In this document: piece after piece, positions 1 through 64,000 of the stretch
Layout: each line of letters starts with the position of its first letter
How positions within the stretch are numbered: the first letter of the stretch is position 1
NCBI RefSeq assembly: GCF_900102695.1
Contig: NZ_FMVW01000005.1
Location: 186,001 to 250,000, forward strand
Source: Afifella marina DSM 2698
GTDB lineage: Bacteria; Pseudomonadota; Alphaproteobacteria; Rhizobiales; Afifellaceae
Length of the DNA stretch: 64,000 bases
Direction: 5' to 3'
Program-made: the position numbers and the translations under genes
The notes under the pieces: model-generated
Seen by the model: only the letters and a program-made list of their open reading frames with translations
What the model was told of the DNA's origin: nothing
The model's database searches: none

Positions 1-240
1 CCCGAAGCGCGGCGTCTCCTGCGCGTCTATACGCGGCGGCTTGAAAGCAATCTCCTGCACGCGCTGCAGGAATTGGTGGCGCGCGAGGAGGCCGTGCGGA
101 TTGCGGAGACGGTCGCCTCGCTCATCGATGGGGTGTGGATCCGCCGTTCGCTGGCCGGCCCGGCCGATCCGGACGGCGCAGCCGCGCTCCTCGAAGACGC
201 CGTCGATGCTCTTTTGTTGCGGAAACACCCTCATGCGTGA
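1..240 (+). CDS. betI: BetI choline-responsive repressor, C-terminal part
   Basis: The reading frame is open from base 1 and stops at TGA 238-240, so only the last 79 residues are present. They match the ligand-binding end of TetR-family BetI: an Arg-rich helix reading [19 protein letters not shown], followed by a [11 protein letters not shown] segment. BetI represses choline-to-glycine-betaine genes and is released by choline. The stop overlaps the start of betA by 8 bases, which indicates translational coupling in a bet operon. The N-terminal helix-turn-helix lies outside the window, so the identification rests on this tail and on the neighbour. Confidence 0.85.
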
Positions 241-1918
241 AGTCGACTTCATCATCATCGGCGCCGGCTCCGCCGGCTGCGTGCTCGCCAACCGGCTGTC
301 AGAGGACGGGCAGAACAGCGTGCTCGTGGTGGAATATGGCGGCAGCGATGTCTCGCCCTTCATCCAGATGCCCGCGGCCTTCTCGATCCCGATGAATACG
401 AGCCGCTACGATTGGGGTTATCGCAGCGAGCCCGAGCCGCATCTTGGCGGCCGGTCGCTCGCCTGCCCGCGCGGCAAGGTGATCGGCGGCTCCTCATCGA
501 TCAACGGCATGGTCTATGTGCGCGGCCATCCTCAGGATTTCGATACCTGGCAGGAGATGGGAGCAGGCGGCTGGGGCTATGCCGACGTCGCGCCGTATTT
601 CCAGCGGCTGGAGACGAGCCATGGCGGCGAGGCCGGCTGGCGCGGCAGCGACGGGCCGATGCATGTGACGCGCGGCATGATGCGCAATCCACTTTATTCG
701 GCCTTCATCCGGGCGGGTTCTGAGGCGGGTTATCCGCTCACCTTCGATTACAACGGCTCGGCTCAGGAAGGCTTCGGGCCGATGGAGATGACGGTGTGGC
801 GCGGCCAGCGCTGGTCGTCGGCCCAGGCCTATCTGCGCCCGGCCTTGAAGCGGGCGAATGTCGAGCTCATGAGCAATACGCTGGCGGAGCGCATCCTGTT
901 TGAGGATCGTCGGGCCGTCGGGCTCGTCGTCTCCCGCGGCGGTGCCCGCGAGACGATCCGGGCAAGGCGGGAAATCATCGTCTCCGCCTCGTCGATCAAT
1001 TCGCCGAAGCTCTTGATGCTCTCCGGCATCGGGCCGGCCGAGCATTTGCGGGAACAGGGCATCGATGTCGTTGCCGACAGGCCGGGCGTCGGCGGCAATC
1101 TGCAGGACCATCTCGAAGTCTATGTGCAGCAGGAATGCCGCAAGCCGGTCACGCTCAACCCGCATCTCGGGCTCGTCGGCCGCGGGCGAATCGGTACGCG
1201 CTGGCTTTTGACGCGCACCGGTTTCGGCGCCACCAACCATTTCGAGGCCTGCGCCTTCATCCGCTCCGCGCCGGGCGTCGAATATCCCGATCTGCAGATG
1301 CATTTCCTGCCGGCGGCGGTGCGCTATGACGGCAGTGCGGCGGCGAGCGCGCATGGCTATCAGATCCATATCGGGCCGATGCGCTCACCCTCGCGCGGCT
1401 CTGTGCGGCTGAAGGGGCCGGACGCTCCTACGGCGCCTGCGATCCGCTTCAATTACATGAGCCACGAGCAGGATTGGCGGGATTTCCGGGCGGCGATCCG
1501 GCTTGCCCGCGAGATCTTTGCGCAGCCGGCCTTCGGCGAGTTCTCAGGCGAAGAGCTTGCGCCCGGGCCGGAGGTGATGAGCGATGCGGCACTCGACGAT
1601 TTCGTACGAGGCGAGGTCGAAAGCGCCTATCACCCTTGCGGCACCTGTCGCATGGGGGCCGCCGATGATGTCGGCGCCGTCGTCGATCCGCAATGCCGGG
1701 TGATCGGGGTCGACGGGCTCAGAGTGGCCGATTCCTCCATCTTCCCGCAGATCACCAACGGCAATCTCAACGCGCCCTCGCTGATGGTGGGCGAGAAGGC
1801 CGCCGACCATATTCTGGGGCGCAGCCTTCTGCCGCGTTTCGAGCGCGAGCCGGTGACCGTCTCCGGCTGGGCGGTGAGCCAGCGCAGCAAGCTGCCGCAT
1901 CACGATCTCGCCGCCTGA
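233..1918 (+). CDS. betA: Choline dehydrogenase (GMC oxidoreductase)
   Basis: FAD-dependent GMC oxidoreductase of 561 residues, the usual BetA length. It oxidises choline to betaine aldehyde and often onward to the osmoprotectant glycine betaine. The FAD-binding GAGSAG lies at residues 10-15 and the GMC signature [19 protein letters not shown] at about 80-98. The C-terminal catalytic pair is His467 (YHPCGTC) and Asn513 (NLNAPS). The frame is open to base 41, but ATG 233 is chosen because family homology starts there ([15 protein letters not shown]) and because it overlaps the betI stop. No betaine aldehyde dehydrogenase gene (betB) follows; it may lie upstream of betI or elsewhere. Confidence 0.93.
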
Positions 1919-2160
1919 CGGGCGTGGCGCGGTGGCGCGCAAAGCGGCGATGAACGAAGAGATGCTGCCCTGCATTTCGAAGCATCGTCGGCGCAAGCTT
2001 GAGCCGGTAAAGGAGAGTTCGCAGGCGCTTTCCACAGGTGGGGCCGCGCTCGTTGCGCGGGGGCGTAACCAACGGTTAAGCATAACGCGCACTTACTGTC
2101 GCGGAGTTGAAACGCTTTTGAATCAAAGGGCGTTGTCATCTGCGAAGGAGGGACTTTGCC

Positions 2161-2373
2161 ATGGGCGAAGATGCCAAGATCATACTCCTGATGCAGGAAG
2201 TCTATCAGCCGGGAGATCCGGCACGCAGCTGCGCCGCCAACGCCCTCATCCGCGCCCTGCGCGCCAAGCGCGACCTGTGCCGCGAGGAAGACCGGATCGC
2301 CCGCGAAGTGGCCCTCAGCTCCGGCGCCCATGGGGCCGAAGAGGTGCGGCGGCTTTGCCGGCTCGTCGCGTAA
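2161..2373 (+). CDS. Small hypothetical protein
   Basis: A 70-residue, charge-rich, probably soluble and helical protein with no family I recognise. The main support is a strong Shine-Dalgarno sequence (AAGGAGG at about 2143-2149) at a good distance from ATG 2161. There is no signal peptide or membrane segment. Two Cys and several Arg/Glu pairs suggest an alpha-helical bundle. It stands alone between betA and yggT. Overlapping open frames of similar length exist in this GC-rich stretch, so the call depends on the ribosome-binding site. Confidence 0.5.
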   Translation: MGEDAKIILLMQEVYQPGDPARSCAANALIRALRAKRDLCREEDRIAREVALSSGAHGAEEVRRLCRLVA

Positions 2374-2499
2374 GATCGACGCCGGTGTGTTGAAGGGTGC
2401 GCTTCGACGGCCGGGGCGCGGCGGGATCACGCCTTGTAAGGCGCCGGCTTGGCAGCTACATGGGCGAGCGTCCTGCCACCACAGACACCTCGGACCTCC

Positions 2500-2790
2500 A
2501 TGCGCGCCATTCTCGACGTTATCCTTCTGATCCTCAATCTTTATACCTGGGTGATCATCGCCAGCGCGATCTTCTCGTGGCTTTATGCCTTCAACGTCGT
2601 CAATCCGCGCAATCAGGTGGTCTCGACGATCGGGCGCATGCTGTATCAGCTGACGGAGCCGGTGCTGCGGCCGATCCGGCGCTTCGTGCCGGCCTTCGGC
2701 GGTCTCGACATCTCGCCGATCATTGCGATCCTTCTCATCTTTCTGCTGCAGCGGATCATCGTCTATTACATCTATCCCGTCGTCTTTTGA
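2500..2790 (+). CDS. YggT family inner-membrane protein
   Basis: A 96-residue protein of the YggT family with two hydrophobic segments, at about residues 4-26 and 68-92. The conserved TEPVLRPIRRFVP stretch between them is the family hallmark. YggT proteins sit in the inner membrane and are linked to osmotic or cation stress and envelope functions, but their molecular role is not settled. ATG 2500 is chosen over the earlier in-frame ATG 2449 because family homology starts at MRAILDVILL. The stop TGA 2788-2790 lies inside the left copy of an 18-bp direct repeat, and the usual partner yggU is displaced about 1.3 kb downstream. Confidence 0.9.
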   Translation: MRAILDVILLILNLYTWVIIASAIFSWLYAFNVVNPRNQVVSTIGRMLYQLTEPVLRPIRRFVPAFGGLDISPIIAILLIFLLQRIIVYYIYPVVF

Positions 2791-2800
2791 GCGAGCCGTT
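2783..2800 (+). repeat. Left copy of 18-bp direct repeat at yggT end
   Basis: An 18-base segment spanning the yggT stop codon recurs with one mismatch (17 of 18) at 4115-4132, across the yggU start codon. It consists of TCTTTTGAGCGA, one variable base and CCGTT. The two copies bracket AT-rich DNA unlike its surroundings. They could be a target-site duplication, an att-like duplication or a partial copy of the yggU start. Confidence 0.7.
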
Positions 2801-2929
2801 CATTTCGATACGAATGAAAGCGGTGAGCTCTACCTGTGCATTTAGAAAAATGGCCGCAGGCAGAGGTGGTTGCGAGTTTGCGCTTCGTTTAGTAGTTGTA
2901 TATTTCTATTCGAATCGCTGGAGCGCACC

Positions 2930-3811
2930 TTGAGCGATCATGGCATGTTCGGCAAAATTATATCATACCCAGTTTATATATTTTATTGGGTGATGGGCAC
3001 TTCTGGCGCCTTGGTGTTGGCTCTTTCTTATGTCAACTCCAATGATCACGATGGGCGATTCCGGAATATATATAGTTATATCATTTCAGATCCCTATGCG
3101 TTATGGGCTTATGAGCATCGTTATATTATTGTATTTGTGTGCCTAACAATGCTCATAATATGGTTTAATATAAAATTGATTCACGAACGCAGAAAATTCT
3201 ATAAAACGCTTGAAAACATCTTGTCGCTGAAGGCGAAATTTGATTCGCTTGAGGGTGTCCTTGCCGAAAATGGAAATAATACATCTGAACTTAAGGAACA
3301 CATCGTTTCCGAGCTTACGCATATAGCTAATATTAATTCGGTTGTGTTCCGAGATTTGACGGGACACGACTGCCATTTTTCTCTGAAGACCCTCTCTGGA
3401 AATGGCTCCATAGGAACGGCGGCGCGAAGCCAATGGGATTCTTCCAATGCACGAGATCGCGTCGATTCTGATTTGTGTTCGTTTGATTACAGAAAGAATA
3501 CAGCATTTTTCGAGATAATAGAGAAGAAAAAATACTATTTTTATAGCAATCATCTTATTTTAAGGTGGATCTGTCGGCGTTACGTGAATGCTAATAGAAA
3601 TTGGCGCCGTTATTACCGCGCTTGTGTGGTGACCCCGATAACTTCGGCGCAATCTATAAATGAAATTAATACAAAAAATACATTTGGCTTTGCGTGCATT
3701 GACAGCAAAAAAGCTTATTTTAACAATAGAATTAGTTATCTAATACTCACATTCTCAACTTCTCGATGTCTCGATGTGATGTATCGCCTTTCTAAGAAGG
3801 TGCGGCGCTAG
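2930..3811 (+). CDS. AT-rich orphan membrane protein, possible GAF-like C-terminus
   Basis: A 293-residue protein of unknown function. Start TTG 2930 is preferred because GGAG at 2919-2922 is correctly spaced; ATG 2945 is the alternative. It has two membrane helices at about residues 13-33 and 63-84 with a short loop between. A charged, probably coiled-coil stretch follows at about 85-125, then a cytosolic domain to the end. Near the C-terminus the pattern TFGFACIDSKKAYF, followed by an amphipathic helix, resembles the last strand and helix of GAF-like sensor folds; this is a weak resemblance only. Base composition is strikingly AT-rich compared with its neighbours, which points to horizontal acquisition. 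It lies between yggT and yggU inside an inserted segment. Confidence 0.75.
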   Translation: MSDHGMFGKIISYPVYIFYWVMGTSGALVLALSYVNSNDHDGRFRNIYSYIISDPYALWAYEHRYIIVFVCLTMLIIWFNIKLIHERRKFYKTLENILSLKAKFDSLEGVLAENGNNTSELKEHIVSELTHIANINSVVFRDLTGHDCHFSLKTLSGNGSIGTAARSQWDSSNARDRVDSDLCSFDYRKNTAFFEIIEKKKYYFYSNHLILRWICRRYVNANRNWRRYYRACVVTPITSAQSINEINTKNTFGFACIDSKKAYFNNRISYLILTFSTSRCLDVMYRLSKKVRR

Positions 3812-3825
3812 ATAGGAGGCTTGGA

Positions 3826-4032
3826 ATGACCAAAATGGCATTCGTCATGTCCAATTCACGGTTTGTTGGAGATTTGGATCGCGTGCAATTTGAGCAGGCG
3901 CGGGATGATGTTATTGGGTTTCTTGAAGACGCATTCCGACACCAAGCTGAGCATACGATCGCGCATGCTCCCGAGCGTGGCAACGATCGTACGGCTAATT
4001 TGCATGAAGGGTGTCACACCAGAATTCGTTGA
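3826..4032 (+). CDS. Short AT-rich ORF in the inserted segment
   Basis: A 68-codon frame starting at ATG 3826, 14 bases after the preceding orphan gene, behind a good TAGGAGG ribosome-binding site that begins at 3811. The peptide (MTKMAFVMSNSRFVGDL at the start, then an acidic helix) matches no family I know. A second frame, 3863-4057, overlaps it, so this could be a frameshifted remnant of a longer gene. Its composition is intermediate between the island and the host. It is listed because of the ribosome-binding site and likely co-transcription with the membrane protein; it may not be functional. Confidence 0.35.
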   Translation: MTKMAFVMSNSRFVGDLDRVQFEQARDDVIGFLEDAFRHQAEHTIAHAPERGNDRTANLHEGCHTRIR

Positions 4033-4114
4033 TATATCCGCGCGTTCGGCGATCTAGGAATGGTGATGATATTATTCATGCAGCGCGTGCTAAATAGTGT
4101 CAGAATTTCCATTA

Positions 4115-4132
4115 TCTTTTGAGCGATCCGTT
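4115..4132 (+). repeat. Right copy of 18-bp direct repeat at yggU start
   Basis: This segment contains the TTG start codon of yggU at 4119-4121 and matches 2783-2800 at 17 of 18 positions. In uninterrupted genomes the yggT stop and yggU start often sit next to each other. Here each copy contains a TTGA in which a TTG start could overlap a TGA stop, as expected if the two genes once met at this sequence. Confidence 0.7.
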
Positions 4133-4427
4133 TAGGGCGACCTCCGAGGGGCTCCTGCTTTCGGTGCGTCTGACGCCGAAGGCCGCCAAGGATGCGCTCG
4201 AAGGGGTGGAAGAGCTTGCCGACGGGCGCGCCGTCATAAAGGCGCGCGTGCGGGCCGTGCCGGAAAAGGGCGCGGCCAACAAGGCGCTCGAAAATCTGGT
4301 GGCGAAGGCGCTCGGTGTGCCGAAGAGTTCGGTGTCGGTCGCAAGCGGGGGGACGAGCCGCGTGAAGGTGCTGCTTCTCGCCGGCGATGCGGACGCGCTT
4401 AAGAAGAAGCTTCAGAGTGTCGTCTGA
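4119..4427 (+). CDS. DUF167 (YggU) family protein
   Basis: A 102-residue DUF167/YggU protein with the family core LLSVRLTPKAAKDAL, then VRAVPEKGAANKALENLVAKALGVPKSSV and a C-terminal GDADALKKKL helix. The fold is a small alpha/beta domain of unknown biochemical role that is usually co-located with yggT. The start is TTG 4119, giving MSDPFRATSEG, which fits family N-termini; no strong Shine-Dalgarno sequence is visible. Its composition returns to the GC-rich host pattern, marking the end of the inserted segment. Confidence 0.88.
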   Translation: MSDPFRATSEGLLLSVRLTPKAAKDALEGVEELADGRAVIKARVRAVPEKGAANKALENLVAKALGVPKSSVSVASGGTSRVKVLLLAGDADALKKKLQSVV

Positions 4428-4441
4428 ACGCTCGACCGCTC

Positions 4442-4951
4442 TTAGAGCTTGAACGAAAAAACCGCGACGGGCATGCGCCGCTCGCCGAAAAGCGTCTGCG
4501 CCATGGAGCGGATTTCGCCGCCGCGGCGCTCGTAGAATTCGAGCGCGCGGGCGTTTTCCGTCAAAGCGCGGACGATGAGGCGGGTGAAGCCGCGCTCCTT
4601 CAAGGTGCGGCAGGTCTCTTCGAAGAGCAGGCGTCCGCCGCCGATGCCCTGATATTCCGGCAGGAGATAGAGCTCGTAGATCTCGGCCGTACGGGCATGA
4701 GAGCGCTGTCTGGCGACGCCGAAGGTGGCATAGCCGGCGATCACGCCGCCCACTTCCAGAACGAGGACATTGCGCCTGCGGCCGATCACCTCCACCCAGT
4801 GGCGGGGTCCGTGGCGGGCGACCATCTGGCGAAGCGCGACGGCCGGGAGGATGCCGGCATAGGCCTCGCTCCAGGAACGCTCATGCACATCCGCGATGGC
4901 GGTTGCGTCGGAATGTTCCGCATAGCGGATATCGATAACGACAGCGCTCAT
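4442..4951 (-). CDS. GNAT family N-acetyltransferase
   Basis: A GNAT-fold acetyltransferase of about 169 residues that transfers acetyl from acetyl-CoA to an unidentified amine. The acetyl-CoA pyrophosphate loop is visible as LYLLPEYQGIGGGRLLFEE (Q-G-I-G-G), followed by the family's ALEFYERRGGE segment near the C-terminus. ATG 4951 gives MSAVVIDIRYAEHSDA, where GNAT homology begins. An upstream in-frame TTG 4987, 15 bases after the typA stop codon, would add 12 residues and place a perfect hairpin (4952-4976) inside the coding region. It lies downstream of typA in the same direction and may be read through from it. Confidence 0.85.
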   Translation of the reverse strand: MSAVVIDIRYAEHSDATAIADVHERSWSEAYAGILPAVALRQMVARHGPRHWVEVIGRRRNVLVLEVGGVIAGYATFGVARQRSHARTAEIYELYLLPEYQGIGGGRLLFEETCRTLKERGFTRLIVRALTENARALEFYERRGGEIRSMAQTLFGERRMPVAVFSFKL

Positions 4952-4976
4952 GGGCGAAGCGTAAGCCGCTTCGCCC
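4952..4976 (-). terminator. Perfect 10-bp stem-loop between typA and the acetyltransferase gene
   Basis: GGGCGAAGCG and CGCTTCGCCC form a perfect 10-bp stem around a 5-base loop, directly abutting the ATG at 4951. On the minus strand no T-run follows, so this is not a classical terminator. It could attenuate typA read-through or mask initiation of the downstream gene. Confidence 0.45.
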
Positions 4977-5001
4977 CTTTCGAGCAATCACTCTCGATAC
5001 G

Positions 5002-6828
5002 TCAAGCGGCATCTTTTTTGTTGCGCTCGGCCCGTTTGCGATCGTTCGGATCGAGGATCGCCTTGCGCAGACGGATCGATTGCGGCGTGATTTCAACCAG
5101 TTCGTCTTCGGCGATGTAGGACAGCGCCTGTTCCAGGCTGAGCTTCAAGGGCGGCGTCAACAGCACGGCATCATCCTTGCCCGCGGAGCGGATGTTGGTG
5201 AGCTGCTTGCCTTTGAGGACGTTCACCTCGAGATCGTTGCCGCGCGAATGTTCGCCCACGATCATGCCCGGATAGACGGCCTCGCCCGGGCCGATCATCA
5301 TCGAACCGCGGTCCTGAAGATTGAACAGCGCGTAAGGCACGGCGGCGCCGGTGCCGTTGGAGATCAAGACGCCGCGCTGGCGGCTCGGAATCTCGCCGCG
5401 CCAGGGCTGCCATTCATGGAAGACGCGGTTCATGATCGCCGTGCCGCGCGTGTCGGATAAAAGCTCCGGCTGATAGCCGATAAGCCCGCGGGTCGGGACA
5501 TAGAAGACGATGCGGGTGCGGCCGCCGCCCGAAGGCTGCATCTGCACCATCTCGCCGCGGCGGGTCGACAATTTGTCGATGACGACGCCGGAAAACTCGT
5601 CGTCGACGTCGACCGTGACCTCTTCGATCGGTTCCAGCGCCTCGCCATTCTCGTCCGTCCTGTTGACGACGCGCGGCTTGCCGATGGTCAGCTCGAAGCC
5701 TTCGCGGCGCATGGTCTCGATCAAGATGGCGAGCTGCAATTCACCGCGACCGGCGACCTCGAAGGCGTCCTTGTCGGTCGATTCCGTGATCTTCAGCGCA
5801 ACGTTGCCTTCCGCTTCACGCAAAAGGCGCTCGCGGATCACGCGGCTTTGCACCTTGGAGCCCTCGCGCCCGGCAAGCGGCCCGTCATTGATGCGAAACG
5901 ACATGGAGAGCGTCGGGGGATCGATCGGATGAGCGGCGATCGGCGTCGTCACCTCCGGATCGGCGAGCGTATCGGCGACGGTCGCCTCGCTCATGCCGGC
6001 GAGAGCGACGATGTCGCCGGCCTCGCCCTTGTCGATCGGCTGACGTTCCAGGCCGCGGAAGGCGAGAACCTTGGAGACGCGGAAGTTTTCCACGACGTCG
6101 CCCTTGCGCGACAGCGCCTTCACTGTCTGGCCGGGCTTTATCTCGCCGGAGCGCACGCGACCGGTGAGGATGCGGCCCAAGAAGGGATCGGCTTCGAGCG
6201 TCGTCGCCAGCATCCGGAACGGGCCTTCCTCGGTGGTCGGCGCGTTGACGTGACGCACGACGAGATCGAGGAGCGCATCGATGCCCTGATGCTGGCCTTG
6301 CGGCGTCTCCGCCATCCAGCCCTGCTTGGCGGAGCCATAAAGCACGGGGAAGTCGAGCTGCTCTTCGGAGGCGCCGAGGGCGGCGAAGAGATCGAAGACC
6401 TCGTTGAGGACATAGTCGGGGCGGGCATCGCCCTTGTCGACCTTGTTGATGACGACGATCGGCTTCAGCCCGGCGGCGAGCGCCTTGGTGAGCACGAATT
6501 TCGTCTGCGGCATCGGGCCTTCGGCCGCGTCCACCAGGAGGAGGGCGCCGTCGACCATATTGAGGATGCGCTCCACCTCGCCGCCGAAATCGGCATGGCC
6601 TGGCGTATCCACAATGTTGATGCGCGCGTCGTTCCAGACGAGCGACGTCACCTTGGCGAGAATGGTGATGCCACGCTCGCGCTCCAGCGCGTTGGAATCC
6701 ATGGCGCGCTCGGCGACACGCAGCCCCTCGCGAAAGGAGCCCGAGCTCTTGAGGAGCACGTCGATGAGCGTCGTCTTGCCATGATCGACATGCGCGATGA
6801 TGGCGATGTTACGAAGAGTCTTTGTCAT
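5002..6828 (-). CDS. typA: Ribosome-associated GTPase TypA/BipA
   Basis: A 608-residue translational GTPase of the TypA/BipA family, which binds the 70S ribosome and supports 50S assembly and growth under cold or other stress. G1 is AHVDHGKTT at about residues 12-20, followed by the switch region [10 protein letters not shown]3 [12 protein letters not shown] and G4 NKVDKGDA. The EF-G-like domains and the BipA-specific C-terminal domain follow (for example [22 protein letters not shown]). ATG 6828 ([13 protein letters not shown]) is used rather than an earlier in-frame start, because homology begins there. The C-terminus is Lys-rich. It is divergent from the Tad-like cluster. Confidence 0.96.
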
Positions 6829-7108
6829 GAGGGCCTTTATATGTGCGCCGCCCATACTCCATTCCAGTCATGGAAGACAGGGGTTGTGGCGCAAACATCG
6901 TCCGAAGCGCTGAAAAGGCGCCTCAGAAAGGCCCTTTGACACATTTTTTCGGATTTTTCACGCGCCGCTTAACACCTCATTGAGGCTTCTTGCAGGTTTC
7001 CCGAAAAATGCAGCGCATTTTAATCGCTTCGTGCTTTTTTGGAGCGAAGATGCAAGCCACATGACGGCTCAAAGCGACAAAAGAAAACGTCATCGTAAGG
7101 CGTTAACT

Positions 7109-7696
7109 ATGCTCGGACGACATCGAACAAGAGGCTCGCGGTGGCGTCGCGACGAAGACGGCGCGACGGCGGTGGAATTCGCGCTGATTTCGCCCCTCCT
7201 GATCTTCATGATGATGGGGATCGTCGAGCTCGGGCTTTATCTTTCGGCGGAAAGCGTGCTGGAGCATGCGAGCTATACCGCGACCCGGCTGGGGCGCACG
7301 GGCTACACCGATGAAGAGAACAAGCGCTCCCGCGAGCAGACGATCCGTGCTGCCCTCGAGGGCGATGCAAGCGTTCTGATCGACCCGGCCAGGGTCAAGA
7401 TCAGCAGCCGCTCCTTCACCGATTTCGACGAAATGACCGCAGGCCCAGAGCCGTTCATCGACGCCAACGGCAATGGCGTGCGCGATGATGGCGAGAACTA
7501 CACCGACCTCAACGGCAACGGCAAATACGACGACAATGCCGGCACGCCGGGTTACGGCGGAGGCAAGAAGGTCGTCGTCTACACCATCACCTATCCCTGG
7601 AAGTTCATCACGCCGATGATCGGCTCAATCCTCGGCGGCAGCGACAACACCCTCGATATCACCGTGCATGCGGTGGTGAAGAACGAGCCTTTCTGA
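7109..7696 (+). CDS. TadE-like pilus assembly protein with calcium-loop-like repeats
   Basis: A 195-residue TadE/TadG-type protein. After a basic N-terminus comes the hallmark EDGATAVEFALISPLL and one membrane helix at about residues 21-42, which anchors a periplasmic domain. Such proteins are minor pseudopilins of the Flp/Tad pilus system. ATG 7109 is chosen because TAAGG is spaced before it and the protein then starts like other TadE members; ATG 7061 is an alternative. Unusually, residues 118-143 contain two EF-hand or dockerin-like loops of the form DANGNGVRDDGE and DLNGNGKYDD. It overlaps the next gene as TGATG. Confidence 0.85.
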   Translation: MLGRHRTRGSRWRRDEDGATAVEFALISPLLIFMMMGIVELGLYLSAESVLEHASYTATRLGRTGYTDEENKRSREQTIRAALEGDASVLIDPARVKISSRSFTDFDEMTAGPEPFIDANGNGVRDDGENYTDLNGNGKYDDNAGTPGYGGGKKVVVYTITYPWKFITPMIGSILGGSDNTLDITVHAVVKNEPF

Positions 7697-8313
7697 TGCG
7701 ACCGATCCTGAATCTGGCATGTGGGATATCACGGCGGGTGGCACGCCGAGTATCTGCGCGTTTGCGCGCCCTCCGGCGCAACGAGGCGGGTGTGGCCGCG
7801 CTCGAATTCGCGCTTTCGGCGCCCTTCCTTGTGATCCTGACGCTCGGCGGCTTTGAAATGAGCCGCTATATCCTGGTGCAGCAGAAGGCCGACAAGATGG
7901 CCTTCACCGTCGCCGACGCCGTGGCCCGCGACAAGACCCTCACCTATTCGATGGCCGACCAGCTGTTCCAGGCGTCGACCGAGTTGATGAAGCCGCTCGA
8001 TTTCAGCGACCACGGCCTCGTCATCCTGAGCGCCGTCGCCCGAGACAGCGATGAGACCAAGATCCGGGTCAAATGGCAGTGCAAGGGCGGCGGGACACTC
8101 GATGTGGCGAGCCGCATCGGCGATATCGGCGACATCGCCGACGTGCCGGGCGACCTCACGCTCGATCCCAAGGATTATCTCATCATCACCGAGGTGTTCT
8201 ACGAGTGGACGCCGACGTTCGGCAGCTACTTCTTCGGTGACCACGGTATCTACAAATACGCCATGTTCCGCCCCCGTCTGGGGCAGCTGACGACGACAGC
8301 GGGATGTTCGTGA
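7696..8313 (+). CDS. TadE/TadG family protein
   Basis: A 205-residue protein with a long basic N-terminus, then NEAGVAALEFALSAPFLVILTL, the TadE/G motif plus its membrane helix (about residues 29-52). The rest is a periplasmic domain with no recognised enzymatic motif; it has one Cys in the domain centre (WQCKGG) and one near the C-terminus. It lies second in a tightly coupled three-gene set, overlapping the TadE-like gene before it and the VWA gene after it. Presumably it is another minor pseudopilin or pilus-assembly component. The rest of a tad locus (secretin, ATPase, major pilin) is not in the window. Confidence 0.85.
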   Translation: MRPILNLACGISRRVARRVSARLRALRRNEAGVAALEFALSAPFLVILTLGGFEMSRYILVQQKADKMAFTVADAVARDKTLTYSMADQLFQASTELMKPLDFSDHGLVILSAVARDSDETKIRVKWQCKGGGTLDVASRIGDIGDIADVPGDLTLDPKDYLIITEVFYEWTPTFGSYFFGDHGIYKYAMFRPRLGQLTTTAGCS

Positions 8314-9848
8314 TGTTGTGTTCTCTCCGTCGCCTCTTTCACCGCTATCTGCGCCGGGAAGACGGTTCCGTTGCGCCGCTGATCGGGTTCTCGGCGCTCG
8401 GGCTGATCGCCCTGATGGGCTTTGCCGTCGATGTCGGGCGCGCGCAGTTCGTTCAGGCGAAGCTCCTGAATGCCGCCGATGCCGGCGGGCTTGCGGCCGG
8501 ATCGCGGATCAACTCGACCAATGTGCAGGAAGAGGTGGAGCAGTTCGTCCGGGCGAACTTTCCCGACGGCTATGCGGATGCCCATATCGTCGACGTCAAG
8601 GCCTCGGTGAATGCGGCGCAGACCACGATCACCGTGAATGCCTCGGCGAAGGTGCCGACCACGTTCATGCGCCTCCTCGGCTTCAAGTCGCTGACGGTGA
8701 GCGCCTATTCGGAGGTCACGCGCGAGATGGGCGGGCTCGAAGTCGTGATGGTGCTCGACAATACGGGCTCGATGTTGGGTACGAAGCTTTCGTCTTTGAA
8801 AAATGCCGCTAACGAACTGATTAATATATTGTTTGGAGACGATTCAGTCGGCCAAAATCTTTATGTTGGTTTGGTGCCCTTCTCGCAGGCCGTCAACATT
8901 GGTCCGGCCAATTCATCATGGCTTAGCCCTGATCCGAGCACGAAAGACTTTGCTCAATCCGAAGGATATCATTGGAACGGATGTGTTGAGGCTCGCCCCG
9001 ACGGAGAAGATGTGACTGATACTCCGCCCACGCGCGGCAATGAGTACCTATTCGCACCTTATTGGTGGCCTTATCCAACGAATTATTCGTCTACCAAACG
9101 CAATGAAACTGTGAACAATTGGGCGCGATCTATAACCACGCCAGGGGCATGTACCCGCCGTTGCGTAGAATATTTTTGGTTTATTTGTACTAAATATGAA
9201 GAGACGTGCGAACCTGATGATGTAGATGTTATCTACAATACTCCTTTTAATGAAGATTTTGGACCAAACAAAAACTGTCCTCAGGAGCTTACGCCTATGA
9301 CCTCTTCTAAACAGTCGATACTCGGAGCTATTAATTCAATGAAGGCTGTGGGCGGTACTCATATCAATCTCGGCGCGGTGTGGGGTTGGAGAATGCTTTC
9401 CCCAAGCTGGCGTGGTCTCTGGGGAGGTGACATGGCTGCCCATGGCTTACCGCTCGACTATGATAACGAGCTGATGGATAAGGCCGTTATTATCATGACA
9501 GATGGCCAGAATACCGAATATGGAAAACAGAATTCAAATCCCGATGTTTATTTTTATTCGGCTTATAAAACGTTGCCCGATGACATGTTAGGCACAACCT
9601 GGGACGCCAATGCGGCCGCAGGCGAGCTGGACGATCGTCTCGAAGCCGTATGTACTTCGATGAAGAACGCTGGTATTTTGGTTTATACTATTGCTTTTGG
9701 TAGTGATGTCGACAACTCAACCAAGTCAATGATGCGGCGTTGTGCCACCCAGTCTGAATACTTCTTTGATTCTCCATCGAGCTCGGAACTCACCACTGCG
9801 TTCAAACAGATCGGCGACTCCCTTTCCGAACTTCGTGTCAGTCGTTGA
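8313..9848 (+). CDS. TadG-like protein with von Willebrand A domain
   Basis: A 511-residue TadG-type protein. Its N-terminus reads REDGSVAPLIGFSALGLIALMGFAVD, the Tad-type helix that tethers it to the membrane. A VWA domain follows, with MIDAS elements DNTGSM (residues 149-154), GGTHINLG and IMTDGQN, which together would bind a metal ion. It probably takes part in pilus assembly or adhesion. The region between MIDAS elements is Cys- and Trp-rich. Start ATG 8313 overlaps the previous stop as TGATG and has GGGA upstream; ATG 8304 is also in frame. The first ~470 bases are GC-rich, while the VWA part is markedly AT-richer, as if assembled from two sources. Confidence 0.85.
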   Translation: MLCSLRRLFHRYLRREDGSVAPLIGFSALGLIALMGFAVDVGRAQFVQAKLLNAADAGGLAAGSRINSTNVQEEVEQFVRANFPDGYADAHIVDVKASVNAAQTTITVNASAKVPTTFMRLLGFKSLTVSAYSEVTREMGGLEVVMVLDNTGSMLGTKLSSLKNAANELINILFGDDSVGQNLYVGLVPFSQAVNIGPANSSWLSPDPSTKDFAQSEGYHWNGCVEARPDGEDVTDTPPTRGNEYLFAPYWWPYPTNYSSTKRNETVNNWARSITTPGACTRRCVEYFWFICTKYEETCEPDDVDVIYNTPFNEDFGPNKNCPQELTPMTSSKQSILGAINSMKAVGGTHINLGAVWGWRMLSPSWRGLWGGDMAAHGLPLDYDNELMDKAVIIMTDGQNTEYGKQNSNPDVYFYSAYKTLPDDMLGTTWDANAAAGELDDRLEAVCTSMKNAGILVYTIAFGSDVDNSTKSMMRRCATQSEYFFDSPSSSELTTAFKQIGDSLSELRVSR

Positions 9849-9936
9849 TCGGGGTTCGTTCGGCTCCGCCCGCGGGATTTCGAGTCGCTGCTGCCGGGGC
9901 GGTTGGGTGCGCCCCGCAGAAAGTCTTCGCAACGAC

Positions 9937-11085
9937 CTATTGCGGCACGGCGGGGCCGGGGCCGCGGCTTGGTGGTGAGGCGGGCCCGGTGGCGCCGCGG
10001 ATCATCATCAGCTCGTCGATGTTGTCGACGGTGATATAGCCGATGAAGCGGCCGCCTTCGGTGCGGCCGGCCAGGCTGATGCCGCCCTCCACGACGCCGA
10101 CCGCCGGCGCCATGCCGGCCTGGAGACGTTTCAGCGCATCGCTCAGGCGGGCGCGCGCGGCAATCACCGGAATATCGGTCGTCATGACATGCAGGACGGG
10201 GGCGTCCGGCCCTTCCGCTGCCAGCTTTTCGATCAGCGTCGCGCGCGTGAGGATGCCGCGCAGACGGCCGCTGCCATCGACGACCGGGAATTCGTGCTGT
10301 GTCGTGCGCAGAAGGAGTTCCGCCGCGTCGCCCAAGGTGGCGGAAGGGGCGAGGGATTCGAACTCGCTGATCATGGCATCGCGCACTCTGAGCCCGCGGG
10401 CGGCATCTTCGAGGCCGACGGAGCGCGCTTCCGCATTGCCGGCGAAGAAGATGAAGGCGGCGATGAGGAGGAGGATCGGATTGCCGTAAAGGGCGAGAAA
10501 GCCGAAGCCGACCGCAATGCCCTGGCCGATGCGCGCCGCCATCGTGGTGGCGGCCGGGCGGCTCAGCCTGAAGGAGAGGGCCGCGCGCAGGACGCGCCCG
10601 CCATCCATCGGGAAGGCCGGAATGAGATTGAAGAGGGCGAGGAAGAGATTGACGCCGGCAAGGCGTGCCAAAAAGCTCACCTGCGGATTGTCGAGCGAGG
10701 CGAGCGAGGCCGTATCGACGGCGCCGCCGAGCGCAAGGATCAAGATGGCGGCGATGACGATGTTGACGGCCGGGCCGGCGAGCGCGACGAGGATTTCCTC
10801 GCGCGGATTTTCCGGCATGCGTTCAAGGCGGGCGAGCCCGCCGATCGGCAGAAGCGTGATGTCGGGCGTCTTGATGCCGTAACGGCGCGCCGTCAGCGCG
10901 TGGCCGAATTCATGCGCCACCACGCAGGCGAAGATTGCCAGGATGAAGAGCACGCCGCCGATGGCGGCGGCAGCCCCGCCCATCTGGTAATGCGCAAAGC
11001 CGATCCACGCCAACAGAAGAAAGAAGGTGGCGTGGATGCGGATTTCCGAGCCGAAGAGCCGGCCGATGGGGAAGGACCAGGACAT
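9937..11085 (-). CDS. Site-2 protease family (M50) intramembrane metalloprotease with CBS domains
   Basis: A 382-residue polytopic membrane protease of the M50/S2P family. The zinc site is HEFGH at residues 58-62, with the third ligand in NLIPAFPMDGGRV (Asp161). About six membrane helices occupy the first ~215 residues. Two CBS modules follow at about 225-365 and presumably sense an adenine nucleotide or similar ligand. A proline-rich tail ends the protein. This M50-plus-CBS architecture matches the SpoIVFB-like group; its substrate in this organism is unknown. It is a single gene, convergent with the VWA gene and preceded by argG on the same strand. Confidence 0.92.
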   Translation of the reverse strand: MSWSFPIGRLFGSEIRIHATFFLLLAWIGFAHYQMGGAAAAIGGVLFILAIFACVVAHEFGHALTARRYGIKTPDITLLPIGGLARLERMPENPREEILVALAGPAVNIVIAAILILALGGAVDTASLASLDNPQVSFLARLAGVNLFLALFNLIPAFPMDGGRVLRAALSFRLSRPAATTMAARIGQGIAVGFGFLALYGNPILLLIAAFIFFAGNAEARSVGLEDAARGLRVRDAMISEFESLAPSATLGDAAELLLRTTQHEFPVVDGSGRLRGILTRATLIEKLAAEGPDAPVLHVMTTDIPVIAARARLSDALKRLQAGMAPAVGVVEGGISLAGRTEGGRFIGYITVDNIDELMMIRGATGPASPPSRGPGPAVPQ

Positions 11086-11138
11086 GACGAATAGATGGTC
11101 CCGGTCCCTTCAAATTGCAAAGAAATGCGGGCTTTCCG

Positions 11139-12359
<1,221 letters not shown>

Positions 12360-12472
12360 GGAAATCCGCTTGTTGCGCAGGGTTATGATCGGCCGCGCAC
12401 TATAGGCCGGGTGCGGTGCGGTGCAAGACGTGAGGCGCCGGCTTGATGTCGATGAAGACGCGGCCTGCGGCC

Positions 12473-13300
12473 TTATGTGCGGGTGGAGAAGACGAACCGC
12501 GCCGCCGCGTTGAGCCTGCGCCCGAGAGTGGTGAGGGCGGCGGTGACCCCGCGATCGATCTCGGGTTGGAACCGGTAGAGCACCGGCAGGCGCAAAACGA
12601 TCATGACGAGGAAGGTGACGAGCCAGGCGACGAGGATGTCGCTCAAGAAATGCCCGCCCATGGCGAGGCGCGTCCACGAGACGATGAGGAGAAGCGCGAA
12701 AGTCGCGAGGAAGACGGGCAGGCGCCAGGCCCTCGGCACGACGAAGACGAGCGCGATCAGCCAGAAGGCGGAGGCGGCTTCGCCGGAGGCGAAAGAGCAG
12801 TTGGAATGACAGGTGCCGGAGAGATCGCCGACCCGGGCGAACACCTCTTCGCCGCCGAATTCGAAGAGGTGGCGCGGGCGCGGGCGCGCCGAGAAGGTCT
12901 TGAGAAGGCCGTTGACGAGAAGCCCCGGCCCAATCGCCAGGACGAGATAGAGGAAGACCGGCTTGTGCGGGCGCACGAGCATCGGCCTGTCCGGCCATAG
13001 AAGTCTGGCGAGGAAGGGCAGCCCGATGGCGATGCCGATAAAGATTTCGAGGCCGCGGCCGACATTGCGCCAGAAGGGCGGTGCGCCCGTCACCGTGAAC
13101 CCATGGCCGCTATCGAAGAAGAGCCTGGCGACGGCGAGATCGATGGCGGGAAAGGCGGCGAAGACGAGAAGGATCGCAAGAAGCGCGATGAGCGCCGTCA
13201 TCGTCGGGCGGCTTTTCACGAAGTCGATGGCGCCGGCCGCGGGCATCAGCCGCAAAACCGGCGCAAAAAACGGGTGGCGCGTGACAACGGCAAGAGGCAT
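12473..13300 (-). CDS. PAP2-superfamily lipid phosphatase-like protein
   Basis: A membrane protein of up to 275 residues with the PAP2 phosphatase layout. The KX6RP motif is KTFSARPRP (Lys134). The second motif reads FASGE (residues 170-174), where the classical motif is PSGH. The third motif [12 protein letters not shown] gives Arg211, His217 and Asp221. Family members dephosphorylate lipid phosphates such as undecaprenyl pyrophosphate, PGP or lipid A at the periplasmic face. The His-to-Glu change in motif 2 may alter or limit catalysis. Start choices are ATG 13300, ATG 13246 and ATG 13201; the last leaves more room for the divergent lysE promoter. Confidence 0.85.
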
Positions 13301-13324
13301 GAATGCGGTCCTCAGGAGACGCGT

Positions 13325-13966
13325 ATGGACTTTCTTCCTTCGCTGGCGGTCATCGCCACCTTCACCTTCGCGGCCGCCGTGCTCATCATTACGCCCGGCC
13401 CCGATATGACGCTGTTTCTCAGCCGCACGCTGACGCAGGGACGCGCGGCCGGACTTGCCGCCATGCTGGGCGCGACTTCGGGCCTCGTGGTGCACACGAT
13501 GCTCGCGGCCTTCGGGTTGTCGGCGCTCCTCGCCGCCTCGCCAAAGGCCTTCCTCGCGGTGAAGATTGTCGGAGCGCTCTATCTTCTCTACCTCGCGTTC
13601 CAGGCGATCCGCCACGGTTCGGCTTTGACCCTCGATACGAGCCTGCGCTCCAGACAGCCGCTCGTGAAGAGCTGGCTTGCAGGTTTCGGCATCAATCTCC
13701 TCAATCCGAAGATCGTTCTGTTCTTCGTGACCTTCCTGCCGCAATTCATTTCGGTAAACGACCCGCACGCCTCTGCCAAGCTGGCGTTTCTCGGATCTTA
13801 TTTCATCTGTCTCGGCGTTCCTTCCTGCGCAGCAATGGTGCTCGCGGCCGACCGCGTTTCCGGCACTTTGCGCCGTTCGCGCAAGATCTCGCGCGCGATC
13901 GACTGGCTGTGTGCCAGCATTTTCGGCGCCTTCGCCTTCCGCATCCTCCTGGCGCGCGGGCAATAA
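13325..13966 (+). CDS. LysE/RhtB family amino-acid exporter
   Basis: A 213-residue inner-membrane protein of the LysE family with about six hydrophobic segments. The hallmark N-terminal ITPGPDMTLFLSRTLTQGRAAG lies after the first helix, and the mid-protein NLLNPKIVLFFVTFLPQF is the second family signature. Members export basic or neutral amino acids or homoserine lactones; the substrate cannot be read from the sequence. AGGAG at 13314-13318 supports ATG 13325. It is divergent from the PAP2 gene, only 24 bases from that gene's longest start. Confidence 0.92.
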   Translation: MDFLPSLAVIATFTFAAAVLIITPGPDMTLFLSRTLTQGRAAGLAAMLGATSGLVVHTMLAAFGLSALLAASPKAFLAVKIVGALYLLYLAFQAIRHGSALTLDTSLRSRQPLVKSWLAGFGINLLNPKIVLFFVTFLPQFISVNDPHASAKLAFLGSYFICLGVPSCAAMVLAADRVSGTLRRSRKISRAIDWLCASIFGAFAFRILLARGQ

Positions 13967-13985
13967 GACGGTTGTGTCTGCGGCC

Positions 13986-14570
13986 ATGCGGAAAATTCCC
14001 GAGCTCTCGACGCCGCGCCTAACCTTGCGACCATTGCGGATCGATGACGCTGGCGCCATTCAGAGCAGATTTCCGCAGTTTGAAATCGTCCGCTATCTGA
14101 ACGCGGTGGTGCCGTGGCCCTATCCCGAGGACGGGGCGCTCACCTATCTCCGCGACGTGGCGCTGCCGGCGATCGAGGCCGGGCGCGAATGGCACTGGAC
14201 GCTGCGCCCGAAAGTGGGGCTGGACGAGCTGATCGGCGTGATCAGTCTGAAGCGGGACAGCGGCGACGATCATCGCGGCTTCTGGCTGGCACCCGAATGG
14301 CAAGGGCAGGGCTTGATGAACGAGGCGGCCGAGGCCGTCAGCGCGTTCTGGTTTGAAACGCTCGGCGAGCCGGTGCTGCGTGTTTCCAAGGCGGTCGCGA
14401 ACCAACGCTCCAGGCGTATCTCTGCGCGCGGCGGCATGCGCCTCGTCGCGGTGACGGAGCGCAATTTCGTCAGCGGCCGGCTGCCCTCGGAGGTCTGGGA
14501 AATCACGCGCGAGGAATGGCGTGCGCAGCGCCAGAAGGCGACGCACGAAGAAGGTCGAGAGAGAGGCTAG
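13986..14570 (+). CDS. GNAT family acetyltransferase (RimJ/RimL type)
   Basis: A 194-residue acetyltransferase that begins with the RimJ/RimL-like pattern ELSTPRLTLRPLRIDDA. The acetyl-CoA loop is WLAPEWQGQGLMNEAAEA, and the conserved VANQRSRRISARGGMRL segment follows. Such enzymes acetylate protein N-termini, amino acids or antibiotics; this substrate is unknown. ATG 13986 gives the family N-terminus and lies 20 bases after lysE, which suggests co-transcription. Its stop overlaps the stop of the convergent dehydrogenase gene by four bases. Confidence 0.88.
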   Translation: MRKIPELSTPRLTLRPLRIDDAGAIQSRFPQFEIVRYLNAVVPWPYPEDGALTYLRDVALPAIEAGREWHWTLRPKVGLDELIGVISLKRDSGDDHRGFWLAPEWQGQGLMNEAAEAVSAFWFETLGEPVLRVSKAVANQRSRRISARGGMRLVAVTERNFVSGRLPSEVWEITREEWRAQRQKATHEEGRERG

Positions 14571-15448
14571 TTCTGTCTGCCGGCATCCTTTGCCGCGAGC
14601 GCGCCCATGGCCGACCAGTCGAGGTTTTCTCCGCCATGGGCGAGAAGCCGCAGGAAGCGGTCGTGCAAGAGGCTTGCGATCGGCAGGGGAACGTTCAGGG
14701 CATCGCCCGCCTGTAAGGCGAGATCGACGTCCTTCTTGCCGAGGGGTGCTGCGAAGCCGGCCGGCTCGAACTTCTCCTCCACGATGAGGCCGCCATAGGT
14801 CTGGTAGACGGGGGCGCCGAAAATCGTCGAGGTGAGAAGCTCCAGATAGGCTTTCTTGTCGATGCCGCCTTTGTCGACGAGGGCGATCGCCTCGCCGAGG
14901 GATTCAATCACCGAGGCGATGAGGAAATTTCCGGAGAGTTTTACGAGGCTTGCGCCCTTCGGCACCTCGGATATGGCGAAGGTGCGCTGGCCGATCGCGT
15001 CGAAGAGCGGTTTGGCCTTTTCGATCGCGGCCTCGGCGCCGCCGGCGACGACGAAGAGCTTGCCGGCGGCGGCCATTTCCGGACGCCCGAAGACGGGCGC
15101 TGAAAGAAACGCCTGGCCTTTTTCGGCATGGGACGCGGCAAGGCGCTCCGCCATCGCGACGCTGATCGTGCTCGACGAGATATGGAGCGCGCCCTTGGAG
15201 AGGTTTTCCAGGATGCCGTCGGTGCCGTCGACGATTCCTGCGAGCGCCTTGTCGTCCGGCAGCATGGTGAAGACGGCTTCGCCGCGGCAGGCGTCGGCGA
15301 TCGTCTCAGCGACGGTTGCACTATCTCCGGCAAGGGCTTCCGCCTTGGAACGCGTGCGGTTGTAGAGCGTGACCTGGTGACCGGCGGCGATGAGGTTTTT
15401 CGCCATGCCGGTGCCCATCTGGCCCAATCCGATGAAGCCGATTTTCAT
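14567..15448 (-). CDS. NAD(P)-dependent beta-hydroxyacid dehydrogenase family oxidoreductase
   Basis: A 293-residue enzyme of the 3-hydroxyisobutyrate / glyoxylate-succinic semialdehyde reductase family. The Rossmann motif GLGQMG is at residues 7-12. Asn30-Arg31-Thr32 after the second strand favours NADP(H). The catalytic lysine is in VKLSGNFLIAS (Lys170, Asn174). The substrate-binding SAPVFGRPEMAAAGKL segment replaces the more common DAPVSGG. It could reduce aldehydes such as glyoxylate or succinic semialdehyde; the exact substrate is not resolved. It is a single gene. Confidence 0.9.
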   Translation of the reverse strand: MKIGFIGLGQMGTGMAKNLIAAGHQVTLYNRTRSKAEALAGDSATVAETIADACRGEAVFTMLPDDKALAGIVDGTDGILENLSKGALHISSSTISVAMAERLAASHAEKGQAFLSAPVFGRPEMAAAGKLFVVAGGAEAAIEKAKPLFDAIGQRTFAISEVPKGASLVKLSGNFLIASVIESLGEAIALVDKGGIDKKAYLELLTSTIFGAPVYQTYGGLIVEEKFEPAGFAAPLGKKDVDLALQAGDALNVPLPIASLLHDRFLRLLAHGGENLDWSAMGALAAKDAGRQN

Positions 15449-15620
15449 GTTCGAGCCTTTCCGTGCGTCGCTGATGCGGGGATGATGCCGAGGCGTCCGT
15501 GCGTGCGCCTATCTGGCCGTGCGCCTTTATCTGGAGCGGGGAGGCGGACTGCCAACGCCGCCCATGATCGGTGAGGATGACTGGCGCGAATGACCGGCGC
15601 TGCCTGACGGCATCGCGACA

Positions 15621-16562
15621 TCAGCTCATGCGGGGATCAGGTGCGTCTGCGGCCGCCCTCTCCGGGCGGAGCGCCGCCTCTTCCTGCAGACGGCTCACGA
15701 TCCAATCGCGAAAGGCGCGCACCTTGCGGGGCGGACGGCGGGTCTCGGGATAGACGAGGTAATAGGCCCAGTTGGAGGAGGCGGCGAGGGGAAAAGGCTG
15801 AACGAGGCGCCCCGCCGCCATCTCCTCGCGGAAAAAGGCCGGTTCGAGAATCGCGACGCCCTGGCCGGCAATGGCCGCGCGGGCGGCGAGATGCTGGGAC
15901 AGAAGATGCAGGCCCGAACGTTCCTCGATGTCGCCGGCCTCGATACCGGCGAGGCGGAACCAGTCCGTCCACCAGGAATCCGACGGATCGATCAAGGGAA
16001 GATCGAGAAGGTCTTCGGGCTTCGGCGCAGGGCCGAGACGCGCGGCGAGCGCCGGGCTCATCATCGGCGAGAAGGCGATGTCGCGCAGCTTGTGGCTGGT
16101 GAGGCCCGGCCAGTCGCCGCGGCCTGCCCGGACGCCGACATCCACGGCATCGCGGGCGAAATTCGTGAAATGATTGCTCGTCTCCAGGCGCACCGCGATT
16201 TCAGGGTGGGCGAGCTGGAAGATGCCGAGCCGGGGTACGAGCCAGGTCGCGGCAAAGGTGATGACAGCGCTGACCGAAAGAATGCCCTCGTTGGAGGTGG
16301 CAAGGGCGGAAAAGCTCTCGCGCAGACCGTCGAAGGCCCGCTGCACGGCGGGCGCGAGCCGTGCGCCCGCCTCCGTCAGCTCGACGCCACGGGCCCGGCG
16401 CACGAAGAGGTGCGTGCCGAGACGCTCTTCCAGAAGCTTGATCTGATAGCTGACGGCGGCCTGCGTCATGGCGAGCTCTTCAGCGGCCGCCGTGAAGTTC
16501 AGATGCCTCGAGGCGGCTTCGAAAACGCGGATCGCGGTTACGGGAGGAAGCGATAAAGGCAT
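15621..16562 (-). CDS. LysR-family transcriptional regulator, GcvA-like
   Basis: A 313-residue LTTR with the N-terminal winged helix-turn-helix (FTAAAEELAMTQAAVSYQIKLLEERLG, about residues 23-49) and a periplasmic-binding-protein-like effector domain. The first residues, MPLSLPPVTAIRVFEAASRH, and LFVRRARGVELTEAG are typical of the GcvA branch. It is divergent from a DUF1127 gene 91 bases away, a pairing common in rhizobia, and may control that gene and its own expression. The effector is unknown. The C-terminus is a 25-residue Ala/Glu/Arg-rich tail. Confidence 0.9.
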   Translation of the reverse strand: MPLSLPPVTAIRVFEAASRHLNFTAAAEELAMTQAAVSYQIKLLEERLGTHLFVRRARGVELTEAGARLAPAVQRAFDGLRESFSALATSNEGILSVSAVITFAATWLVPRLGIFQLAHPEIAVRLETSNHFTNFARDAVDVGVRAGRGDWPGLTSHKLRDIAFSPMMSPALAARLGPAPKPEDLLDLPLIDPSDSWWTDWFRLAGIEAGDIEERSGLHLLSQHLAARAAIAGQGVAILEPAFFREEMAAGRLVQPFPLAASSNWAYYLVYPETRRPPRKVRAFRDWIVSRLQEEAALRPERAAADAPDPRMS

Positions 16563-16653
16563 AAAGACACCTTATTACGGACCGCCGATTATTGGTTGGA
16601 TCGCGGTGCGGAGCAAGCGCTAGACATGGGCATCACATCAGGAGATGCCGGCG

Positions 16654-16848
16654 ATGTCCGTTCAAACGCTCACCGGCGGGCGCCCGGTTCGGCGCGTCCG
16701 CTGGGTTGGTTTGCTCATGCGAAAATTAATGGCTTGGCGGCAGAAGCAGGCCTTGCTCGATCTCGACGACATGCCGGAGGCGCGGTTGCGCGATCTCGGC
16801 TTTCTCGACGGGCGGGCGCACGCGCCGCGCAATCCGATGCGCGATTGA
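16654..16848 (+). CDS. DUF1127 small protein
   Basis: A 64-residue Arg-rich protein of the DUF1127 (YjiS-like) family. The core LMAWRQKQALLDLDDMPEARLRDLGF matches the family pattern W-x4-R-x2-L-x3-D-x-RLLRDIGL. Small DUF1127 proteins in alphaproteobacteria have been linked to RNA turnover and phosphate or carbon adaptation. GGAG at 16641-16644 sits 9 bases before ATG 16654, which makes this a better start than ATG 16645. It is divergent from the GcvA-like regulator. Confidence 0.88.
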   Translation: MSVQTLTGGRPVRRVRWVGLLMRKLMAWRQKQALLDLDDMPEARLRDLGFLDGRAHAPRNPMRD

Positions 16849-16889
16849 GGGGGGTGAGGGCGTGCTCCGCCCTGCGCGTCCGGAGGCCT

Positions 16890-17426
16890 TCAGGCCGCGA
16901 GCGGGTAGGCTTCTTCCATGATGTAGGGTCCGCCGCCTCTGGAATCGCGCGAGGAGAGAAGCACGAAACGCCCGACCTCGAAGGGCGGCGTGCGGAAATC
17001 GCCGCGCAGCGCCAGATAGGCGGCCACATCACCCTGGCTCGCCGTCTTGAGGCGCGCGAGCGTCACATGCGGGCTGAATTTGCGCCGGTCTGGATCGAGG
17101 CCGAGACGCTGCAGCCGGCGTTCCAGGTCCGCCTGCAATTCGCGAAGCTTGTCGCCGGCGGAGACGCCCGCCCAGACCGAATGGGGCTTGCGCCCGCCAA
17201 ACGTGCCGAGGCCCGACAAGGAGAGTTCGAAACCCGGCCGGCTCACCTGCGCCAGCGTGCCCGCGACCTCGTTCGCGGTGCGGTGGTCGACATCACCGAT
17301 GAAGCGCAGCGTGATGTGGTAGTTCTCCGGATCGATCCAGCGCGCCCCGGGCAGGCCGCCGCGCAGCAGGGACAGCGAGAAGGCGATGTCGGAGGGAAGC
17401 TCGAGCGCCGTGAAGAGGCGGGGCAT
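16890..17426 (-). CDS. thpR: RNA 2',3'-cyclic phosphodiesterase
   Basis: A 178-residue member of the 2H phosphoesterase superfamily (LigT/ThpR). The two catalytic HxTx motifs are HITL at residues 37-40 and HVTL at 120-123, separated by the usual ~80 residues. It opens 2',3'-cyclic phosphates on RNA ends and can ligate tRNA halves in vitro. ATG 17426 (MPRLFTALELP) is the family start, although the frame is open further upstream. It is convergent with the DUF1127 gene. Confidence 0.92.
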   Translation of the reverse strand: MPRLFTALELPSDIAFSLSLLRGGLPGARWIDPENYHITLRFIGDVDHRTANEVAGTLAQVSRPGFELSLSGLGTFGGRKPHSVWAGVSAGDKLRELQADLERRLQRLGLDPDRRKFSPHVTLARLKTASQGDVAAYLALRGDFRTPPFEVGRFVLLSSRDSRGGGPYIMEEAYPLAA

Positions 17427-17593
17427 GACGGTCTCCCATGCGGGGCCCTCGGGCCGGTTCGGCAGCGCCTTGCGAATCACGCATGGGCACCGCGACTGCT
17501 CCCTATTCTAGGGCCAGATGGGGAAAGGAAAGAAGAGGACCGAAAAGACCTGTCCGTGACGCCATGCCCGATCTCAGAGACGGACAGGGCAAA

Positions 17594-17627
17594 GCCCGGA
17601 CAAGAAAAAGGCCCGGACAAGAAAAAG
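17594..17627 (+). repeat. Two tandem 17-bp repeats
   Basis: The unit GCCCGGACAAGAAAAAG occurs twice with no spacer (17594-17610 and 17611-17627), then continues as a partial third copy, GCCGGAC. The end of the array overlaps the adjacent terminator-like hairpin. Confidence 0.9.
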
Positions 17628-17645
17628 GCCGGACTGACCGGCCTT
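17622..17645 (-). terminator. Minus-strand intrinsic terminator-like hairpin
   Basis: AAGGCCGG (17625-17632) and CCGGCCTT (17638-17645) form a perfect 8-bp stem around a 5-base loop. On the minus strand the stem runs straight into a T-run (complement of the A-run at 17622-17626). No coding gene is found upstream on that strand within 200 bases. Confidence 0.6.
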
Positions 17646-17905
17646 GAAGGTGTTACCTCTGGGGGATTGAACCTACTCGGAACAATATTCGGCGGAACCG
17701 GAGTTCGGGGGCTGGGGGCGAACCGTCGCCCCGGCTCCGTCGAATTATCTGAGGCAGTGTCAAAGTCGCTTTCCAGAGTGGCGTGCGAAGGGCTGAATTC
17801 CGGCGACAATATGAAATTTCTTTCCCGCAGCACGACGTTCAACCAATCTAGCCTTGCCTGCCTGGCGTGATTGCCGCTTTAATGAACGGCCATCAGGAGG
17901 CTTGC

Positions 17906-18352
17906 TTGAGCGAGACAGACGACGGGTCTAAGGCCGCGCTGCGGACAGGTTTCGCAGCGCATTCGAGCGAGAAGACGAGCGGGCATTCGTCGATGCATCC
18001 CGGGGCGCATTCTGGGACGCATTCCGGCGGGAAGCCGGGTGCCAACAAAGCGCCTGTCGCCTTCCACCGCACCGAGCTCGACGTCATCCTCAGAGTTTAC
18101 GGACGACGCGTGGCCGAAGGCGAATGGCGCGATTATGCCATCGACCATATGGCGGATCGGGCGATTTTCTCGATCTTCCGGCGCGCCAGCGAAATGCCGC
18201 TCTACAAAGTCGAAAAGGTGCCGGCCCTCGCCCGCAAGCAGGGCGCCTACCGCGTTGTGGCGACCGGTGGCACGATCCTCAAGCGCGGCCACGATCTGGC
18301 GCAGGTCCTGAAGATTCTCGACAAGCCGAAGCTGAAGCTCGTTTCCGGCTGA
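17906..18352 (+). CDS. DUF2794 domain-containing protein
   Basis: A 148-residue protein with the alphaproteobacterial DUF2794 domain in its C-terminal ~100 residues. Conserved stretches are FHRTELDVILRVYGRRVAEG, EWRDYAIDHM, FSIFRRASEMPLYKVEKVP and ILKRGHDLAQVLKILD. Its function is unknown. The first ~45 residues are His/Ser/Gly-rich and low in complexity (SGHSSMHPGAHSGTHSGG). Start TTG 17906 is chosen because CAGGAGG at 17894-17900 precedes it; ATG 17882 is a weaker alternative. Confidence 0.88.
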   Translation: MSETDDGSKAALRTGFAAHSSEKTSGHSSMHPGAHSGTHSGGKPGANKAPVAFHRTELDVILRVYGRRVAEGEWRDYAIDHMADRAIFSIFRRASEMPLYKVEKVPALARKQGAYRVVATGGTILKRGHDLAQVLKILDKPKLKLVSG

Positions 18353-18392
18353 GCGTCTGGCGTCCCGGGAGGGCCAAGCCTGTCAGACGGGA

Positions 18393-18956
18393 TTAGTCGG
18401 TCGGAAGGCCGGGATCGCGATCGGGCAGGGTGCTGCCGCCCTCGCCGAGCTCTATTTGCATCCACACCGTATCGAGCCAGCGGCCGAATTTGTATCCGGA
18501 CGCGGTGATCGTGCCGGCATGGCGGAAGCCCACGGCCGCATGCAGGCCGACGGAGGCGACATGGCGGCTGCCATCGCCGATGACGGCGACCATCTGACGA
18601 AAGCCGCGCTGTTCCGATTCCTGAATGAGCGCCTCAAGCAGGCGCCGGCCGATCCCCTGGCGGTGCGCTTCGGGATGAATGTAGATCGCGTCCTCGACCA
18701 TGTAGCGATAGGCGCGGCGGGCGCGAAAGGCGCCGGCATAGGCGTAGCCCAGGATCTCATCGCCTCGGGTTGCCACGAGATAGGGATGGCCACCCGAAAG
18801 GATCGTCTCGAAACGCGACAGCATCTCCGCTTCGTCGGGCGCATCGAGCTCGTAGCTCGCCGTGCCGTGAAGGACGGCATGGGCGTAGATCTTGGTGATG
18901 GCCGGGATATCGGCCGCTTCGGCGGGGCGAATGGTGAGAGAGGCTGGCGTGTCCAT
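18393..18956 (-). CDS. GNAT acetyltransferase, phosphinothricin/MnaT-like
   Basis: A 187-residue GNAT enzyme resembling the phosphinothricin / L-methionine sulfone acetyltransferases. Characteristic segments are IRPAEAADIPAITKIYAHAV, TASYELDAPDEAEM, the acetyl-CoA loop HPEAHRQGIGRRLLEAL, and IGDGSRHVASVGLHAAVGF. It probably acetylates a small amine or methionine derivative. ATG 18956 is preferred over ATG 18968 or 19007 because homology starts at MDTPASLTIRP. It follows the Bax-inhibitor-1 gene on the same strand, but a strong terminator lies between them. Confidence 0.87.
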   Translation of the reverse strand: MDTPASLTIRPAEAADIPAITKIYAHAVLHGTASYELDAPDEAEMLSRFETILSGGHPYLVATRGDEILGYAYAGAFRARRAYRYMVEDAIYIHPEAHRQGIGRRLLEALIQESEQRGFRQMVAVIGDGSRHVASVGLHAAVGFRHAGTITASGYKFGRWLDTVWMQIELGEGGSTLPDRDPGLPTD

Positions 18957-19007
18957 GGCTTTCGCCATAGCGCTTTGCGCGATCAGCGTCGATGGGAGAA
19001 AGCGCAC

Positions 19008-19034
19008 ACAAAAACGGCGCCCGAAGGCGCCGTT
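19008..19034 (-). terminator. Intrinsic terminator of the Bax-inhibitor-1 gene
   Basis: AACGGCGCC (19013-19021) pairs with GGCGCCGTT (19026-19034) around a tetraloop that reads TTCG on the minus strand. The stem is followed by a T-run there. It lies 39 bases past the stop codon of the gene at 19073. Confidence 0.85.
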
Positions 19035-19072
19035 CGAAAGCTCTCAAAACCTCAGTCTGTTTCGTTGCCCGC

Positions 19073-19843
19073 TTAGTTGCGGTTGCCCATGAACTGCAGC
19101 AGGAACATGAAGAGGTTGATGAAGTCGAGGTAGAGCTGCAGGGCGCCCATGATGGAGGCGCGGCCCGCGGCCACCGTGTCGCCGGACACGTAATCATACG
19201 TGTACTTCAGCCGCTGCGTGTCATAGGCGGTAAGGCCTGCGAAGAGCAGGACACCGATCGCCGAGACGGCAAACTGCAGCGCCGAGGAGGCGAGGAAGAT
19301 GTTCACGATCGAGGCGATGATGATGCCGATCAGGCCCATCACCAGGAACGAACCCCAGCCCGACAGATCCTTCTTGGTGGTGTAACCCCACAAAGAGAGG
19401 CCACCGAAGGCCGCTGCCGTGACGAAGAACGTCTGCACGATCGACTGGCCGGTGAAGACCAGGAAGATCGTCGAAAGGGACAGACCCATCACCGCCGCGA
19501 AGGCGAGGAACACAATCCGCGCCGTTGACGGCTGCATGCGGTTGATGCCGGCCGAAAAGCCGAACACGAAGAGAAGCGGGGCGAACATGATCACCCACTT
19601 CAGCGGGCTCGCATAAACGGCCTGGCCGAAGGGCGTCAGCATCGCGCCGCCCGCCGTCTGATCGACGGCGAAATAGAACGTCGCGAAGGCGGCAATGCCG
19701 GTGACGGCAAGGCCCATCGCCATGTTGTTGTAGATGCCGAGCATGAAGGCGCGCAGGCCCTCATCGATGCCAGCGCGGGCGCCGGCCCCGGATACTGTGC
19801 TCGAGCGATCGACAGTCTGGTACTGCCGGTCGAATTCAGCCAT
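19073..19843 (-). CDS. Bax inhibitor-1/YccA family membrane protein
   Basis: A 256-residue inner-membrane protein of the BI-1/YccA family with seven hydrophobic segments after a ~25-residue hydrophilic N-terminus. The family pattern GINRMQPSTARIVFLAFAA and the Asp-containing GLTAYDTQRLKY near the end are visible; the latter is part of the pH-sensing Asp region in BI-1 channels. Members act as calcium leak channels or modulators of FtsH proteolysis. A strong GGAGGA site precedes ATG 19843. It is monocistronic, with its own terminator. Confidence 0.94.
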   Translation of the reverse strand: MAEFDRQYQTVDRSSTVSGAGARAGIDEGLRAFMLGIYNNMAMGLAVTGIAAFATFYFAVDQTAGGAMLTPFGQAVYASPLKWVIMFAPLLFVFGFSAGINRMQPSTARIVFLAFAAVMGLSLSTIFLVFTGQSIVQTFFVTAAAFGGLSLWGYTTKKDLSGWGSFLVMGLIGIIIASIVNIFLASSALQFAVSAIGVLLFAGLTAYDTQRLKYTYDYVSGDTVAAGRASIMGALQLYLDFINLFMFLLQFMGNRN

Positions 19844-19985
19844 CGAATTCCTCCTGTTGGGGTGCTTCGCCTAAGCTACAAATGGGCGTCGCTCCGCATA
19901 TGGCGATGGGACAAGTCCATCACAAGACCTGTCCGTCCGGGAAGAAATTAACATCACGCAAGGTTAAGCGAAACATTATCCCCGA

Positions 19986-22571
19986 TCACAGATTGCGGAG
20001 GAAGGGCGCGGGACGCACCGAAAGGATGCGCCAGGTGCCGGCAAGGCCGAGCCCGATCGTCACGACGAGGGCGATAATGGCGGCCGCCGCCGCGACCCAG
20101 GGGAAGAGCGTGAAGCGGAAATCCATGAGGGCGGAGACGACGAGCCAGGCGGCGCCGGCGCCGGCTAAAAGCGCGAAAAAGCCGGTGGCGAGGCCGAGAA
20201 GCCCGTATTCGACGGCAAAGGCCGTCATCAGCTGACGCCTGGTCGCCCCGAGCGCCTTCAGGATGACGGCATCCTGGCGGCGCTGGCGATGGCCGGCGGC
20301 GAGCGCGCCGGCCAGAACGAGCATGGAGACGACGAGCGCCAAGGAGGCCGCGATCCTGACGGCGAGTGCCAATTGCCGCACCACGGAATTGACGGCCTCG
20401 ATCGCGTCCTTCACCCGCACGGAGGTGACGCCCGGAAAGGCGTTGGTGACCTCGCGCAGGACGTCGGCGGAGACTTTCTCCGGGCTTCCTTCGGGCAAAG
20501 CGAGGGTGGCGAGATGGGTATGCGGCGCGCCCGCAAAGGTGTTGGGCGAAAACACCATGACGAAGTTGATGGCGAGCGATTCCCATTCCACGGAGCGGAA
20601 ATTGGCGATCTTCGCGGTGATGGAGCGGCCGAGCACATTGACGGTGACGGTGTCGCCGAGCTTGAGGCCGAGGCCGCGGGCGAGATCGCCATCAAAGGAG
20701 ACGAGGGGCTCGCCGGTGTAATTTTCAGGCCACCATTTGCCCTCTTCGATGCGGGAGTTTTCGGGAAGGTCGCTCGAATAGGTGATGCCGCGGTCGCCGC
20801 GCAGCACCCAGCCGGCGCCTTCTTCCGGCTCGATCTCGGAGGCCGGCGTGCCGTGCACCTCGGTGATGCGGCCGCGCAGCATCGGCACGGTCTGGATGGT
20901 GCCGTCGGGCGCCGCCTTGCGCAGGAGGGCGACGAAAGGTTCGCGCTCGGCATTCTGGATGTCGACGAAGAAGAAATCCGGCGCCTCTTCGGCGATACGC
21001 CCGGTCAGTTGCGCACGCATATTCGTGTCGATCAAAGCGAGCGTGACGAGGAGCGTGAGGCCGAGACCGAGCGAGAGAACGACGCTGCCGGTCAAGGCAC
21101 CCGGGCGCTGGATGTTGCGGATGGCGAGCCGCAAAGTGGTGTTGCGGATGGTGCCGGCATGCGCCGCCGCCCAGACGATGGCGAAGGCGATGAGGCGCAG
21201 GACGAAGAAGACGACGATGACGCCCGCCACGAACCAGGCGGCGATGCGCCAGTCGGCGGAGAGGAGGATGGCGATCGCCGCGAGGCCGGCGAGGAGGCCG
21301 AGCTGCAGGAGGCGGATCGACAAAGCGGGTTTTGCGGCAAAATGGGCCGAACGGTCGGCAAAAAGGCTCGCAGCCTTGAGATCGCGGGCGCGGCCGAGCG
21401 GCCAGAGCGAGAAAGAAAGGGCGACGAGAAGCCCGTAGAGGGCGGCAAGCGCCAGTTCGCGCGGGTAGAGCGCCGGCACGGCCGAGAGCGGCAGGATGTT
21501 GGAGAGGGCGGCGAGCGCCACGAAGGGAAGGATGGCGCCGACTGCGAGGCCGATGGCGATGCCGAGGGCGGCGAGAATGAGGATCTGCGTCAGATAGGTG
21601 CGGAAGACGAAGCTGCGCGAGGCGCCGAGGCATTTCAACGTGGCGATCGACGGCCGCTTCAGATCGACGAAGCTTGCCACCGCATTGCCGACGCCGACGC
21701 CACCGACGACAAGGGCGGTGAGGCCGACGAGGGTCAGGAACTGGGCGAACCGGTCGATGTTGTCGGAAAGCCGCGGCGAGGCGTTGTCGCGTGAGCGCAT
21801 GCGCCAGCCGGCTTCCGGGAAGCGCTCATCGGCGGTCTCGCGGATCCTGGTGAGGCGTTCATCCGATGCGCCGGGGAGGATGAGGCGGTATTCGTAGGTG
21901 ATCAGGCTGCCGGGGCGCACGAGGCCTGTGGCCTCAAGGGTCTTTTCGGAGACGAGAAGGCGGGGGCCGAAGCCGATGCCGTCGGAGAGGCGATCTGGCT
22001 CCGTCTCGGCGATGCCGCGGATGGCGACTTTCGTGGCGCCGAGCGCCACCTCATCGCCGACGCTGAGATTGAGCCTCTCCATCAGCTCCGGCGCGGCGAC
22101 GGCACCCGCGACGCCGTTCTGAGTGGAGAGCGCGTCTTGAACATCGCCGCCACCGGCAAGGGCGAAGGTGCCGAGCTGCGGATAGGCCGGCCCGACCGCT
22201 TTCAGTTCGACGAGCGTCTGGTCGGAGCCGTCGAGGCGGCGGGCCATCGCCCGCATATTGGAGACGAGGGCGATTGTGCCGCCGGATTGGTCGGCCGTCT
22301 CGGTGAGGAAGGCGTATTCCTCCGGGGTCGCCTGACGGTGGATGAGCGAGAAGGAGATGTCGCCGCCGAGGATGGTACGGCCCTCATGGGCGATCCCTTC
22401 CGTCAGAGCGCGCGAGACGGAGTTGACGCCGGCGATCGCGGCGACGCCGAGCGCGATGCAGGCGAGGAAGACGTAGAAGCCGGCGAGACCGCCTCTCAGC
22501 TCGCGCAGCGCAAAGCGCAGCGAGGTGGTTGCGGGGGCGCGGCGAGGGGCGGGGGAGGAAGAGGCTGTCAT
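19986..22571 (-). CDS. ABC transporter permease, FtsX-like (YbbP type)
   Basis: An 861-residue inner-membrane permease with two FtsX-type units, the YbbP architecture. There is one N-terminal helix (about residues 30-55), a large extracytoplasmic domain, a first block of helices (280-480), a second periplasmic domain (500-720) and a final block of three helices. GHRQRRQDAVILKALGATRRQL is the cytoplasmic coupling signature of FtsX permeases. With the ATPase just upstream (7-base gap) and the divergent TesA-like esterase, it forms the YbbA-YbbP-TesA module, thought to extrude or process lipid-like molecules. Confidence 0.93.
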   Translation of the reverse strand: MTASSSPAPRRAPATTSLRFALRELRGGLAGFYVFLACIALGVAAIAGVNSVSRALTEGIAHEGRTILGGDISFSLIHRQATPEEYAFLTETADQSGGTIALVSNMRAMARRLDGSDQTLVELKAVGPAYPQLGTFALAGGGDVQDALSTQNGVAGAVAAPELMERLNLSVGDEVALGATKVAIRGIAETEPDRLSDGIGFGPRLLVSEKTLEATGLVRPGSLITYEYRLILPGASDERLTRIRETADERFPEAGWRMRSRDNASPRLSDNIDRFAQFLTLVGLTALVVGGVGVGNAVASFVDLKRPSIATLKCLGASRSFVFRTYLTQILILAALGIAIGLAVGAILPFVALAALSNILPLSAVPALYPRELALAALYGLLVALSFSLWPLGRARDLKAASLFADRSAHFAAKPALSIRLLQLGLLAGLAAIAILLSADWRIAAWFVAGVIVVFFVLRLIAFAIVWAAAHAGTIRNTTLRLAIRNIQRPGALTGSVVLSLGLGLTLLVTLALIDTNMRAQLTGRIAEEAPDFFFVDIQNAEREPFVALLRKAAPDGTIQTVPMLRGRITEVHGTPASEIEPEEGAGWVLRGDRGITYSSDLPENSRIEEGKWWPENYTGEPLVSFDGDLARGLGLKLGDTVTVNVLGRSITAKIANFRSVEWESLAINFVMVFSPNTFAGAPHTHLATLALPEGSPEKVSADVLREVTNAFPGVTSVRVKDAIEAVNSVVRQLALAVRIAASLALVVSMLVLAGALAAGHRQRRQDAVILKALGATRRQLMTAFAVEYGLLGLATGFFALLAGAGAAWLVVSALMDFRFTLFPWVAAAAAIIALVVTIGLGLAGTWRILSVRPAPFLRNL

Positions 22572-22578
22572 CGGCCGC

Positions 22579-23304
22579 TCAGGTCGGGCTTGCCACGGCG
22601 CGTTCGCGCGCCGGCGGTGTGTGCGTGCCGCTGACCGGCTCGATATGGCCGCTCGCGATCCTCACGGTCCGGTCGCAGCGCTCGGCGAGCGCCCGGTCAT
22701 GGGTGACGAGGAGAAGGGTGGTGGCGTGCTCGCGCACCGTTTCGAAGAGGAGATCGGCGATTTCGCGGCCGGTGTCTTCGTCGAGATTGCCGGTCGGCTC
22801 GTCGGCGATCAGGATCGCAGGCTCGGTGACGAGGGCGCGGGCGATCGCCACGCGCTGCTGCTCGCCGCCCGACAGCGCCGCGGGATAATGCGACAGGCGC
22901 TCGCCGAGGCCGACGCGCGCCAGCATTTTTTCGGCGCGGGCGAAGGCGTCGGATTTTCCGGCGAGTTCTAGCGGCACGGCGACGTTTTCGAGTGCCGTCA
23001 TCGTCTGCATCAGATGAAAAGCCTGAAAGACGAAGCCGATCTTGTCGCCGCGGAAGGCGGCTAGTGCGTCTTCGTCCATTTCCGAGTAATCGCGCCCGGC
23101 CACGGCGACACGGCCGCGATCGACGCGTTCAAGGCCTGCGACCACCATCAGAAGCGTCGACTTGCCGGAGCCCGACGGGCCGATGAGGCCGATCATCTCG
23201 CCGGGGGCCGCGACGAGGCTCGCCTGTCTCAGAACATGGACTTGGGAGCGGCCGGCGCCGAGCGTCAGCTCTGCACCGTCGATCAGAATGGCCGGTTCAC
23301 GCAC
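22579..23304 (-). CDS. ABC transporter ATP-binding protein (YbbA-like)
   Basis: A 241-residue ATPase of the LolD/MacB/YbbA class. Walker A is GPSGSGKST at residues 42-50, the signature is LSGGEQQRVAIARAL and Walker B is ILIADEPTGNLD. The H-loop is LVTHD. It powers the FtsX-like permease whose gene follows 7 bases later on the same strand. The start (MREPAILIDGAEL) sits at the left edge of a 134-base divergent promoter region shared with the esterase gene. Confidence 0.94.
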   Translation of the reverse strand: MREPAILIDGAELTLGAGRSQVHVLRQASLVAAPGEMIGLIGPSGSGKSTLLMVVAGLERVDRGRVAVAGRDYSEMDEDALAAFRGDKIGFVFQAFHLMQTMTALENVAVPLELAGKSDAFARAEKMLARVGLGERLSHYPAALSGGEQQRVAIARALVTEPAILIADEPTGNLDEDTGREIADLLFETVREHATTLLLVTHDRALAERCDRTVRIASGHIEPVSGTHTPPARERAVASPT

Positions 23305-23438
23305 GCTTATGAAAACCTATATCCGCCTTCGAGCACGGCTGCGCATATGGGGCTTCGCATATGATATTCAAAGTTTGGTGGGGCGAAGACCGGCGGGGGA
23401 AGGTTGGCCCGGGTCACGTTCCTTTGAGGAAAGCTGGT

Positions 23439-24113
23439 GTGAACACAATCTGGCCGGCGCTGGCGATCGGGCTCGCTCTCGTCATCAGTGCTGGGATCAT
23501 GGGCGGCGGACTTATGACCGGGCGGGCGCAGGCAGCCGAGCCCGTCGAGATCGTCGCCTTCGGCGACAGCCTGACGGCGGGCTATGGCCTTGCCTCCGGC
23601 GCGGGCTTTGCCGATCAGCTGCAGGCGCGCCTCGACGAAGAGGGGATCGCGGCCAAGGTGATCAATGCCGGCGTCTCGGGCGACACGGCGACCGGCGGGC
23701 AGCAGCGGCTCGAATGGTCGGTGCCGGAGACCGCGGATGCCGTCATCGTCGAGCTCGGCGCCAATGATGCGCTCCGCGGTGTCGACCCGAAGGTGACGCG
23801 CGCGGCGCTGACCAAGATCGTCACGCGCCTGAAAGAGCGCGGCCAGAAGGTGCTTCTCGCCGGCATGTACGCGCCGCCCAATCTCGGCGACGAATATGGC
23901 GAGGCTTTCAACGCGATCTATCCCGATCTCGCGAAGGAGACGGGCGTCCTCTTCTATCCGTTCTTTCTCGACGGCATCGCGCTCGACGACAGCCTCAAAC
24001 AGCCGGACGGGCTGCATCCGACGAAAGAGGGTGTGACCGTGATCGTCGACAATATCTTGCCTAAGGTGAAGGAGCTGATCGCAGAGGTGCGCGAGGAGCG
24101 GGCGCCGGAGTGA
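23439..24113 (+). CDS. tesA: Secreted SGNH arylesterase/lysophospholipase (TesA-like)
   Basis: A 224-residue SGNH hydrolase resembling E. coli TesA (thioesterase I / lysophospholipase L1). Block I is FGDSLTAGYG (catalytic Ser44), block II is NAGVSGDT, block III is GAND and block V is DGLHPTKEG (Asp190, His193). An N-terminal signal peptide ends near residue 33 (AQAAE), so it acts in the periplasm. GTG 23439 is chosen because GAGGA precedes it at the right distance and it opens the signal peptide; an upstream in-frame ATG 23361 lacks these features. It is divergent from the YbbA/YbbP pair, as in many proteobacteria. Confidence 0.92.
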   Translation: MNTIWPALAIGLALVISAGIMGGGLMTGRAQAAEPVEIVAFGDSLTAGYGLASGAGFADQLQARLDEEGIAAKVINAGVSGDTATGGQQRLEWSVPETADAVIVELGANDALRGVDPKVTRAALTKIVTRLKERGQKVLLAGMYAPPNLGDEYGEAFNAIYPDLAKETGVLFYPFFLDGIALDDSLKQPDGLHPTKEGVTVIVDNILPKVKELIAEVREERAPE

Positions 24114-24160
24114 GGGCGGGCGCCATCACGCACCTCTCTTTTCGCTGTCCTTCGTAAACC

Positions 24161-24964
24161 TCAGCCCTGCGCTTCGGCGCGCAGCGTGCCGGCGCCGAGG
24201 ATGCGGCCGGGGCCTTTGTCGCTTTCGAGCTGCAGGATGATGGCGCAGCCTTTGCCGGGCCCTTCCATGACGGCTTCCGTCGGAAGAGCGAGCTTCATCG
24301 CCTTGCCGTCCCACATGCCGATCGGCTCGTTGTCGAGGACGACGTTGCGATAGGTGAGGGTGCGGCCGCGGTTTTCGCCGGAGCGGATCGGGACCTCGAC
24401 CTTCTTCAGAAACGTGACGAGGCGCACGGTCACCATGCCGTCTTTCGGAAGCGTGCCGGCGCCGATCTCGACGTTGAGGCGCTTGTGGGTGCGGGAGAGA
24501 GAGACCGCAACCGGGAGATGGGCCGTGGCGAGCAGCGAGGAGATCTTGTGGCGGTTGCTGCCGACATAATGGCCGTGGCCGTTGACGACCATCTGGGGGG
24601 TGTAGACCTTGCCGTCGCCGCGCACCGCCGCATAGGCGCGCTGGCGTGCGGTGTTTTCGGGCTGGGCGAGCGTGTCCTTCCAGCCGAGATAGTCCCAGTA
24701 ATCGACCGGCAGCGACAGGACGATGAGGTCGTCGTGGGTCGACAATTCGTTGAGAAAGGCGTCGGCCGGGGGACAGGCGGAACAGCCCTGGCTCGTGAAG
24801 AGCTCGATGACGGCCTTCGTCCCTGATCCGGGGGTGGCGGCCTGCGCGCTTTCGGCCTTGGCCGGCGCGGGTGCGATCGCGAGCGCGACGCCGAGCGCTA
24901 GGGCAAGCGCGGCGGGAAGGGCGGAAGGGAACAGGCGGAAATAGCGATGCATGACGCGGCGCAC
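24161..24964 (-). CDS. DUF1223 thioredoxin-fold periplasmic protein
   Basis: A 267-residue exported protein of the DUF1223 family. A signal peptide (residues 1-37, ending APAKAES) is followed by a thioredoxin-like domain with FTSQGCSACPPAD; Cys61 and Cys64 form the CXXC pair. The conserved LPVDYWDYLGWKDTLAQP and YTPQMVVNG segments are diagnostic. The biochemical role is unknown, though a redox function is plausible. Start GTG 24964 is supported by GAGGAG eight bases upstream; ATG 24952 is the alternative. Confidence 0.9.
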   Translation of the reverse strand: MRRVMHRYFRLFPSALPAALALALGVALAIAPAPAKAESAQAATPGSGTKAVIELFTSQGCSACPPADAFLNELSTHDDLIVLSLPVDYWDYLGWKDTLAQPENTARQRAYAAVRGDGKVYTPQMVVNGHGHYVGSNRHKISSLLATAHLPVAVSLSRTHKRLNVEIGAGTLPKDGMVTVRLVTFLKKVEVPIRSGENRGRTLTYRNVVLDNEPIGMWDGKAMKLALPTEAVMEGPGKGCAIILQLESDKGPGRILGAGTLRAEAQG

Positions 24965-24982
24965 TATGCCTGCTCCTCCCCC

Positions 24983-25023
24983 AAAAGAGTGTCACAAGGG
25001 GGTGAGCGCACACCCTTGTGACA
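24983..25023 (-). terminator. Intrinsic terminator downstream of acnA
   Basis: A long stem (24990-25004 with 25009-25023, one mismatch, 4-base loop) contains TGTCACAAGGG and its complement. On the minus strand it is followed by CTCTTTT. It lies 30 bases after the acnA stop and just upstream of the DUF1223 ribosome-binding site, so it separates the two genes. Confidence 0.8.
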
Positions 25024-25052
25024 TGTCTTGAGCCGGTCGGACCGGACGGTCC

Positions 25053-27815
<2,763 letters not shown>

Positions 27816-28004
27816 GCGAGGCTCCTTTGATCGCACAATGAGGCCGGCCGCTTCTGGGCCAATGCCTCTCCTCCGGTGCGGTTCCGGCTGATTTTTTGGA
27901 GGCCGGCGGAGAGGAGCGCCTGCCGCCGCCGGTTGCCGGGCATATAGAATATTCTTAAAGCGGAGACCAGCCGCGCAAGCGGCCGATGCCGCAGAGAACG
28001 ACAC

Positions 28005-28625
28005 TTGGCCCAAAATTCCTTTCCCAGCCCAATTTCCGTGAACGCCGAAGATCTCGCCTGCGAACGCGGGGGGCGGCCGATTTTCGAAGGCGTCAGCTTT
28101 TCGCTGTCAGGCGGCGAGGTGCTCGCCATCATCGGCCCCAACGGCACCGGCAAATCGAGCCTGTTGCGCATGATCGCGGGGCTTCTGTTCCCGGTCGCCG
28201 GCTCCGTGACGATCAAGGCCGGCACGCAGGAGGAGGGGTTTTTGCACTTCCTCGCCTATGGCGACGGGCTCAGAAGCGTCTTCACGGTGGAAGAAAATCT
28301 GAAGCTGTGGTCGCGCATCTATGGCGGCGAGACGGGCGGCGAGGCGATTTACGACGCGCTCGAAGAGGTGGGCCTCGCGCATGCCATGCATCTGCCGGCG
28401 CGGGCGCTCTCGACCGGGCAGCGGCGGCGCGCCGGCCTTGCGCGGCTCGTTTTGTCAAAGCGGCCCGTCTGGCTTCTCGACGAGCCGACATCCGGGCTCG
28501 ACCGCGACGGCGAGGCGGTGCTCGGCGGGCTGATGCGGACGCATCTCGATGCCGGCGGCGCCATTATCGCGGCCACCCATCTCACCCTTCCCGTGCCGCC
28601 GACCCGCACGCTCGAGCTGCAATGA
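28005..28625 (+). CDS. ccmA: Cytochrome c maturation ATPase CcmA
   Basis: A 206-residue ABC ATPase that, with CcmB, releases holo-CcmE from CcmC during haem delivery. Walker A is GPNGTGKSS at residues 44-52. The signature is [14 protein letters not shown], a CcmA-type variant, and Walker B is [14 protein letters not shown] 28005 is the likely start; GTG 28038 is an alternative and neither has a strong ribosome-binding site. It is the first gene of a ccmABCDG operon, with ccmB following after 10 bases. Confidence 0.94.
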
Positions 28626-28635
28626 GAAAGCCTTC

Positions 28636-29304
28636 ATGAGCGCCTTTTCCGCCATCATCGGACAGACGGTCAAAGCGAGCTTCCGCGCCGGCGGCGGGGC
28701 GTTGACCGGCCTCCTGTTCTTCCTGACGGTCGTGACCGTCTTCCCCTTCGGCGTCGGACCGGATCTCAACCTTCTCGCCCGCATCGGGCCGGCGGTTTTG
28801 TGGATCGGGGTACTTCTGTCGCTGCTTCTCGGGCTCGACCGGCTTTTCGGGCAGGACCGCGAGGACGGGGCGCTCGAACTCATCATGGTGTCGGGCGAAC
28901 CCCTGGCGCTCTTCGTTTTCGCGCGGGCGGCAGGTTACTGGCTGGCGCATGGGCTGCCGATCGTCGTCGTCGCACCGATCCTCGGCCTCATCCTCAATCT
29001 CGACGCGCTGTCGCTTGCCGCCGTCACGGCGACGCTCCTCGTCGGTTCGCCGGCACTCGCCATGATCGGCGCGGTGGGCGGGGCGCTGACGGCGGGGCTC
29101 GCGCGCGGGGGCATGCTCGCCGCGATCCTGGTTCTGCCGCTGTCGATCCCGGTCCTGATTTTCGGGGTCGCAGCCGTCAACGGGGCCATCGCCGACCCGG
29201 ACCCGTTCCTCGCGCCCTTCCTGATTTTGTGCGCGTTCACGATGTTTTCAGCGGTTCTGGCGCCGATTGCGGGCGCAGCGGCACTTCGTCTCGGCCTCGA
29301 TTGA
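28636..29304 (+). CDS. ccmB: Haem exporter protein CcmB
   Basis: A 222-residue integral membrane protein with six predicted helices, the permease-like partner of CcmA. Recognisable segments are FGQDREDGALELIMVSGEPLAL near residues 75-95 and the C-terminal FLILCAFTMFSAVLAPIAGAAALR. Start ATG 28636 lies 10 bases after ccmA. An 81-base gap separates it from ccmC. Confidence 0.93.
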   Translation: MSAFSAIIGQTVKASFRAGGGALTGLLFFLTVVTVFPFGVGPDLNLLARIGPAVLWIGVLLSLLLGLDRLFGQDREDGALELIMVSGEPLALFVFARAAGYWLAHGLPIVVVAPILGLILNLDALSLAAVTATLLVGSPALAMIGAVGGALTAGLARGGMLAAILVLPLSIPVLIFGVAAVNGAIADPDPFLAPFLILCAFTMFSAVLAPIAGAAALRLGLD

Positions 29305-29385
29305 TCTAGCTCATGGCCGGTTGAGCCCAGACGTGAAAGTCAAGTGGTGTTTGCTGTCACTCTAGAATGGTCCTAAAGTCTTCTC

Positions 29386-30150
29386 ATGGGTACCATCTCC
29401 AGCCTCGCCAATCCGACGCGCTTCCTGTCGTGGTCGGCACGTATCCTGCCCTTCGTCTCCGTGCTTGCGGCGGTGACGCTCGGCATCGGCCTCTACCTGT
29501 CGCTGGTGGCTTCGCCGCCGGATTATCAGCAGGGCGACAGCGTGCGCATCATGTATGTGCATGTGCCGGCCTCCTGGCTTGCGATGTTCTGTTACCTGGT
29601 GATGGCGGGCGCGGCTCTCGGCACGCTCGTCTGGCGCCATCCGCTGGCCGACGTCTCGGCGCGGGCGGCAGCTCCGATCGGCGCGGCGTTCACCTTCCTC
29701 GCGCTCTTCACCGGCTCCGTCTGGGGCAAGCCGATGTGGGGCACCTGGTGGGTTTGGGACGCGCGGCTCACCTCGGTTCTCGTGCTCTTCATCATGTATC
29801 TCGGGCTTTTGGCCCTGTGGCGCGCCTTCGATGATCCGACGCGGGCGGCGAAGGTCGCGGCCGTTCTCATCCTCGTCGGCTTCGTCAACATCCCGATCAT
29901 CAAGTTCTCGGTCGATTGGTGGAACACGCTGCATCAGTCGGCGAGCGTCATCCGCCTCGACGGGCCGTCGATCGCTCCCTCGATGCTGTGGCCGCTCGTG
30001 GTGATGGCCGTTGCCTACACACTTATTTTTGTGGCTCTGCATCTTGCGGCGATGCGTGCGGAGATCTATCGGCGCAGGGCGCGCACGACGGAGATCCTGA
30101 TCGCGGCCCGCCGCCCGAGCACGGCCGTCAGACCCGCCGCCGCGCATTGA
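29386..30150 (+). CDS. ccmC: Haem delivery protein CcmC
   Basis: A 254-residue six-helix membrane protein of the haem-handling protein family. It loads haem onto CcmE. The tryptophan-rich WWD motif is WGTWWVWDARLTS at residues 118-130. The two flanking haem-axial histidines are in IMYVHVP (His59) and WWNTLHQS (about residue 187). It lies in the ccm operon between ccmB and ccmD. Confidence 0.95.
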   Translation: MGTISSLANPTRFLSWSARILPFVSVLAAVTLGIGLYLSLVASPPDYQQGDSVRIMYVHVPASWLAMFCYLVMAGAALGTLVWRHPLADVSARAAAPIGAAFTFLALFTGSVWGKPMWGTWWVWDARLTSVLVLFIMYLGLLALWRAFDDPTRAAKVAAVLILVGFVNIPIIKFSVDWWNTLHQSASVIRLDGPSIAPSMLWPLVVMAVAYTLIFVALHLAAMRAEIYRRRARTTEILIAARRPSTAVRPAAAH

Positions 30151-30157
30151 GGTCGCC

Positions 30158-30322
30158 ATGACGCATCTGCCCTTCATCCTCGCAGCCTATGGTGCGAGCG
30201 CGCTCGTTCTCATCGGCCTCATCGTGTGGGTCGTGGCCGATACGCGCATTCAGAAGCGTCGGCTCAACGAATTGGAAAAGGCCGGCCCCAGGCGCCGCCG
30301 CTCGACGACACAAGGCCTATGA
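30158..30322 (+). CDS. ccmD: Haem exporter protein CcmD
   Basis: A 54-residue single-pass membrane peptide. One hydrophobic helix (LPFILAAYGASALVLIGLIV) is followed by a basic tail (RIQKRRLNELEKAGPRRRR), which is the CcmD pattern. CcmD stabilises the CcmABC-CcmE complex. It starts 7 bases after ccmC and its stop overlaps the ccmG start as ATGA. Confidence 0.9.
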   Translation: MTHLPFILAAYGASALVLIGLIVWVVADTRIQKRRLNELEKAGPRRRRSTTQGL

Positions 30323-30936
30323 AACCTCCCATCAAGACGACGAGCAAACGGCGCAATTCGCCCGCGATGAAGCGCGTCTGGCTCGTTTTGCTGCTCGTTC
30401 TGTTCATGGCTCTCGTGGCCATCTTCTGGAAACAGCTCGGCGAGGACGCCTCGCAGGTTCCCTCCGCTCTCATCGGCAAGGAAGTGCCCGATTTCGATCT
30501 CCCGCCGCTTTATGAAGGCGGCAAGGGCCTCAAGACCGCCGATCTCGAAGAGGGTGTGCATCTCGTCAATATCTGGGCGTCCTGGTGCGGCCCGTGCCGG
30601 GGCGAGCATCCGGTGCTGATGCAATTGTCGGAAGACGACCGCTTCGACGTCACCAGCATCAATTACAAGGACGAGGGCGAAAACGCCCGCCGCTTCCTCG
30701 GGACGCTCGGCGATCCCTTCGATCGCATCGCGACGGATTCGACCGGCCGCACGGCGATCGACTGGGGCGTCTACGGTGTGCCGGAGACGTTCATCGTGCG
30801 CGACGGCGTCATCGTCTACAAGAATGTCGGCCCGCTCAACACCAAGGCCTTCCAGACGGATTTCATGCCGGCGCTGGAGAAGGCGATCTCTGAGGAAGCG
30901 GCCGAGAAGAGCGGCGGCCAGCAGCCGACGAGCTGA
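30319..30936 (+). CDS. ccmG: Thiol:disulfide interchange protein CcmG/DsbE
   Basis: A 205-residue membrane-anchored thioredoxin-like protein. One N-terminal helix (about residues 18-37) tethers a periplasmic domain with the CcmG-type active site WASWCGPCRGEHP (Cys90, Cys93). It reduces apocytochrome c CXXCH cysteines before haem attachment. The cis-Pro loop is YGVPETFIV. The ATGA overlap with ccmD shows coupling. CcmE, CcmF and CcmH are not encoded nearby and would have to be elsewhere. Confidence 0.95.
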   Translation: MKPPIKTTSKRRNSPAMKRVWLVLLLVLFMALVAIFWKQLGEDASQVPSALIGKEVPDFDLPPLYEGGKGLKTADLEEGVHLVNIWASWCGPCRGEHPVLMQLSEDDRFDVTSINYKDEGENARRFLGTLGDPFDRIATDSTGRTAIDWGVYGVPETFIVRDGVIVYKNVGPLNTKAFQTDFMPALEKAISEEAAEKSGGQQPTS

Positions 30937-30980
30937 GAAAGAGCTGAGCCGGGATTGAGACAGGGCTGAGCGGGGGCTGG

Positions 30981-31010
30981 GCCGGGGCCGAGCCCCGGCG
31001 CTCTTTCCTT
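30981..31010 (+). terminator. Probable terminator of the ccm operon
   Basis: GCCGGGG (30981-30987) and CCCCGGC (30993-30999) pair around a 5-base loop, followed by a pyrimidine-rich CTCTTTCCTT. It lies 44 bases after the ccmG stop, between convergent genes. Confidence 0.6.
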
Positions 31011-31031
31011 CTATGCCGGCCGATCCTGCCT

Positions 31032-31820
31032 CTATGCCGGCACGGCGTCTTCCTGGATCTCATCGGTGGCGCGCCTGACTTCCTGCGTCAGGGCTTCCGG
31101 CAGGCCGAGCCTTGCCGCCAGCATGTCGAGATAGGCTTTTTCCGCCGGATGGTCGGGATCGATCGCGAGCAGCGAGGCGGCGTAGACTTCCGTCGCCACT
31201 TCCTGGTTCGGCGTCCGCTCGACGAGATCGTCGATGGAGAGCGGCCGGCGCATCTCGTCGAAGAGAAAGCCCTTGTCCTCGCTGTCGAGATCGAGCGCCT
31301 CGATGCGCCCGAAAATCGCCTCCTGCTCCTCCTGGTCGATGTAGCCGTCGGCCTTTGCCGCGGCGATCATGGCGGAGAGGATGAGGCGGGCGCGGTCCTC
31401 CGCCTCGCTTCCTTCCGGCTGAAAGGCAGTGCCTTCGGGGGAGGGGAGTTCCTGCGCCGGCTGATGGGCGATCTGCGGCTGCTGCTGAGGCTGCTGTTGC
31501 GGGGGCAGGCTGCCGTCATTCTTCGCCTGATGGTTCTGCCAGGCCTTGTAGGCGAGGCCCGCGACGAGGGCCATGCCGCCATATTTCACGGCCTTGCCGC
31601 CGAGTTTCCGGCCGCGCTTGGAGCCGAGAAGATAGGTGGCGAGACCGCCGGCGAGCGCGCCCTTCATGGCCGAATTGCCCTGGCCGCCGAGAAACCCGCC
31701 GATCTGATCCTGGATGGAGCCGCCGGAGGCCTGCCGCTGGCTCGCCGGCGCGCCGGCGCCCTGTTGTGCGCCCCGGCCCGTGCCGAGAAACTGGTCGAGA
31801 AGCTTCTGCGCGTCGATCAT
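31032..31820 (-). CDS. DUF533 (TerB-like) domain protein
   Basis: A 262-residue protein with a DUF533/TerB-like C-terminal helical domain (about residues 145-255). It has an N-terminal amphipathic/Gly-rich part and a hydrophobic stretch, AVKYGGMALVAGLAYKAW, near residues 78-95. The centre is a Gln/Pro-rich linker (PPQQQPQQQPQ). The TerB-like domain shows AMIAAAKADGYIDQEEQEAI, whose Asp residues may bind metal. Its function is unknown; E. coli YebE is a homologue. ATG 31820 has AAAGGGA upstream. It is convergent with the ccm operon. Confidence 0.88.
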   Translation of the reverse strand: MIDAQKLLDQFLGTGRGAQQGAGAPASQRQASGGSIQDQIGGFLGGQGNSAMKGALAGGLATYLLGSKRGRKLGGKAVKYGGMALVAGLAYKAWQNHQAKNDGSLPPQQQPQQQPQIAHQPAQELPSPEGTAFQPEGSEAEDRARLILSAMIAAAKADGYIDQEEQEAIFGRIEALDLDSEDKGFLFDEMRRPLSIDDLVERTPNQEVATEVYAASLLAIDPDHPAEKAYLDMLAARLGLPEALTQEVRRATDEIQEDAVPA

Positions 31821-31959
31821 CAACGGTCCCTTTCGTTCTGGTGTCGGCGAAGGCCGACCGGGACCGATATCGTCATCGCCTGTCTACGTCGCAACGGCGA
31901 TGACGTATGCGTGATCTCGTGCGGGATCACGGGGCGTTAGCGGACCGCGCGCGGCCGCT

Positions 31960-32559
31960 CTACTTGTCGCCGCCGAGCGGTTCCAGCGAATGCCGGGTGA
32001 TGAGCGGCATCTGCGTCAGAGTGAAGACGATGGTGAGCGGCATGATGCCGAAGACCTTGAAGCTCACCCAGAAGTCGGTGGAGAAATTGCGCCACACCAC
32101 TTCGTTCAGGATCGCGAGCGCGAAGAAGAACAGGCCCCAGCGGAAGGTCAATTTGCGCCAGCCCTCGGCATCGAGCCGGAAGACGCTGTCGAAGACATAG
32201 CCGAGGAAGGAGCGGTTGAAGGCGAGGCCGCCCAGAAGGATGGTGCCGAAGAGCGCGTTGACGATCGTCGGCTTCATTTTGATGAAGACGTCGTCATGCA
32301 GGATGAGCGTCAAGGTGCCGAAGACGAGGACGACGATGCCGGTGACGAGCGGCATGATGGCGAGCTTCTTCGTCAGCCAATAGGAGACGCCGAGCGAGAT
32401 CGCGATCGCCACCATGAAGGAGGCGGTGGCGACGAAAATGTCGAAGCGCGCATTGGCGAAAAAGAAGACGACCAGCGGGCCGAGCTCCAACAGGAGCTTG
32501 ACAAGCGGCGGCAGGTGATCGCGGCCGGGATCGCCCGGCTCGCGCTCGAAGATCGACAT
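31960..32559 (-). CDS. Septation protein A (YciB/IspZ family)
   Basis: A 199-residue inner-membrane protein with five to six helices. The family core [28 protein letters not shown] lies at about residues 21-50, and [24 protein letters not shown] near the C-terminus. YciB/IspZ proteins affect cell envelope synthesis and septation. It lies downstream of ftsY on the same strand, 76 bases away, in the conserved dapF-mtaB-ftsY-ispZ order. Confidence 0.93.
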
Positions 32560-32635
32560 GGCGGTCCTTCGTCAGCGTTGCGCTTCTATGTGCGGAGGGC
32601 GCCGCTTTGTGTCAATCGCGCCGTCCTCGCGGCGT

Positions 32636-34435
32636 TTACATGCCGGCAATGGCCCGGGCGAAATCTTCCGCCTTGAAGGGCTGCAGATCGTCGATGCCTT
32701 CGCCGACGCCGATGAAATGCACCGGCAAAGCGTGTTTTGCGGCGATCGCGACCAGAATGCCGCCGCGGGCGGTGCCGTCGAGCTTGGTCATGACGAGGCC
32801 GGTGACGCCGGCGCGCTGACCGAAAATCTCCACCTGCGAGAGGGCGTTCTGCCCGGTCGTCGCATCCAGCGTCAGAAGCGTCGTGTGCGGTGCGCTCGGA
32901 TCGTGCTTCTTGATGACGCGAACGACCTTTTCGAGCTCGTCCATCAATTCGGCGCGGTTTTGTAGACGCCCGGCCGTGTCGATGATGAGGACGTCGCTTC
33001 CCTCTTTCTTCGCCGCCTGCATGGCGTCGAAGACGAGGCCCGCCGCATCGGCGCCCTGTTCGCGGGAAATGACGGTGCTCTTGGTGCGCTCGCCCCAGAT
33101 CTTCAGCTGTTCGATGGCCGCGGCACGGAAGGTGTCGCCGGCGGCGAGCATGACGCTGCGCCCCTCGGCATGAAGCTTGGCGGCGAGCTTGCCGATCGTC
33201 GTCGTCTTGCCGGAGCCGTTGACGCCGACGACGAGGATGACGAAGGGCTTTTTAGCAGCATCGATCGCAAGCGGCTCGGTGACCGGGCCCAGGACTTTCG
33301 CCACTTCCTCGGCGAGGATGTTGCGGATCTCGTCTTCGCCGACCGTCTTGTCGTAGCGCTCGCGGGCGAGTCGCTCGGTGATCGCGGTCGCCGTCGTCAC
33401 GCCGAGATCGGCCTGGATCAGGATGTCTTCGAGATCCTCCAGGGTCTCGTCGTCGAGCCGGCGCTTGGTGAAGGTGCCGGTGAGCCGCGAGGTGATGGTG
33501 CTCGAGGATTTCGACAGGCCGGCGCGCAGGCGCTGCAGCCAGTTCTGACGCGGCAGCTCGGTAGCGACGGGGAGGGTTTCGGCCGGTACGGTTCCAGTGG
33601 CTTCTGCCTCACCCGCGTCTTCGCCGGCCTCGGTCACGGGAGCTGCGGCGAGCCCGGCTTCCTCGTCGGCAGATGTTTCGGCGGCGGCCGGACGATGCTT
33701 TTCGGCGGTGTCCTCGCCCTCCGGCGCAAGGCCGATATCGGTTTCCGTCGTCTGCGGGCCGCGATCCTTCGTCTCGAGCTGGTGAGCCGCGGGATGGGTG
33801 TCGTGCTCAGGCTCTGCGGTTGGCGTCTCAGCCGAAGCAGAAGCAGGGGCCGAAGCGGCGGGCTGGAGGCCGCGCTCCTCGTCCTGCGCAGATGTGTCCT
33901 CTGCAGGTTCTTCTGCGGTGGTCGCCTCCTGAAACGCAGCTTCGTCGGCGGGGACTGCCTTTTCTGCCGGCTCTTCCGGCGCTTCGGGCTTGCGCGCGGC
34001 GAGGTCGTCTCCGTCGCTCTCGGTGACCGGTACCTCCGGCTCTTTGACCGGATGCTCGGCGAAAGACGTCGCCTCCGCGTCGGCATCGGCCGGTGCGGCT
34101 GCAGGGCGGTGGAGGTCGGCATCCGGCGCCTCCGCCTCTTCGACGACGGCGATATCGGTCTCGGTCGTCTGCGGCCCGCGGTCTTCCGTCTCGAGCTGGT
34201 GGCTGGCGAGCCGCTCTTCGTCCTCGGAGTGGTCCTCTTCCGGCAGGTCCTTTTCCTGGAGGTCTTCTTTCGCGAGCACCTCTTGCGAAAGTGCCTCTTC
34301 GGATCTCGCTTCGCTTTCTTCCGCGGTCTCCGCGTCCGTCAGCTCTGTCTCGTCGCGCTCGGCTTCCTTCTCGGCGACATCGTTTCCTTCGCCGAAAAGG
34401 ATGCGCTTGAAGAAGCCCCGCTTCTCTTTTGCCAT
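32636..34435 (-). CDS. ftsY: Signal recognition particle receptor FtsY
   Basis: A 599-residue SRP receptor. The NG GTPase core occupies about residues 296-599, with GVNGSGKTTTIGKLAAKL (G1), DTAGRLQNRAELMDEL (G3) and TKLDGTARGG (G4). The first ~290 residues form an unusually long acidic A domain, dominated by Glu, Ala, Asp and Pro, that binds lipid and SecYEG. This domain contains an internal duplication (residues 79-95 and 218-234). ATG 34435 overlaps the mtaB stop by one base. It guides ribosome-nascent chains to the membrane together with Ffh, encoded at 47.6 kb. Confidence 0.96.
   Translation of the reverse strand: MAKEKRGFFKRILFGEGNDVAEKEAERDETELTDAETAEESEARSEEALSQEVLAKEDLQEKDLPEEDHSEDEERLASHQLETEDRGPQTTETDIAVVEEAEAPDADLHRPAAAPADADAEATSFAEHPVKEPEVPVTESDGDDLAARKPEAPEEPAEKAVPADEAAFQEATTAEEPAEDTSAQDEERGLQPAASAPASASAETPTAEPEHDTHPAAHQLETKDRGPQTTETDIGLAPEGEDTAEKHRPAAAETSADEEAGLAAAPVTEAGEDAGEAEATGTVPAETLPVATELPRQNWLQRLRAGLSKSSSTITSRLTGTFTKRRLDDETLEDLEDILIQADLGVTTATAITERLARERYDKTVGEDEIRNILAEEVAKVLGPVTEPLAIDAAKKPFVILVVGVNGSGKTTTIGKLAAKLHAEGRSVMLAAGDTFRAAAIEQLKIWGERTKSTVISREQGADAAGLVFDAMQAAKKEGSDVLIIDTAGRLQNRAELMDELEKVVRVIKKHDPSAPHTTLLTLDATTGQNALSQVEIFGQRAGVTGLVMTKLDGTARGGILVAIAAKHALPVHFIGVGEGIDDLQPFKAEDFARAIAGM
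33734..33784 (-). repeat. Second copy of FtsY acidic-domain repeat
   Basis: Encodes residues 218-234 (HQLETKDRGPQTTETDI), which match residues 79-95 at 16 of 17 positions. The DNA copies differ mainly at codon third positions, so the duplication is old or kept by selection on the protein. Confidence 0.9.
34151..34201 (-). repeat. First copy of FtsY acidic-domain repeat
   Basis: Encodes residues 79-95 (HQLETEDRGPQTTETDI). A further shared HRPAAA follows each copy (residues 109-114 and 247-252), so the repeating unit may be longer than the conserved core. Confidence 0.9.
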
Positions 34436-35709
34436 TATGCGGCCTCCGCCAGCTGCTGGCCCTGCAACATCCCGGCCTCGATGCCGGCGATGCGCACGTT
34501 CAAAATGTCTCCGGCCGTGCCTCCGGAACCGAGACGCACCGGTGCGAACTGCTCCGTGCGGGCGGACCCTTCCTTCTCCACGAGCACTCGGCGCTCATGG
34601 CCGAGCTCGCTTTCGAGGAACCGCCGCTCGGCGATTTCGCCCGCTTCCCTGAGCCGCCGTGCGCGGTCCTTGATCTCCTGGCGCTCGAGCATCGGCATAC
34701 GCGCCGCCGGCGTGCCCTTGCGCGGCGAAAAGGGGAAGACGTGCAGGAAGGTGAGGCCGCAATCCTCGATGAGGCGGAGAGAATTCTGGAACATCTCCTC
34801 CGTCTCCGTCGGGAAGCCGGCGATGAGATCGGCGCCGAAGACGATGTCCGGCCGCAGCCGGCGCGCTTCCTCGCAGAAGCGGATCGCATCGTCGCGCAGA
34901 TGCCGGCGCTTCATACGCTTCAAGATCATGTCGTCGCCGGCCTGCAGCGAGAGATGCAGATGCGGCATCAGCCGCTCTTCCTCGGCGATCGCGCGCATGA
35001 GGTCGGGGTCGGCCTCGATGGAATCGATGGAGGAGAGGCGCAGGCGGGCCAACTCCGGCACATGGCGCAGGATGGTGCGCACGAGACGGCCAAGGCGCGG
35101 CGCGCCCGGCAGATCGGCACCCCAGGAGGTGAGATCGACGCCGGTCAGAACGATTTCGGGATAGCCCGCGGCGACGAGGCGGCGCACTTCCTCCACGACC
35201 GGGCCCATGGCGACGGAGCGGGAATTGCCGCGCCCATAGGGGATGATGCAGAAGGTGCAGCGATGGTCGCAGCCGTTCTGGACCTGCACGAAGGCGCGGG
35301 TGCGGCCTTCGAAGGCATCGACGAATTGCGGCGCCGTCTCGCGGATCGCCATGATATCGGAGACGACGATCTTTTCCGGCGGCGGCAGATCCATGGGCGA
35401 GCGCGCGACGCGGGCCCAGGCGGAGCGCTCGGTCTTTTCGGCGTTGCCGAGGACGAGATCGACCTCCGCCATCTCGGCGAACATTTCCGGATCGGTCTGT
35501 GCGGCGCAGCCGGTGACGACGATGCGGCGGCCGGGATTTTCGCGCCTGGCCTTGCGGATCGCCTGGCGCGCCTGACGTACGGCCTCAGCTGTGACGGCGC
35601 AGGTGTTGACGATGATGGCGTCGGAGAGCTCTTCGCCCGCCTCGCGGCGCATGACTTCCGATTCATAGGTGTTGAGCCGGCAGCCGAAGGTGAGGATGTC
35701 GAGGCTCAT
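34435..35709 (-). CDS. mtaB: tRNA (t6A37) methylthiotransferase MtaB
   Basis: A 424-residue radical-SAM methylthiotransferase converting t6A37 to ms2t6A37 in tRNA. The N-terminal UPF0004 domain offers cluster ligands Cys10, Cys37 and Cys68. The radical-SAM motif is GCDHRCTFC (Cys147, Cys151, Cys154). A C-terminal TRAM domain follows (RVLVEKEGSARTEQFAPVRL). It is co-directional with dapF (4-base ATGA overlap) and ftsY (1-base overlap), so the three genes are translationally coupled. Confidence 0.95.
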   Translation of the reverse strand: MSLDILTFGCRLNTYESEVMRREAGEELSDAIIVNTCAVTAEAVRQARQAIRKARRENPGRRIVVTGCAAQTDPEMFAEMAEVDLVLGNAEKTERSAWARVARSPMDLPPPEKIVVSDIMAIRETAPQFVDAFEGRTRAFVQVQNGCDHRCTFCIIPYGRGNSRSVAMGPVVEEVRRLVAAGYPEIVLTGVDLTSWGADLPGAPRLGRLVRTILRHVPELARLRLSSIDSIEADPDLMRAIAEEERLMPHLHLSLQAGDDMILKRMKRRHLRDDAIRFCEEARRLRPDIVFGADLIAGFPTETEEMFQNSLRLIEDCGLTFLHVFPFSPRKGTPAARMPMLERQEIKDRARRLREAGEIAERRFLESELGHERRVLVEKEGSARTEQFAPVRLGSGGTAGDILNVRIAGIEAGMLQGQQLAEAA

Positions 35710-36575
35710 TCGGCCGCCTCCTCGGCGCGCTGCCAGGCGCCCGTCTCAGGATCGAAGGTGCCGGCAAATTCCGTTTCGGCCGGGCCGGTCATCCAGATAT
35801 GGTCGCGTTCGTCCCAGCGGATGGTGAGTTCGCCGCCCGGCATGGCGATCACCGCTTCGCGCGCCGAACGGCCGGTGCGGGCGGCGGTGACGAGCGTGGC
35901 GCAGGCGCCGGTGCCGCAGGCGCGCGTGAGGCCGGCGCCGCGCTCCCAGGTGCGGATGCGGATGCGGTTCGGCGTCTCCACATGGGCGACGGTGATGTTG
36001 GCCCGCTCCGGGAAGATCGGATGGTTTTCCAGAAGCGGACCGAAACGCTCGATGTGATGCGCGTCGACGTCGTCGACGAAGAAGACGGCGTGCGGATTGC
36101 CGACATTGACGACGGCGGGCGAGTGCAGAACCGGCGCGTCGACCGGGCCGATCTGCAGTTCGATCGCACGCGTGTCGTGGAATTCCTCGGCGAGCGGGAT
36201 CGATTGCCAGTCGAATTTCGGCACGCCCATATCGACGGAAATCGCCTCTCCGGCCGTTTCCGCGAGGAGGAGGCCGGCGCGGGTTTCGATCGAGGCGTGG
36301 GACTTGCCCGTCTCAGCCATGACGAGGGAGGCGATGCAGCGCGTGGCGTTGCCGCAGGCCGCAACCTCGCCGCCATCGGCATTGTCGATGCGCATGAAGA
36401 TGTCGGCACCTGAAGGCGAACGCTCCAGAGTGATGAACTGGTCGAAGCCGACGCCCGTTTTTCGGTCGGCGAGTTTCCTGATGATTTCAGGCGCCGGACG
36501 CACGCCTCCCGCACGCGTGTCGACGACCACGAAGTCGTTGGCGAGACCGTTCATTTTCAAAAAGGCCGTGTTCAT
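35706..36575 (-). CDS. dapF: Diaminopimelate epimerase
   Basis: A 289-residue PLP-independent racemase that interconverts LL- and meso-diaminopimelate for lysine and peptidoglycan synthesis. The two catalytic cysteines are Cys74 (AACGNATRC) and Cys220 (RACGTGACAT). The N-terminal KMNGLANDFVVVD motif is also present. It is the first gene of the dapF-mtaB-ftsY set, divergent from the YihY-family gene across a 207-base promoter region. Confidence 0.96.
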   Translation of the reverse strand: MNTAFLKMNGLANDFVVVDTRAGGVRPAPEIIRKLADRKTGVGFDQFITLERSPSGADIFMRIDNADGGEVAACGNATRCIASLVMAETGKSHASIETRAGLLLAETAGEAISVDMGVPKFDWQSIPLAEEFHDTRAIELQIGPVDAPVLHSPAVVNVGNPHAVFFVDDVDAHHIERFGPLLENHPIFPERANITVAHVETPNRIRIRTWERGAGLTRACGTGACATLVTAARTGRSAREAVIAMPGGELTIRWDERDHIWMTGPAETEFAGTFDPETGAWQRAEEAAE

Positions 36576-36782
36576 GGGCGCCTATATGGGCGAAACCAGG
36601 ACAGAACGCCAGACGAGGCGAAAACTGGCAAAGCGCCATTTTGTCTTGGGTCTGTTTGGGATGCCGGCCCGGGCGCCGATTTGTGGCGCTCGCATGGCGC
36701 CCGCACCCCGTCCCCTTGCCTGTCCAGCGGGCCATAGGGCGGAACCAACGCCCCGGCCGCCGATTATTCGGCCAAGGGATTC

Positions 36783-38087
36783 ATGAACAACGACAGACCA
36801 CACAACCAGCATGCCCGCGATCCGCGCGGCCGCGATGCCCGCCAGCCGACGCAGATACCGTTTCTGGGCTGGAAAGACATTTTCTGGCGTGTGAGCCAGG
36901 AAATCGGCGAAGACCGCGTCTCGCTGGTGGCGGGCGGCGTCACCTTCTATCTGCTCCTCGCCGCCTTCCCGGCGCTCGGCGCGCTCGTCTCCATCTACGG
37001 GCTCTACAACGACCCCGCCAATCTCGCCTCACAGCTGCAGTCGCTGCAGGCGGTGATGCCGCAGGCGGGCATGGATATCCTGCAGCAGGAGCTGTCGCGG
37101 CTCGTGACGGCAAAATCCTCCTCGCTCAGCTTCGCGTTTCTGACCACGCTCGCTTTGTCGCTGTGGAGTGCCAATAAGGGCGTGAAGTCGCTGTTTCAGG
37201 CGCTCAACGTCGCCTATGAGGAGAAGGAGAAAAGGAATTTCTTCGTCCTCAACATGGTGTCGCTCGCCTTCACGCTCGGCTTTTTGATCCTCATCATCCT
37301 GTTCTTGAGTGCCACGATCGTGGTGCCGGCCGTGCTCGCCTATCTCGGTTTGCATCAGGGTTGGCTGATCGCCTCGATCCGGTGGCCGATCCTGCTGCTC
37401 GTTGCCGCCTTTTCGATCGGCATTCTCTATCGCTACGGGCCGAGCCGACGGCCGTCGCGCTGGCGCTGGGTGACCTGGGGCGGAACGATCACCGCCATGG
37501 TGTGGATCGCAGCCTCGATCCTGTTCTCCTGGTACATTGCGAATTTCGCCGATTACAACGCCACCTACGGATCGCTCGGGGCGGTGATCGGCATCATGAT
37601 GTGGATCTGGGTGTCGGTCTTCGTGCTTCTCGCAGGCGCCGAGCTCAACGCCGAGATGGAGCATCAGACCGCCCGCGACACGACCTTGTCGCCGGAAAAA
37701 CCGATCGGGCTTCGCGGTGCGCATATGGCCGATACGGTCGGCAAGGGGCTCGACGGGTCGGGCGGCGGGGCCGGCATCGACCTCTTCGGCACGCGTCAGC
37801 CGCTCGGGCGCGACCGACCGTTCAGCTTCGGCGAGCTGATCACGCTCGGAATCCCGTTCGTTTTGATCGCCATCCTTCTCACCCCGCCAAAACGGCGGGC
37901 GGCGAAGAGCGGACGGCATTCGTCGAAGCGGGACGCGCGCGAGGCAAGCGGGACGGAGAAGCGGAGCCGGAGCGAGAAAAAGGCCGGCAAGAGCGCCAAA
38001 GATGCCAAAAGCGGGCGGCGGTCGGCTTCAGGGAGCCTTCTCGCCTCGGTTCTGCGTCTGGCTGCGGCGCAGGCCGCCAAGCGCTGA
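36783..38087 (+). CDS. YihY/BrkB family membrane protein
   Basis: A 434-residue polytopic protein of the YihY/virulence factor BrkB family. The conserved core includes VSLVAGGVTFYLLLAAFPALGALV, LWSANKGVKSLFQALNVAYEE and NATYGSLGAVIGIMMWIW, with six helices between about residues 50 and 280. A further hydrophobic segment at about 355-372 precedes a 60-residue Lys/Arg/Ser-rich tail (RSRSEKKAGKSAKDAKSG). Its function is unresolved; the family was once misnamed RNase BN. It is monocistronic. Confidence 0.9.
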   Translation: MNNDRPHNQHARDPRGRDARQPTQIPFLGWKDIFWRVSQEIGEDRVSLVAGGVTFYLLLAAFPALGALVSIYGLYNDPANLASQLQSLQAVMPQAGMDILQQELSRLVTAKSSSLSFAFLTTLALSLWSANKGVKSLFQALNVAYEEKEKRNFFVLNMVSLAFTLGFLILIILFLSATIVVPAVLAYLGLHQGWLIASIRWPILLLVAAFSIGILYRYGPSRRPSRWRWVTWGGTITAMVWIAASILFSWYIANFADYNATYGSLGAVIGIMMWIWVSVFVLLAGAELNAEMEHQTARDTTLSPEKPIGLRGAHMADTVGKGLDGSGGGAGIDLFGTRQPLGRDRPFSFGELITLGIPFVLIAILLTPPKRRAAKSGRHSSKRDAREASGTEKRSRSEKKAGKSAKDAKSGRRSASGSLLASVLRLAAAQAAKR

Positions 38088-38235
38088 GCAGGCGCGAATT
38101 TCTCGAAGAAAGGAAGGGAGCGGCGGCTGAGCCGCTCGGGGTTCCCGCCGGGGGAAGGCGAAAACCCGTTGCAGAGCGTGGCGCCAGGCGATGGCTGATG
38201 CCGGTCGCCGGCGACACGCGTCGTCAGGTCTTGGC

Positions 38236-38580
38236 TTACTTCGCCGCGGAGACGACGACCTCGATCAGCGTGCCCTTGCCGAGTTCGGCGACGCCGATCG
38301 TGGCGCGGGTCGGCAGATGCTCGGCCGGCAGCCAGGCGAGCCAGGCCTCGTTCATGCCGTCCTTCTGGGAAAAGTCGGAGATGTAGATCATCGCCGTCAG
38401 GAGCTTCTCCTTGGAGGAGCCGACCTTGGCCAGAAGATCGTCGATCTTCTTGCAGATCTCTTCCGTCTGACCCTTCATGTCCTTGCTCATATCGTCGGCG
38501 ACGAGGCCGCCGAAATAGAGAACGCCGTTATGCTCCACGACGCGGTGGTTGATCTTCGTCTGGATGTGACGCTGGATCAT
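38236..38580 (-). CDS. RidA/YjgF-family imine deaminase
   Basis: A 114-residue Rid-superfamily protein. The family features LYFGGLVADDMSKDMKGQTEEICKKID and the substrate-binding arginine in HLPTRATIGVAEL are present, with the C-terminal strand LIEVVVSAAK. Rid proteins hydrolyse reactive enamines and imines such as 2-aminoacrylate to keto acids and ammonia. It is the last gene of a long minus-strand operon, 40 bases after a DadA-like FAD oxidoreductase, where it would clear the imine formed by the dehydrogenases. Confidence 0.92.
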   Translation of the reverse strand: MIQRHIQTKINHRVVEHNGVLYFGGLVADDMSKDMKGQTEEICKKIDDLLAKVGSSKEKLLTAMIYISDFSQKDGMNEAWLAWLPAEHLPTRATIGVAELGKGTLIEVVVSAAK

Positions 38581-38620
38581 TGTGTGTCCTTGCTTGATTT
38601 TGGAGGGGGGGAGGCCCGCT

Positions 38621-39748
38621 TCAGGAATTGGCGAAGCGGGTGATGGAGAACGGTGCGATCGGGGCGTTGGTATGGCCGGTCGCGATCAGTTCCGCCATGA
38701 GTTCGCCCACGGCCGGGCCGAGCTGGAAGCCATGGGCGGAAAAGCCGAAAGCGTGGAAGGCGTTTTCGTGCGTCGAGGAGGGACCGATGACGGGAATGTC
38801 GTCGGGCATGCGGCCCTCGATGCCGGCCCAGGAGCGGACGATGGTGGCACTCTTCATGATCGGAAAAATGCCGATCGCCGTCTCCGCCGAATAGCGCAGT
38901 TGCGAGAAGCGCATCTCGGATTTGTTGGTCTTCGGATCGGGATAGCCGCGGCGTCCGCCGCCGATGATGACGGTGCCGTTTTCCGCCTGCTTGAACGACA
39001 GCGGGCGGCCACAGCCGCCGACGACGGCATCGCAGAAGCGCTTCATGCGCGCCGTCACGATCATCATCGGGGCGATCGCCTCGATGGGGGCATGCTCGCC
39101 GAGCTGTCTGGCGATTTCGCCCGCCCAGGCGCCGGCGCAGTTGAGGAGATTGCGTCCCTTAAACGTGCCGGCCGAGGTGTCGACGTGCCAGTCCTTCCCG
39201 TCGCGGCGCACGTTCTCGACATGCGTCTTCTCGAAGAACTGGACGCCGAGCGCGCGCGCCTTGCGCTGAAAGGCGAAGGTCGTGTTGTAGGGGATGGCGA
39301 AGCCGTCATCGAGGCTTGCGAGGCCGCCGACGCAATGCGGGGCGACGGCGGGGAGGAGGCGCCGCAATTCCTGCTGATCGACGATGACTTCGTGGGTGAA
39401 GCCCAGTTCGCGGAGATCGGCGGCACGTTTTGCGAGCGTTTCGAGCTCCGCTTCGGTCTCCGCCACCTTGATCTGCGGGCAGCGCTGAAAGCCGCAATCG
39501 TCGTCGACGAGATCCTCGATCCGGTGCCAGATCTCCATCGAGCGCACCGAGATCGGCACCTCCGCATAATTCCGCCCAAGGCGGCGCACGCCGCCGGCAT
39601 TGACGCCGGAGGCATGGCGGCCGGCATTGTCCTTTTCGATGACGATCACCGACAGGCCGCGTTTGGCGGCGTGCAGCGCGGCCGAGCAGCCGTGGAGGCC
39701 GCCGCCGACGACGATGAGATCCGCCATAGGCGTGCCGGTCACGGTCAT
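38621..39748 (-). CDS. DadA-like FAD-dependent amine/amino-acid oxidoreductase
   Basis: A 375-residue flavoprotein of the D-amino-acid oxidase/glycine oxidase family. The dinucleotide motif VVGGGLHGCSAALHAAKRG is near the N-terminus, and the C-terminal FAD motif is GFSAHGFQLGPAVGELMAEL. Such subunits (beta type, as in OoxB, HcnC or D-hydroxyproline dehydrogenase) oxidise the C-N bond of amino acids, opines or secondary amines. It lies 4 bases after the FAD/BFD subunit gene. It is the second DAO-type gene of the operon and is clearly divergent from the one at 41457. ATG 39727 is an alternative start. Confidence 0.9.
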   Translation of the reverse strand: MTVTGTPMADLIVVGGGLHGCSAALHAAKRGLSVIVIEKDNAGRHASGVNAGGVRRLGRNYAEVPISVRSMEIWHRIEDLVDDDCGFQRCPQIKVAETEAELETLAKRAADLRELGFTHEVIVDQQELRRLLPAVAPHCVGGLASLDDGFAIPYNTTFAFQRKARALGVQFFEKTHVENVRRDGKDWHVDTSAGTFKGRNLLNCAGAWAGEIARQLGEHAPIEAIAPMMIVTARMKRFCDAVVGGCGRPLSFKQAENGTVIIGGGRRGYPDPKTNKSEMRFSQLRYSAETAIGIFPIMKSATIVRSWAGIEGRMPDDIPVIGPSSTHENAFHAFGFSAHGFQLGPAVGELMAELIATGHTNAPIAPFSITRFANS

Positions 39749-39752
39749 ATCC

Positions 39753-41177
39753 TCAGTGTAGGGCTGCGGATTCGTCGGCGAGATCGACCGGAACGGCTTC
39801 CTCGCTTTCGAGCGCTGCGAGCTCCGACAAAAGGAGCGGCTTCAGCGGCGGGCGGATGCGGTAATAGCCGATCTCCGAGATCGGTTCGCCGCGCCGGCTG
39901 GCGATGATCTCGCTGACGGCGAGCCCGCACATGCGGCCCTGACAGGGGCCCATGCCGCTTCTCAGGAAGGATTTCACCTGGTTGGGGCCCGGCGCGCCGA
40001 GATCGACGGCCTTGCGGATGTCGCCAGCCGTCACCTCCTCGCAGCGGCAGACGAGCGTCTCGTCGGCGGGGGCGAGAATTTCCGGCGAGGGCGCATAAAG
40101 GGTTTCCAGAAGCGGCCGGATCTTCGCCTCGCGCATGAGCGCATCGGTGACGGAGCGCCGCTCCTGGGCGTTGCCGCGACCGGCCTTTTCCGCGATCCTG
40201 AGGCCCGCGAGACGCCCGCGCAGCCTGGCTGCAACCGCGCCGCCGATGCCCGCACCGTCGCCTGCCACATAGACGTCGGCCATGGTCGTCTCGAAATACT
40301 CGTCGACCTTCGGCACGAAGCAATGCTGGCTCTTGTTCCATTCGTGCTCGCAGCGCAGGAGGCGCGTGACCTGCTGGTTCGGCACGATGCCCTGGTGGAG
40401 GGCGACGGAGGTGGTTTCGAGACGGTGGGATTTGCCGCCGCTGGTGAAAGTCACGGCCTCCGCCTTGCCATTGCCCTCGATGCGGATGCCGGTCGCATCG
40501 CGGTAGATCGGCACGCCGGCACGGCGCAGCGACAGCATCATCGCCATCCCCTTCAGGAGATAGGATGCGGCGCCGAGGGCGGCCGGAAGATGCTTGAGCG
40601 CGGCCACGTAGCGGCTCTGCGGCACCGTCTCGACGATCGCACGCGGCTTGACGCCGGCCTTCAGCATCTGCGCGGCGATCAGCGACAGGAGCGGACCGGA
40701 GCCGACGAAGACGACATCGTCGGAGACGACGCCGTTCGCTTTCAAGAGGATCTGCAGAGCGCCGGCCGTGGTGACGCCCGGAAGCGTCCAGCCCGGCATC
40801 GGCGTCGGCCGCTCGATGGCGCCCGTTGCCACCACGATGGCGCCGGCCTGAATGTGTTTGGAGCCTTGGCCGAGCGACACGTCGATGCCGAGGGCGCTGT
40901 CGATGTTCCAGACGGTGGCGCCGGGAAGATATTCGGCGCGGCTGTCGCGGAAGGCCCTCGCGATGTCGCGGCCGGCGGCATAATCGGGCCCAAGGATTTT
41001 GGTGCGCTTCTCATCGCTCGTCTCGATGCCGCGATAGATCTGGCCGCCGGGCGCCGGCTGTTCGTCGAGAACGATTGCGGAAAGCCCGGCTTTGGTGACT
41101 TCGACGGCCGCGGCCATGCCGGCGGGACCGGCGCCGATGATGGCGACGTCGTAGCGGTTTTTCGTCGTCGCGCTCAT
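39753..41177 (-). CDS. FAD/NAD(P)-dependent oxidoreductase with BFD-like [2Fe-2S] domain (OoxA/HcnB type)
   Basis: A 474-residue protein with a pyridine nucleotide-disulfide oxidoreductase fold (GAGPAGMAAAVEV at about residues 14-26 and a second site VFVGSGPLLS). A C-terminal BFD-like domain has cysteines Cys377, Cys379, Cys412 and Cys417 (VCRCEEV and GPCQGRMC). This is the alpha-subunit layout of opine oxidase OoxA, hydrogen cyanide synthase HcnB and hydroxyproline dehydrogenases, and of the N-terminal half of sarcosine oxidase alpha. It should pass electrons between the DAO subunit and the acceptor. Its start overlaps the stop of the [2Fe-2S] gene. Confidence 0.9.
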   Translation of the reverse strand: MSATTKNRYDVAIIGAGPAGMAAAVEVTKAGLSAIVLDEQPAPGGQIYRGIETSDEKRTKILGPDYAAGRDIARAFRDSRAEYLPGATVWNIDSALGIDVSLGQGSKHIQAGAIVVATGAIERPTPMPGWTLPGVTTAGALQILLKANGVVSDDVVFVGSGPLLSLIAAQMLKAGVKPRAIVETVPQSRYVAALKHLPAALGAASYLLKGMAMMLSLRRAGVPIYRDATGIRIEGNGKAEAVTFTSGGKSHRLETTSVALHQGIVPNQQVTRLLRCEHEWNKSQHCFVPKVDEYFETTMADVYVAGDGAGIGGAVAARLRGRLAGLRIAEKAGRGNAQERRSVTDALMREAKIRPLLETLYAPSPEILAPADETLVCRCEEVTAGDIRKAVDLGAPGPNQVKSFLRSGMGPCQGRMCGLAVSEIIASRRGEPISEIGYYRIRPPLKPLLLSELAALESEEAVPVDLADESAALH

Positions 41178-41473
41178 CAGGAAATCACCTCCGCGCTGCC
41201 CGACTGGCGGCGCACCTGCATGCCCTCTTCGACCTGAACCATGCAGGCCTGGCGGTTCGGCACGCCGTCGATCTCGACGAGGCAGTCGAAGCACACGCCC
41301 ATCAGGCAGAAGGGGCCGCGGGGCGTCTCGGTGACCGGCGTGGTGCGGAAAATGCGTTCGTCGGCCGCGAGAAGGGCCGCTGCGATCGTGTCGCCGCTGC
41401 GGGCCTTCAGGGGCTTGCCTTCGAAGGTGAAGGAGAGAGCGGGAGCGCCCGTCTCCTCAGCGCGCTTGAACAT
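41177..41473 (-). CDS. Small [2Fe-2S] ferredoxin-like subunit (HcnA/gamma type)
   Basis: A 98-residue protein with a plant-type [2Fe-2S] binding pattern: Cys56, Cys61 and Cys64 in CLMGVCFDC, and Cys77. This is the short gamma subunit that accompanies OoxA/HcnB-type flavoproteins, equivalent to the N-terminal ferredoxin-like domain of sarcosine oxidase alpha. It overlaps the upstream DAO gene by 17 bases and the downstream FAD/BFD gene by one base, so the three are translated together. Confidence 0.92.
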   Translation of the reverse strand: MFKRAEETGAPALSFTFEGKPLKARSGDTIAAALLAADERIFRTTPVTETPRGPFCLMGVCFDCLVEIDGVPNRQACMVQVEEGMQVRRQSGSAEVIS

Positions 41474-42566
41474 TGAATCTCCTTGCAGAAAAGGCGGCCA
41501 TATCGTCGTCGAGCCGTCCGCGGGCGATCATCGGGGCGAGCGCCATGGCATGGGCGCCGGCGAGCGTGACGCCGGAATGGCAATTGACGCTGAAGGCGCC
41601 GGGATGGGTTTCGGATTGCTGATAGATCGGATGGCCGTCGGGGCTCATCACCCGCAACGCCGCCCATGAGCGCACGACGCGCAGATCTTTCAGAAACGGG
41701 AAGGCGCGCAGCGCGCGGGCCGCGATATCCGCCATGACACGCGGCTTGGAGGTGGTGTCGAAGCCCTCATCCTCATGGCTGTCGCCGATCATGATGGAGC
41801 CTTCGTCGGTCTGGCGCACGACATGCGTCGGCATGGTGAAGAGCGGCGCGGTGCGCTCCGTCACCAGGATCTGGCCCTTGAGCGGCTCGACCGGAATGTC
41901 GAGCCCGACCATTTCGCCCAGATCGCGATTGCCGAGGCCGGCGGCGAGCACGAGCTTGGCGCCGGTGAAGGTGCCGGCTGGCGTGCGCACGGCAAAGTGG
42001 CCACCGTCTCGCTCGATCTCGATGCCGCGGGCGTTCGGATGATAGCGGCCGCCGTTTTTCAGAAGGCCCGCATGCAGAGCGCGCATCAGATAGAGCGGGC
42101 TCGCGTGGCCGTCATGCGGCGAATAGGTGCCGCCGACGACATCGGGGCCGAGGCCCGGCAGCATGTCGTCGAGTTCGGCGCGGCTCAAAACCCGGGCGCC
42201 GTAATATTCCGCGCCATGCTCCTGGTTCATGCGGTTGAGGATCTTGACCTGTTCCTCAAGCTCCTCCTCGTCGACGCAGACATGCACGCCGCCCGGCTTG
42301 TGATAGGCGGTGGAGACGCCCGTCTCCTCCAGGAGGGTGTCGGAAAATTCCGGCCACACATCCGCCGAACGGCGCGTCCAGCGCGCATATTCGGGCATTT
42401 TGAGGCCCTTCGTCTGTACCCAGACGAGGCCGAAATTGCCGCGCGAGGCCCGAAAGGCGACGTCGCCCTCGTCGAGGAGATCGACCTTTTCGCCCTCGCG
42501 GGCGAGGCCATAGGCGATGGCGGCGCCGACGAGGCCGCCGCCGATGACGATGGTGTCGGCCTTCAT
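41457..42566 (-). CDS. DadA-like FAD-dependent oxidoreductase (beta subunit)
   Basis: A 369-residue DAO-family flavoprotein with VIGGGLVGAAIAYGLAREG at the N-terminus, the conserved ASRGNFGLVWVQTKG substrate region and the C-terminal FSVNCHSGVTLAGAHAMALAPMI FAD motif. It is most likely the catalytic beta subunit partnering the FAD/BFD and [2Fe-2S] proteins encoded immediately downstream. Its start overlaps the stop of the permease gene by four bases (ATGA), tying the enzyme to the transporter. Confidence 0.9.
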   Translation of the reverse strand: MKADTIVIGGGLVGAAIAYGLAREGEKVDLLDEGDVAFRASRGNFGLVWVQTKGLKMPEYARWTRRSADVWPEFSDTLLEETGVSTAYHKPGGVHVCVDEEELEEQVKILNRMNQEHGAEYYGARVLSRAELDDMLPGLGPDVVGGTYSPHDGHASPLYLMRALHAGLLKNGGRYHPNARGIEIERDGGHFAVRTPAGTFTGAKLVLAAGLGNRDLGEMVGLDIPVEPLKGQILVTERTAPLFTMPTHVVRQTDEGSIMIGDSHEDEGFDTTSKPRVMADIAARALRAFPFLKDLRVVRSWAALRVMSPDGHPIYQQSETHPGAFSVNCHSGVTLAGAHAMALAPMIARGRLDDDMAAFSARRFNVQAR

Positions 42567-43363
42567 CGTGCACCCTCGCCGATGAGGAGGCGATCGAGGC
42601 CGTAGATGCGATCGACGAGGAACATGAGACCCACGGTGAAGAGAATGGCGACCGTGGAAATGGAGGCGACGAGGGGATCCGTCGTCTGGGTGATGTGGGA
42701 GAAGAGACGCACTGGCAATGTCGTTGTGGTGGGGCTGACGATGAACACCGTCACGGTGAGTTCGTCGAAGCTGGTGATGAAAGCAAGGACCCAGCCGCCG
42801 ATCACGCCGGGCATGATGGCCGGCAGGGTGACGCGGCGAAAGACGGTCCAATCGGAGGCGCCGAGCGACACCGCCGCCTGTTCCTGGGAGCGGTCGAGAC
42901 CGGTCACCGAGGCGAGAACGAGGCGCAGGATGAAGGGCATGATGATGATCGCATGGCAGAGCATCAGCCCGACGAAGGTGCCGTTGGCATTGAGGAAGCT
43001 GAGAAAGCGCAGGAAGGCGATGCCGAGAACCACGGTCGGCACCGTCAAGGGCGACAGGAAGAACGCCTGAAGGGCGTCGCGACCGGGAAAGCGGCCGCGG
43101 CCGATGGCGAGTGCTGCCGGCACGGCGAAGATCGAGGACACGGTCGCGGAGGCGACGCCGAGCTGGAGGCTGACCCAGGCCGCTTCGATGAAGTCGGGAT
43201 TGTCGAGGATCGCCCGGAACCAGCGCAGCGACAGGCCACTCGGCGGAAATTCCAGAAAGCCTTCCGGCGTGAAGGAGACGCCGATGACGACGACGAGCGG
43301 CGCCAGCATGAAGACGGCGAAAAGAACGCTGAAGGCTTTGGCGAAGAGGCCGTTGTGTCTCAT
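42563..43363 (-). CDS. ABC transporter permease, PotC-like
   Basis: A 266-residue inner-membrane permease with six helices and the cytoplasmic EAA loop EQAAVSLGASDWTVFRRVTLP at about residues 160-180. It is the second permease of a spermidine/putrescine/opine-type importer. A 4-base overlap with the upstream permease gene and with the downstream FAD oxidoreductase gene indicates a single operon. Confidence 0.93.
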   Translation of the reverse strand: MRHNGLFAKAFSVLFAVFMLAPLVVVIGVSFTPEGFLEFPPSGLSLRWFRAILDNPDFIEAAWVSLQLGVASATVSSIFAVPAALAIGRGRFPGRDALQAFFLSPLTVPTVVLGIAFLRFLSFLNANGTFVGLMLCHAIIIMPFILRLVLASVTGLDRSQEQAAVSLGASDWTVFRRVTLPAIMPGVIGGWVLAFITSFDELTVTVFIVSPTTTTLPVRLFSHITQTTDPLVASISTVAILFTVGLMFLVDRIYGLDRLLIGEGAR

Positions 43364-44220
43364 TCGAAGACCCCCGCGAAACGGCGTTCGACGAGCCGGT
43401 TCCAGCCGACCATGATGGCGAGCACCGAGACGAGCAGAAGCATCGCGATCGCTGCGCCGAGCGGCCAGTTCAAGGTGTTCAGAAACTCGTCATAGACGGT
43501 GGTGGAGACGACCTTGACGCGCCGCCCGCCGAGGATGGCCGGCGTGGCGAAGGCGCTCGCCGAGAGCGAAAAGACGATGAGGGAGCCCGACAGGATGCCC
43601 GGCATCGCCTGCGGCAGGACGATCCTGCGGAAGATGGTCCAGGGCCTTGCGCCGAGCGATTCCGCGGCACTTTCGGTCGCCGGATCGGTGCGCTGAAGGG
43701 CTGCCCAGATGGCGAGGATCATGAACGGCACCATGACATGGACGAGGGCGAGCACGATGCCACCCGAGGTGTACATCATGCGGATCGGCGAGGTGATGAG
43801 GCCAAGGTCGCGCAAGGCGTCGTTGATGACGCCCTTGTTGCCGAGGAGGATCGCCCAGCCGAGCGTGCGCACCACCACGGAGATGAGGAGCGGGCCAAGT
43901 ACGACGAGGAGCATCACCGAGCGCCAGAACGGGTGCATGCGCGACAGGAAATAGGCCTGTGGCAGGCCGATCGCGGCGCAGATGAGCGTGGTGGCGAGCG
44001 CGATCGCGAAGGTGCGCCCGAAAATCTCGTAGAAATAACCGTCGCTCAGGACCTCGATATAATTCTCCAGCGAGAAGGTCGGGGTGATGCCGCCATAGAA
44101 GGAGAAGCTGTGGAAGCTGAGGATGAAGGTCATCGCCAGCGGCACGAGGAGGAGCACGAGAAAGAGGAGGAGCGCCGGGGCGCTCAGGATCCAGGGCCGG
44201 GAACGCGATCGACGTGTCAT
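43360..44220 (-). CDS. ABC transporter permease, PotB-like
   Basis: A 286-residue permease with a basic N-terminus, six helices and the EAA loop ESAAESLGARPWTIFRRIVLPQ. It pairs with the PotC-like protein to form the membrane channel. Overlaps of four bases on both sides (ATPase gene upstream, PotC-like gene downstream) show tight coupling. Confidence 0.93.
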   Translation of the reverse strand: MTRRSRSRPWILSAPALLLFLVLLLVPLAMTFILSFHSFSFYGGITPTFSLENYIEVLSDGYFYEIFGRTFAIALATTLICAAIGLPQAYFLSRMHPFWRSVMLLVVLGPLLISVVVRTLGWAILLGNKGVINDALRDLGLITSPIRMMYTSGGIVLALVHVMVPFMILAIWAALQRTDPATESAAESLGARPWTIFRRIVLPQAMPGILSGSLIVFSLSASAFATPAILGGRRVKVVSTTVYDEFLNTLNWPLGAAIAMLLLVSVLAIMVGWNRLVERRFAGVFE

Positions 44221-45281
44221 GCCGCTTCATCCTCCTTCGGCAGGAGGCGCAGATGATGGGGCGTCCAGGCGAGATGCACGGTCTCGCCGTGCTCGGGCTC
44301 GCGCTGGCCGCGGTTGCGGCGCACGACGAGGAGAGGTCCGATCGGCGTTTCGATGCGGAAGAGCCATTGGTCGCCGAGGAAGATGCGCTCGATCACCGGG
44401 CCAGAGACGACGGCCTCGCCCGCCTCGACGATCTCGATGCGTTCCGGCCGCAAGGAGACGGTAATCGGGCCGGGCCGCAGATGGGCGGGCGGACCGGCAA
44501 GCTCCATGCCGTTGCAGACGAGAGCGGAGCCTTCGTCATTCGTCGTCTTCAGCGTGGCTGTGAGGCTGTTGGTCTTGCCGAGGAAGGTCGAGATGAAGGA
44601 GGATTTCGGGTTTTCGTAGACGTGGAAGGGCGTTTCTTGCTGCATCAGCCGACCGTGATGCATGACCGCGACGCGGTCTGAGAGCGCCATCGCCTCGTTC
44701 TGATCGTGGGTGACGAGAAGCGTCGTCACGCCCGCCTCCTGCTGGATGCGCCGCAATTCGAGCTGCATTTCCTCGCGCAGCTTGGCGTCGAGATTGGAGA
44801 GAGGCTCGTCGAGGAGGAGAAGCTCCGGTTCGATCACGAGGGCCCGGGCGAGTGCCACGCGCTGGCGCTGGCCGCCGGACATCGCCCGGGGATAGCGCTT
44901 GGCGAGATGGGCAAGCTGTACGAGCTCCAGCGCTCCGGCGACCTTGCGCGCACGTTCCTTCTTGTCGATGCCGCGCATCTCCAGGCCGAAGGCGACGTTT
45001 TCTTCCACCGTCATATGCGGGAAGAGCGCATAGGTCTGGAAGACGATGCCCAGCCCGCGGTTGCGCGCCGGCACCTCTTCCAGGTGGCGACCATTGAGCA
45101 TGATGTGTCCGGAGGTCGGCTGCTCGAAGCCGGCGATCATCTGCAGCGTCGTGGTCTTGCCGCAGCCGGAGGGACCGAGGAGGGAGACGAACTCGCCTTT
45201 CTCGACGGCGAGCGAAAAATCTTCGACGGCCACGACGTCGCCGAAGCGCTTGGTCAGGCCGCTAAGCTGAAGGAAAGGCAT
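44217..45281 (-). CDS. ABC transporter ATP-binding protein, PotA-like
   Basis: A 354-residue ATPase. Walker A is GPSGCGKTT at residues 36-44, the signature is MSGGQRQRVALARAL and Walker B is LLLLDEPLSNLD. A C-terminal TOBE domain follows at about 270-340. It energises the importer encoded in the same operon. A strong hairpin (45317-45339) lies between it and the upstream binding-protein gene and would set their relative expression. Confidence 0.95.
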   Translation of the reverse strand: MPFLQLSGLTKRFGDVVAVEDFSLAVEKGEFVSLLGPSGCGKTTTLQMIAGFEQPTSGHIMLNGRHLEEVPARNRGLGIVFQTYALFPHMTVEENVAFGLEMRGIDKKERARKVAGALELVQLAHLAKRYPRAMSGGQRQRVALARALVIEPELLLLDEPLSNLDAKLREEMQLELRRIQQEAGVTTLLVTHDQNEAMALSDRVAVMHHGRLMQQETPFHVYENPKSSFISTFLGKTNSLTATLKTTNDEGSALVCNGMELAGPPAHLRPGPITVSLRPERIEIVEAGEAVVSGPVIERIFLGDQWLFRIETPIGPLLVVRRNRGQREPEHGETVHLAWTPHHLRLLPKEDEAA

Positions 45282-45316
45282 CTGTGAACTCGCAAAGCCG
45301 GCAGGTGGGGGCGGAG

Positions 45317-45339
45317 GCGGGAGTGCAGCGCACTCCCGC
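45317..45339 (-). terminator. Intercistronic attenuator-like hairpin in the importer operon
   Basis: GCGGGAGTGC and GCACTCCCGC form a perfect 10-bp stem with a 3-base loop, 13 bases after the binding-protein stop and 35 bases before the ATPase start. No T-run follows on the minus strand. The position is typical of stems that protect the abundant binding-protein mRNA or partly stop transcription. Confidence 0.65.
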
Positions 45340-45352
45340 AGTGCCGTTCAAC

Positions 45353-46384
45353 TCAGCGTTCGACCTCGCGCGCCCAGCGCTTGGTCCATTCTTCGCGGTT
45401 CGGGTTGATCGTATCCCAGTCGACGGCGACGAGGTTTTCGATCTGCTCAGGTCCATAGGGCAGGAAGGAGGCCTGCTCTTCGGTCAGTTCCGCTTTGCGG
45501 TTGACCGGGCCGGAGCCCATGACGTCGGCGAGCTTCACCTGAATTTCCGGCGTCAGAAGGTATTGGATGAACTCGTTGGCGGCCTCGGAAACGTTGCTGT
45601 CGACGACAGGGCAGGCGGCGAGCATGAGGGCGACGGCGCCTTCCTTCGGATAGGCGAATTTTGCCGGGAAGCCCGTATCGGCGAGCGACTTGGTGCGGCC
45701 CGAACCCCAGATCGACAGGGCGATTTCCTGCGACTGGAAGAGCTCCGACATCTTGCCCGAGGACGGCTCGAAGACGAGCACGTTCGGCGCGACCTCATCG
45801 GCCATCACCTCAAAGCCCGGATCGATGTCCTTCTCACCGCCGCCGTTGAGGCGCGCCATCATGATGAGGGTGTGCAGACCATAGGTGTTGCTGATCGGCG
45901 GGATCGACAGGATGCCTTCATATTTCGGATCCTTCAGGTCTTCCCAGCTTGCGGGGGGATCCCAGCCTTCGCGCTCGAACCATTCGGTGTTGTAGGTGAA
46001 ACCGGTCGCGACGAAGCCGACGCCGATGGAATTGGGGCCGAGCTTGGCGAGATCGTAGACGTCGTCGAAGACCGCCCCCTTGCTCATCGGGGCGCAGAAG
46101 CCGAGGGCGTCGGCCTGATACATCGGGCCGTCGTCGAGGATGACGACGTCGAGTTCCTGATTGCCCTTCTGCGCCTGAAGGCGCGCAAGGTTTTCGGTGG
46201 AATTGCCGGCGACGAACTGGATCGTCACGTCATGCGTCTTCTCAAATTCGGGGAAGACGACTTCCTTCATCAAGGTTTCGAAAGAGCCGCCATAACCGCC
46301 GACGACGAGGGTATCCTGCGCCTGTGCAGTCTGAACGGCTAGGAGGGAGCTTGCGGCTGCAAGCGCCATGATGACCGGTTTCAT
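45353..46384 (-). CDS. ABC transporter periplasmic substrate-binding protein, PotD-like
   Basis: A 343-residue exported binding protein. The signal peptide spans residues 1-22 (ending VQTAQA). The PotD/ferric-type fold is seen in VVGGYGGSFETLMKEVVFPEFEK and in LDVVILDDGPMYQADALGF. It is the first gene of the nine-gene operon. ATG 46384 has GAGGGG at good spacing; earlier in-frame starts would bury the signal peptide. The ligand is unknown: the dehydrogenases downstream suggest an amino acid, amine or opine rather than a polyamine alone. Confidence 0.92.
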   Translation of the reverse strand: MKPVIMALAAASSLLAVQTAQAQDTLVVGGYGGSFETLMKEVVFPEFEKTHDVTIQFVAGNSTENLARLQAQKGNQELDVVILDDGPMYQADALGFCAPMSKGAVFDDVYDLAKLGPNSIGVGFVATGFTYNTEWFEREGWDPPASWEDLKDPKYEGILSIPPISNTYGLHTLIMMARLNGGGEKDIDPGFEVMADEVAPNVLVFEPSSGKMSELFQSQEIALSIWGSGRTKSLADTGFPAKFAYPKEGAVALMLAACPVVDSNVSEAANEFIQYLLTPEIQVKLADVMGSGPVNRKAELTEEQASFLPYGPEQIENLVAVDWDTINPNREEWTKRWAREVER

Positions 46385-46462
46385 TGAGAACCCCTCTGTA
46401 TTCTTTTGAGACATGATCATTGAATGGGCGTTTTCCGGGTGTTTCAAATGAGATTATATGTA

Positions 46463-46489
46463 CACCTCATTCCCAAAGGTTATGAGGTG
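46463..46489. promoter_or_regulatory. LysR-type operator (T-N11-A dyad)
   Basis: CACCTCAT (46463-46470) and ATGAGGTG (46482-46489) are perfect inverted half-sites with 11 bases between the inner T and A, exactly the LysR T-N11-A consensus. The dyad lies in the divergent region between the LysR gene and the transporter/dehydrogenase operon and covers the ribosome-binding site of the LysR gene. It is a likely site for autoregulation and activation of the operon. Confidence 0.75.
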
Positions 46490-46493
46490 CGCC

Positions 46494-47459
46494 TTGGCGA
46501 AGCCCAATATACGGCAGGTCGAAGCCTTCAACGCCGTCATGAAGGCCGGGTCCGTCACCAAAGCGGCGGAAGGATTGTTCGTTAGCCAGCCGGCGGTGAG
46601 CAAGTTGCTGCACGCCTTCGAAGTGGCCTGCGACCTGCCGCTCTTCACCCGCACCAAGCGCCGCGTCGTGCCGACGCCGGAGGCGCGGCAATTGTTCGTC
46701 GAAACCTCCAAGCTGGAGCAAGGCCTGACGCGCGTGCACGAGGCGGCGCGCGCCATCCGCGAATTGCAGCGCGGCGAGATCTCCATCGTCGCCTTTCCCG
46801 CGATCAGCATGCGGCTCATCCCGCGCAAGGTGGGCGCCCTTTTATGTGATCGGCCCGATGTGCTTTTGTCCCTCTTCACGCGCACCTCTCGCAGCGTGGA
46901 GAATTCGATGATCACGCGGGCGGCGGATTTCGGCATCTCGCTCGTGCCGACGAGCAACCCGGCGCTGCATTGCGAGCCGTTTACGAGCATCTCCATGATC
47001 TGCGCCCTGCGCCGCGAGCATCCTCTGGCGCGCAAGGCGGCGATCTCGCTTGAAATGATCGCCGAGGAGCGTCTCGTGGCGCTCGGGCGGGACGATCTTT
47101 CCTATCCGCTCATCGATGAGGCGTTTCAGCGTGCGGGGCTGGCGATGCGGCCGGCAGCCGAAGTGCAGATGGCCGATGCGGCCTGCAGCATGGTGGCATC
47201 CGGCTGCGGGGTGGCGATCGTGCCCTCGCTCGTGTCGTTCGAGGCGGGCTTTCCGGATGTCGTGTTCCGCCCGCTCACCGAGCCGATCGCCATGACGACC
47301 TGGCTTTTGACGTCCACCTATCAGGAGCTGTCGCAGCTGGCGCTCGAGCTGATGGACGAGATCCGGGGCGCGGTGGAGGAGCTGGAGGCGGAGCTGCACG
47401 GCACGCTGGGCTGCGACCCGGCCGCCGATTCGCGGTTTGCGGGCGCGACGCATCCTTGA
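46494..47459 (+). CDS. LysR-family regulator of the adjacent importer/dehydrogenase operon
   Basis: A 321-residue LTTR. It begins MAKPNIRQVEAFNAVMKAGSVTKAAEGLFVSQPAVSKLLHAFE in pattern, with the helix-turn-helix at about residues 18-37, and resembles OccR/NocR opine-responsive regulators in that region. The effector domain follows. Start TTG 46494 is chosen because GAGG lies six bases upstream and because the earlier ATGs (46458, 46482) fall within a T-N11-A operator. It is divergent from the operon it presumably controls, sensing the imported substrate. Confidence 0.88.
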   Translation: MAKPNIRQVEAFNAVMKAGSVTKAAEGLFVSQPAVSKLLHAFEVACDLPLFTRTKRRVVPTPEARQLFVETSKLEQGLTRVHEAARAIRELQRGEISIVAFPAISMRLIPRKVGALLCDRPDVLLSLFTRTSRSVENSMITRAADFGISLVPTSNPALHCEPFTSISMICALRREHPLARKAAISLEMIAEERLVALGRDDLSYPLIDEAFQRAGLAMRPAAEVQMADAACSMVASGCGVAIVPSLVSFEAGFPDVVFRPLTEPIAMTTWLLTSTYQELSQLALELMDEIRGAVEELEAELHGTLGCDPAADSRFAGATHP

Positions 47460-47607
47460 CTTGTGGCGCGCTGCCGCTTAGGTGAGCGACACTCTATAAA
47501 AGAGCCAGATTTACGACCCGCCGACCGGAACGGGATTCCGGAGGTCACCATCCGCCAGCGAAGGTTCGCCCGCGGATGCAATTTGCATTGAACGCTCGAG
47601 ACGCGCC

Positions 47608-49128
47608 ATGTTCGATACCCTATCAGATCGCCTGTCAGGCATCTTCGACAAGATCACCGGCCGCGGAGCACTTTCCGAGAAGGACGTCTCGGAAGCGCTG
47701 CGAGAAGTGCGGCGAGCCCTTCTGGAAGCGGACGTCGCACTCGAAGTGGTGCGCGCCTTCACCGAGAAGGTGCGCGAGCGCGCCGTCGGCGCCGAAGTCG
47801 TGCGCTCCGTCAAGCCGGGGCAGATGGTCGTCAAGATCGTGCACGACCAGCTCGTCGAGATGCTGGGCGAGGAAGCCTCGGAGATCAATCTCCACGCCGC
47901 ACCGCCCGTCGCCATCATGATGGTCGGTCTGCAGGGCTCGGGTAAGACGACCTCGACGGCGAAGATCGCCAAGCGCCTGTCGGAGCGGGAGAAGAAAAAG
48001 GTCTTGATGGCCTCGCTCGACACCCGCCGGCCGGCCGCGCAGGAGCAGCTCAAGGTGCTCGGCGAACAGATCGGCGTCGCGACCTTGCCGATCATCGAAG
48101 GGCAGGGGCCGGTCGACATCGCCAAGCGGGCGCAGAATGCGGCACGGCTCGGCGGCTACGACGTGGTCATGCTCGATACGGCGGGCCGCACGCATATCGA
48201 CGAGCCCTTGATGATCGAGATGGAGGAGGTGAAGCGGGCTTCAAATCCGCATGAAATCCTCCTCGTCGCCGATGCTCTGACCGGCCAGGACGCCGTCAAT
48301 GTGGCGCGTTCCTTCAACGAGCGCTGCGCGGTGACGGGCATCGTCCTGACCCGTATCGACGGCGACGGGCGCGGCGGCGCGGCACTTTCCATGCGCGCCG
48401 TCACCGGCAAGCCGATCAAGCTCATCGGCACCGGCGAAAAGATCGACGCGATCGAGGCCTTCCATCCGTCGCGCATCGCCGACCGCATTCTCGGCATGGG
48501 CGACATCGTCTCGCTCGTCGAACGGGCCTCGGAGCAGATCGACCAGGAGAAGGCCCTCAAGACCGCCCAGAAGATGAAGAAGGGCGAGTTCGACCTCGAG
48601 GATTTCGCCGAACAGCTTCGTCAGATGGAAAAGATCGGCGGCATGTCGGGCATCATGAGCATGATGCCGGGCATCGGCAAAATGAAGAAGCAGGTGGCTG
48701 CAGCCGGAATCGACGACAGCGTCGTGAAACGCCAGCTCGCCATCATCTCGTCGATGACGCGCCAGGAGCGGCAGAAGCCAGCGGTGATGAATGCGAGCCG
48801 CAAGAAGCGCGTGGCGGCGGGCTCCGGCGTCGAGGTGCAGGACGTCAACAAGCTCCTCAAGATGCACCGGCAGATGTCGGACATGATGAAGAAGCTCGGC
48901 CGCAACAAGAAGATGGCGGGTCTCTTCGGGGGCGCACAGCCCGATCCGGCCATGCTGGAAGAAATGCAGAAGGGCGGTTTGCCGGGCGGCATGCCCGGCG
49001 GGCTCTCAGGCGGTCTCGGCGGTATGCCGGGCGGCCTGCCCAAAGGATTGCCGGGCCTTCCTGGAATGGGAGGCGGGATGGGCGGTCTGCCGGGGCTTCC
49101 CGGTCTTGGCCGCGGCAAGAAGAAATAA
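47608..49128 (+). CDS. ffh: Signal recognition particle protein Ffh
   Basis: A 506-residue SRP GTPase that binds 4.5S RNA and hydrophobic signal sequences. The N domain is followed by the G domain with VGLQGSGKTTSTAKIAKRL, DTAGRTHIDEPLMIEM and TRIDGDGRGG. The Met-rich M domain shows GGMSGIMSMMPGIGKMKKQ and the RNA-binding helix region around SSMTRQER. The tail is an extended Gly/Leu/Met/Pro repeat ending GRGKKK. It heads the ffh-rpsP-rimM-trmD-rplS cluster. Confidence 0.97.
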   Translation: MFDTLSDRLSGIFDKITGRGALSEKDVSEALREVRRALLEADVALEVVRAFTEKVRERAVGAEVVRSVKPGQMVVKIVHDQLVEMLGEEASEINLHAAPPVAIMMVGLQGSGKTTSTAKIAKRLSEREKKKVLMASLDTRRPAAQEQLKVLGEQIGVATLPIIEGQGPVDIAKRAQNAARLGGYDVVMLDTAGRTHIDEPLMIEMEEVKRASNPHEILLVADALTGQDAVNVARSFNERCAVTGIVLTRIDGDGRGGAALSMRAVTGKPIKLIGTGEKIDAIEAFHPSRIADRILGMGDIVSLVERASEQIDQEKALKTAQKMKKGEFDLEDFAEQLRQMEKIGGMSGIMSMMPGIGKMKKQVAAAGIDDSVVKRQLAIISSMTRQERQKPAVMNASRKKRVAAGSGVEVQDVNKLLKMHRQMSDMMKKLGRNKKMAGLFGGAQPDPAMLEEMQKGGLPGGMPGGLSGGLGGMPGGLPKGLPGLPGMGGGMGGLPGLPGLGRGKKK

Positions 49129-49152
49129 GGTTCAAACGCAAGGAAGACTGAA

Positions 49153-49536
49153 ATGACTGTGAAACTGAGATTGTCCCGCGGCGGCAGCAAGAAGCGCCCG
49201 TTCTACCGGGTCGTGGCCGCCGACGAGCGCTCCCCGCGCGATGGCCGCTACATCGAGCGTGTCGGCACCTACAATCCGCTTCTCCCGAAGGATCATGCCG
49301 AGCGCGTCGTGCTCAACACCGAGCGCGTCGAATACTGGCTGTCGCAGGGTGCCCAGCCGACCGATCGCGTCTTGCGCTTCCTCGACGCTGCCGGCCTTGC
49401 CAAGCGTCCGGCGCGCAACAACCCGAAGAAGGCCGAGCTCGGCGCCAAGGCCAAGGAGCGCCTCGAAATGCGCCGCCAGGCCGAAGAAGAGGCGAAGGCT
49501 GCCGCCGAGGCGCCTGCCGAGGAAGCGGCGGAGTAA
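49153..49536 (+). CDS. rpsP: 30S ribosomal protein S16
   Basis: A 127-residue S16 protein. [21 protein letters not shown] and the [14 protein letters not shown] segment are diagnostic. The C-terminus is extended beyond the ~80-residue core by a Lys/Ala/Glu-rich helix ([20 protein letters not shown]), common in alphaproteobacteria. It lies 24 bases after ffh and 33 before rimM. Confidence 0.97.
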
Positions 49537-49569
49537 TCCGCCGCTTTGCCGGTACGGCAGGACGGGCCG

Positions 49570-50187
49570 ATGGCGGTTACGCAAGATCGTGCGGCGGGAG
49601 ACCGCCTCATCGTCGCAAAGATCGGCCGGGCGCATGGCGTCAGAGGCGAGGTGCGGGTGAAAACCTTCACCGCCGATCCCCTGGCGCTCGCCGACTATTC
49701 GCCGCTTCTCGCGTCGGACGGGCGGAGTTTCTCCATCAAGGAGCTGCGTGCCGACAAGGGCGACATGGTCGTCGCCCGCTTCAAGGGCGTGTCGGACCGC
49801 AATGCGGCCGAGGCGCTCAACGGCACGATGCTCTTCGTTGCGCGCGCGGCGCTGCCGGTGCCTGACGAAGACGAGTTCTATTACGCCGATCTGATCGGCC
49901 TTGCGGCCGAGGCGCCCGACGGTTCGCCGCTCGGGCGGGTCGTCGCCGTGCACGATTTCGGCGGCGGCGATATCCTCGAAGTGAAGCCGGAGCGAGGCGA
50001 GAGCCTACTCGTCTCCTTCACGCGCGAGGTGGTTCCCTCCATCGATCTTGGTGGCGGGCGCATCGTCGTCGTCCTGCCCGACGAGATCGAGGTGCGGGAA
50101 GACGACGCGGCGAGTGAAGATGCGCAGGAAGAGGCCCCGCAGACAGGGGACGCAGGCGAAGGCCCGGCGGAAGAGGACAGAGCATGA
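49570..50187 (+). CDS. rimM: Ribosome maturation factor RimM
   Basis: A 205-residue 16S rRNA processing factor that binds S19 and helps mature the 30S head. The N-terminal beta-barrel contains VAKIGRAHGVRGEVRVKTFT, and the PRC-barrel contains DLIGLAAEAPDGSPLGRVVAVHDFGGGDILEV. The last ~35 residues form an acidic tail. ATG 49570 has AGGA nine bases upstream. The stop overlaps the following ABM gene as ATGA. Confidence 0.95.
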   Translation: MAVTQDRAAGDRLIVAKIGRAHGVRGEVRVKTFTADPLALADYSPLLASDGRSFSIKELRADKGDMVVARFKGVSDRNAAEALNGTMLFVARAALPVPDEDEFYYADLIGLAAEAPDGSPLGRVVAVHDFGGGDILEVKPERGESLLVSFTREVVPSIDLGGGRIVVVLPDEIEVREDDAASEDAQEEAPQTGDAGEGPAEEDRA

Positions 50188-50483
50188 TCATCGTCGCCGG
50201 CGAATTTCGTATTCCCGAGGATAAGCGCGACGCCTTTCTGCCGGCGGCGCAAAAGGTGATGGCCGCGACGCGGCAGGAGACGGGCTGCCTCCTCTACACC
50301 TTCGCCTTCGATCTCGAGGTGGCGGGGCTCGTGCGCGTGTTCGAGAAATGGGAAAGCCGCGAGGCGCTCGCGGCCCATTTCAAGACCGCGCATATGGCGG
50401 AATGGCGCCAGGCGCTGTCTGCGATCGTCGTTTCCGGACGGAGCGTCAAAGCCTATGCCGCCGATGACGGCGAACCGGTCTAG
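50184..50483 (+). CDS. Antibiotic biosynthesis monooxygenase (ABM) domain protein
   Basis: A 99-residue dimeric alpha-beta barrel protein of the ABM/YgiN family. The pattern MIIVAGEFRIPEDKRDAFLPAAQKVMAATRQETGC is followed by FEKWESREALAAHFKTAHM. Members include quinol monooxygenases and stress-linked small proteins. It sits between rimM (4-base overlap) and trmD (12-base gap), so it is presumably co-transcribed with translation genes. The catalytic role here is unknown. Confidence 0.88.
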   Translation: MIIVAGEFRIPEDKRDAFLPAAQKVMAATRQETGCLLYTFAFDLEVAGLVRVFEKWESREALAAHFKTAHMAEWRQALSAIVVSGRSVKAYAADDGEPV

Positions 50484-50495
50484 GACCGGTCCGGA

Positions 50496-51191
50496 ATGAG
50501 CTTCAAGGCGAGCGTTCTCACGCTCTTTCCCGAAATGTTTCCGGGGCCGCTCGGCATCTCGCTGGCCGGGCGGGCGCTCGAGGCGGGCCGTTTCGCGCTC
50601 GAGGCGCGGCAGATCCGCGAGCATGGTATCGGCACGCACCGCATGGTCGACGACACGCCGGCCGGCGGCGGGCCGGGCATGGTGATGCGCGCGGACGTGA
50701 TGGCGGCGGCGATCGATGCCGCGGCGCCCGATGGCGATCCGCGCCCGCGCCTTCTGATGAGCCCGCGCGGACGACCGCTGAGCCAGCAGATGGTGAAGGG
50801 CTGGGCCGAAGGCCCCGGCCTCGTCATCGTCTGCGGGCGGTTTGAGGGCATCGACGAGCGCGTCATCGAGGCGCGAGGCCTTGAAGAGGTCTCTGTCGGC
50901 GATTTCATTCTCTCGGGCGGCGAGATTGCAGCACTTGCTCTTCTCGATGCCGTCGTGCGGCTTCTGCCCGGCGTCATGGGCAAGGCGGAATCGGCCTCTG
51001 AAGAGAGTTTTGAAAACGGGCTTCTGGAATATCCGCAATATACGCGGCCGCAGGAATTCGAGGGCCGCGAGATCCCGCAGGTCCTGACCTCAGGCCATCA
51101 CGGCAAGGTCGCCGAATGGCGGCGCGCGGAGGCGCTCAGGCTGACGCGCGAGAGACGCCCGGATCTGCTTGAGGCGTCGGAAGAAAAGTAG
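50496..51191 (+). CDS. trmD: tRNA (guanine-N1)-methyltransferase TrmD
   Basis: A 231-residue SPOUT methyltransferase that makes m1G37 in tRNA to prevent frameshifting. The trefoil-knot motifs are [38 protein letters not shown]. The N-terminal [24 protein letters not shown] and the catalytic-loop segment [14 protein letters not shown] are typical. In most alphaproteobacteria rplS follows closely; here it is 1.8 kb away, behind two unrelated genes. Confidence 0.97.
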
Positions 51192-51284
51192 AGACGCGAG
51201 GCGTTATGTCCTCTTGTTGTTGCGTGTCTGATTTGTTGTTTTGAAGTTCCTAAACAAAGGTGTCTTTAGTGTTTCGGTGATGTT

Positions 51285-51815
51285 ATGCCCGATGCGTCTT
51301 ATTTTGCCGCCGCAGCTGCTATTGCAGCTGCAATCATAGCATTTTTTTCGGTATGGTTTCAGATTCGAAACCTGTCGACAGCAAAATTAGCTGAATTTAG
51401 GCTGCGCTGGATTAATGATCTTCGAGAAGAGCTTTCTGAATTCGTTGGGATTCTGAAGCTTTATCGATCGCTATGTGCTCAAAAAAATGATTATTTGTTT
51501 CGAGATAATATTAAATTGCGATGTGATATTGAAATCGAGTCTCAAAGGGTAATAAGCAAAGCAAGGTCAATATATAGTTATGCATCTTTATGTTTAGATA
51601 CAGATAAAAAGAGCCATAAAAAAATATTGTGTATTATGAATTCAATGTTGACGTCGTCGTTTGATGATTGCGAAGAGGAAGGTTTTTATGGGGCATCGAG
51701 AAAGGTGCTGGACGACGAATGGGAGAAGCTCTCTCACGAATTACTCTCTGGTTTCAGTGATAAGCGGCGAAAGAGGGGGTCATATGTATTTCTGCGGGGC
51801 AACGAGTCTGCGTGA
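51285..51815 (+). CDS. AT-rich orphan membrane-anchored protein
   Basis: A 176-residue protein of unknown function. A single N-terminal hydrophobic helix (residues 5-24, Ala/Ile-rich) is followed by a charged cytosolic helical domain that starts FQIRNLSTAKLAEFRLRWINDLREELSEFVG. That amphipathic stretch after a TM helix recurs in small accessory membrane proteins, but I assign no family. The gene is much more AT-rich than its surroundings and uses codons rare in the neighbouring genes (ATA, TTA, AGA). It interrupts the trmD-rplS order, which suggests recent acquisition. Confidence 0.7.
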   Translation: MPDASYFAAAAAIAAAIIAFFSVWFQIRNLSTAKLAEFRLRWINDLREELSEFVGILKLYRSLCAQKNDYLFRDNIKLRCDIEIESQRVISKARSIYSYASLCLDTDKKSHKKILCIMNSMLTSSFDDCEEEGFYGASRKVLDDEWEKLSHELLSGFSDKRRKRGSYVFLRGNESA

Positions 51816-51892
51816 GCCTTTGTTGATGGTGGTCCTTTAGGGTATGGGTTATCGGTTGCGCGCGAATGAAGCACTAGGAAACTACAGCGCCC

Positions 51893-52642
51893 TCAGCCCG
51901 TCACGAAATAATAGACGGTGAGGACGAGGCCGACGGCGATGACGAAGCCGCGGACATAGGTCTGCGGGAATTTGCGTGCCGCGGCGACGCCGAGATAGCC
52001 GCCGAGCGCGACGGCGACGAGCATCACCGACCCGGCGCTCCAATCGACGATGCCGCCCTGGACGAAGACGGCGATCGCGATGATGGCGATGACCACCGAT
52101 AAAAGCGTCTTGATGGCGTTGATGCGATGAAAATCATCGCCCTCGGTGAGCCCGAGCGAGGCGAGCATCATGATGCCCATGCCGGCGCCGAAGAAGCCGC
52201 CATAGATCGCCACGACGAACTGGATCGTCCAGGCGAGCGGGCGCGGCGCATGCAGGTCGCGTGCTTTCAGCGCGCGCGTCATGCGCGGACCAGCGGCGAA
52301 AAGTGCCGTTGCCCCGATGAGGAGCCAGGGCACCATGGCGCGGAATTGCGGGTTGTCGAGCGCCAAAAGCACGAGCGCGCCGATGAGCCCGCCGAAGACG
52401 GAGACGACGAGATAGGGAAGGGCGGCACGGCCAATCTTTCGCAATTCGCTGCGATAGGCGAGCGTCGAGGTGACATAACCCGGGAACTGGGTGATGGAGC
52501 TCGTGGCGTTCGCGGTGATCGGGGGTACGCCGACGAGGGTGAGCGCGCCGAAGGCGATGAAGGTGCCGCCACCGGCAACGGCATTGATGGCACCGGAGAC
52601 GAAACCGGCGAGGACGAGCAGAAGAATGTCGAGAAGAGACAT
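51893..52642 (-). CDS. TauE/SafE family sulfite/organosulfonate-type permease
   Basis: A 249-residue inner-membrane protein with seven to eight helices. The family repeats are visible as VLAGFVSGAINAVAGGGTFIAFGAL in the first half and FVVAIYGGFFGAGMGIMMLASLGL in the second. Family members export or import sulfonates, sulfite or sulfoacetate; the substrate is unresolved. ATG 52642 (MSLLDILLLVLAG) is the family start; the open frame extends upstream but lacks homology. It is opposite in direction to the translation genes around it. Confidence 0.91.
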   Translation of the reverse strand: MSLLDILLLVLAGFVSGAINAVAGGGTFIAFGALTLVGVPPITANATSSITQFPGYVTSTLAYRSELRKIGRAALPYLVVSVFGGLIGALVLLALDNPQFRAMVPWLLIGATALFAAGPRMTRALKARDLHAPRPLAWTIQFVVAIYGGFFGAGMGIMMLASLGLTEGDDFHRINAIKTLLSVVIAIIAIAVFVQGGIVDWSAGSVMLVAVALGGYLGVAAARKFPQTYVRGFVIAVGLVLTVYYFVTG

Positions 52643-52964
52643 GGCGCAGGTTTCGTCGTAGCGGTGTGGGGCGGGTGGATGGCCGTTTGTTGGCGGCGCA
52701 CGTCCTAAACCTGTCTGTACCGGAGCGCAAAAGGCAAGTCCGCCATTGTGACAAGAGATGAAAGGTGTCATCGGGGGCGGGTCGGAGCCGCAGAGTCTCG
52801 CCGCAGCGTCGTTTTTGCATGCCGGGGGCGTCGACATGAGGCCAGAGAGCGTGTATATGGCCGCCAACTTCCGATCCGATGTGCGAAACAAAGCCGCGCA
52901 ACGGTCGTTTCGTCGTGAAACGATACGTCGAAACAAACCAGCGCGCGACGAAGAGGTTTGAGAG
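52643..52964. other. Intergenic region upstream of rplS
   Basis: About 320 bases without a supported gene, lying between the divergent TauE/SafE and rplS starts, so promoters of both are expected here. Only the hairpin at 52905-52923 stands out. Confidence 0.5.
52905..52923 (+). promoter_or_regulatory. Possible rplS leader hairpin
   Basis: TCGTTTC (52905-52911) and GAAACGA (52917-52923) form a perfect 7-bp stem with a 5-base loop, 41 bases before the L19 start codon. CGAAACAAA occurs on both sides (about 52884 and 52929). It could be a leader structure for autoregulation, but no known L19 leader family is matched. Confidence 0.35.
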
Positions 52965-53429
52965 ATGAACGCGATCCAAGAGATCGAGCAGGCGGAGATG
53001 GCGACGATCGTCGATCGGCGTGTCATTCCGGAGTTCGAGGCGGGCGACACGGTCCGCGTACATGTGCGTGTGACGGACGGCAACCGCACCCGTCTGCAGG
53101 CCTATGAGGGCGTCGTTATCGCGCGCTCCGGCGGCGGTCTTCACGAGAGCTTCACGGTGCGGAAGATCTCGTACGGCGAGGGCGTTGAGCGCGTCTTCCC
53201 GGTTTATTCTCCGCTGATCGAAAAGCTCGAAGTTGTGCGGCGCGGCAAGGTGCGGCGCGCGAAGCTCTATTATCTGCGCGGCCGTCGCGGCAAGTCGGCA
53301 CGTATCGCCGAAGATGCGCGCGTGCGCGCCAAGCGGTTGAACGACGAGGCGCGAGAAATCGCAGCCGCCGAGCGTGCAGCCGTCAAGGAAGCCAAGGAAG
53401 CGGCCAAGGCAGAAAACGCCGAAGCCTGA
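52965..53429 (+). CDS. rplS: 50S ribosomal protein L19
   Basis: A 154-residue L19 protein that lies at the 30S-50S interface. Conserved segments are [56 protein letters not shown] and [16 protein letters not shown]. The C-terminal ~40 residues are an Ala/Lys/Glu-rich helix beyond the core. It is followed by a strong intrinsic terminator. Confidence 0.97.
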
Positions 53430-53473
53430 GCTTCAGCTTTTATTCCGGTCCGTTTTATCGGGCCGCGACATTC

Positions 53474-53499
53474 AAAGGCGCCCCGCGGGGCGCCTTTTT
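53474..53499 (+). terminator. Intrinsic terminator of rplS
   Basis: AAAGGCGCCCC (53474-53484) and GGGGCGCCTTT (53487-53497) are exact complements, giving a stem of about ten pairs closed by a tight loop. The right arm runs into a T-run. It lies 45 bases past the rplS stop. Confidence 0.92.
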
Positions 53500-53695
53500 A
53501 TTTGCGCGATCGAACGTTTGTCCTTCAGAAAATTTTGCGGCAGTGCAACCGAGCCTTGTCGGAACGGCGCGGACCATCGAAAGTAGTATTGCGGTGGGTG
53601 CATGGGACCTATACCGAAACGCATGGCGAACCAGCGTCGCCCGAATGCGGTCCGCCGCCAACGAATTGAAAAATATACTGGAGGAATGAACGCTC

Positions 53696-55048
53696 ATGAG
53701 CACCAACGATAGGACGAGTCTGTCTCGCCGCAGCCTCCTCAAGGCCTCCGCTGCCGGCGCGAGCGTACTCGCGGCCCCGCATTTCTTCATCAAGGGTGCG
53801 TATGCGGCCGAATACTGCAACATGCCGACGGGCGACACGGTCACGCTCGGTTTCAACGTGCCGCAGACGGGGCCCTACGCCGATGAGGGCCTCGATGAAC
53901 TCAAGGCCTTCCAGCTCGCCGTCAAGCATCTGAACGGTGAAGGCGACGGCGGCGCGCTCAACACTTTCAAGCCGTCGAACCTCAAGGGCAACGGCATTCT
54001 CGGCAAGAAGGTCGCCTATGTATCGGGCGACACGCAGACGAAGTCGGACGCCGCCCGCGCGTCAGCCAAGCGCATGATCGAGAAGGACGGCGCCTTGATG
54101 ATCTCCGGCGGTTCCTCGTCGGGCGTCGCGGTCGCGGTGCAGTCGCTGTGCCAGGAAACCGGCGTGATCTTCATGGCCGGCCTTACGCATTCCAACGACA
54201 CGACCGGCAAGGACAAGCGCCGCTACGGCTTCCGCCACTTCTTCAACGCCTATATGTCGGGCCAGGCGCTCGGCCCGATCCTCGCCCAGGAATACGGCAA
54301 GGACCGCAAGGCCTATCATCTGACGGCCGACTACACCTGGGGCTGGACGCAGGAAGAATCGATCAAGGACGCCACCGAAAAGCTCGGCTGGGAGACGGTT
54401 CAGACCGTCCGTACGCCGCTCGGCGCCGGCGATTTCTCGCAGTATCTGACGCCGGTCCTGAATTCGGGCGCCGACGTGTTGATCCTCAACCATTACGGTT
54501 CCGACATGGTGAACTCGCTGCGCCAGGCGGTGCAGTTCGGCATGCGCGAGAAGCAGGTGAACGGCAAAGATTTCCAGATCGTCGTGCCGCTCTATTCGGA
54601 GCTGATGGCGATGGGCGCCGGCGAGGCCGTGAAGGGCATTCTCGGCACCGCCAACTGGAACTGGCAGCTCGACAACGACGGCACCAAGGCCTTTGCGAAG
54701 TCGTTCGGCCAGGAATACGGCCAGCCGCCGTCGCAGGCGGCGCAGACCTGCTACGCCCAGACCATCCTCTACGCCAATGCCTGCGAGACGGCGGGCGAGT
54801 TCACGCCGCCGGCGGTGATCAAGGCGCTGGAAGGCTTCGAGTTCGAAGGCCTCGGCAACGGCAAGACGCTCTATCGCGCCGAAGACCACCAGTGCTTCAA
54901 GCCGGTGCTCGTCGTGAAGGGCAAGGAAAACCCCTCCAACCAGTTCGACATCCTGGAAGTCGTCGAAGTGGTGCCGACCGAGCAGGTGACCTACGACCCG
55001 TCGATCTTCGGCGGCGAGCTCGGTCCCTACGAGGTCCAGGGCTGCTAA
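53696..55048 (+). CDS. ABC transporter substrate-binding protein (LivK/amide type), Tat leader
   Basis: A 450-residue periplasmic binding protein of the branched-chain amino acid/amide/urea (HAAT) class. The leader has a twin-arginine motif, SRRSLLKAS (Arg11, Arg12), and ends near AYAAEYC, indicating Tat export. The binding domain begins TVTLGFNVPQTGPYADEG. The ligand cannot be read from sequence. It heads a five-gene importer operon; a stable stem-loop follows its stop and separates it from livH. Confidence 0.92.
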   Translation: MSTNDRTSLSRRSLLKASAAGASVLAAPHFFIKGAYAAEYCNMPTGDTVTLGFNVPQTGPYADEGLDELKAFQLAVKHLNGEGDGGALNTFKPSNLKGNGILGKKVAYVSGDTQTKSDAARASAKRMIEKDGALMISGGSSSGVAVAVQSLCQETGVIFMAGLTHSNDTTGKDKRRYGFRHFFNAYMSGQALGPILAQEYGKDRKAYHLTADYTWGWTQEESIKDATEKLGWETVQTVRTPLGAGDFSQYLTPVLNSGADVLILNHYGSDMVNSLRQAVQFGMREKQVNGKDFQIVVPLYSELMAMGAGEAVKGILGTANWNWQLDNDGTKAFAKSFGQEYGQPPSQAAQTCYAQTILYANACETAGEFTPPAVIKALEGFEFEGLGNGKTLYRAEDHQCFKPVLVVKGKENPSNQFDILEVVEVVPTEQVTYDPSIFGGELGPYEVQGC

Positions 55049-55064
55049 AGCCCAAGCAACCGGT

Positions 55065-55088
55065 GCCGACCGCCTTTGTGCGGTCGGC
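55065..55088 (+). terminator. Intercistronic attenuator-like hairpin after the binding-protein gene
   Basis: GCCGACCGC and GCGGTCGGC form a perfect 9-bp stem with a 6-base loop, 17 bases past the stop and 56 bases before the permease start. TTCC and a C-run follow. It would raise binding-protein mRNA relative to the rest of the operon. Confidence 0.65.
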
Positions 55089-55143
55089 TTCCTCCCCCCG
55101 TTGATGCCTGATCGACCCGCTTTGCGAGCGGGTTGGAGGGGAT

Positions 55144-56160
55144 ATGGACGCGCTTATTCTTCAAATTTTGAACGGTCTCGACAAAGGCGCCGCCTATGCG
55201 CTCATCGCGCTCGGCCTGACGCTCGTCTTCGGGACGCTCGGTGTCGTCAACTTCGCCCATGGGGCGCTCTTCATGCTCGGCGCCTTCTGCGCCGTGACCA
55301 TGCAGAAGCTTCTGACCCTGTCGACGCGGGTTCGCGACGAGAGCATCACCTTCTTCGAAGCCTATAAGGAAGTCCCGTATCTGGAGAGCTGGCTCGGCGA
55401 TACGGGGCGGATCATCATCGATTATTCGGTGCCGCTTTCCATCCTCCTGACGATCCCCGTCATGCTCCTCGTCGGCGTCGTCATGGAGCGCGGCCTCATC
55501 CGGCATTTCTACAAGCGCAGCCATGCCGAGCAGATCCTCGTCACCTTCGGCCTCGCGATCGTGCTGCAGGAGATCATCAAGGCGATCTTCGGCGCCAATC
55601 CGGTGCCGGTGCCGGCGCCGCCCGCCGTTGCCGGCTCCGCCTCGATCGGCGAATGGTTCGGCCTCGGCCCGGCGATCTCCTATCCGTGGTGGCGCCTCGT
55701 CTATCTCGGCTTTTCTCTCGTCATTCTCGCCGCCGTCTTCGCCTTCCTGCAGCTCACCACCTTCGGCATGACGGTTCGGGCGGGCATGCGCGACCGCGAG
55801 ACGGTCGGGCTTCTCGGCATCGACATCGAAAAGCGCTTCATCATCGTGTTCGCGCTGGCGGCGATCGTCGCAGGCCTTGCCGGCGCGATGTACGCGCCGA
55901 TTCTCGCGCCCAACTACCATCTCGGCATGGACTTCCTGGTGATCTCCTTCGTCGTCGTCGTGGTCGGCGGCATGGGGTCGCTCGGCGGCGCCGTCGCGGC
56001 AGGCTTCCTTCTCGGCATCCTGCAATCCTTCGCCTCCATGACGGAGGTGAAATCGATCCTGCCGGGCATCGATCAGATCATCATCTATCTCGTCGCCGTC
56101 GTGATCCTCTTGGTGCGCCCGCGCGGTTTGATGGGCCGCTCCGGGATCATGGAGACCTAA
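55144..56160 (+). CDS. livH: Branched-chain amino acid-type ABC permease LivH
   Basis: A 338-residue permease with eight or so helices. The family signature [25 protein letters not shown] is near the N-terminus, and the C-terminal [23 protein letters not shown] is the coupling region. It forms the channel with LivM. A cytosolic/periplasmic loop of ~35 residues ([23 protein letters not shown]) after the second helix is longer than in E. coli LivH. It is followed after 2 bases by livM. Confidence 0.94.
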
Positions 56161-56162
56161 GC

Positions 56163-57401
56163 ATGGTCAAAAAAGTCATCCAAAAAATCCGCAAGGCCGC
56201 GATTTCCGATCCGGATTTCGAAGTCTCCACCCGGCAATTGCCGCCGCGGGGGCCCGAAACGAAGCCGATGACGCCGGTCGACAAGGACTGGATCGCCATC
56301 GTCGCCTTCACGATCATCATCCTTGCCATGCCCTGGTGGCTGCAGCCGCTCGGCGCCGCCTATCCGGACCTCATGCAGAAGTTCGCGATCTACGGCATCT
56401 TCGCGCTCGGCTTCAATCTGCTCTTCGGCCTGACGGGCTACCTCTCCTTCGGGCATGCCGCCTTTCTCGGCGTCGGCTCCTATGCGGCGGTGTGGTCGTT
56501 CAAGCTCTTCACCATGAACATCATCCCGGCGGTCCTCTTCGCGATGCTCGTCGCCGGGGTTCTCGCCGTCGTCATCGGCTTCATCAGCCTCAGACGGTCG
56601 GGGATCTACTTCTCGATCCTGACGCTGGCGCTTGCCCAGATGTGCTACAATCTCGCCTATTCGGTCTTGACGCCGATCACCAATGGCGAGACCGGCCTGC
56701 GCGTCCTTCGCGACGATCCACGCTATCTCGATGCCGCCTTCGGGACGGAACACCAGGGCGTGCTCCTCGGCTCGCTCTTCGGGGAGCGCATGGTCGGCTA
56801 TCCGGGCTTTTATCTGTGCGCGGCGCTTCTCATCATCGCCTTCTACATCGCGCTTCGGATCATGCGCTCGCCCTACGGCATGATGCTGCGGGCCATCAAA
56901 TCGAACCAGAACCGCATGATCTATACGGGCTTCAACCCGCGTCCCTACATGCTGACGATCTTCATCATCTCCGGCATGTATGCGGGGCTTGCCGGGGCGC
57001 TCCTTGCCATCACCGATCCTCTGGCCGGTGCGGAACGCATGCAGTGGACGGCCTCGGGCGAGGTCGTGCTGATGACCATTCTCGGCGGTGCCGGCACCAT
57101 TTCCGGACCGATCCTCGGGGCGGCCATCATCAAATATTTCGAGAACATCTTCTCGGCCCTGAACGACAGCGCGCTCGCTTCCGCCTTCTCGTTCCTGCCG
57201 CACAGTGTCCAGGAATTCGTCGTCACTATTCTGAGCCCCTTCGTCGGCGAGGGATGGCATCTGACGCTCGGCCTTCTCTTCATGGTGATCGTCATCTTCC
57301 TGCCCGGCGGCATCATGGAAGGCATCCGGCGGACCTACCGCTTCCTGCGCGGGCATGGGCGCGGATCGAAGTCGCAGACCGATCTGCAGGCTGCAGAGTG
57401 A
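56163..57401 (+). CDS. livM: Branched-chain amino acid-type ABC permease LivM
   Basis: A 412-residue permease with a ~40-residue hydrophilic N-terminus, then about nine helices. Family segments are [32 protein letters not shown] and [25 protein letters not shown]. It pairs with LivH. ATG 56163 lies two bases after the livH stop. A charged tail ([14 protein letters not shown]) ends the protein. Confidence 0.94.
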
Positions 57402-57412
57402 AAGGCTGACAG

Positions 57413-58171
57413 ATGAACAACGCAGTCCTGCATGTGTCGGAAGTGCAAAAGAGCTTTGGGGGCCTTCGCGCCCTCACCGACATCGAGCTCCAGGTGGAGA
57501 AGGGCAAAACCCACGCCATCATCGGGCCGAACGGCGCCGGCAAATCGACGCTTCTCAATGTGTGCATCGGGCGCTTGCCGCCCGATTCCGGCACCGTCAC
57601 CTTCGATGGCCATCTCATCACCGGGCGGCCGCCCTACGAGATCAACCAGCTCGGCGTGGCACGCGTCTTCCAGACGCCGGAGATCTTTCCCGATCTCTCG
57701 CTTCTGCAGAACGTCATGGTGCCGGCCTTCGCCAAGCGCGACGGCACGTTCCGCATGAGCGCGCTCTCCTCACTCGAAAAGGAGACGGATCTGCGCGATG
57801 AGGCGGAGAAGCTTCTGGAGGATGTCGGGCTCTTGCAGTTCTACGCCAAGCTCGCCTCCAGCCTGTCGCGCGGCGACAAGCGCCGCCTCGAACTCGCCAT
57901 GTGCCTCATCCAGCATCCGAAGCTTCTGCTTCTCGACGAGCCGACGGCGGGCATGTCGCGGCACGACACCAACCGCACCATCGATCTTCTCAAGCAGATC
58001 AAGGAGCGCGGCATGACCAAGGTGATCATCGAGCACGACATGCATGTCGTGTTCTCGCTCGCCGACCGCATCTCGGTTCTGGCGCAGGGCAAGATCATCG
58101 CCGAGGGAACGCCCGACGAAGTGCGCGGCAGCCCGCGCGTGCAGGAAGCCTATTTGGGAGGAGCGCATTGA
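57413..58171 (+). CDS. livG: Branched-chain amino acid-type ABC ATPase LivG
   Basis: A 252-residue ATPase. Walker A is GPNGAGKST, the signature is LSRGDKRRLELAMCL (variant LSRGD rather than LSGGQ) and Walker B is LLLLDEPTAGM. The H-loop is IIEHDMHVV. It starts 11 bases after livM and overlaps livF by one base (TGATG). The LSRGD variant is seen in several LivG-type proteins and may lower hydrolysis rate. Confidence 0.94.
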   Translation: MNNAVLHVSEVQKSFGGLRALTDIELQVEKGKTHAIIGPNGAGKSTLLNVCIGRLPPDSGTVTFDGHLITGRPPYEINQLGVARVFQTPEIFPDLSLLQNVMVPAFAKRDGTFRMSALSSLEKETDLRDEAEKLLEDVGLLQFYAKLASSLSRGDKRRLELAMCLIQHPKLLLLDEPTAGMSRHDTNRTIDLLKQIKERGMTKVIIEHDMHVVFSLADRISVLAQGKIIAEGTPDEVRGSPRVQEAYLGGAH

Positions 58172-59004
58172 TGAACGCCATGATGACCGGGACAAGCGAG
58201 GCGACCCCGATCGATCCCAAGGCGTCGACGGCGGCGAACCCGCAGACGCCGGGCTCCGCACAGGCCAACACGATGATCGAGCGGACGGGCCACGAGGAAG
58301 ACGCCTTCTTTTCGTGCCGGAACCTGCATGCCTATTACGGCGAGAGCTATATCGTGCAGGGCGTCAGCTTCTCCATCAAGGAGAGGGAAGTGCTCGCGCT
58401 TCTCGGGCGCAACGGCGCCGGCAAGACCTCGACCTTGCGCACGATCGCCCGCGCCAGCAATCCGGAACTCAGGCAGGGCGAGATCTGGCTCAAGGATCAG
58501 GCGCTGCACAAGATGGTCGATTATCAGGCGGCCCGTGCGGGCGTCGTTCTGGTGCCGGAGGATCGGCGCATCATTCCGGGCCTGACCGTGGAAGAAAACC
58601 TCGTCCTCGCCCGCATCGAGGAGCCGCGCGGCTGGGAGATCGAAGAGGTCTACGAGCGCTTTCCGAGGCTTGCCGAGCGGCGCAACCAGGAAGCCACGAC
58701 GATGTCGGGCGGCGAACAGCAGATGCTGGCGGTCGCCCGGGCGCTGGTGCGCGATCTGAAGCTGCTTCTCCTCGACGAGCCCTATGAAGGGCTCGCGCCC
58801 GTCATCGTGCGCGAAATCGAAAAGATCGTCGCCGAGATCAAGGAGATCGGCATCACCACGGTGATCGTGGAACAGAACGCCATCGCCGCCCTGCAGCTCG
58901 CCGACCGCGCGATGATCCTCGACATGGGCGAGGTCGTCTATGAGGGGACGGCGAAGGAGGTCCTCGAAAACGAAGACCTGAGGCACGAATATCTGGCGGT
59001 GTGA
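58171..59004 (+). CDS. livF: Branched-chain amino acid-type ABC ATPase LivF with N-terminal extension
   Basis: A 277-residue ATPase. Walker A is GRNGAGKTS, the signature is MSGGEQQMLAVARAL and Walker B is LLLLDEPYEGLAP. The LivF-type core starts at about residue 46 (FFSCRNLHAYYGESY). The first ~45 residues are a low-complexity Ala/Thr/Pro stretch absent from typical LivF. ATG 58171 has GGGAGGAG seven bases upstream, which supports the longer form. Confidence 0.94.
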   Translation: MNAMMTGTSEATPIDPKASTAANPQTPGSAQANTMIERTGHEEDAFFSCRNLHAYYGESYIVQGVSFSIKEREVLALLGRNGAGKTSTLRTIARASNPELRQGEIWLKDQALHKMVDYQAARAGVVLVPEDRRIIPGLTVEENLVLARIEEPRGWEIEEVYERFPRLAERRNQEATTMSGGEQQMLAVARALVRDLKLLLLDEPYEGLAPVIVREIEKIVAEIKEIGITTVIVEQNAIAALQLADRAMILDMGEVVYEGTAKEVLENEDLRHEYLAV

Positions 59005-59021
59005 TCCGTCTGGCGATCCCG

Positions 59022-59057
59022 GCGGCCGCGGGTTGTTACCGGCGGCCGCTTATTTTT
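59022..59057 (+). terminator. Intrinsic terminator of the liv operon
   Basis: Two GCGGCCGC palindromes (59022-59029 and 59042-59049) pair across a 12-base loop and are followed by TTATTTTT. The T-run overlaps the stop codon of the convergent DUF2233 gene. Confidence 0.75.
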
Positions 59058-59802
59058 CCGCAGTGACCGCGATGATCGGACCGAGCGGGAAGAAACCGTC
59101 GGCACGGCGAAGTTCCGGCGCGTAGAGGCTCGATATCGAGCCGTCGAGAAACAGCGCGTTGTCGCAGCCGATCCGGTCCTTGAAGAAGCCTGAAAACTCC
59201 CAGAACGTCACCGGACCTTCGGAGACGGCGAAGACGATCTCGCCTTTTTGGGTGACACAGACGCCGTTGCGTTTCTTGGCGCTGTTGCTGTCCTTCAGGA
59301 AGCGCGCATGGCGCTTGCCGTCGATGAGGAGCATCGGACCCGACTGGGTGGCGAAATCCGCCGGGGGCTTGCGGCGCAGATAAGCCTCAGTCTCAAGCAC
59401 CCCCGCCTTGCCGCCGCCGATCCAGAAGATGCCGTTCGGCAGCATGTGAAAATTGCCGGGGCCCTTGTTGGTGTTGGCGCTCTTCGCGGTGCGGCCGCCT
59501 TCGACATAAAGGCCGACGGGCGAGAAATCCTCGTGATACATGCCGCCGTTCATGGCGAAGACGAGGCGCTTGCCCTCGCTTTCGAGCGCCGATTTCAAGG
59601 CCCGGAACGAGCCATAGGGTTTGCCCGACGCGTCGTTCAGATAAAGGCGGACGTCGTCGGTTGCGGGATTGAAGCGGCAGACGGCATAGGAGCGCGCGCC
59701 GTCGCGCGCGATCTCGCAATTCTGGCCGGCGGCAAAGGCCGGGCCGAGAAGGGCGGAGGGAATGGTGAGGCCCGCAAGGAGCAGGGAAAGAAATCTGCGC
59801 AT
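59050..59802 (-). CDS. Exported phosphodiester glycosidase-family (DUF2233) protein
   Basis: A 250-residue protein with a signal peptide (residues 1-25, ending GPAFAAGQ) and a DUF2233/NAGPA-like domain. Conserved parts are LVFAMNGGMYHEDFSPVGLYVEGG, GPGNFHMLPNGIFWIGGGKAGVLET, TQSGPMLLIDGK and CDNALFLDGSISSLYAPELRR. Relatives remove phosphodiester-linked sugars; other members are uncharacterised periplasmic proteins. It is convergent with livF. Confidence 0.88.
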   Translation of the reverse strand: MRRFLSLLLAGLTIPSALLGPAFAAGQNCEIARDGARSYAVCRFNPATDDVRLYLNDASGKPYGSFRALKSALESEGKRLVFAMNGGMYHEDFSPVGLYVEGGRTAKSANTNKGPGNFHMLPNGIFWIGGGKAGVLETEAYLRRKPPADFATQSGPMLLIDGKRHARFLKDSNSAKKRNGVCVTQKGEIVFAVSEGPVTFWEFSGFFKDRIGCDNALFLDGSISSLYAPELRRADGFFPLGPIIAVTAEK

Positions 59803-60220
59803 GCCTCCGGTTAGCCCGGACCGGCGGCGAAGTCATCCCGGCACAGGAAGCCATCCCGGGACGTCGGCACGGAGGGGAGGGCTGCACGGTGCGACGGGGC
59901 GGCACGGGCGAAGGGTCGCCGCCGGTCATCAGCCGCAAGAGCCGGCCAGGAACGAACTTACGCAATTGTGCGGGATGAAAGAATTGAGAGAAGCGGGCCG
60001 AGTTGCTATATGCAGCGCCATGTCGTCGAACGAAACGCCCAAGGCCGGATCGCACGGAGCGATCGGGGCCATCTTCCATTCCACGCACGCTTTTGCGGCG
60101 ATCGACGACCATGCGCGTCTGCCCTGGCGGTTTTTTGCGCGTCTTTTCGCCTCCGATGGATCGCTTACGCGCGCCTGACGGCGCCCTTTCCCCTTTTTGC
60201 GATCACAACCGAGTAGACCC
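59803..60220. other. Intergenic region upstream of leuC
   Basis: About 420 bases with no supported gene. Short open frames exist in all three forward frames, but none has a good ribosome-binding site, a family match or a leucine-rich stretch that would mark a leader peptide. Promoters for leuC and for the divergent DUF2233 gene are expected here; no riboswitch is recognised. Confidence 0.5.
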
Positions 60221-61627
60221 ATGAAACCGAGAACGCTTTACGACAAAATCTGGGATGACCATCTGGTCGACAGCCAGCCCGACGGCACCTGCCTCCTCTA
60301 TATCGACCGTCATCTCGTGCACGAAGTGACGAGCCCGCAGGCCTTCGAGGGCCTCAGGATTGCCGGCCGCAAGGTGCACGCCCCCGACAAGACGCTCGCC
60401 GTCGTCGATCACAACGTGCCGACGACCGACCGCTCGAAAGGCATCGACGATCCGGAATCGGCGCTGCAGGTCGACACGCTCGCCACGAACGCGGCCGATT
60501 TCGGCATCGAGTATTACAACGAACTCGATATGCGGCAGGGCATCGTCCACATCATCGGGCCGGAGCAGGGCTTCACGCTGCCCGGCATGACGATCGTGTG
60601 CGGCGACAGCCACACCTCGACGCATGGCGCCTTCGGGGCGCTCGCGCACGGCATCGGCACGTCGGAAGTGGAGCATGTGCTCGCCACGCAGACGCTCATC
60701 CAGTCGAAGGCGAAGAACATGCGCGTCACCGTCGACGGCAAGCTGCCGGACGGCGTGACGGCGAAGGACATCATCCTCGCGATCATCGGCGAGATCGGCA
60801 CGGCCGGCGGCACCGGCCATGTCATCGAATATGCCGGTGAGGCGATCCGCGCCCTGTCGATGGAAGGCCGCATGACGGTGTGCAACATGTCGATCGAGGG
60901 CGGTGCCCGCGCCGGCATGATCGCGCCCGACGAAACGACCTATGCCTATATCGCCGACCGGCCGCGGGCCCCGACGGGCACCGCCTGGGATATGGCGCGC
61001 GCCTATTGGGAGAGCCTGCCTTCCGACGAGGGGGCGCATTTCGACCGGGAAGTCCGGCTCGATGCCGCCAATCTGCCGCCGATCGTGACCTGGGGTTCAT
61101 CGCCGGAAGATGTCATCTCGGTTCTCGGCGCGGTGCCGAACCCGGACGACATCACCGATGAGAACAAGCGCGCTTCAAAGTGGCGGGCGCTCAAATATAT
61201 GGGTCTGACGCCGGGCACGAAGATGACCGACATCACGCTCGACCGCGTCTTCATCGGCTCGTGCACCAATGGCCGCATCGAGGATCTGAGGGCCGCCGCC
61301 AAGGTTGCCGAAGGCCGCAAGGTCGCCGAGAGCGTCAATGCCATGGTGGTTCCGGGATCGGGCCTCGTGAAAGCCCAGGCGGAAGCGGAAGGTCTCGACA
61401 AGATCTTCCTCGCCGCGGGCTTTGAATGGCGCGAGCCGGGCTGTTCCATGTGCCTTGCCATGAACGCCGACAAGCTGGCGCCGGAGGAGCGCTGCGCCTC
61501 CACCTCGAACCGCAATTTCGAGGGACGCCAGGGCTTCAAGGGCCGCACGCATCTCGTGTCGCCGGCCATGGCGGCCGCGGCGGCGATCGCCGGGCGCTTC
61601 GTCGATATCCGCGACTGGGGCCACTGA
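60221..61627 (+). CDS. leuC: 3-isopropylmalate dehydratase large subunit
   Basis: A 468-residue aconitase-family subunit that isomerises 2- to 3-isopropylmalate in leucine synthesis, working with LeuD. [4Fe-4S] ligands are Cys348 (GSCTNGR), Cys408 and Cys411 (GCSMC). The family N-terminus is [16 protein letters not shown], which fixes ATG 60221; an earlier in-frame start at 60197 is not conserved. The small subunit gene leuD starts 2.2 kb downstream, after four small genes. Confidence 0.97.
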
Positions 61628-61713
61628 ATTTGGGGCCCCCTGAACTTGGGGCCACGAGTTTGGGGATATTGAGACCCGCTCGCCCTGAGCTCTCAGGGAT
61701 CTGAATGCGGAAC

Positions 61714-61739
61714 GGGCCGTCCCTCGGGCGGCCCTTTTT
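61714..61739 (+). terminator. Intrinsic terminator of leuC
   Basis: GGGCCGTCC pairs with GGGCGGCCC (61726-61734, with one G-T pair) and is followed by TTTTT. It lies about 90 bases past the leuC stop. A second perfect hairpin, CCCTGA/TCAGGG, precedes it at 61683-61698. Confidence 0.85.
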
Positions 61740-61842
61740 CGTTGGGGATTTTTCGGGTTCGCTCAGGGCTTTTCGGTGTGTCAGCCCATTGCTGCGTCAG
61801 GCCATCTGCGTGGTGGCGCGTCGGTGTGGTGACGCCCCGGGC

Positions 61843-62115
61843 TCAGCGATGCACGATCTTGTTGAAGCGGCTGGTGCGGCCGCCGGCCGTTTCGTTCTGG
61901 ACGAGAAGCGCCAGGTTGCCGCCCTCGAAGGTTTCGAACCAGGTCTCCCAGGTGATCGGCTCCAGGCCCTCGTCAGAATCGCCGAAATCGATCCGAAGCA
62001 CGCCGACGCCGTCGCCCTCCGTGGCCGTTGCGGAGACCATCGCAGGTTTACCGCCGCGCTCTTCGACCCATTTTTTGATGTCTTCGTGCCGGGTCAATTT
62101 GTGCGCTTCGCTCAT
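61843..62115 (-). CDS. Small conserved hypothetical protein
   Basis: A 90-residue soluble protein. RHEDIKKWVEERGGKPAMV followed by VLRIDFGD and ITWETWFETFEGGNLALLVQ resembles a small alphaproteobacterial family sometimes mislabelled as 1,4-alpha-glucan branching enzyme; no glycosidase motif is present and the function is unknown. ATG 62115 has GAGGAG at good spacing. Confidence 0.8.
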   Translation of the reverse strand: MSEAHKLTRHEDIKKWVEERGGKPAMVSATATEGDGVGVLRIDFGDSDEGLEPITWETWFETFEGGNLALLVQNETAGGRTSRFNKIVHR

Positions 62116-62272
62116 TACTGTCTCCTCTGGCTTTCGTGAGAAAACAGGTGCGATTGGCTCCGGTTCCCCGAGAATCGGTGGGGCTGATCGGGAGTGGACC
62201 GGGGGGAGGTCCTCGGCATGCCGGGCCCGGGCCGCGCTTGGGTGGGCCGGGCTTCTTGGCGAAAGGCCGCGC

Positions 62273-62305
62273 AAAAAAAACAGGCGGGGCCGCGGCCCCG
62301 CCTGT
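62273..62305 (-). terminator. Strong intrinsic terminator of the secreted-protein gene
   Basis: A 26-base perfect palindrome (62280-62305, ACAGGCGGGGCCG and its complement) is followed on the minus strand by eight Ts. It lies 50 bases past the stop of the gene at 62355 and would end that transcript efficiently. Confidence 0.92.
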
Positions 62306-62354
62306 CATCACCCGCAAATTGCGGGAAGGCTCTTAAAGCTCTGCCGAAGGGAGC

Positions 62355-62726
62355 TTAGTTGTTGGTGCCTTCGGTGCCCGGAGCATAAGGCTCGAGCGGA
62401 CGGTCACGGCTTTCCTCGCCGGCCATGTTCGAGTCCGAAGACGCCGAATCCATCGACCCCGAGTACATCGTCTTGTCGTCGTCACAGGACACGTAGACCT
62501 CGCGGTCGTTGTCCATCATCGTGTAGTAATTGCCGGTCTCGCAGGTTTCCGGGCGCTCGCCAGAGGTCTCACCCGGGCCATAGATGCGGGCTTCCTGCTC
62601 GGTCTCGGTGTTGACGATCACCTTGTTGTCCTGAGCGTCCTTGCGCAGGATCATTTCAGCGTTGGCGGCGCTCACGCCCACCATCATGGCGGTCATGGAA
62701 ACGGCGGTCAGCTTGGCGATATTCAT
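62355..62726 (-). CDS. Small secreted acidic protein of unknown function
   Basis: A 123-residue exported protein. The signal peptide spans residues 1-23 (ending SAANA), and the mature part is acidic and low in hydrophobics. It contains two cysteines (PETCETG and YVSCDDD) that could form a disulfide, and a disordered Ser/Asp/Glu-rich C-terminus. No family is recognised. ATG 62726 has AAGGAG eight bases upstream; an earlier in-frame start would bury the signal peptide. The strong ribosome-binding site and terminator suggest high expression. Confidence 0.82.
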   Translation of the reverse strand: MNIAKLTAVSMTAMMVGVSAANAEMILRKDAQDNKVIVNTETEQEARIYGPGETSGERPETCETGNYYTMMDNDREVYVSCDDDKTMYSGSMDSASSDSNMAGEESRDRPLEPYAPGTEGTNN

Positions 62727-63097
62727 GGAATAGCTCCTTAATCGTTTGCCTCTCGTTGCGGGTTCCCGCCCGATCGATCGCATGAGGGATCAGACGGCAC
62801 GGGAGAGGCGATGTTGGCGTTGCCTCGCCGAAACAACGTGGAGACCTGGAGACGGTTCGCTGAAAAAATTGTGATCGATGAGACGGCTAAGTGTTTGGAA
62901 CTCAAGCGTAAAATGTGAGTTCGCGCGCCCTGGGCGGGCGCGGGAGACGCGGGAGATAGAGGGTGGGGCTTGCCGGCGGGCGTGGTCTTCGGGTTTCTCT
63001 GGTGCGAAAGATGTGGCCGAAATCCTGCGGGAAGGTCGAGAGCCGCACATGCGCAGGTTCACCCGCCGGACATCTGCGGGGCATCTGGAGGTCATCC
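62727..63097. other. Intergenic region without recognised features
   Basis: About 370 bases between the divergent secreted-protein gene and the small membrane-protein gene. It should hold their promoters. I see no convincing gene, RNA or repeat in it. Confidence 0.5.
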
Positions 63098-63352
63098 GTG
63101 AGTGAGGATCGCGAGGCGAAGAGAAGCCGGGAGGCACGCGAAGCGCTCGAGCGCGTGCACCGCGACAGCGAGGCTGTCGGCACGTCGTCCCTTGCCCGCG
63201 CCGCCGGCCGGGCGAAGGACCATCTGGCCGGAGCCGACGCGCCGGCAAACGACCGCGTCGAAGTGTGGGGCCGCAGGGTCGGGCGTGGGCTCTCCATCGT
63301 CTTCGTGATGTGGCTTTTATGGTACCTCGTCAGCACCTATCTGACGCGCTGA
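63098..63352 (+). CDS. Small tail-anchored membrane protein
   Basis: An 84-residue protein. The first ~60 residues are highly charged (EDREAKRSREAREALERVHRD) and probably helical. One hydrophobic helix at residues 64-81 (GLSIVFVMWLLWYLVSTYL) ends the protein, followed by a short TR, the layout of a C-tail-anchored or single-pass regulator. GTG 63098 has GGAGG six bases upstream. No family is recognised. It is followed 24 bases later by the metallopeptidase gene. Confidence 0.72.
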   Translation: MSEDREAKRSREAREALERVHRDSEAVGTSSLARAAGRAKDHLAGADAPANDRVEVWGRRVGRGLSIVFVMWLLWYLVSTYLTR

Positions 63353-63376
63353 CGTCCATTTCGCCGGTGCCGCGCC

Positions 63377-63775
63377 ATGACCGCCTTTTCATCGATCCCC
63401 GACCTTGAAGAGTTCGAGCGCATTGCGCTTGCCGCCTATGACGGGCTGCCGGAGGAGTTTCGGGCGCTGACAGGCGACATCCAGATCCGCGTCGCCGAGC
63501 GCGCCGACCGGGAATCGCTCGCCGCCGTCGGGCTCACGCATCCTTTGGAGCTTCTCGGGCTCTTTGAAGGCATCGGCCTCGCGCATGCGCCGGCCACGCC
63601 CTATTCCGGGCTGATGCCGAACCGGGTGTGGCTCTACCGGCAGGCGATCCTCGCCTATTGGCAGGACCACGACGAGCGGCTGGAAGACATCATCGCCCAT
63701 GTCCTCGTGCATGAGATCGGCCACCATTTCGGCCTCTCCGACGACGATATGGAAGAGATCGAGGCGGCCGATTGA
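63377..63775 (+). CDS. Metallopeptidase family (zincin-like, DUF1025) protein
   Basis: A 132-residue zincin-like protein. The zinc site HEIGHHFGLSDDDME begins at residue 112 (His112, Glu113, His116), matching the short family of alphaproteobacterial metallopeptidases found near leuD. The conserved central PNRVWLYRQAIL strand is present. The substrate is unknown. It lies between the tail-anchored protein gene and leuD. Confidence 0.9.
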   Translation: MTAFSSIPDLEEFERIALAAYDGLPEEFRALTGDIQIRVAERADRESLAAVGLTHPLELLGLFEGIGLAHAPATPYSGLMPNRVWLYRQAILAYWQDHDERLEDIIAHVLVHEIGHHFGLSDDDMEEIEAAD

Positions 63776-63874
63776 GGAAGGCATGCGCGGGAGGCGGTCC
63801 AAGATCAGACCTGTAAGATCTTGACCGGAACGCGCCGGCGAAGCATTGAAGGGGACTTCGAAAGGAACCTGCGA

Positions 63875-64000
63875 ATGGAAAAGTTCACGACCCTGACCGG
63901 CGTCGCCGCGCCGATGCCGATCATCAATATCGACACCGACATGATCATTCCGAAGCAGTTTCTGAAGACGATCAAGCGGACCGGGCTCGGCGCGTCGCTT
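63875..64000 (+). CDS. leuD: 3-isopropylmalate dehydratase small subunit, 5' part
   Basis: The first 42 codons of leuD are present. [20 protein letters not shown] is the classical LeuD start, followed by [17 protein letters not shown]. It is cut by the window end, so the rest of the swivel domain is outside. ATG 63875 has AAAGGA eight bases upstream. It works with LeuC at 60221. Confidence 0.95.

Follow-up and report, generated by a model that had tools for sequence, protein, structure and literature searches.

A two-flavoprotein operon of the opine dehydrogenase type in Afifella marina with candidate D- and L-arm subunits on one electron-transfer core

In the window, the whole analysed stretch of 64,000 nucleotides from Afifella marina DSM 2698, a nine-gene operon was found for an ABC importer, a heteromeric flavin dehydrogenase with two DAO-type subunits (beta1 and beta2) and a RidA-family protein. 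Gene content, family membership, motifs and joint inheritance were established for this operon. Judged from its sequence, it is a further member of the known two-beta type OdhB1-C-A-B2 of Bradyrhizobium japonicum (PMC4575208; this article, PMC6733357 and PMC10410297 are cited from the available parts of their texts). We propose the import of an opine-like compound and its oxidative cleavage by a shared core with either of two betas, one for the D-configured and one for the L-configured arm, and put the probability of this reading at about 0.6. That the betas are stereochemical opposites on one core, and two-beta operons enantio-complementary scavengers, has in our estimate an even chance. All nine open reading frames lie on the minus strand at 38236-46384 and mostly overlap (Pfam scores given are above the cut-off):

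46458..47459, plus strand: divergent LysR-type regulator (HTH_1 and LysR_substrate)
45353..46384, minus strand: periplasmic solute-binding protein, SBP (SBP_bac_8, 91.7 bits)
44217..45281, minus strand: ABC transporter ATPase (ABC_tran, 132.2 bits; TOBE_2, 59.4)
43360..44220, minus strand: ABC permease, PotB-like (BPD_transp_1, 49.3 bits)
42563..43363, minus strand: ABC permease, PotC-like (BPD_transp_1, 57.6 bits)
41457..42566, minus strand: beta1 (DAO1), OoxB/NoxB side, proposed for the D-arm (DAO, 214.3 bits; R305, RxW)
41177..41473, minus strand: gamma, [2Fe-2S] subunit (Fer2_4, 110.3 bits; C-x4-C-x2-C-x12-C)
39753..41177, minus strand: alpha, FAD/BFD electron-transfer subunit (Pyr_redox_2, 82.5 bits; Fer2_BFD, 43; CxC-x32-C-x4-C)
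38621..39748, minus strand: beta2 (DAO2), LecH/SacH side, proposed for the L-arm (DAO, 241.8 bits; E311, R55, R59)
38236..38580, minus strand: RidA-family imine/enamine deaminase (Ribonuc_L-PSP, 65.5 bits)

The first-pass annotation had described these parts as a nine-gene minus-strand operon. All frames were found in place with Pfam in agreement; the divergent LysR gene was missing from that gene set. Its product probably regulates the operon. The SBP and ATPase genes are 71 bases apart, and the junctions from ATPase over both permeases, beta1, gamma, alpha and beta2 to RidA measure -4, -4, -4, -17, -1, +4 and +40 bases. The tandem arrangement of beta1-gamma and gamma-alpha with overlaps (-17, -1) is as in flavin-containing opine dehydrogenases. 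For sigma-70-like promoters in 38000-47700, none was found with 1.0 expected from shuffles, which is little informative here. The module is placed between yihY and ffh; these two genes adjoin each other in two of five congeneric genomes.

Including the window, 35 two-beta clusters were counted, spread over many alphaproteobacteria and some betaproteobacteria. In all 35, the two betas are separated by a single alpha and a single gamma. Of the other 34 two-beta loci retrieved, ten (L024, L028, L029, L031, L032, L038, L043, L096, L100 and L101; three are congeneric with the window) show the full order, a LysR gene and then SBP-ATPase-permease-permease-beta1-gamma-alpha-beta2-RidA, each time with LysR divergent from the SBP gene. 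As the gene order recurs, chance co-location of the nine genes was rejected. Beta1, beta2 and alpha share their inheritance: their distance correlations reach 0.80-0.83 over 29 clusters, with 0 of 10000 permutations as high. This set comprised 31 of the 35 clusters, omitting L086 (beta1 cut), L096 (beta2 gene split over two frames), L115 and L117, from which L100 and L101 were dropped as near-copies of the window. For SBP, beta1 and beta2 the correlations are 0.84-0.86 over 18 of 21 importer-bearing clusters (L096, L100 and L101 omitted), likewise unmatched in 10000 permutations.

Several known systems were compared with the gene set. In hydrogen cyanide synthase (HcnABC) the genes are ordered [2Fe-2S]-FAD/BFD-DAO and DAO occurs once; the window has DAO-[2Fe-2S]-FAD/BFD-DAO plus an importer, and this candidate was rejected. 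Heterotetrameric sarcosine oxidase (SoxBDAG) has a large fused alpha with a folate-binding part. It was rejected as well, since the alpha of the window has 474 residues and aligns with no more than positions 277-602 of the 996 in the soxA model, far below the cut-off; gamma matches positions 16-99, also far below. The D-hydroxyproline dehydrogenase pathway has hydroxyproline epimerase and deaminase genes alongside, matched by none of the ten genes (the nine and LysR). A homarine pathway was dropped; none of the open-access matches listed dealt with such an operon by title and start of abstract. The earlier proposal of an amine- or opine-type catabolic operon with a heteromeric flavin dehydrogenase appears sound from the gene set, the motifs and the opine-enzyme relatives.

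The core subunits carry the expected cofactor motifs. All 54 gamma proteins, the window's included, contain C-x4-C-x2-C-x11-12-C. In the alpha of the window C-x-C-x32-C-x4-C was found, outside the spacing printed in PMC4575208 (C-x-C-x15-20-C-x4-C). Since all 54 alpha proteins, OoxA and NoxA of Ti plasmids included, have a spacer of 25-40, the range given there may be incorrect. An N-terminal GxGxxG is present in 44/46 beta1, 42/42 beta2 and 52/54 alpha proteins (G or A last), and also in the window proteins. The best solved relative of alpha is PH1363 (1y56_A, E 6.1e-14).

The two betas of the window share 104 of 357 aligned residues. The second DAO protein had been called divergent, with a phylogeny suggested as check; a tree of 46 beta1 and 42 beta2 proteins bears this out and falls into two halves with support 100/100. 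OoxB and NoxB group with the beta1 proteins and LecH with the beta2 proteins in this tree, which holds no D-hydroxyproline, HCN-synthase or sarcosine-oxidase rows. Both betas could be redundant, i.e. convergent on the same reaction with the same opine, the second gained by subunit exchange as proposed in PMC4575208. The Arg-X-Trp (RxW) FMN motif, kept in 46/46 beta1 and 42/42 beta2, is in line with this, as is the use of octopine, and not of nopaline, by both B. japonicum enzymes in the available part of that article. However, two redundant subunits would not be expected to be kept through divergence to about 40% identity, and in 23 columns each group has an invariant residue of its own. One of these columns is that of beta1 R305 and beta2 E311, with Arg in 44/44 beta1 and Glu in 41/41 beta2. 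Seven of seven labelled Ti proteins, put into this alignment in place of three earlier Ti rows, obey the rule; glycine oxidases carry Arg there. Furthermore, the betas are divided by opine stereochemistry on Ti plasmids. Redundancy is thus considered unlikely.

Opine (octopine) dehydrogenases with this arrangement were studied biochemically for B. japonicum OdhB1-C-A-B2 (bll7193-bll7190). According to the available text of PMC4575208, the betas assemble separately with common alpha and gamma, the core prefers beta2, and tagged OdhB2 did not pull down OdhB1. By analogy, a single enzyme holding both betas was rejected. Octopine dehydrogenase activity was assayed for both betas with a dye reduction test; a Km of 19.5 mM was reported for the beta2 enzyme, and the activity of the beta1 enzyme was very low (PMC4575208). 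Products from the same arm in B. japonicum would make the stereochemical split wrong, and beta1 may matter little. The first-pass annotation had offered sequential oxidation, alternative subunits or a racemic substrate as reasons for two DAO genes. The evidence favours alternative subunits, read as opposite stereochemistry.

The Ti plasmids, whose opine stereochemistry was drawn from PMC4575208, PMC6733357 and PMC10410297, suggest a D/L answer: D,L-opine plasmids carry beta1, and both L,L-opine plasmids carry beta2 without beta1. Beta1 is present on pTiA6, pTi-SAKURA, pTi932, pTi6.2 (besides only a beta2 remnant) and pTiEU6, and beta2 without beta1 on pTiBo542 and pTiChry5. The opine of pTi6.2 is probably D,L-leucinopine. 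The cases are few and related, the L,L clusters being 93% identical in beta2. The clusters of pTiEU6 and pTi6.2 are related too, and pTi-SAKURA and pTi932 are both of the nopaline type. That pTiBo542 and pTiChry5 leave leucinopine of the pTi6.2 type unused could also be due to uptake or regulation. A lone DAO gene of pTiA6 (L122, 2308-3621, 437 residues) runs counter to the pattern, with 245 bits on the beta2 and 111 on the beta1 profile. The 5-kb stretch around it contains an ABC ATPase gene and lacks gamma and a full alpha, and by eye the protein has Ala where beta2 has Glu. Two-piece matches of this kind in pTiBo542, pTiS4 and pTi932 are 33-37% identical to SacH. As true beta2 proteins are 50-67% identical to SacH, neither these matches nor the lone gene were counted as beta2.

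pTiEU6 holds both betas for one D,L-opine, which the stereochemistry rule allows and does not predict. For this plasmid two complexes for different opines, succinamopine and leucinopine, are expected in PMC6733357. Likewise, the betas of the window could serve two structurally different amine substrates on one core with no stereochemical difference, and each beta has its own invariant residues. On the other hand, two opines, L,L-leucinopine and L,L-succinamopine, are utilised by way of pTiBo542 and pTiChry5 (PMC6733357), where beta2 stands alone. In addition, closely related ligands are suggested because the single binding protein of the operon is inherited together with both betas. Two dissimilar substrates are hence quite improbable. 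Sequential oxidation of one molecule, by beta1 and then beta2 or the reverse, would fit two betas in one operon, and if a D,L-opine were cleaved at its L-arm, the D-amino acid released might be a substrate of a D-specific beta. Yet a single cut of an opine already gives a 2-oxo acid and an amino acid, and hosts of beta1-only and beta2-only Ti clusters use the matching opines. This possibility is very remote.

The remaining parts were compared with characterised families. The best PDB match of the SBP is 4edp (E 2.7e-24, ligand unstated); its matches include the agropine permease 6hly (E 2.5e-10) and the mannopine-labelled binding protein 5l9s (E 8.4e-9). The permeases score best with PotB (175 bits, cut-off 348) and PotC (153.5 bits, cut-off 326) in NCBIfam, both below the cut-off. 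OccR (5vvh, E 8.5e-11) is among the matches of the LysR protein, ranked behind several other LysR proteins. The RidA protein matches best a RidA-family protein (9bk1, E 5.3e-18). A role of RidA in imine clean-up, as assumed before, is plausible; by title and start of abstract, none of the open-access matches listed linked RidA with opines.

The substrates might also be D/L imino or amino acids (proline, hydroxyproline, N-methyl amino acids), with beta1 resembling a D-amino-acid or D-hydroxyproline dehydrogenase and beta2 an L-proline dehydrogenase or sarcosine oxidase. ThiO gives the best NCBIfam score for beta1; for beta2, SoxB (127 bits) and ThiO (124) are barely separated and both below the cut-off. 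The best PDB match of beta2 is PH1364 (1y56_B, E 5.3e-36), treated as archaeal L-proline dehydrogenase in PMC4575208. The operon has neither the NAD opine dehydrogenase gene nor the arginine genes that belong to Ti clusters, and the opine-linked NAD dehydrogenase gene located beside several of these is absent from the genome of the window. One of five congeneric genomes (G002) has such a gene (PF02317) and no beta1 match at 1e-60. Against imino or amino acids stand the opine enzymes as closest labelled enzymes, the lack of hydroxyproline epimerase and deaminase matches described above, and the inactivity of L-proline with the B. japonicum beta2 enzyme (PMC4575208). We regard this explanation as doubtful.

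With stereochemically divided betas, the importer would take up an opine-like dicarboxylate with a secondary amine (N-carboxyalkyl amino acid), which would be oxidatively cleaved in the cytoplasm. The shared electron-transfer core would consist of one alpha, with FAD and the BFD cluster, and one gamma, with [2Fe-2S]; beta1 or beta2 would plug into it, giving two alternative enzymes and not one with both. The FAD of beta would oxidise the C-N bond next to a carboxylate, and electrons would travel through FMN, bound where alpha and beta meet, and through the clusters to a presumed respiratory acceptor. Hydrolysis of the imine, in which RidA perhaps assists, would yield a 2-oxo acid along with an amino acid. 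Beta1 is predicted to attack an arm with D configuration, of the kind present in octopine and nopaline, and beta2 one with L configuration, of the kind present in L,L-leucinopine, which would let the host use both diastereomers or either end. The residues predicted to bind the carboxylate are R305 in beta1 and R55/R59 in beta2. No prior statement of this split, or of a reason for two betas, was found among the open-access matches listed. If it is true, the B. japonicum pair would cut octopine at two different bonds, which would resolve a published puzzle, namely why two unrelated subunits apparently share one activity. The opine stereochemistry used by a bacterium could be read from the beta it carries, with Arg or Glu in one column as residue marker for prediction from sequence, and the dehydrogenase core would be modular, taking either mirror form.

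The octopine (occ) operon of pTiA6 also has a divergent LysR gene (OccR), an importer, beta1 (OoxB, about 46% identical to that of the window), [2Fe-2S] subunit, alpha and RidA, with ridA directly after ooxA. In contrast to the window, its importer belongs to another family (OccQMPT), beta2 is absent from the cluster, and an ornithine cyclodeaminase follows downstream. The cluster L120 of pTiS4 shares SBP-ATPase-permease-permease-beta1-gamma-alpha in the same order and with the same importer family (identities of 48% for the SBP, 53% for the ATPase, 61% and 51% for the permeases), but beta2 and RidA are absent from its 9-kb stretch. lecFGH of pTiBo542 and pTiChry5 (L,L-leucinopine/succinamopine) corresponds to gamma-alpha-beta2, the pTiBo542 beta2 being 45% identical to that of the window; it differs by the lack of beta1, another importer and an NAD-type opine dehydrogenase gene just before gamma. 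sacEFGH of pTiEU6 (D,L-succinamopine; PMC6733357) has beta1-gamma-alpha-beta2 behind a divergent LysR gene, with Arg in SacE and Glu in SacH at the R305/E311 column. Unlike the window, it has another ABC importer family and an NAD opine dehydrogenase alongside; RidA is absent from the 11-kb stretch. PH1363/PH1364 of Pyrococcus horikoshii (1y56), the best solved relative of alpha and beta2, is archaeal, has one beta and uses L-proline.

B. japonicum OdhB1-C-A-B2, compared by the published description of its four enzyme genes, has the same order beta1-gamma-alpha-beta2 and RxW in both betas. As in the window, the type-1 beta groups with OoxB/NoxB and the divergent type-2 beta is near the archaeal L-proline dehydrogenase (PMC4575208). 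The system had been taken as possibly undescribed; this is incorrect, because OdhB1-C-A-B2 and sacEFGH share this arrangement in the accessible texts of PMC4575208 and PMC6733357. An operon with this set of four enzyme genes is hence published, while importer and RidA are not in the described part. The operon of A. marina extends the known enzyme class by a chromosomal member linked to an importer and to RidA.

The nine genes proposed in the first-pass annotation are real and lie at the positions reported there; a LysR gene stands divergently beside them.

38236-46384, minus strand: operon in the order solute-binding protein, ATPase, permease, permease, beta1, gamma, alpha, beta2, RidA (beta1 and beta2, DAO-type catalytic subunits; gamma, [2Fe-2S] subunit; alpha, FAD/BFD subunit)
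46458-47459, plus strand: LysR gene

The junctions from the ATPase gene through RidA measure -17 to +40 bases, the gap between the binding protein and ATPase genes is 71 bases, and the LysR gene begins 73 bases past the binding protein start codon. The best-supported reading is an importer and a dehydrogenase of opine type, the latter having one core that takes either of two catalytic subunits. DAO genes are common in the host genome (3.96 Mb, 24 contigs; 45 matches to the family at E 0.001, including many short ones). Thus, the linked gene set matters and not the DAO genes as such. For beta1, the closest named genome is Afifella sp. IM 167 (79% identity). A second beta1-gamma-alpha set was found in the window's own genome (L109, contig C13:521985-523070 and downstream), with a beta1 47% identical and no beta2 nearby; the congeneric genome G003 holds a similar set (L110).

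Of the five genomes of the genus that were searched, three (that of the window, G001 and G003) have the LysR gene and operon between yihY and ffh. In the window, the block 38087-46458 places LysR and the nine genes between these housekeeping genes. In G002 and G004 yihY and ffh adjoin, with no operon-gene match between them; the operon of G004 sits on a different contig, and in G002 no beta1 match was detected at 1e-60. The site, filled in three genomes and empty in two, therefore marks LysR and the nine genes as one block, gained, lost or moved together.

A tree of 46 beta1 and 42 beta2 proteins places each beta in a fully supported half of its own. In both halves the window's protein has the same closest neighbours, first its Afifella kin and next Palleronia, Paracoccus and Thioclava. 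Correlations between the distances of beta1, of beta2 and of alpha lie at 0.80-0.83 over 29 clusters (0 of 10000 permutations as high); those of the importer binding protein also track (0.84-0.85 over 18 clusters). This shows joint inheritance and not contact, because common ancestry of the hosts contributes to the correlations.

Of the 61 genomes in the first search, 12 matched beta1 at 1e-60; of 385 genomes taken from the class, 25 matched beta2 at 1e-75 (own genome counted in both); 306 plasmid records matched beta1 (1e-50) and 160 beta2 (1e-40). Among 57 loci classified by profile, 34 hold beta1-gamma-alpha-beta2 in that order (35 with the window), the remainder being beta1-gamma-alpha, gamma-alpha-beta2 or incomplete stretches, such as L086 and L090 at contig or stretch ends. 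Around part of the 1e-75 beta2 matches (L080-L097, L111-L113), 18 of 21 fetched loci carry both betas. Since loci were picked by similarity to the window, these fractions should not be read as frequencies among bacteria in general. The window's importer family accompanies 21 of the 35 two-beta clusters, on the opposite strand in L030 and L082; RidA lies just downstream in 13, all within these 21. The complete order was found in ten other loci, including Paracoccus, Thioclava, Burkholderia, Paraburkholderia, Microvirga and Azospirillum. At one locus (L096:9957-10808 and onward, genome G044) the nine-gene operon is complete except that beta2 matches as two pieces in different frames, because of either gene decay or an error in the sequence. 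Some two-beta operons neighbour genes for malate synthase G, alpha-hydroxy acid oxidase and a DapA-family protein (L029:1422-3551, L030:1144-2298, L043:438-1337), which may hint that the reaction yields glyoxylate or a 2-oxo acid related to it.

Residues separating the betas were compared in a single alignment of 44 beta1 rows, 41 beta2 rows and seven labelled Ti proteins. At the position that holds R305 of beta1 and E311 of beta2, 44/44 beta1 rows have arginine and 41/41 beta2 rows glutamate; the Ti proteins have arginine in OoxB, NoxB and both SacE (beta1 side), and glutamate in both LecH and SacH (beta2 side). R305 is aligned with the arginine of the glycine oxidases 7cyx and 4ysh, and E311 with that same 4ysh arginine. 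In glycine oxidase, which accepts D-amino acids, this arginine holds the carboxylate. Monomeric sarcosine oxidase uses an arginine of the N-terminal segment and a C-terminal lysine. Beta2 has R55 (40/41) and R59 (41/41), where beta1 has tryptophan and lysine, and a glutamine at what is presumably the position of the C-terminal lysine. Of the NCBIfam models, ThiO scored best for beta1 (161 bits), and for beta2 SoxB (127 bits) was barely above ThiO (124 bits), all under cut-off; the scores lean in the same direction as the residues, though weakly.

Ti plasmids were surveyed in fetched stretches and by searches of whole plasmid records. On pTiA6, which we take to be of octopine type from its occ genes, as well as on pTi-SAKURA and pTi932, beta1 is present with no beta2 beside gamma and alpha. 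Both betas occur on pTiEU6, and beta2 with beta1 absent on pTiBo542 and pTiChry5. At the place of beta1, immediately ahead of gamma, the latter two have an NAD-type opine dehydrogenase gene (L037:4178-5296 and L116:2211-3314). On pTi6.2 beta1 is present, with only SacH-like pieces between alpha and the permease genes: where pTiEU6 has SacH, the pTi6.2 remnant (L119:8203-8680) matches SacH residues 1-65 (47%) and 299-373 (56%), the middle missing. A lone beta2-like DAO gene next to an ABC ATPase gene on pTiA6 (L122:2308-3621), with similar matches on pTiBo542, pTiS4 and pTi932, is excluded from the tally. pTiS4 (two beta1 matches, no clear beta2) was omitted because no source gives its stereochemistry.

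Octopine and nopaline each carry an arm of D configuration (PMC4575208); pTiEU6 is linked to D,L-succinamopine and pTiBo542 and pTiChry5 to L,L-leucinopine and L,L-succinamopine (PMC6733357), and pTi932 to nopaline and rideopine and pTi6.2 most likely to D,L-leucinopine (PMC10410297). Beta1 is thus present in all five plasmids linked with a D-configured opine (pTiA6, pTi-SAKURA, pTi932, pTiEU6, pTi6.2), and beta2 without beta1 in both L,L plasmids, a closely related pair that amounts to a single case. We infer that beta1 would oxidise the D-configured and beta2 the L-configured arm of an opine-type compound, which fits plasmid pattern and residues. If true, this would account for octopine dehydrogenase activity being scored for both subunits although they are unrelated. 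No earlier statement of this division was found in the literature searched. PMC10410297 also reports that the pTi6.2-linked leucinopine was exhausted by its host within 48 h and left by Bo542 and Chry5; uptake or regulation could also be the cause of what these two fail to use. Marine-invertebrate opines as substrate in this host are a guess.

The first-pass annotation considered the system possibly undescribed. For the enzyme this does not hold, as two papers describe the four-gene set for Bradyrhizobium japonicum (OdhB1-C-A-B2; PMC4575208) and, as sacEFGH, for pTiEU6 (PMC6733357, which cites the B. japonicum work). In the former, either beta was purified together with the shared alpha and gamma, OdhB1 was not pulled down by tagged OdhB2, and octopine was used by both enzymes, very weakly by OdhAB1C; its authors proposed subunit exchange and convergent evolution. 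They placed type-2 beta near archaeal L-proline dehydrogenase, and PH1364 as best solved relative of the window's beta2 fits this placement. On pTiA6 a RidA-family gene (L035:7353-7697) immediately follows ooxA in the record of the octopine occ operon, and on pTiS4 the window's importer family lies in identical order upstream of beta1-gamma-alpha; thus, neither is foreign to opine clusters. The enzyme class is already known; the window adds a new member, to which an importer, RidA and a regulator are joined.
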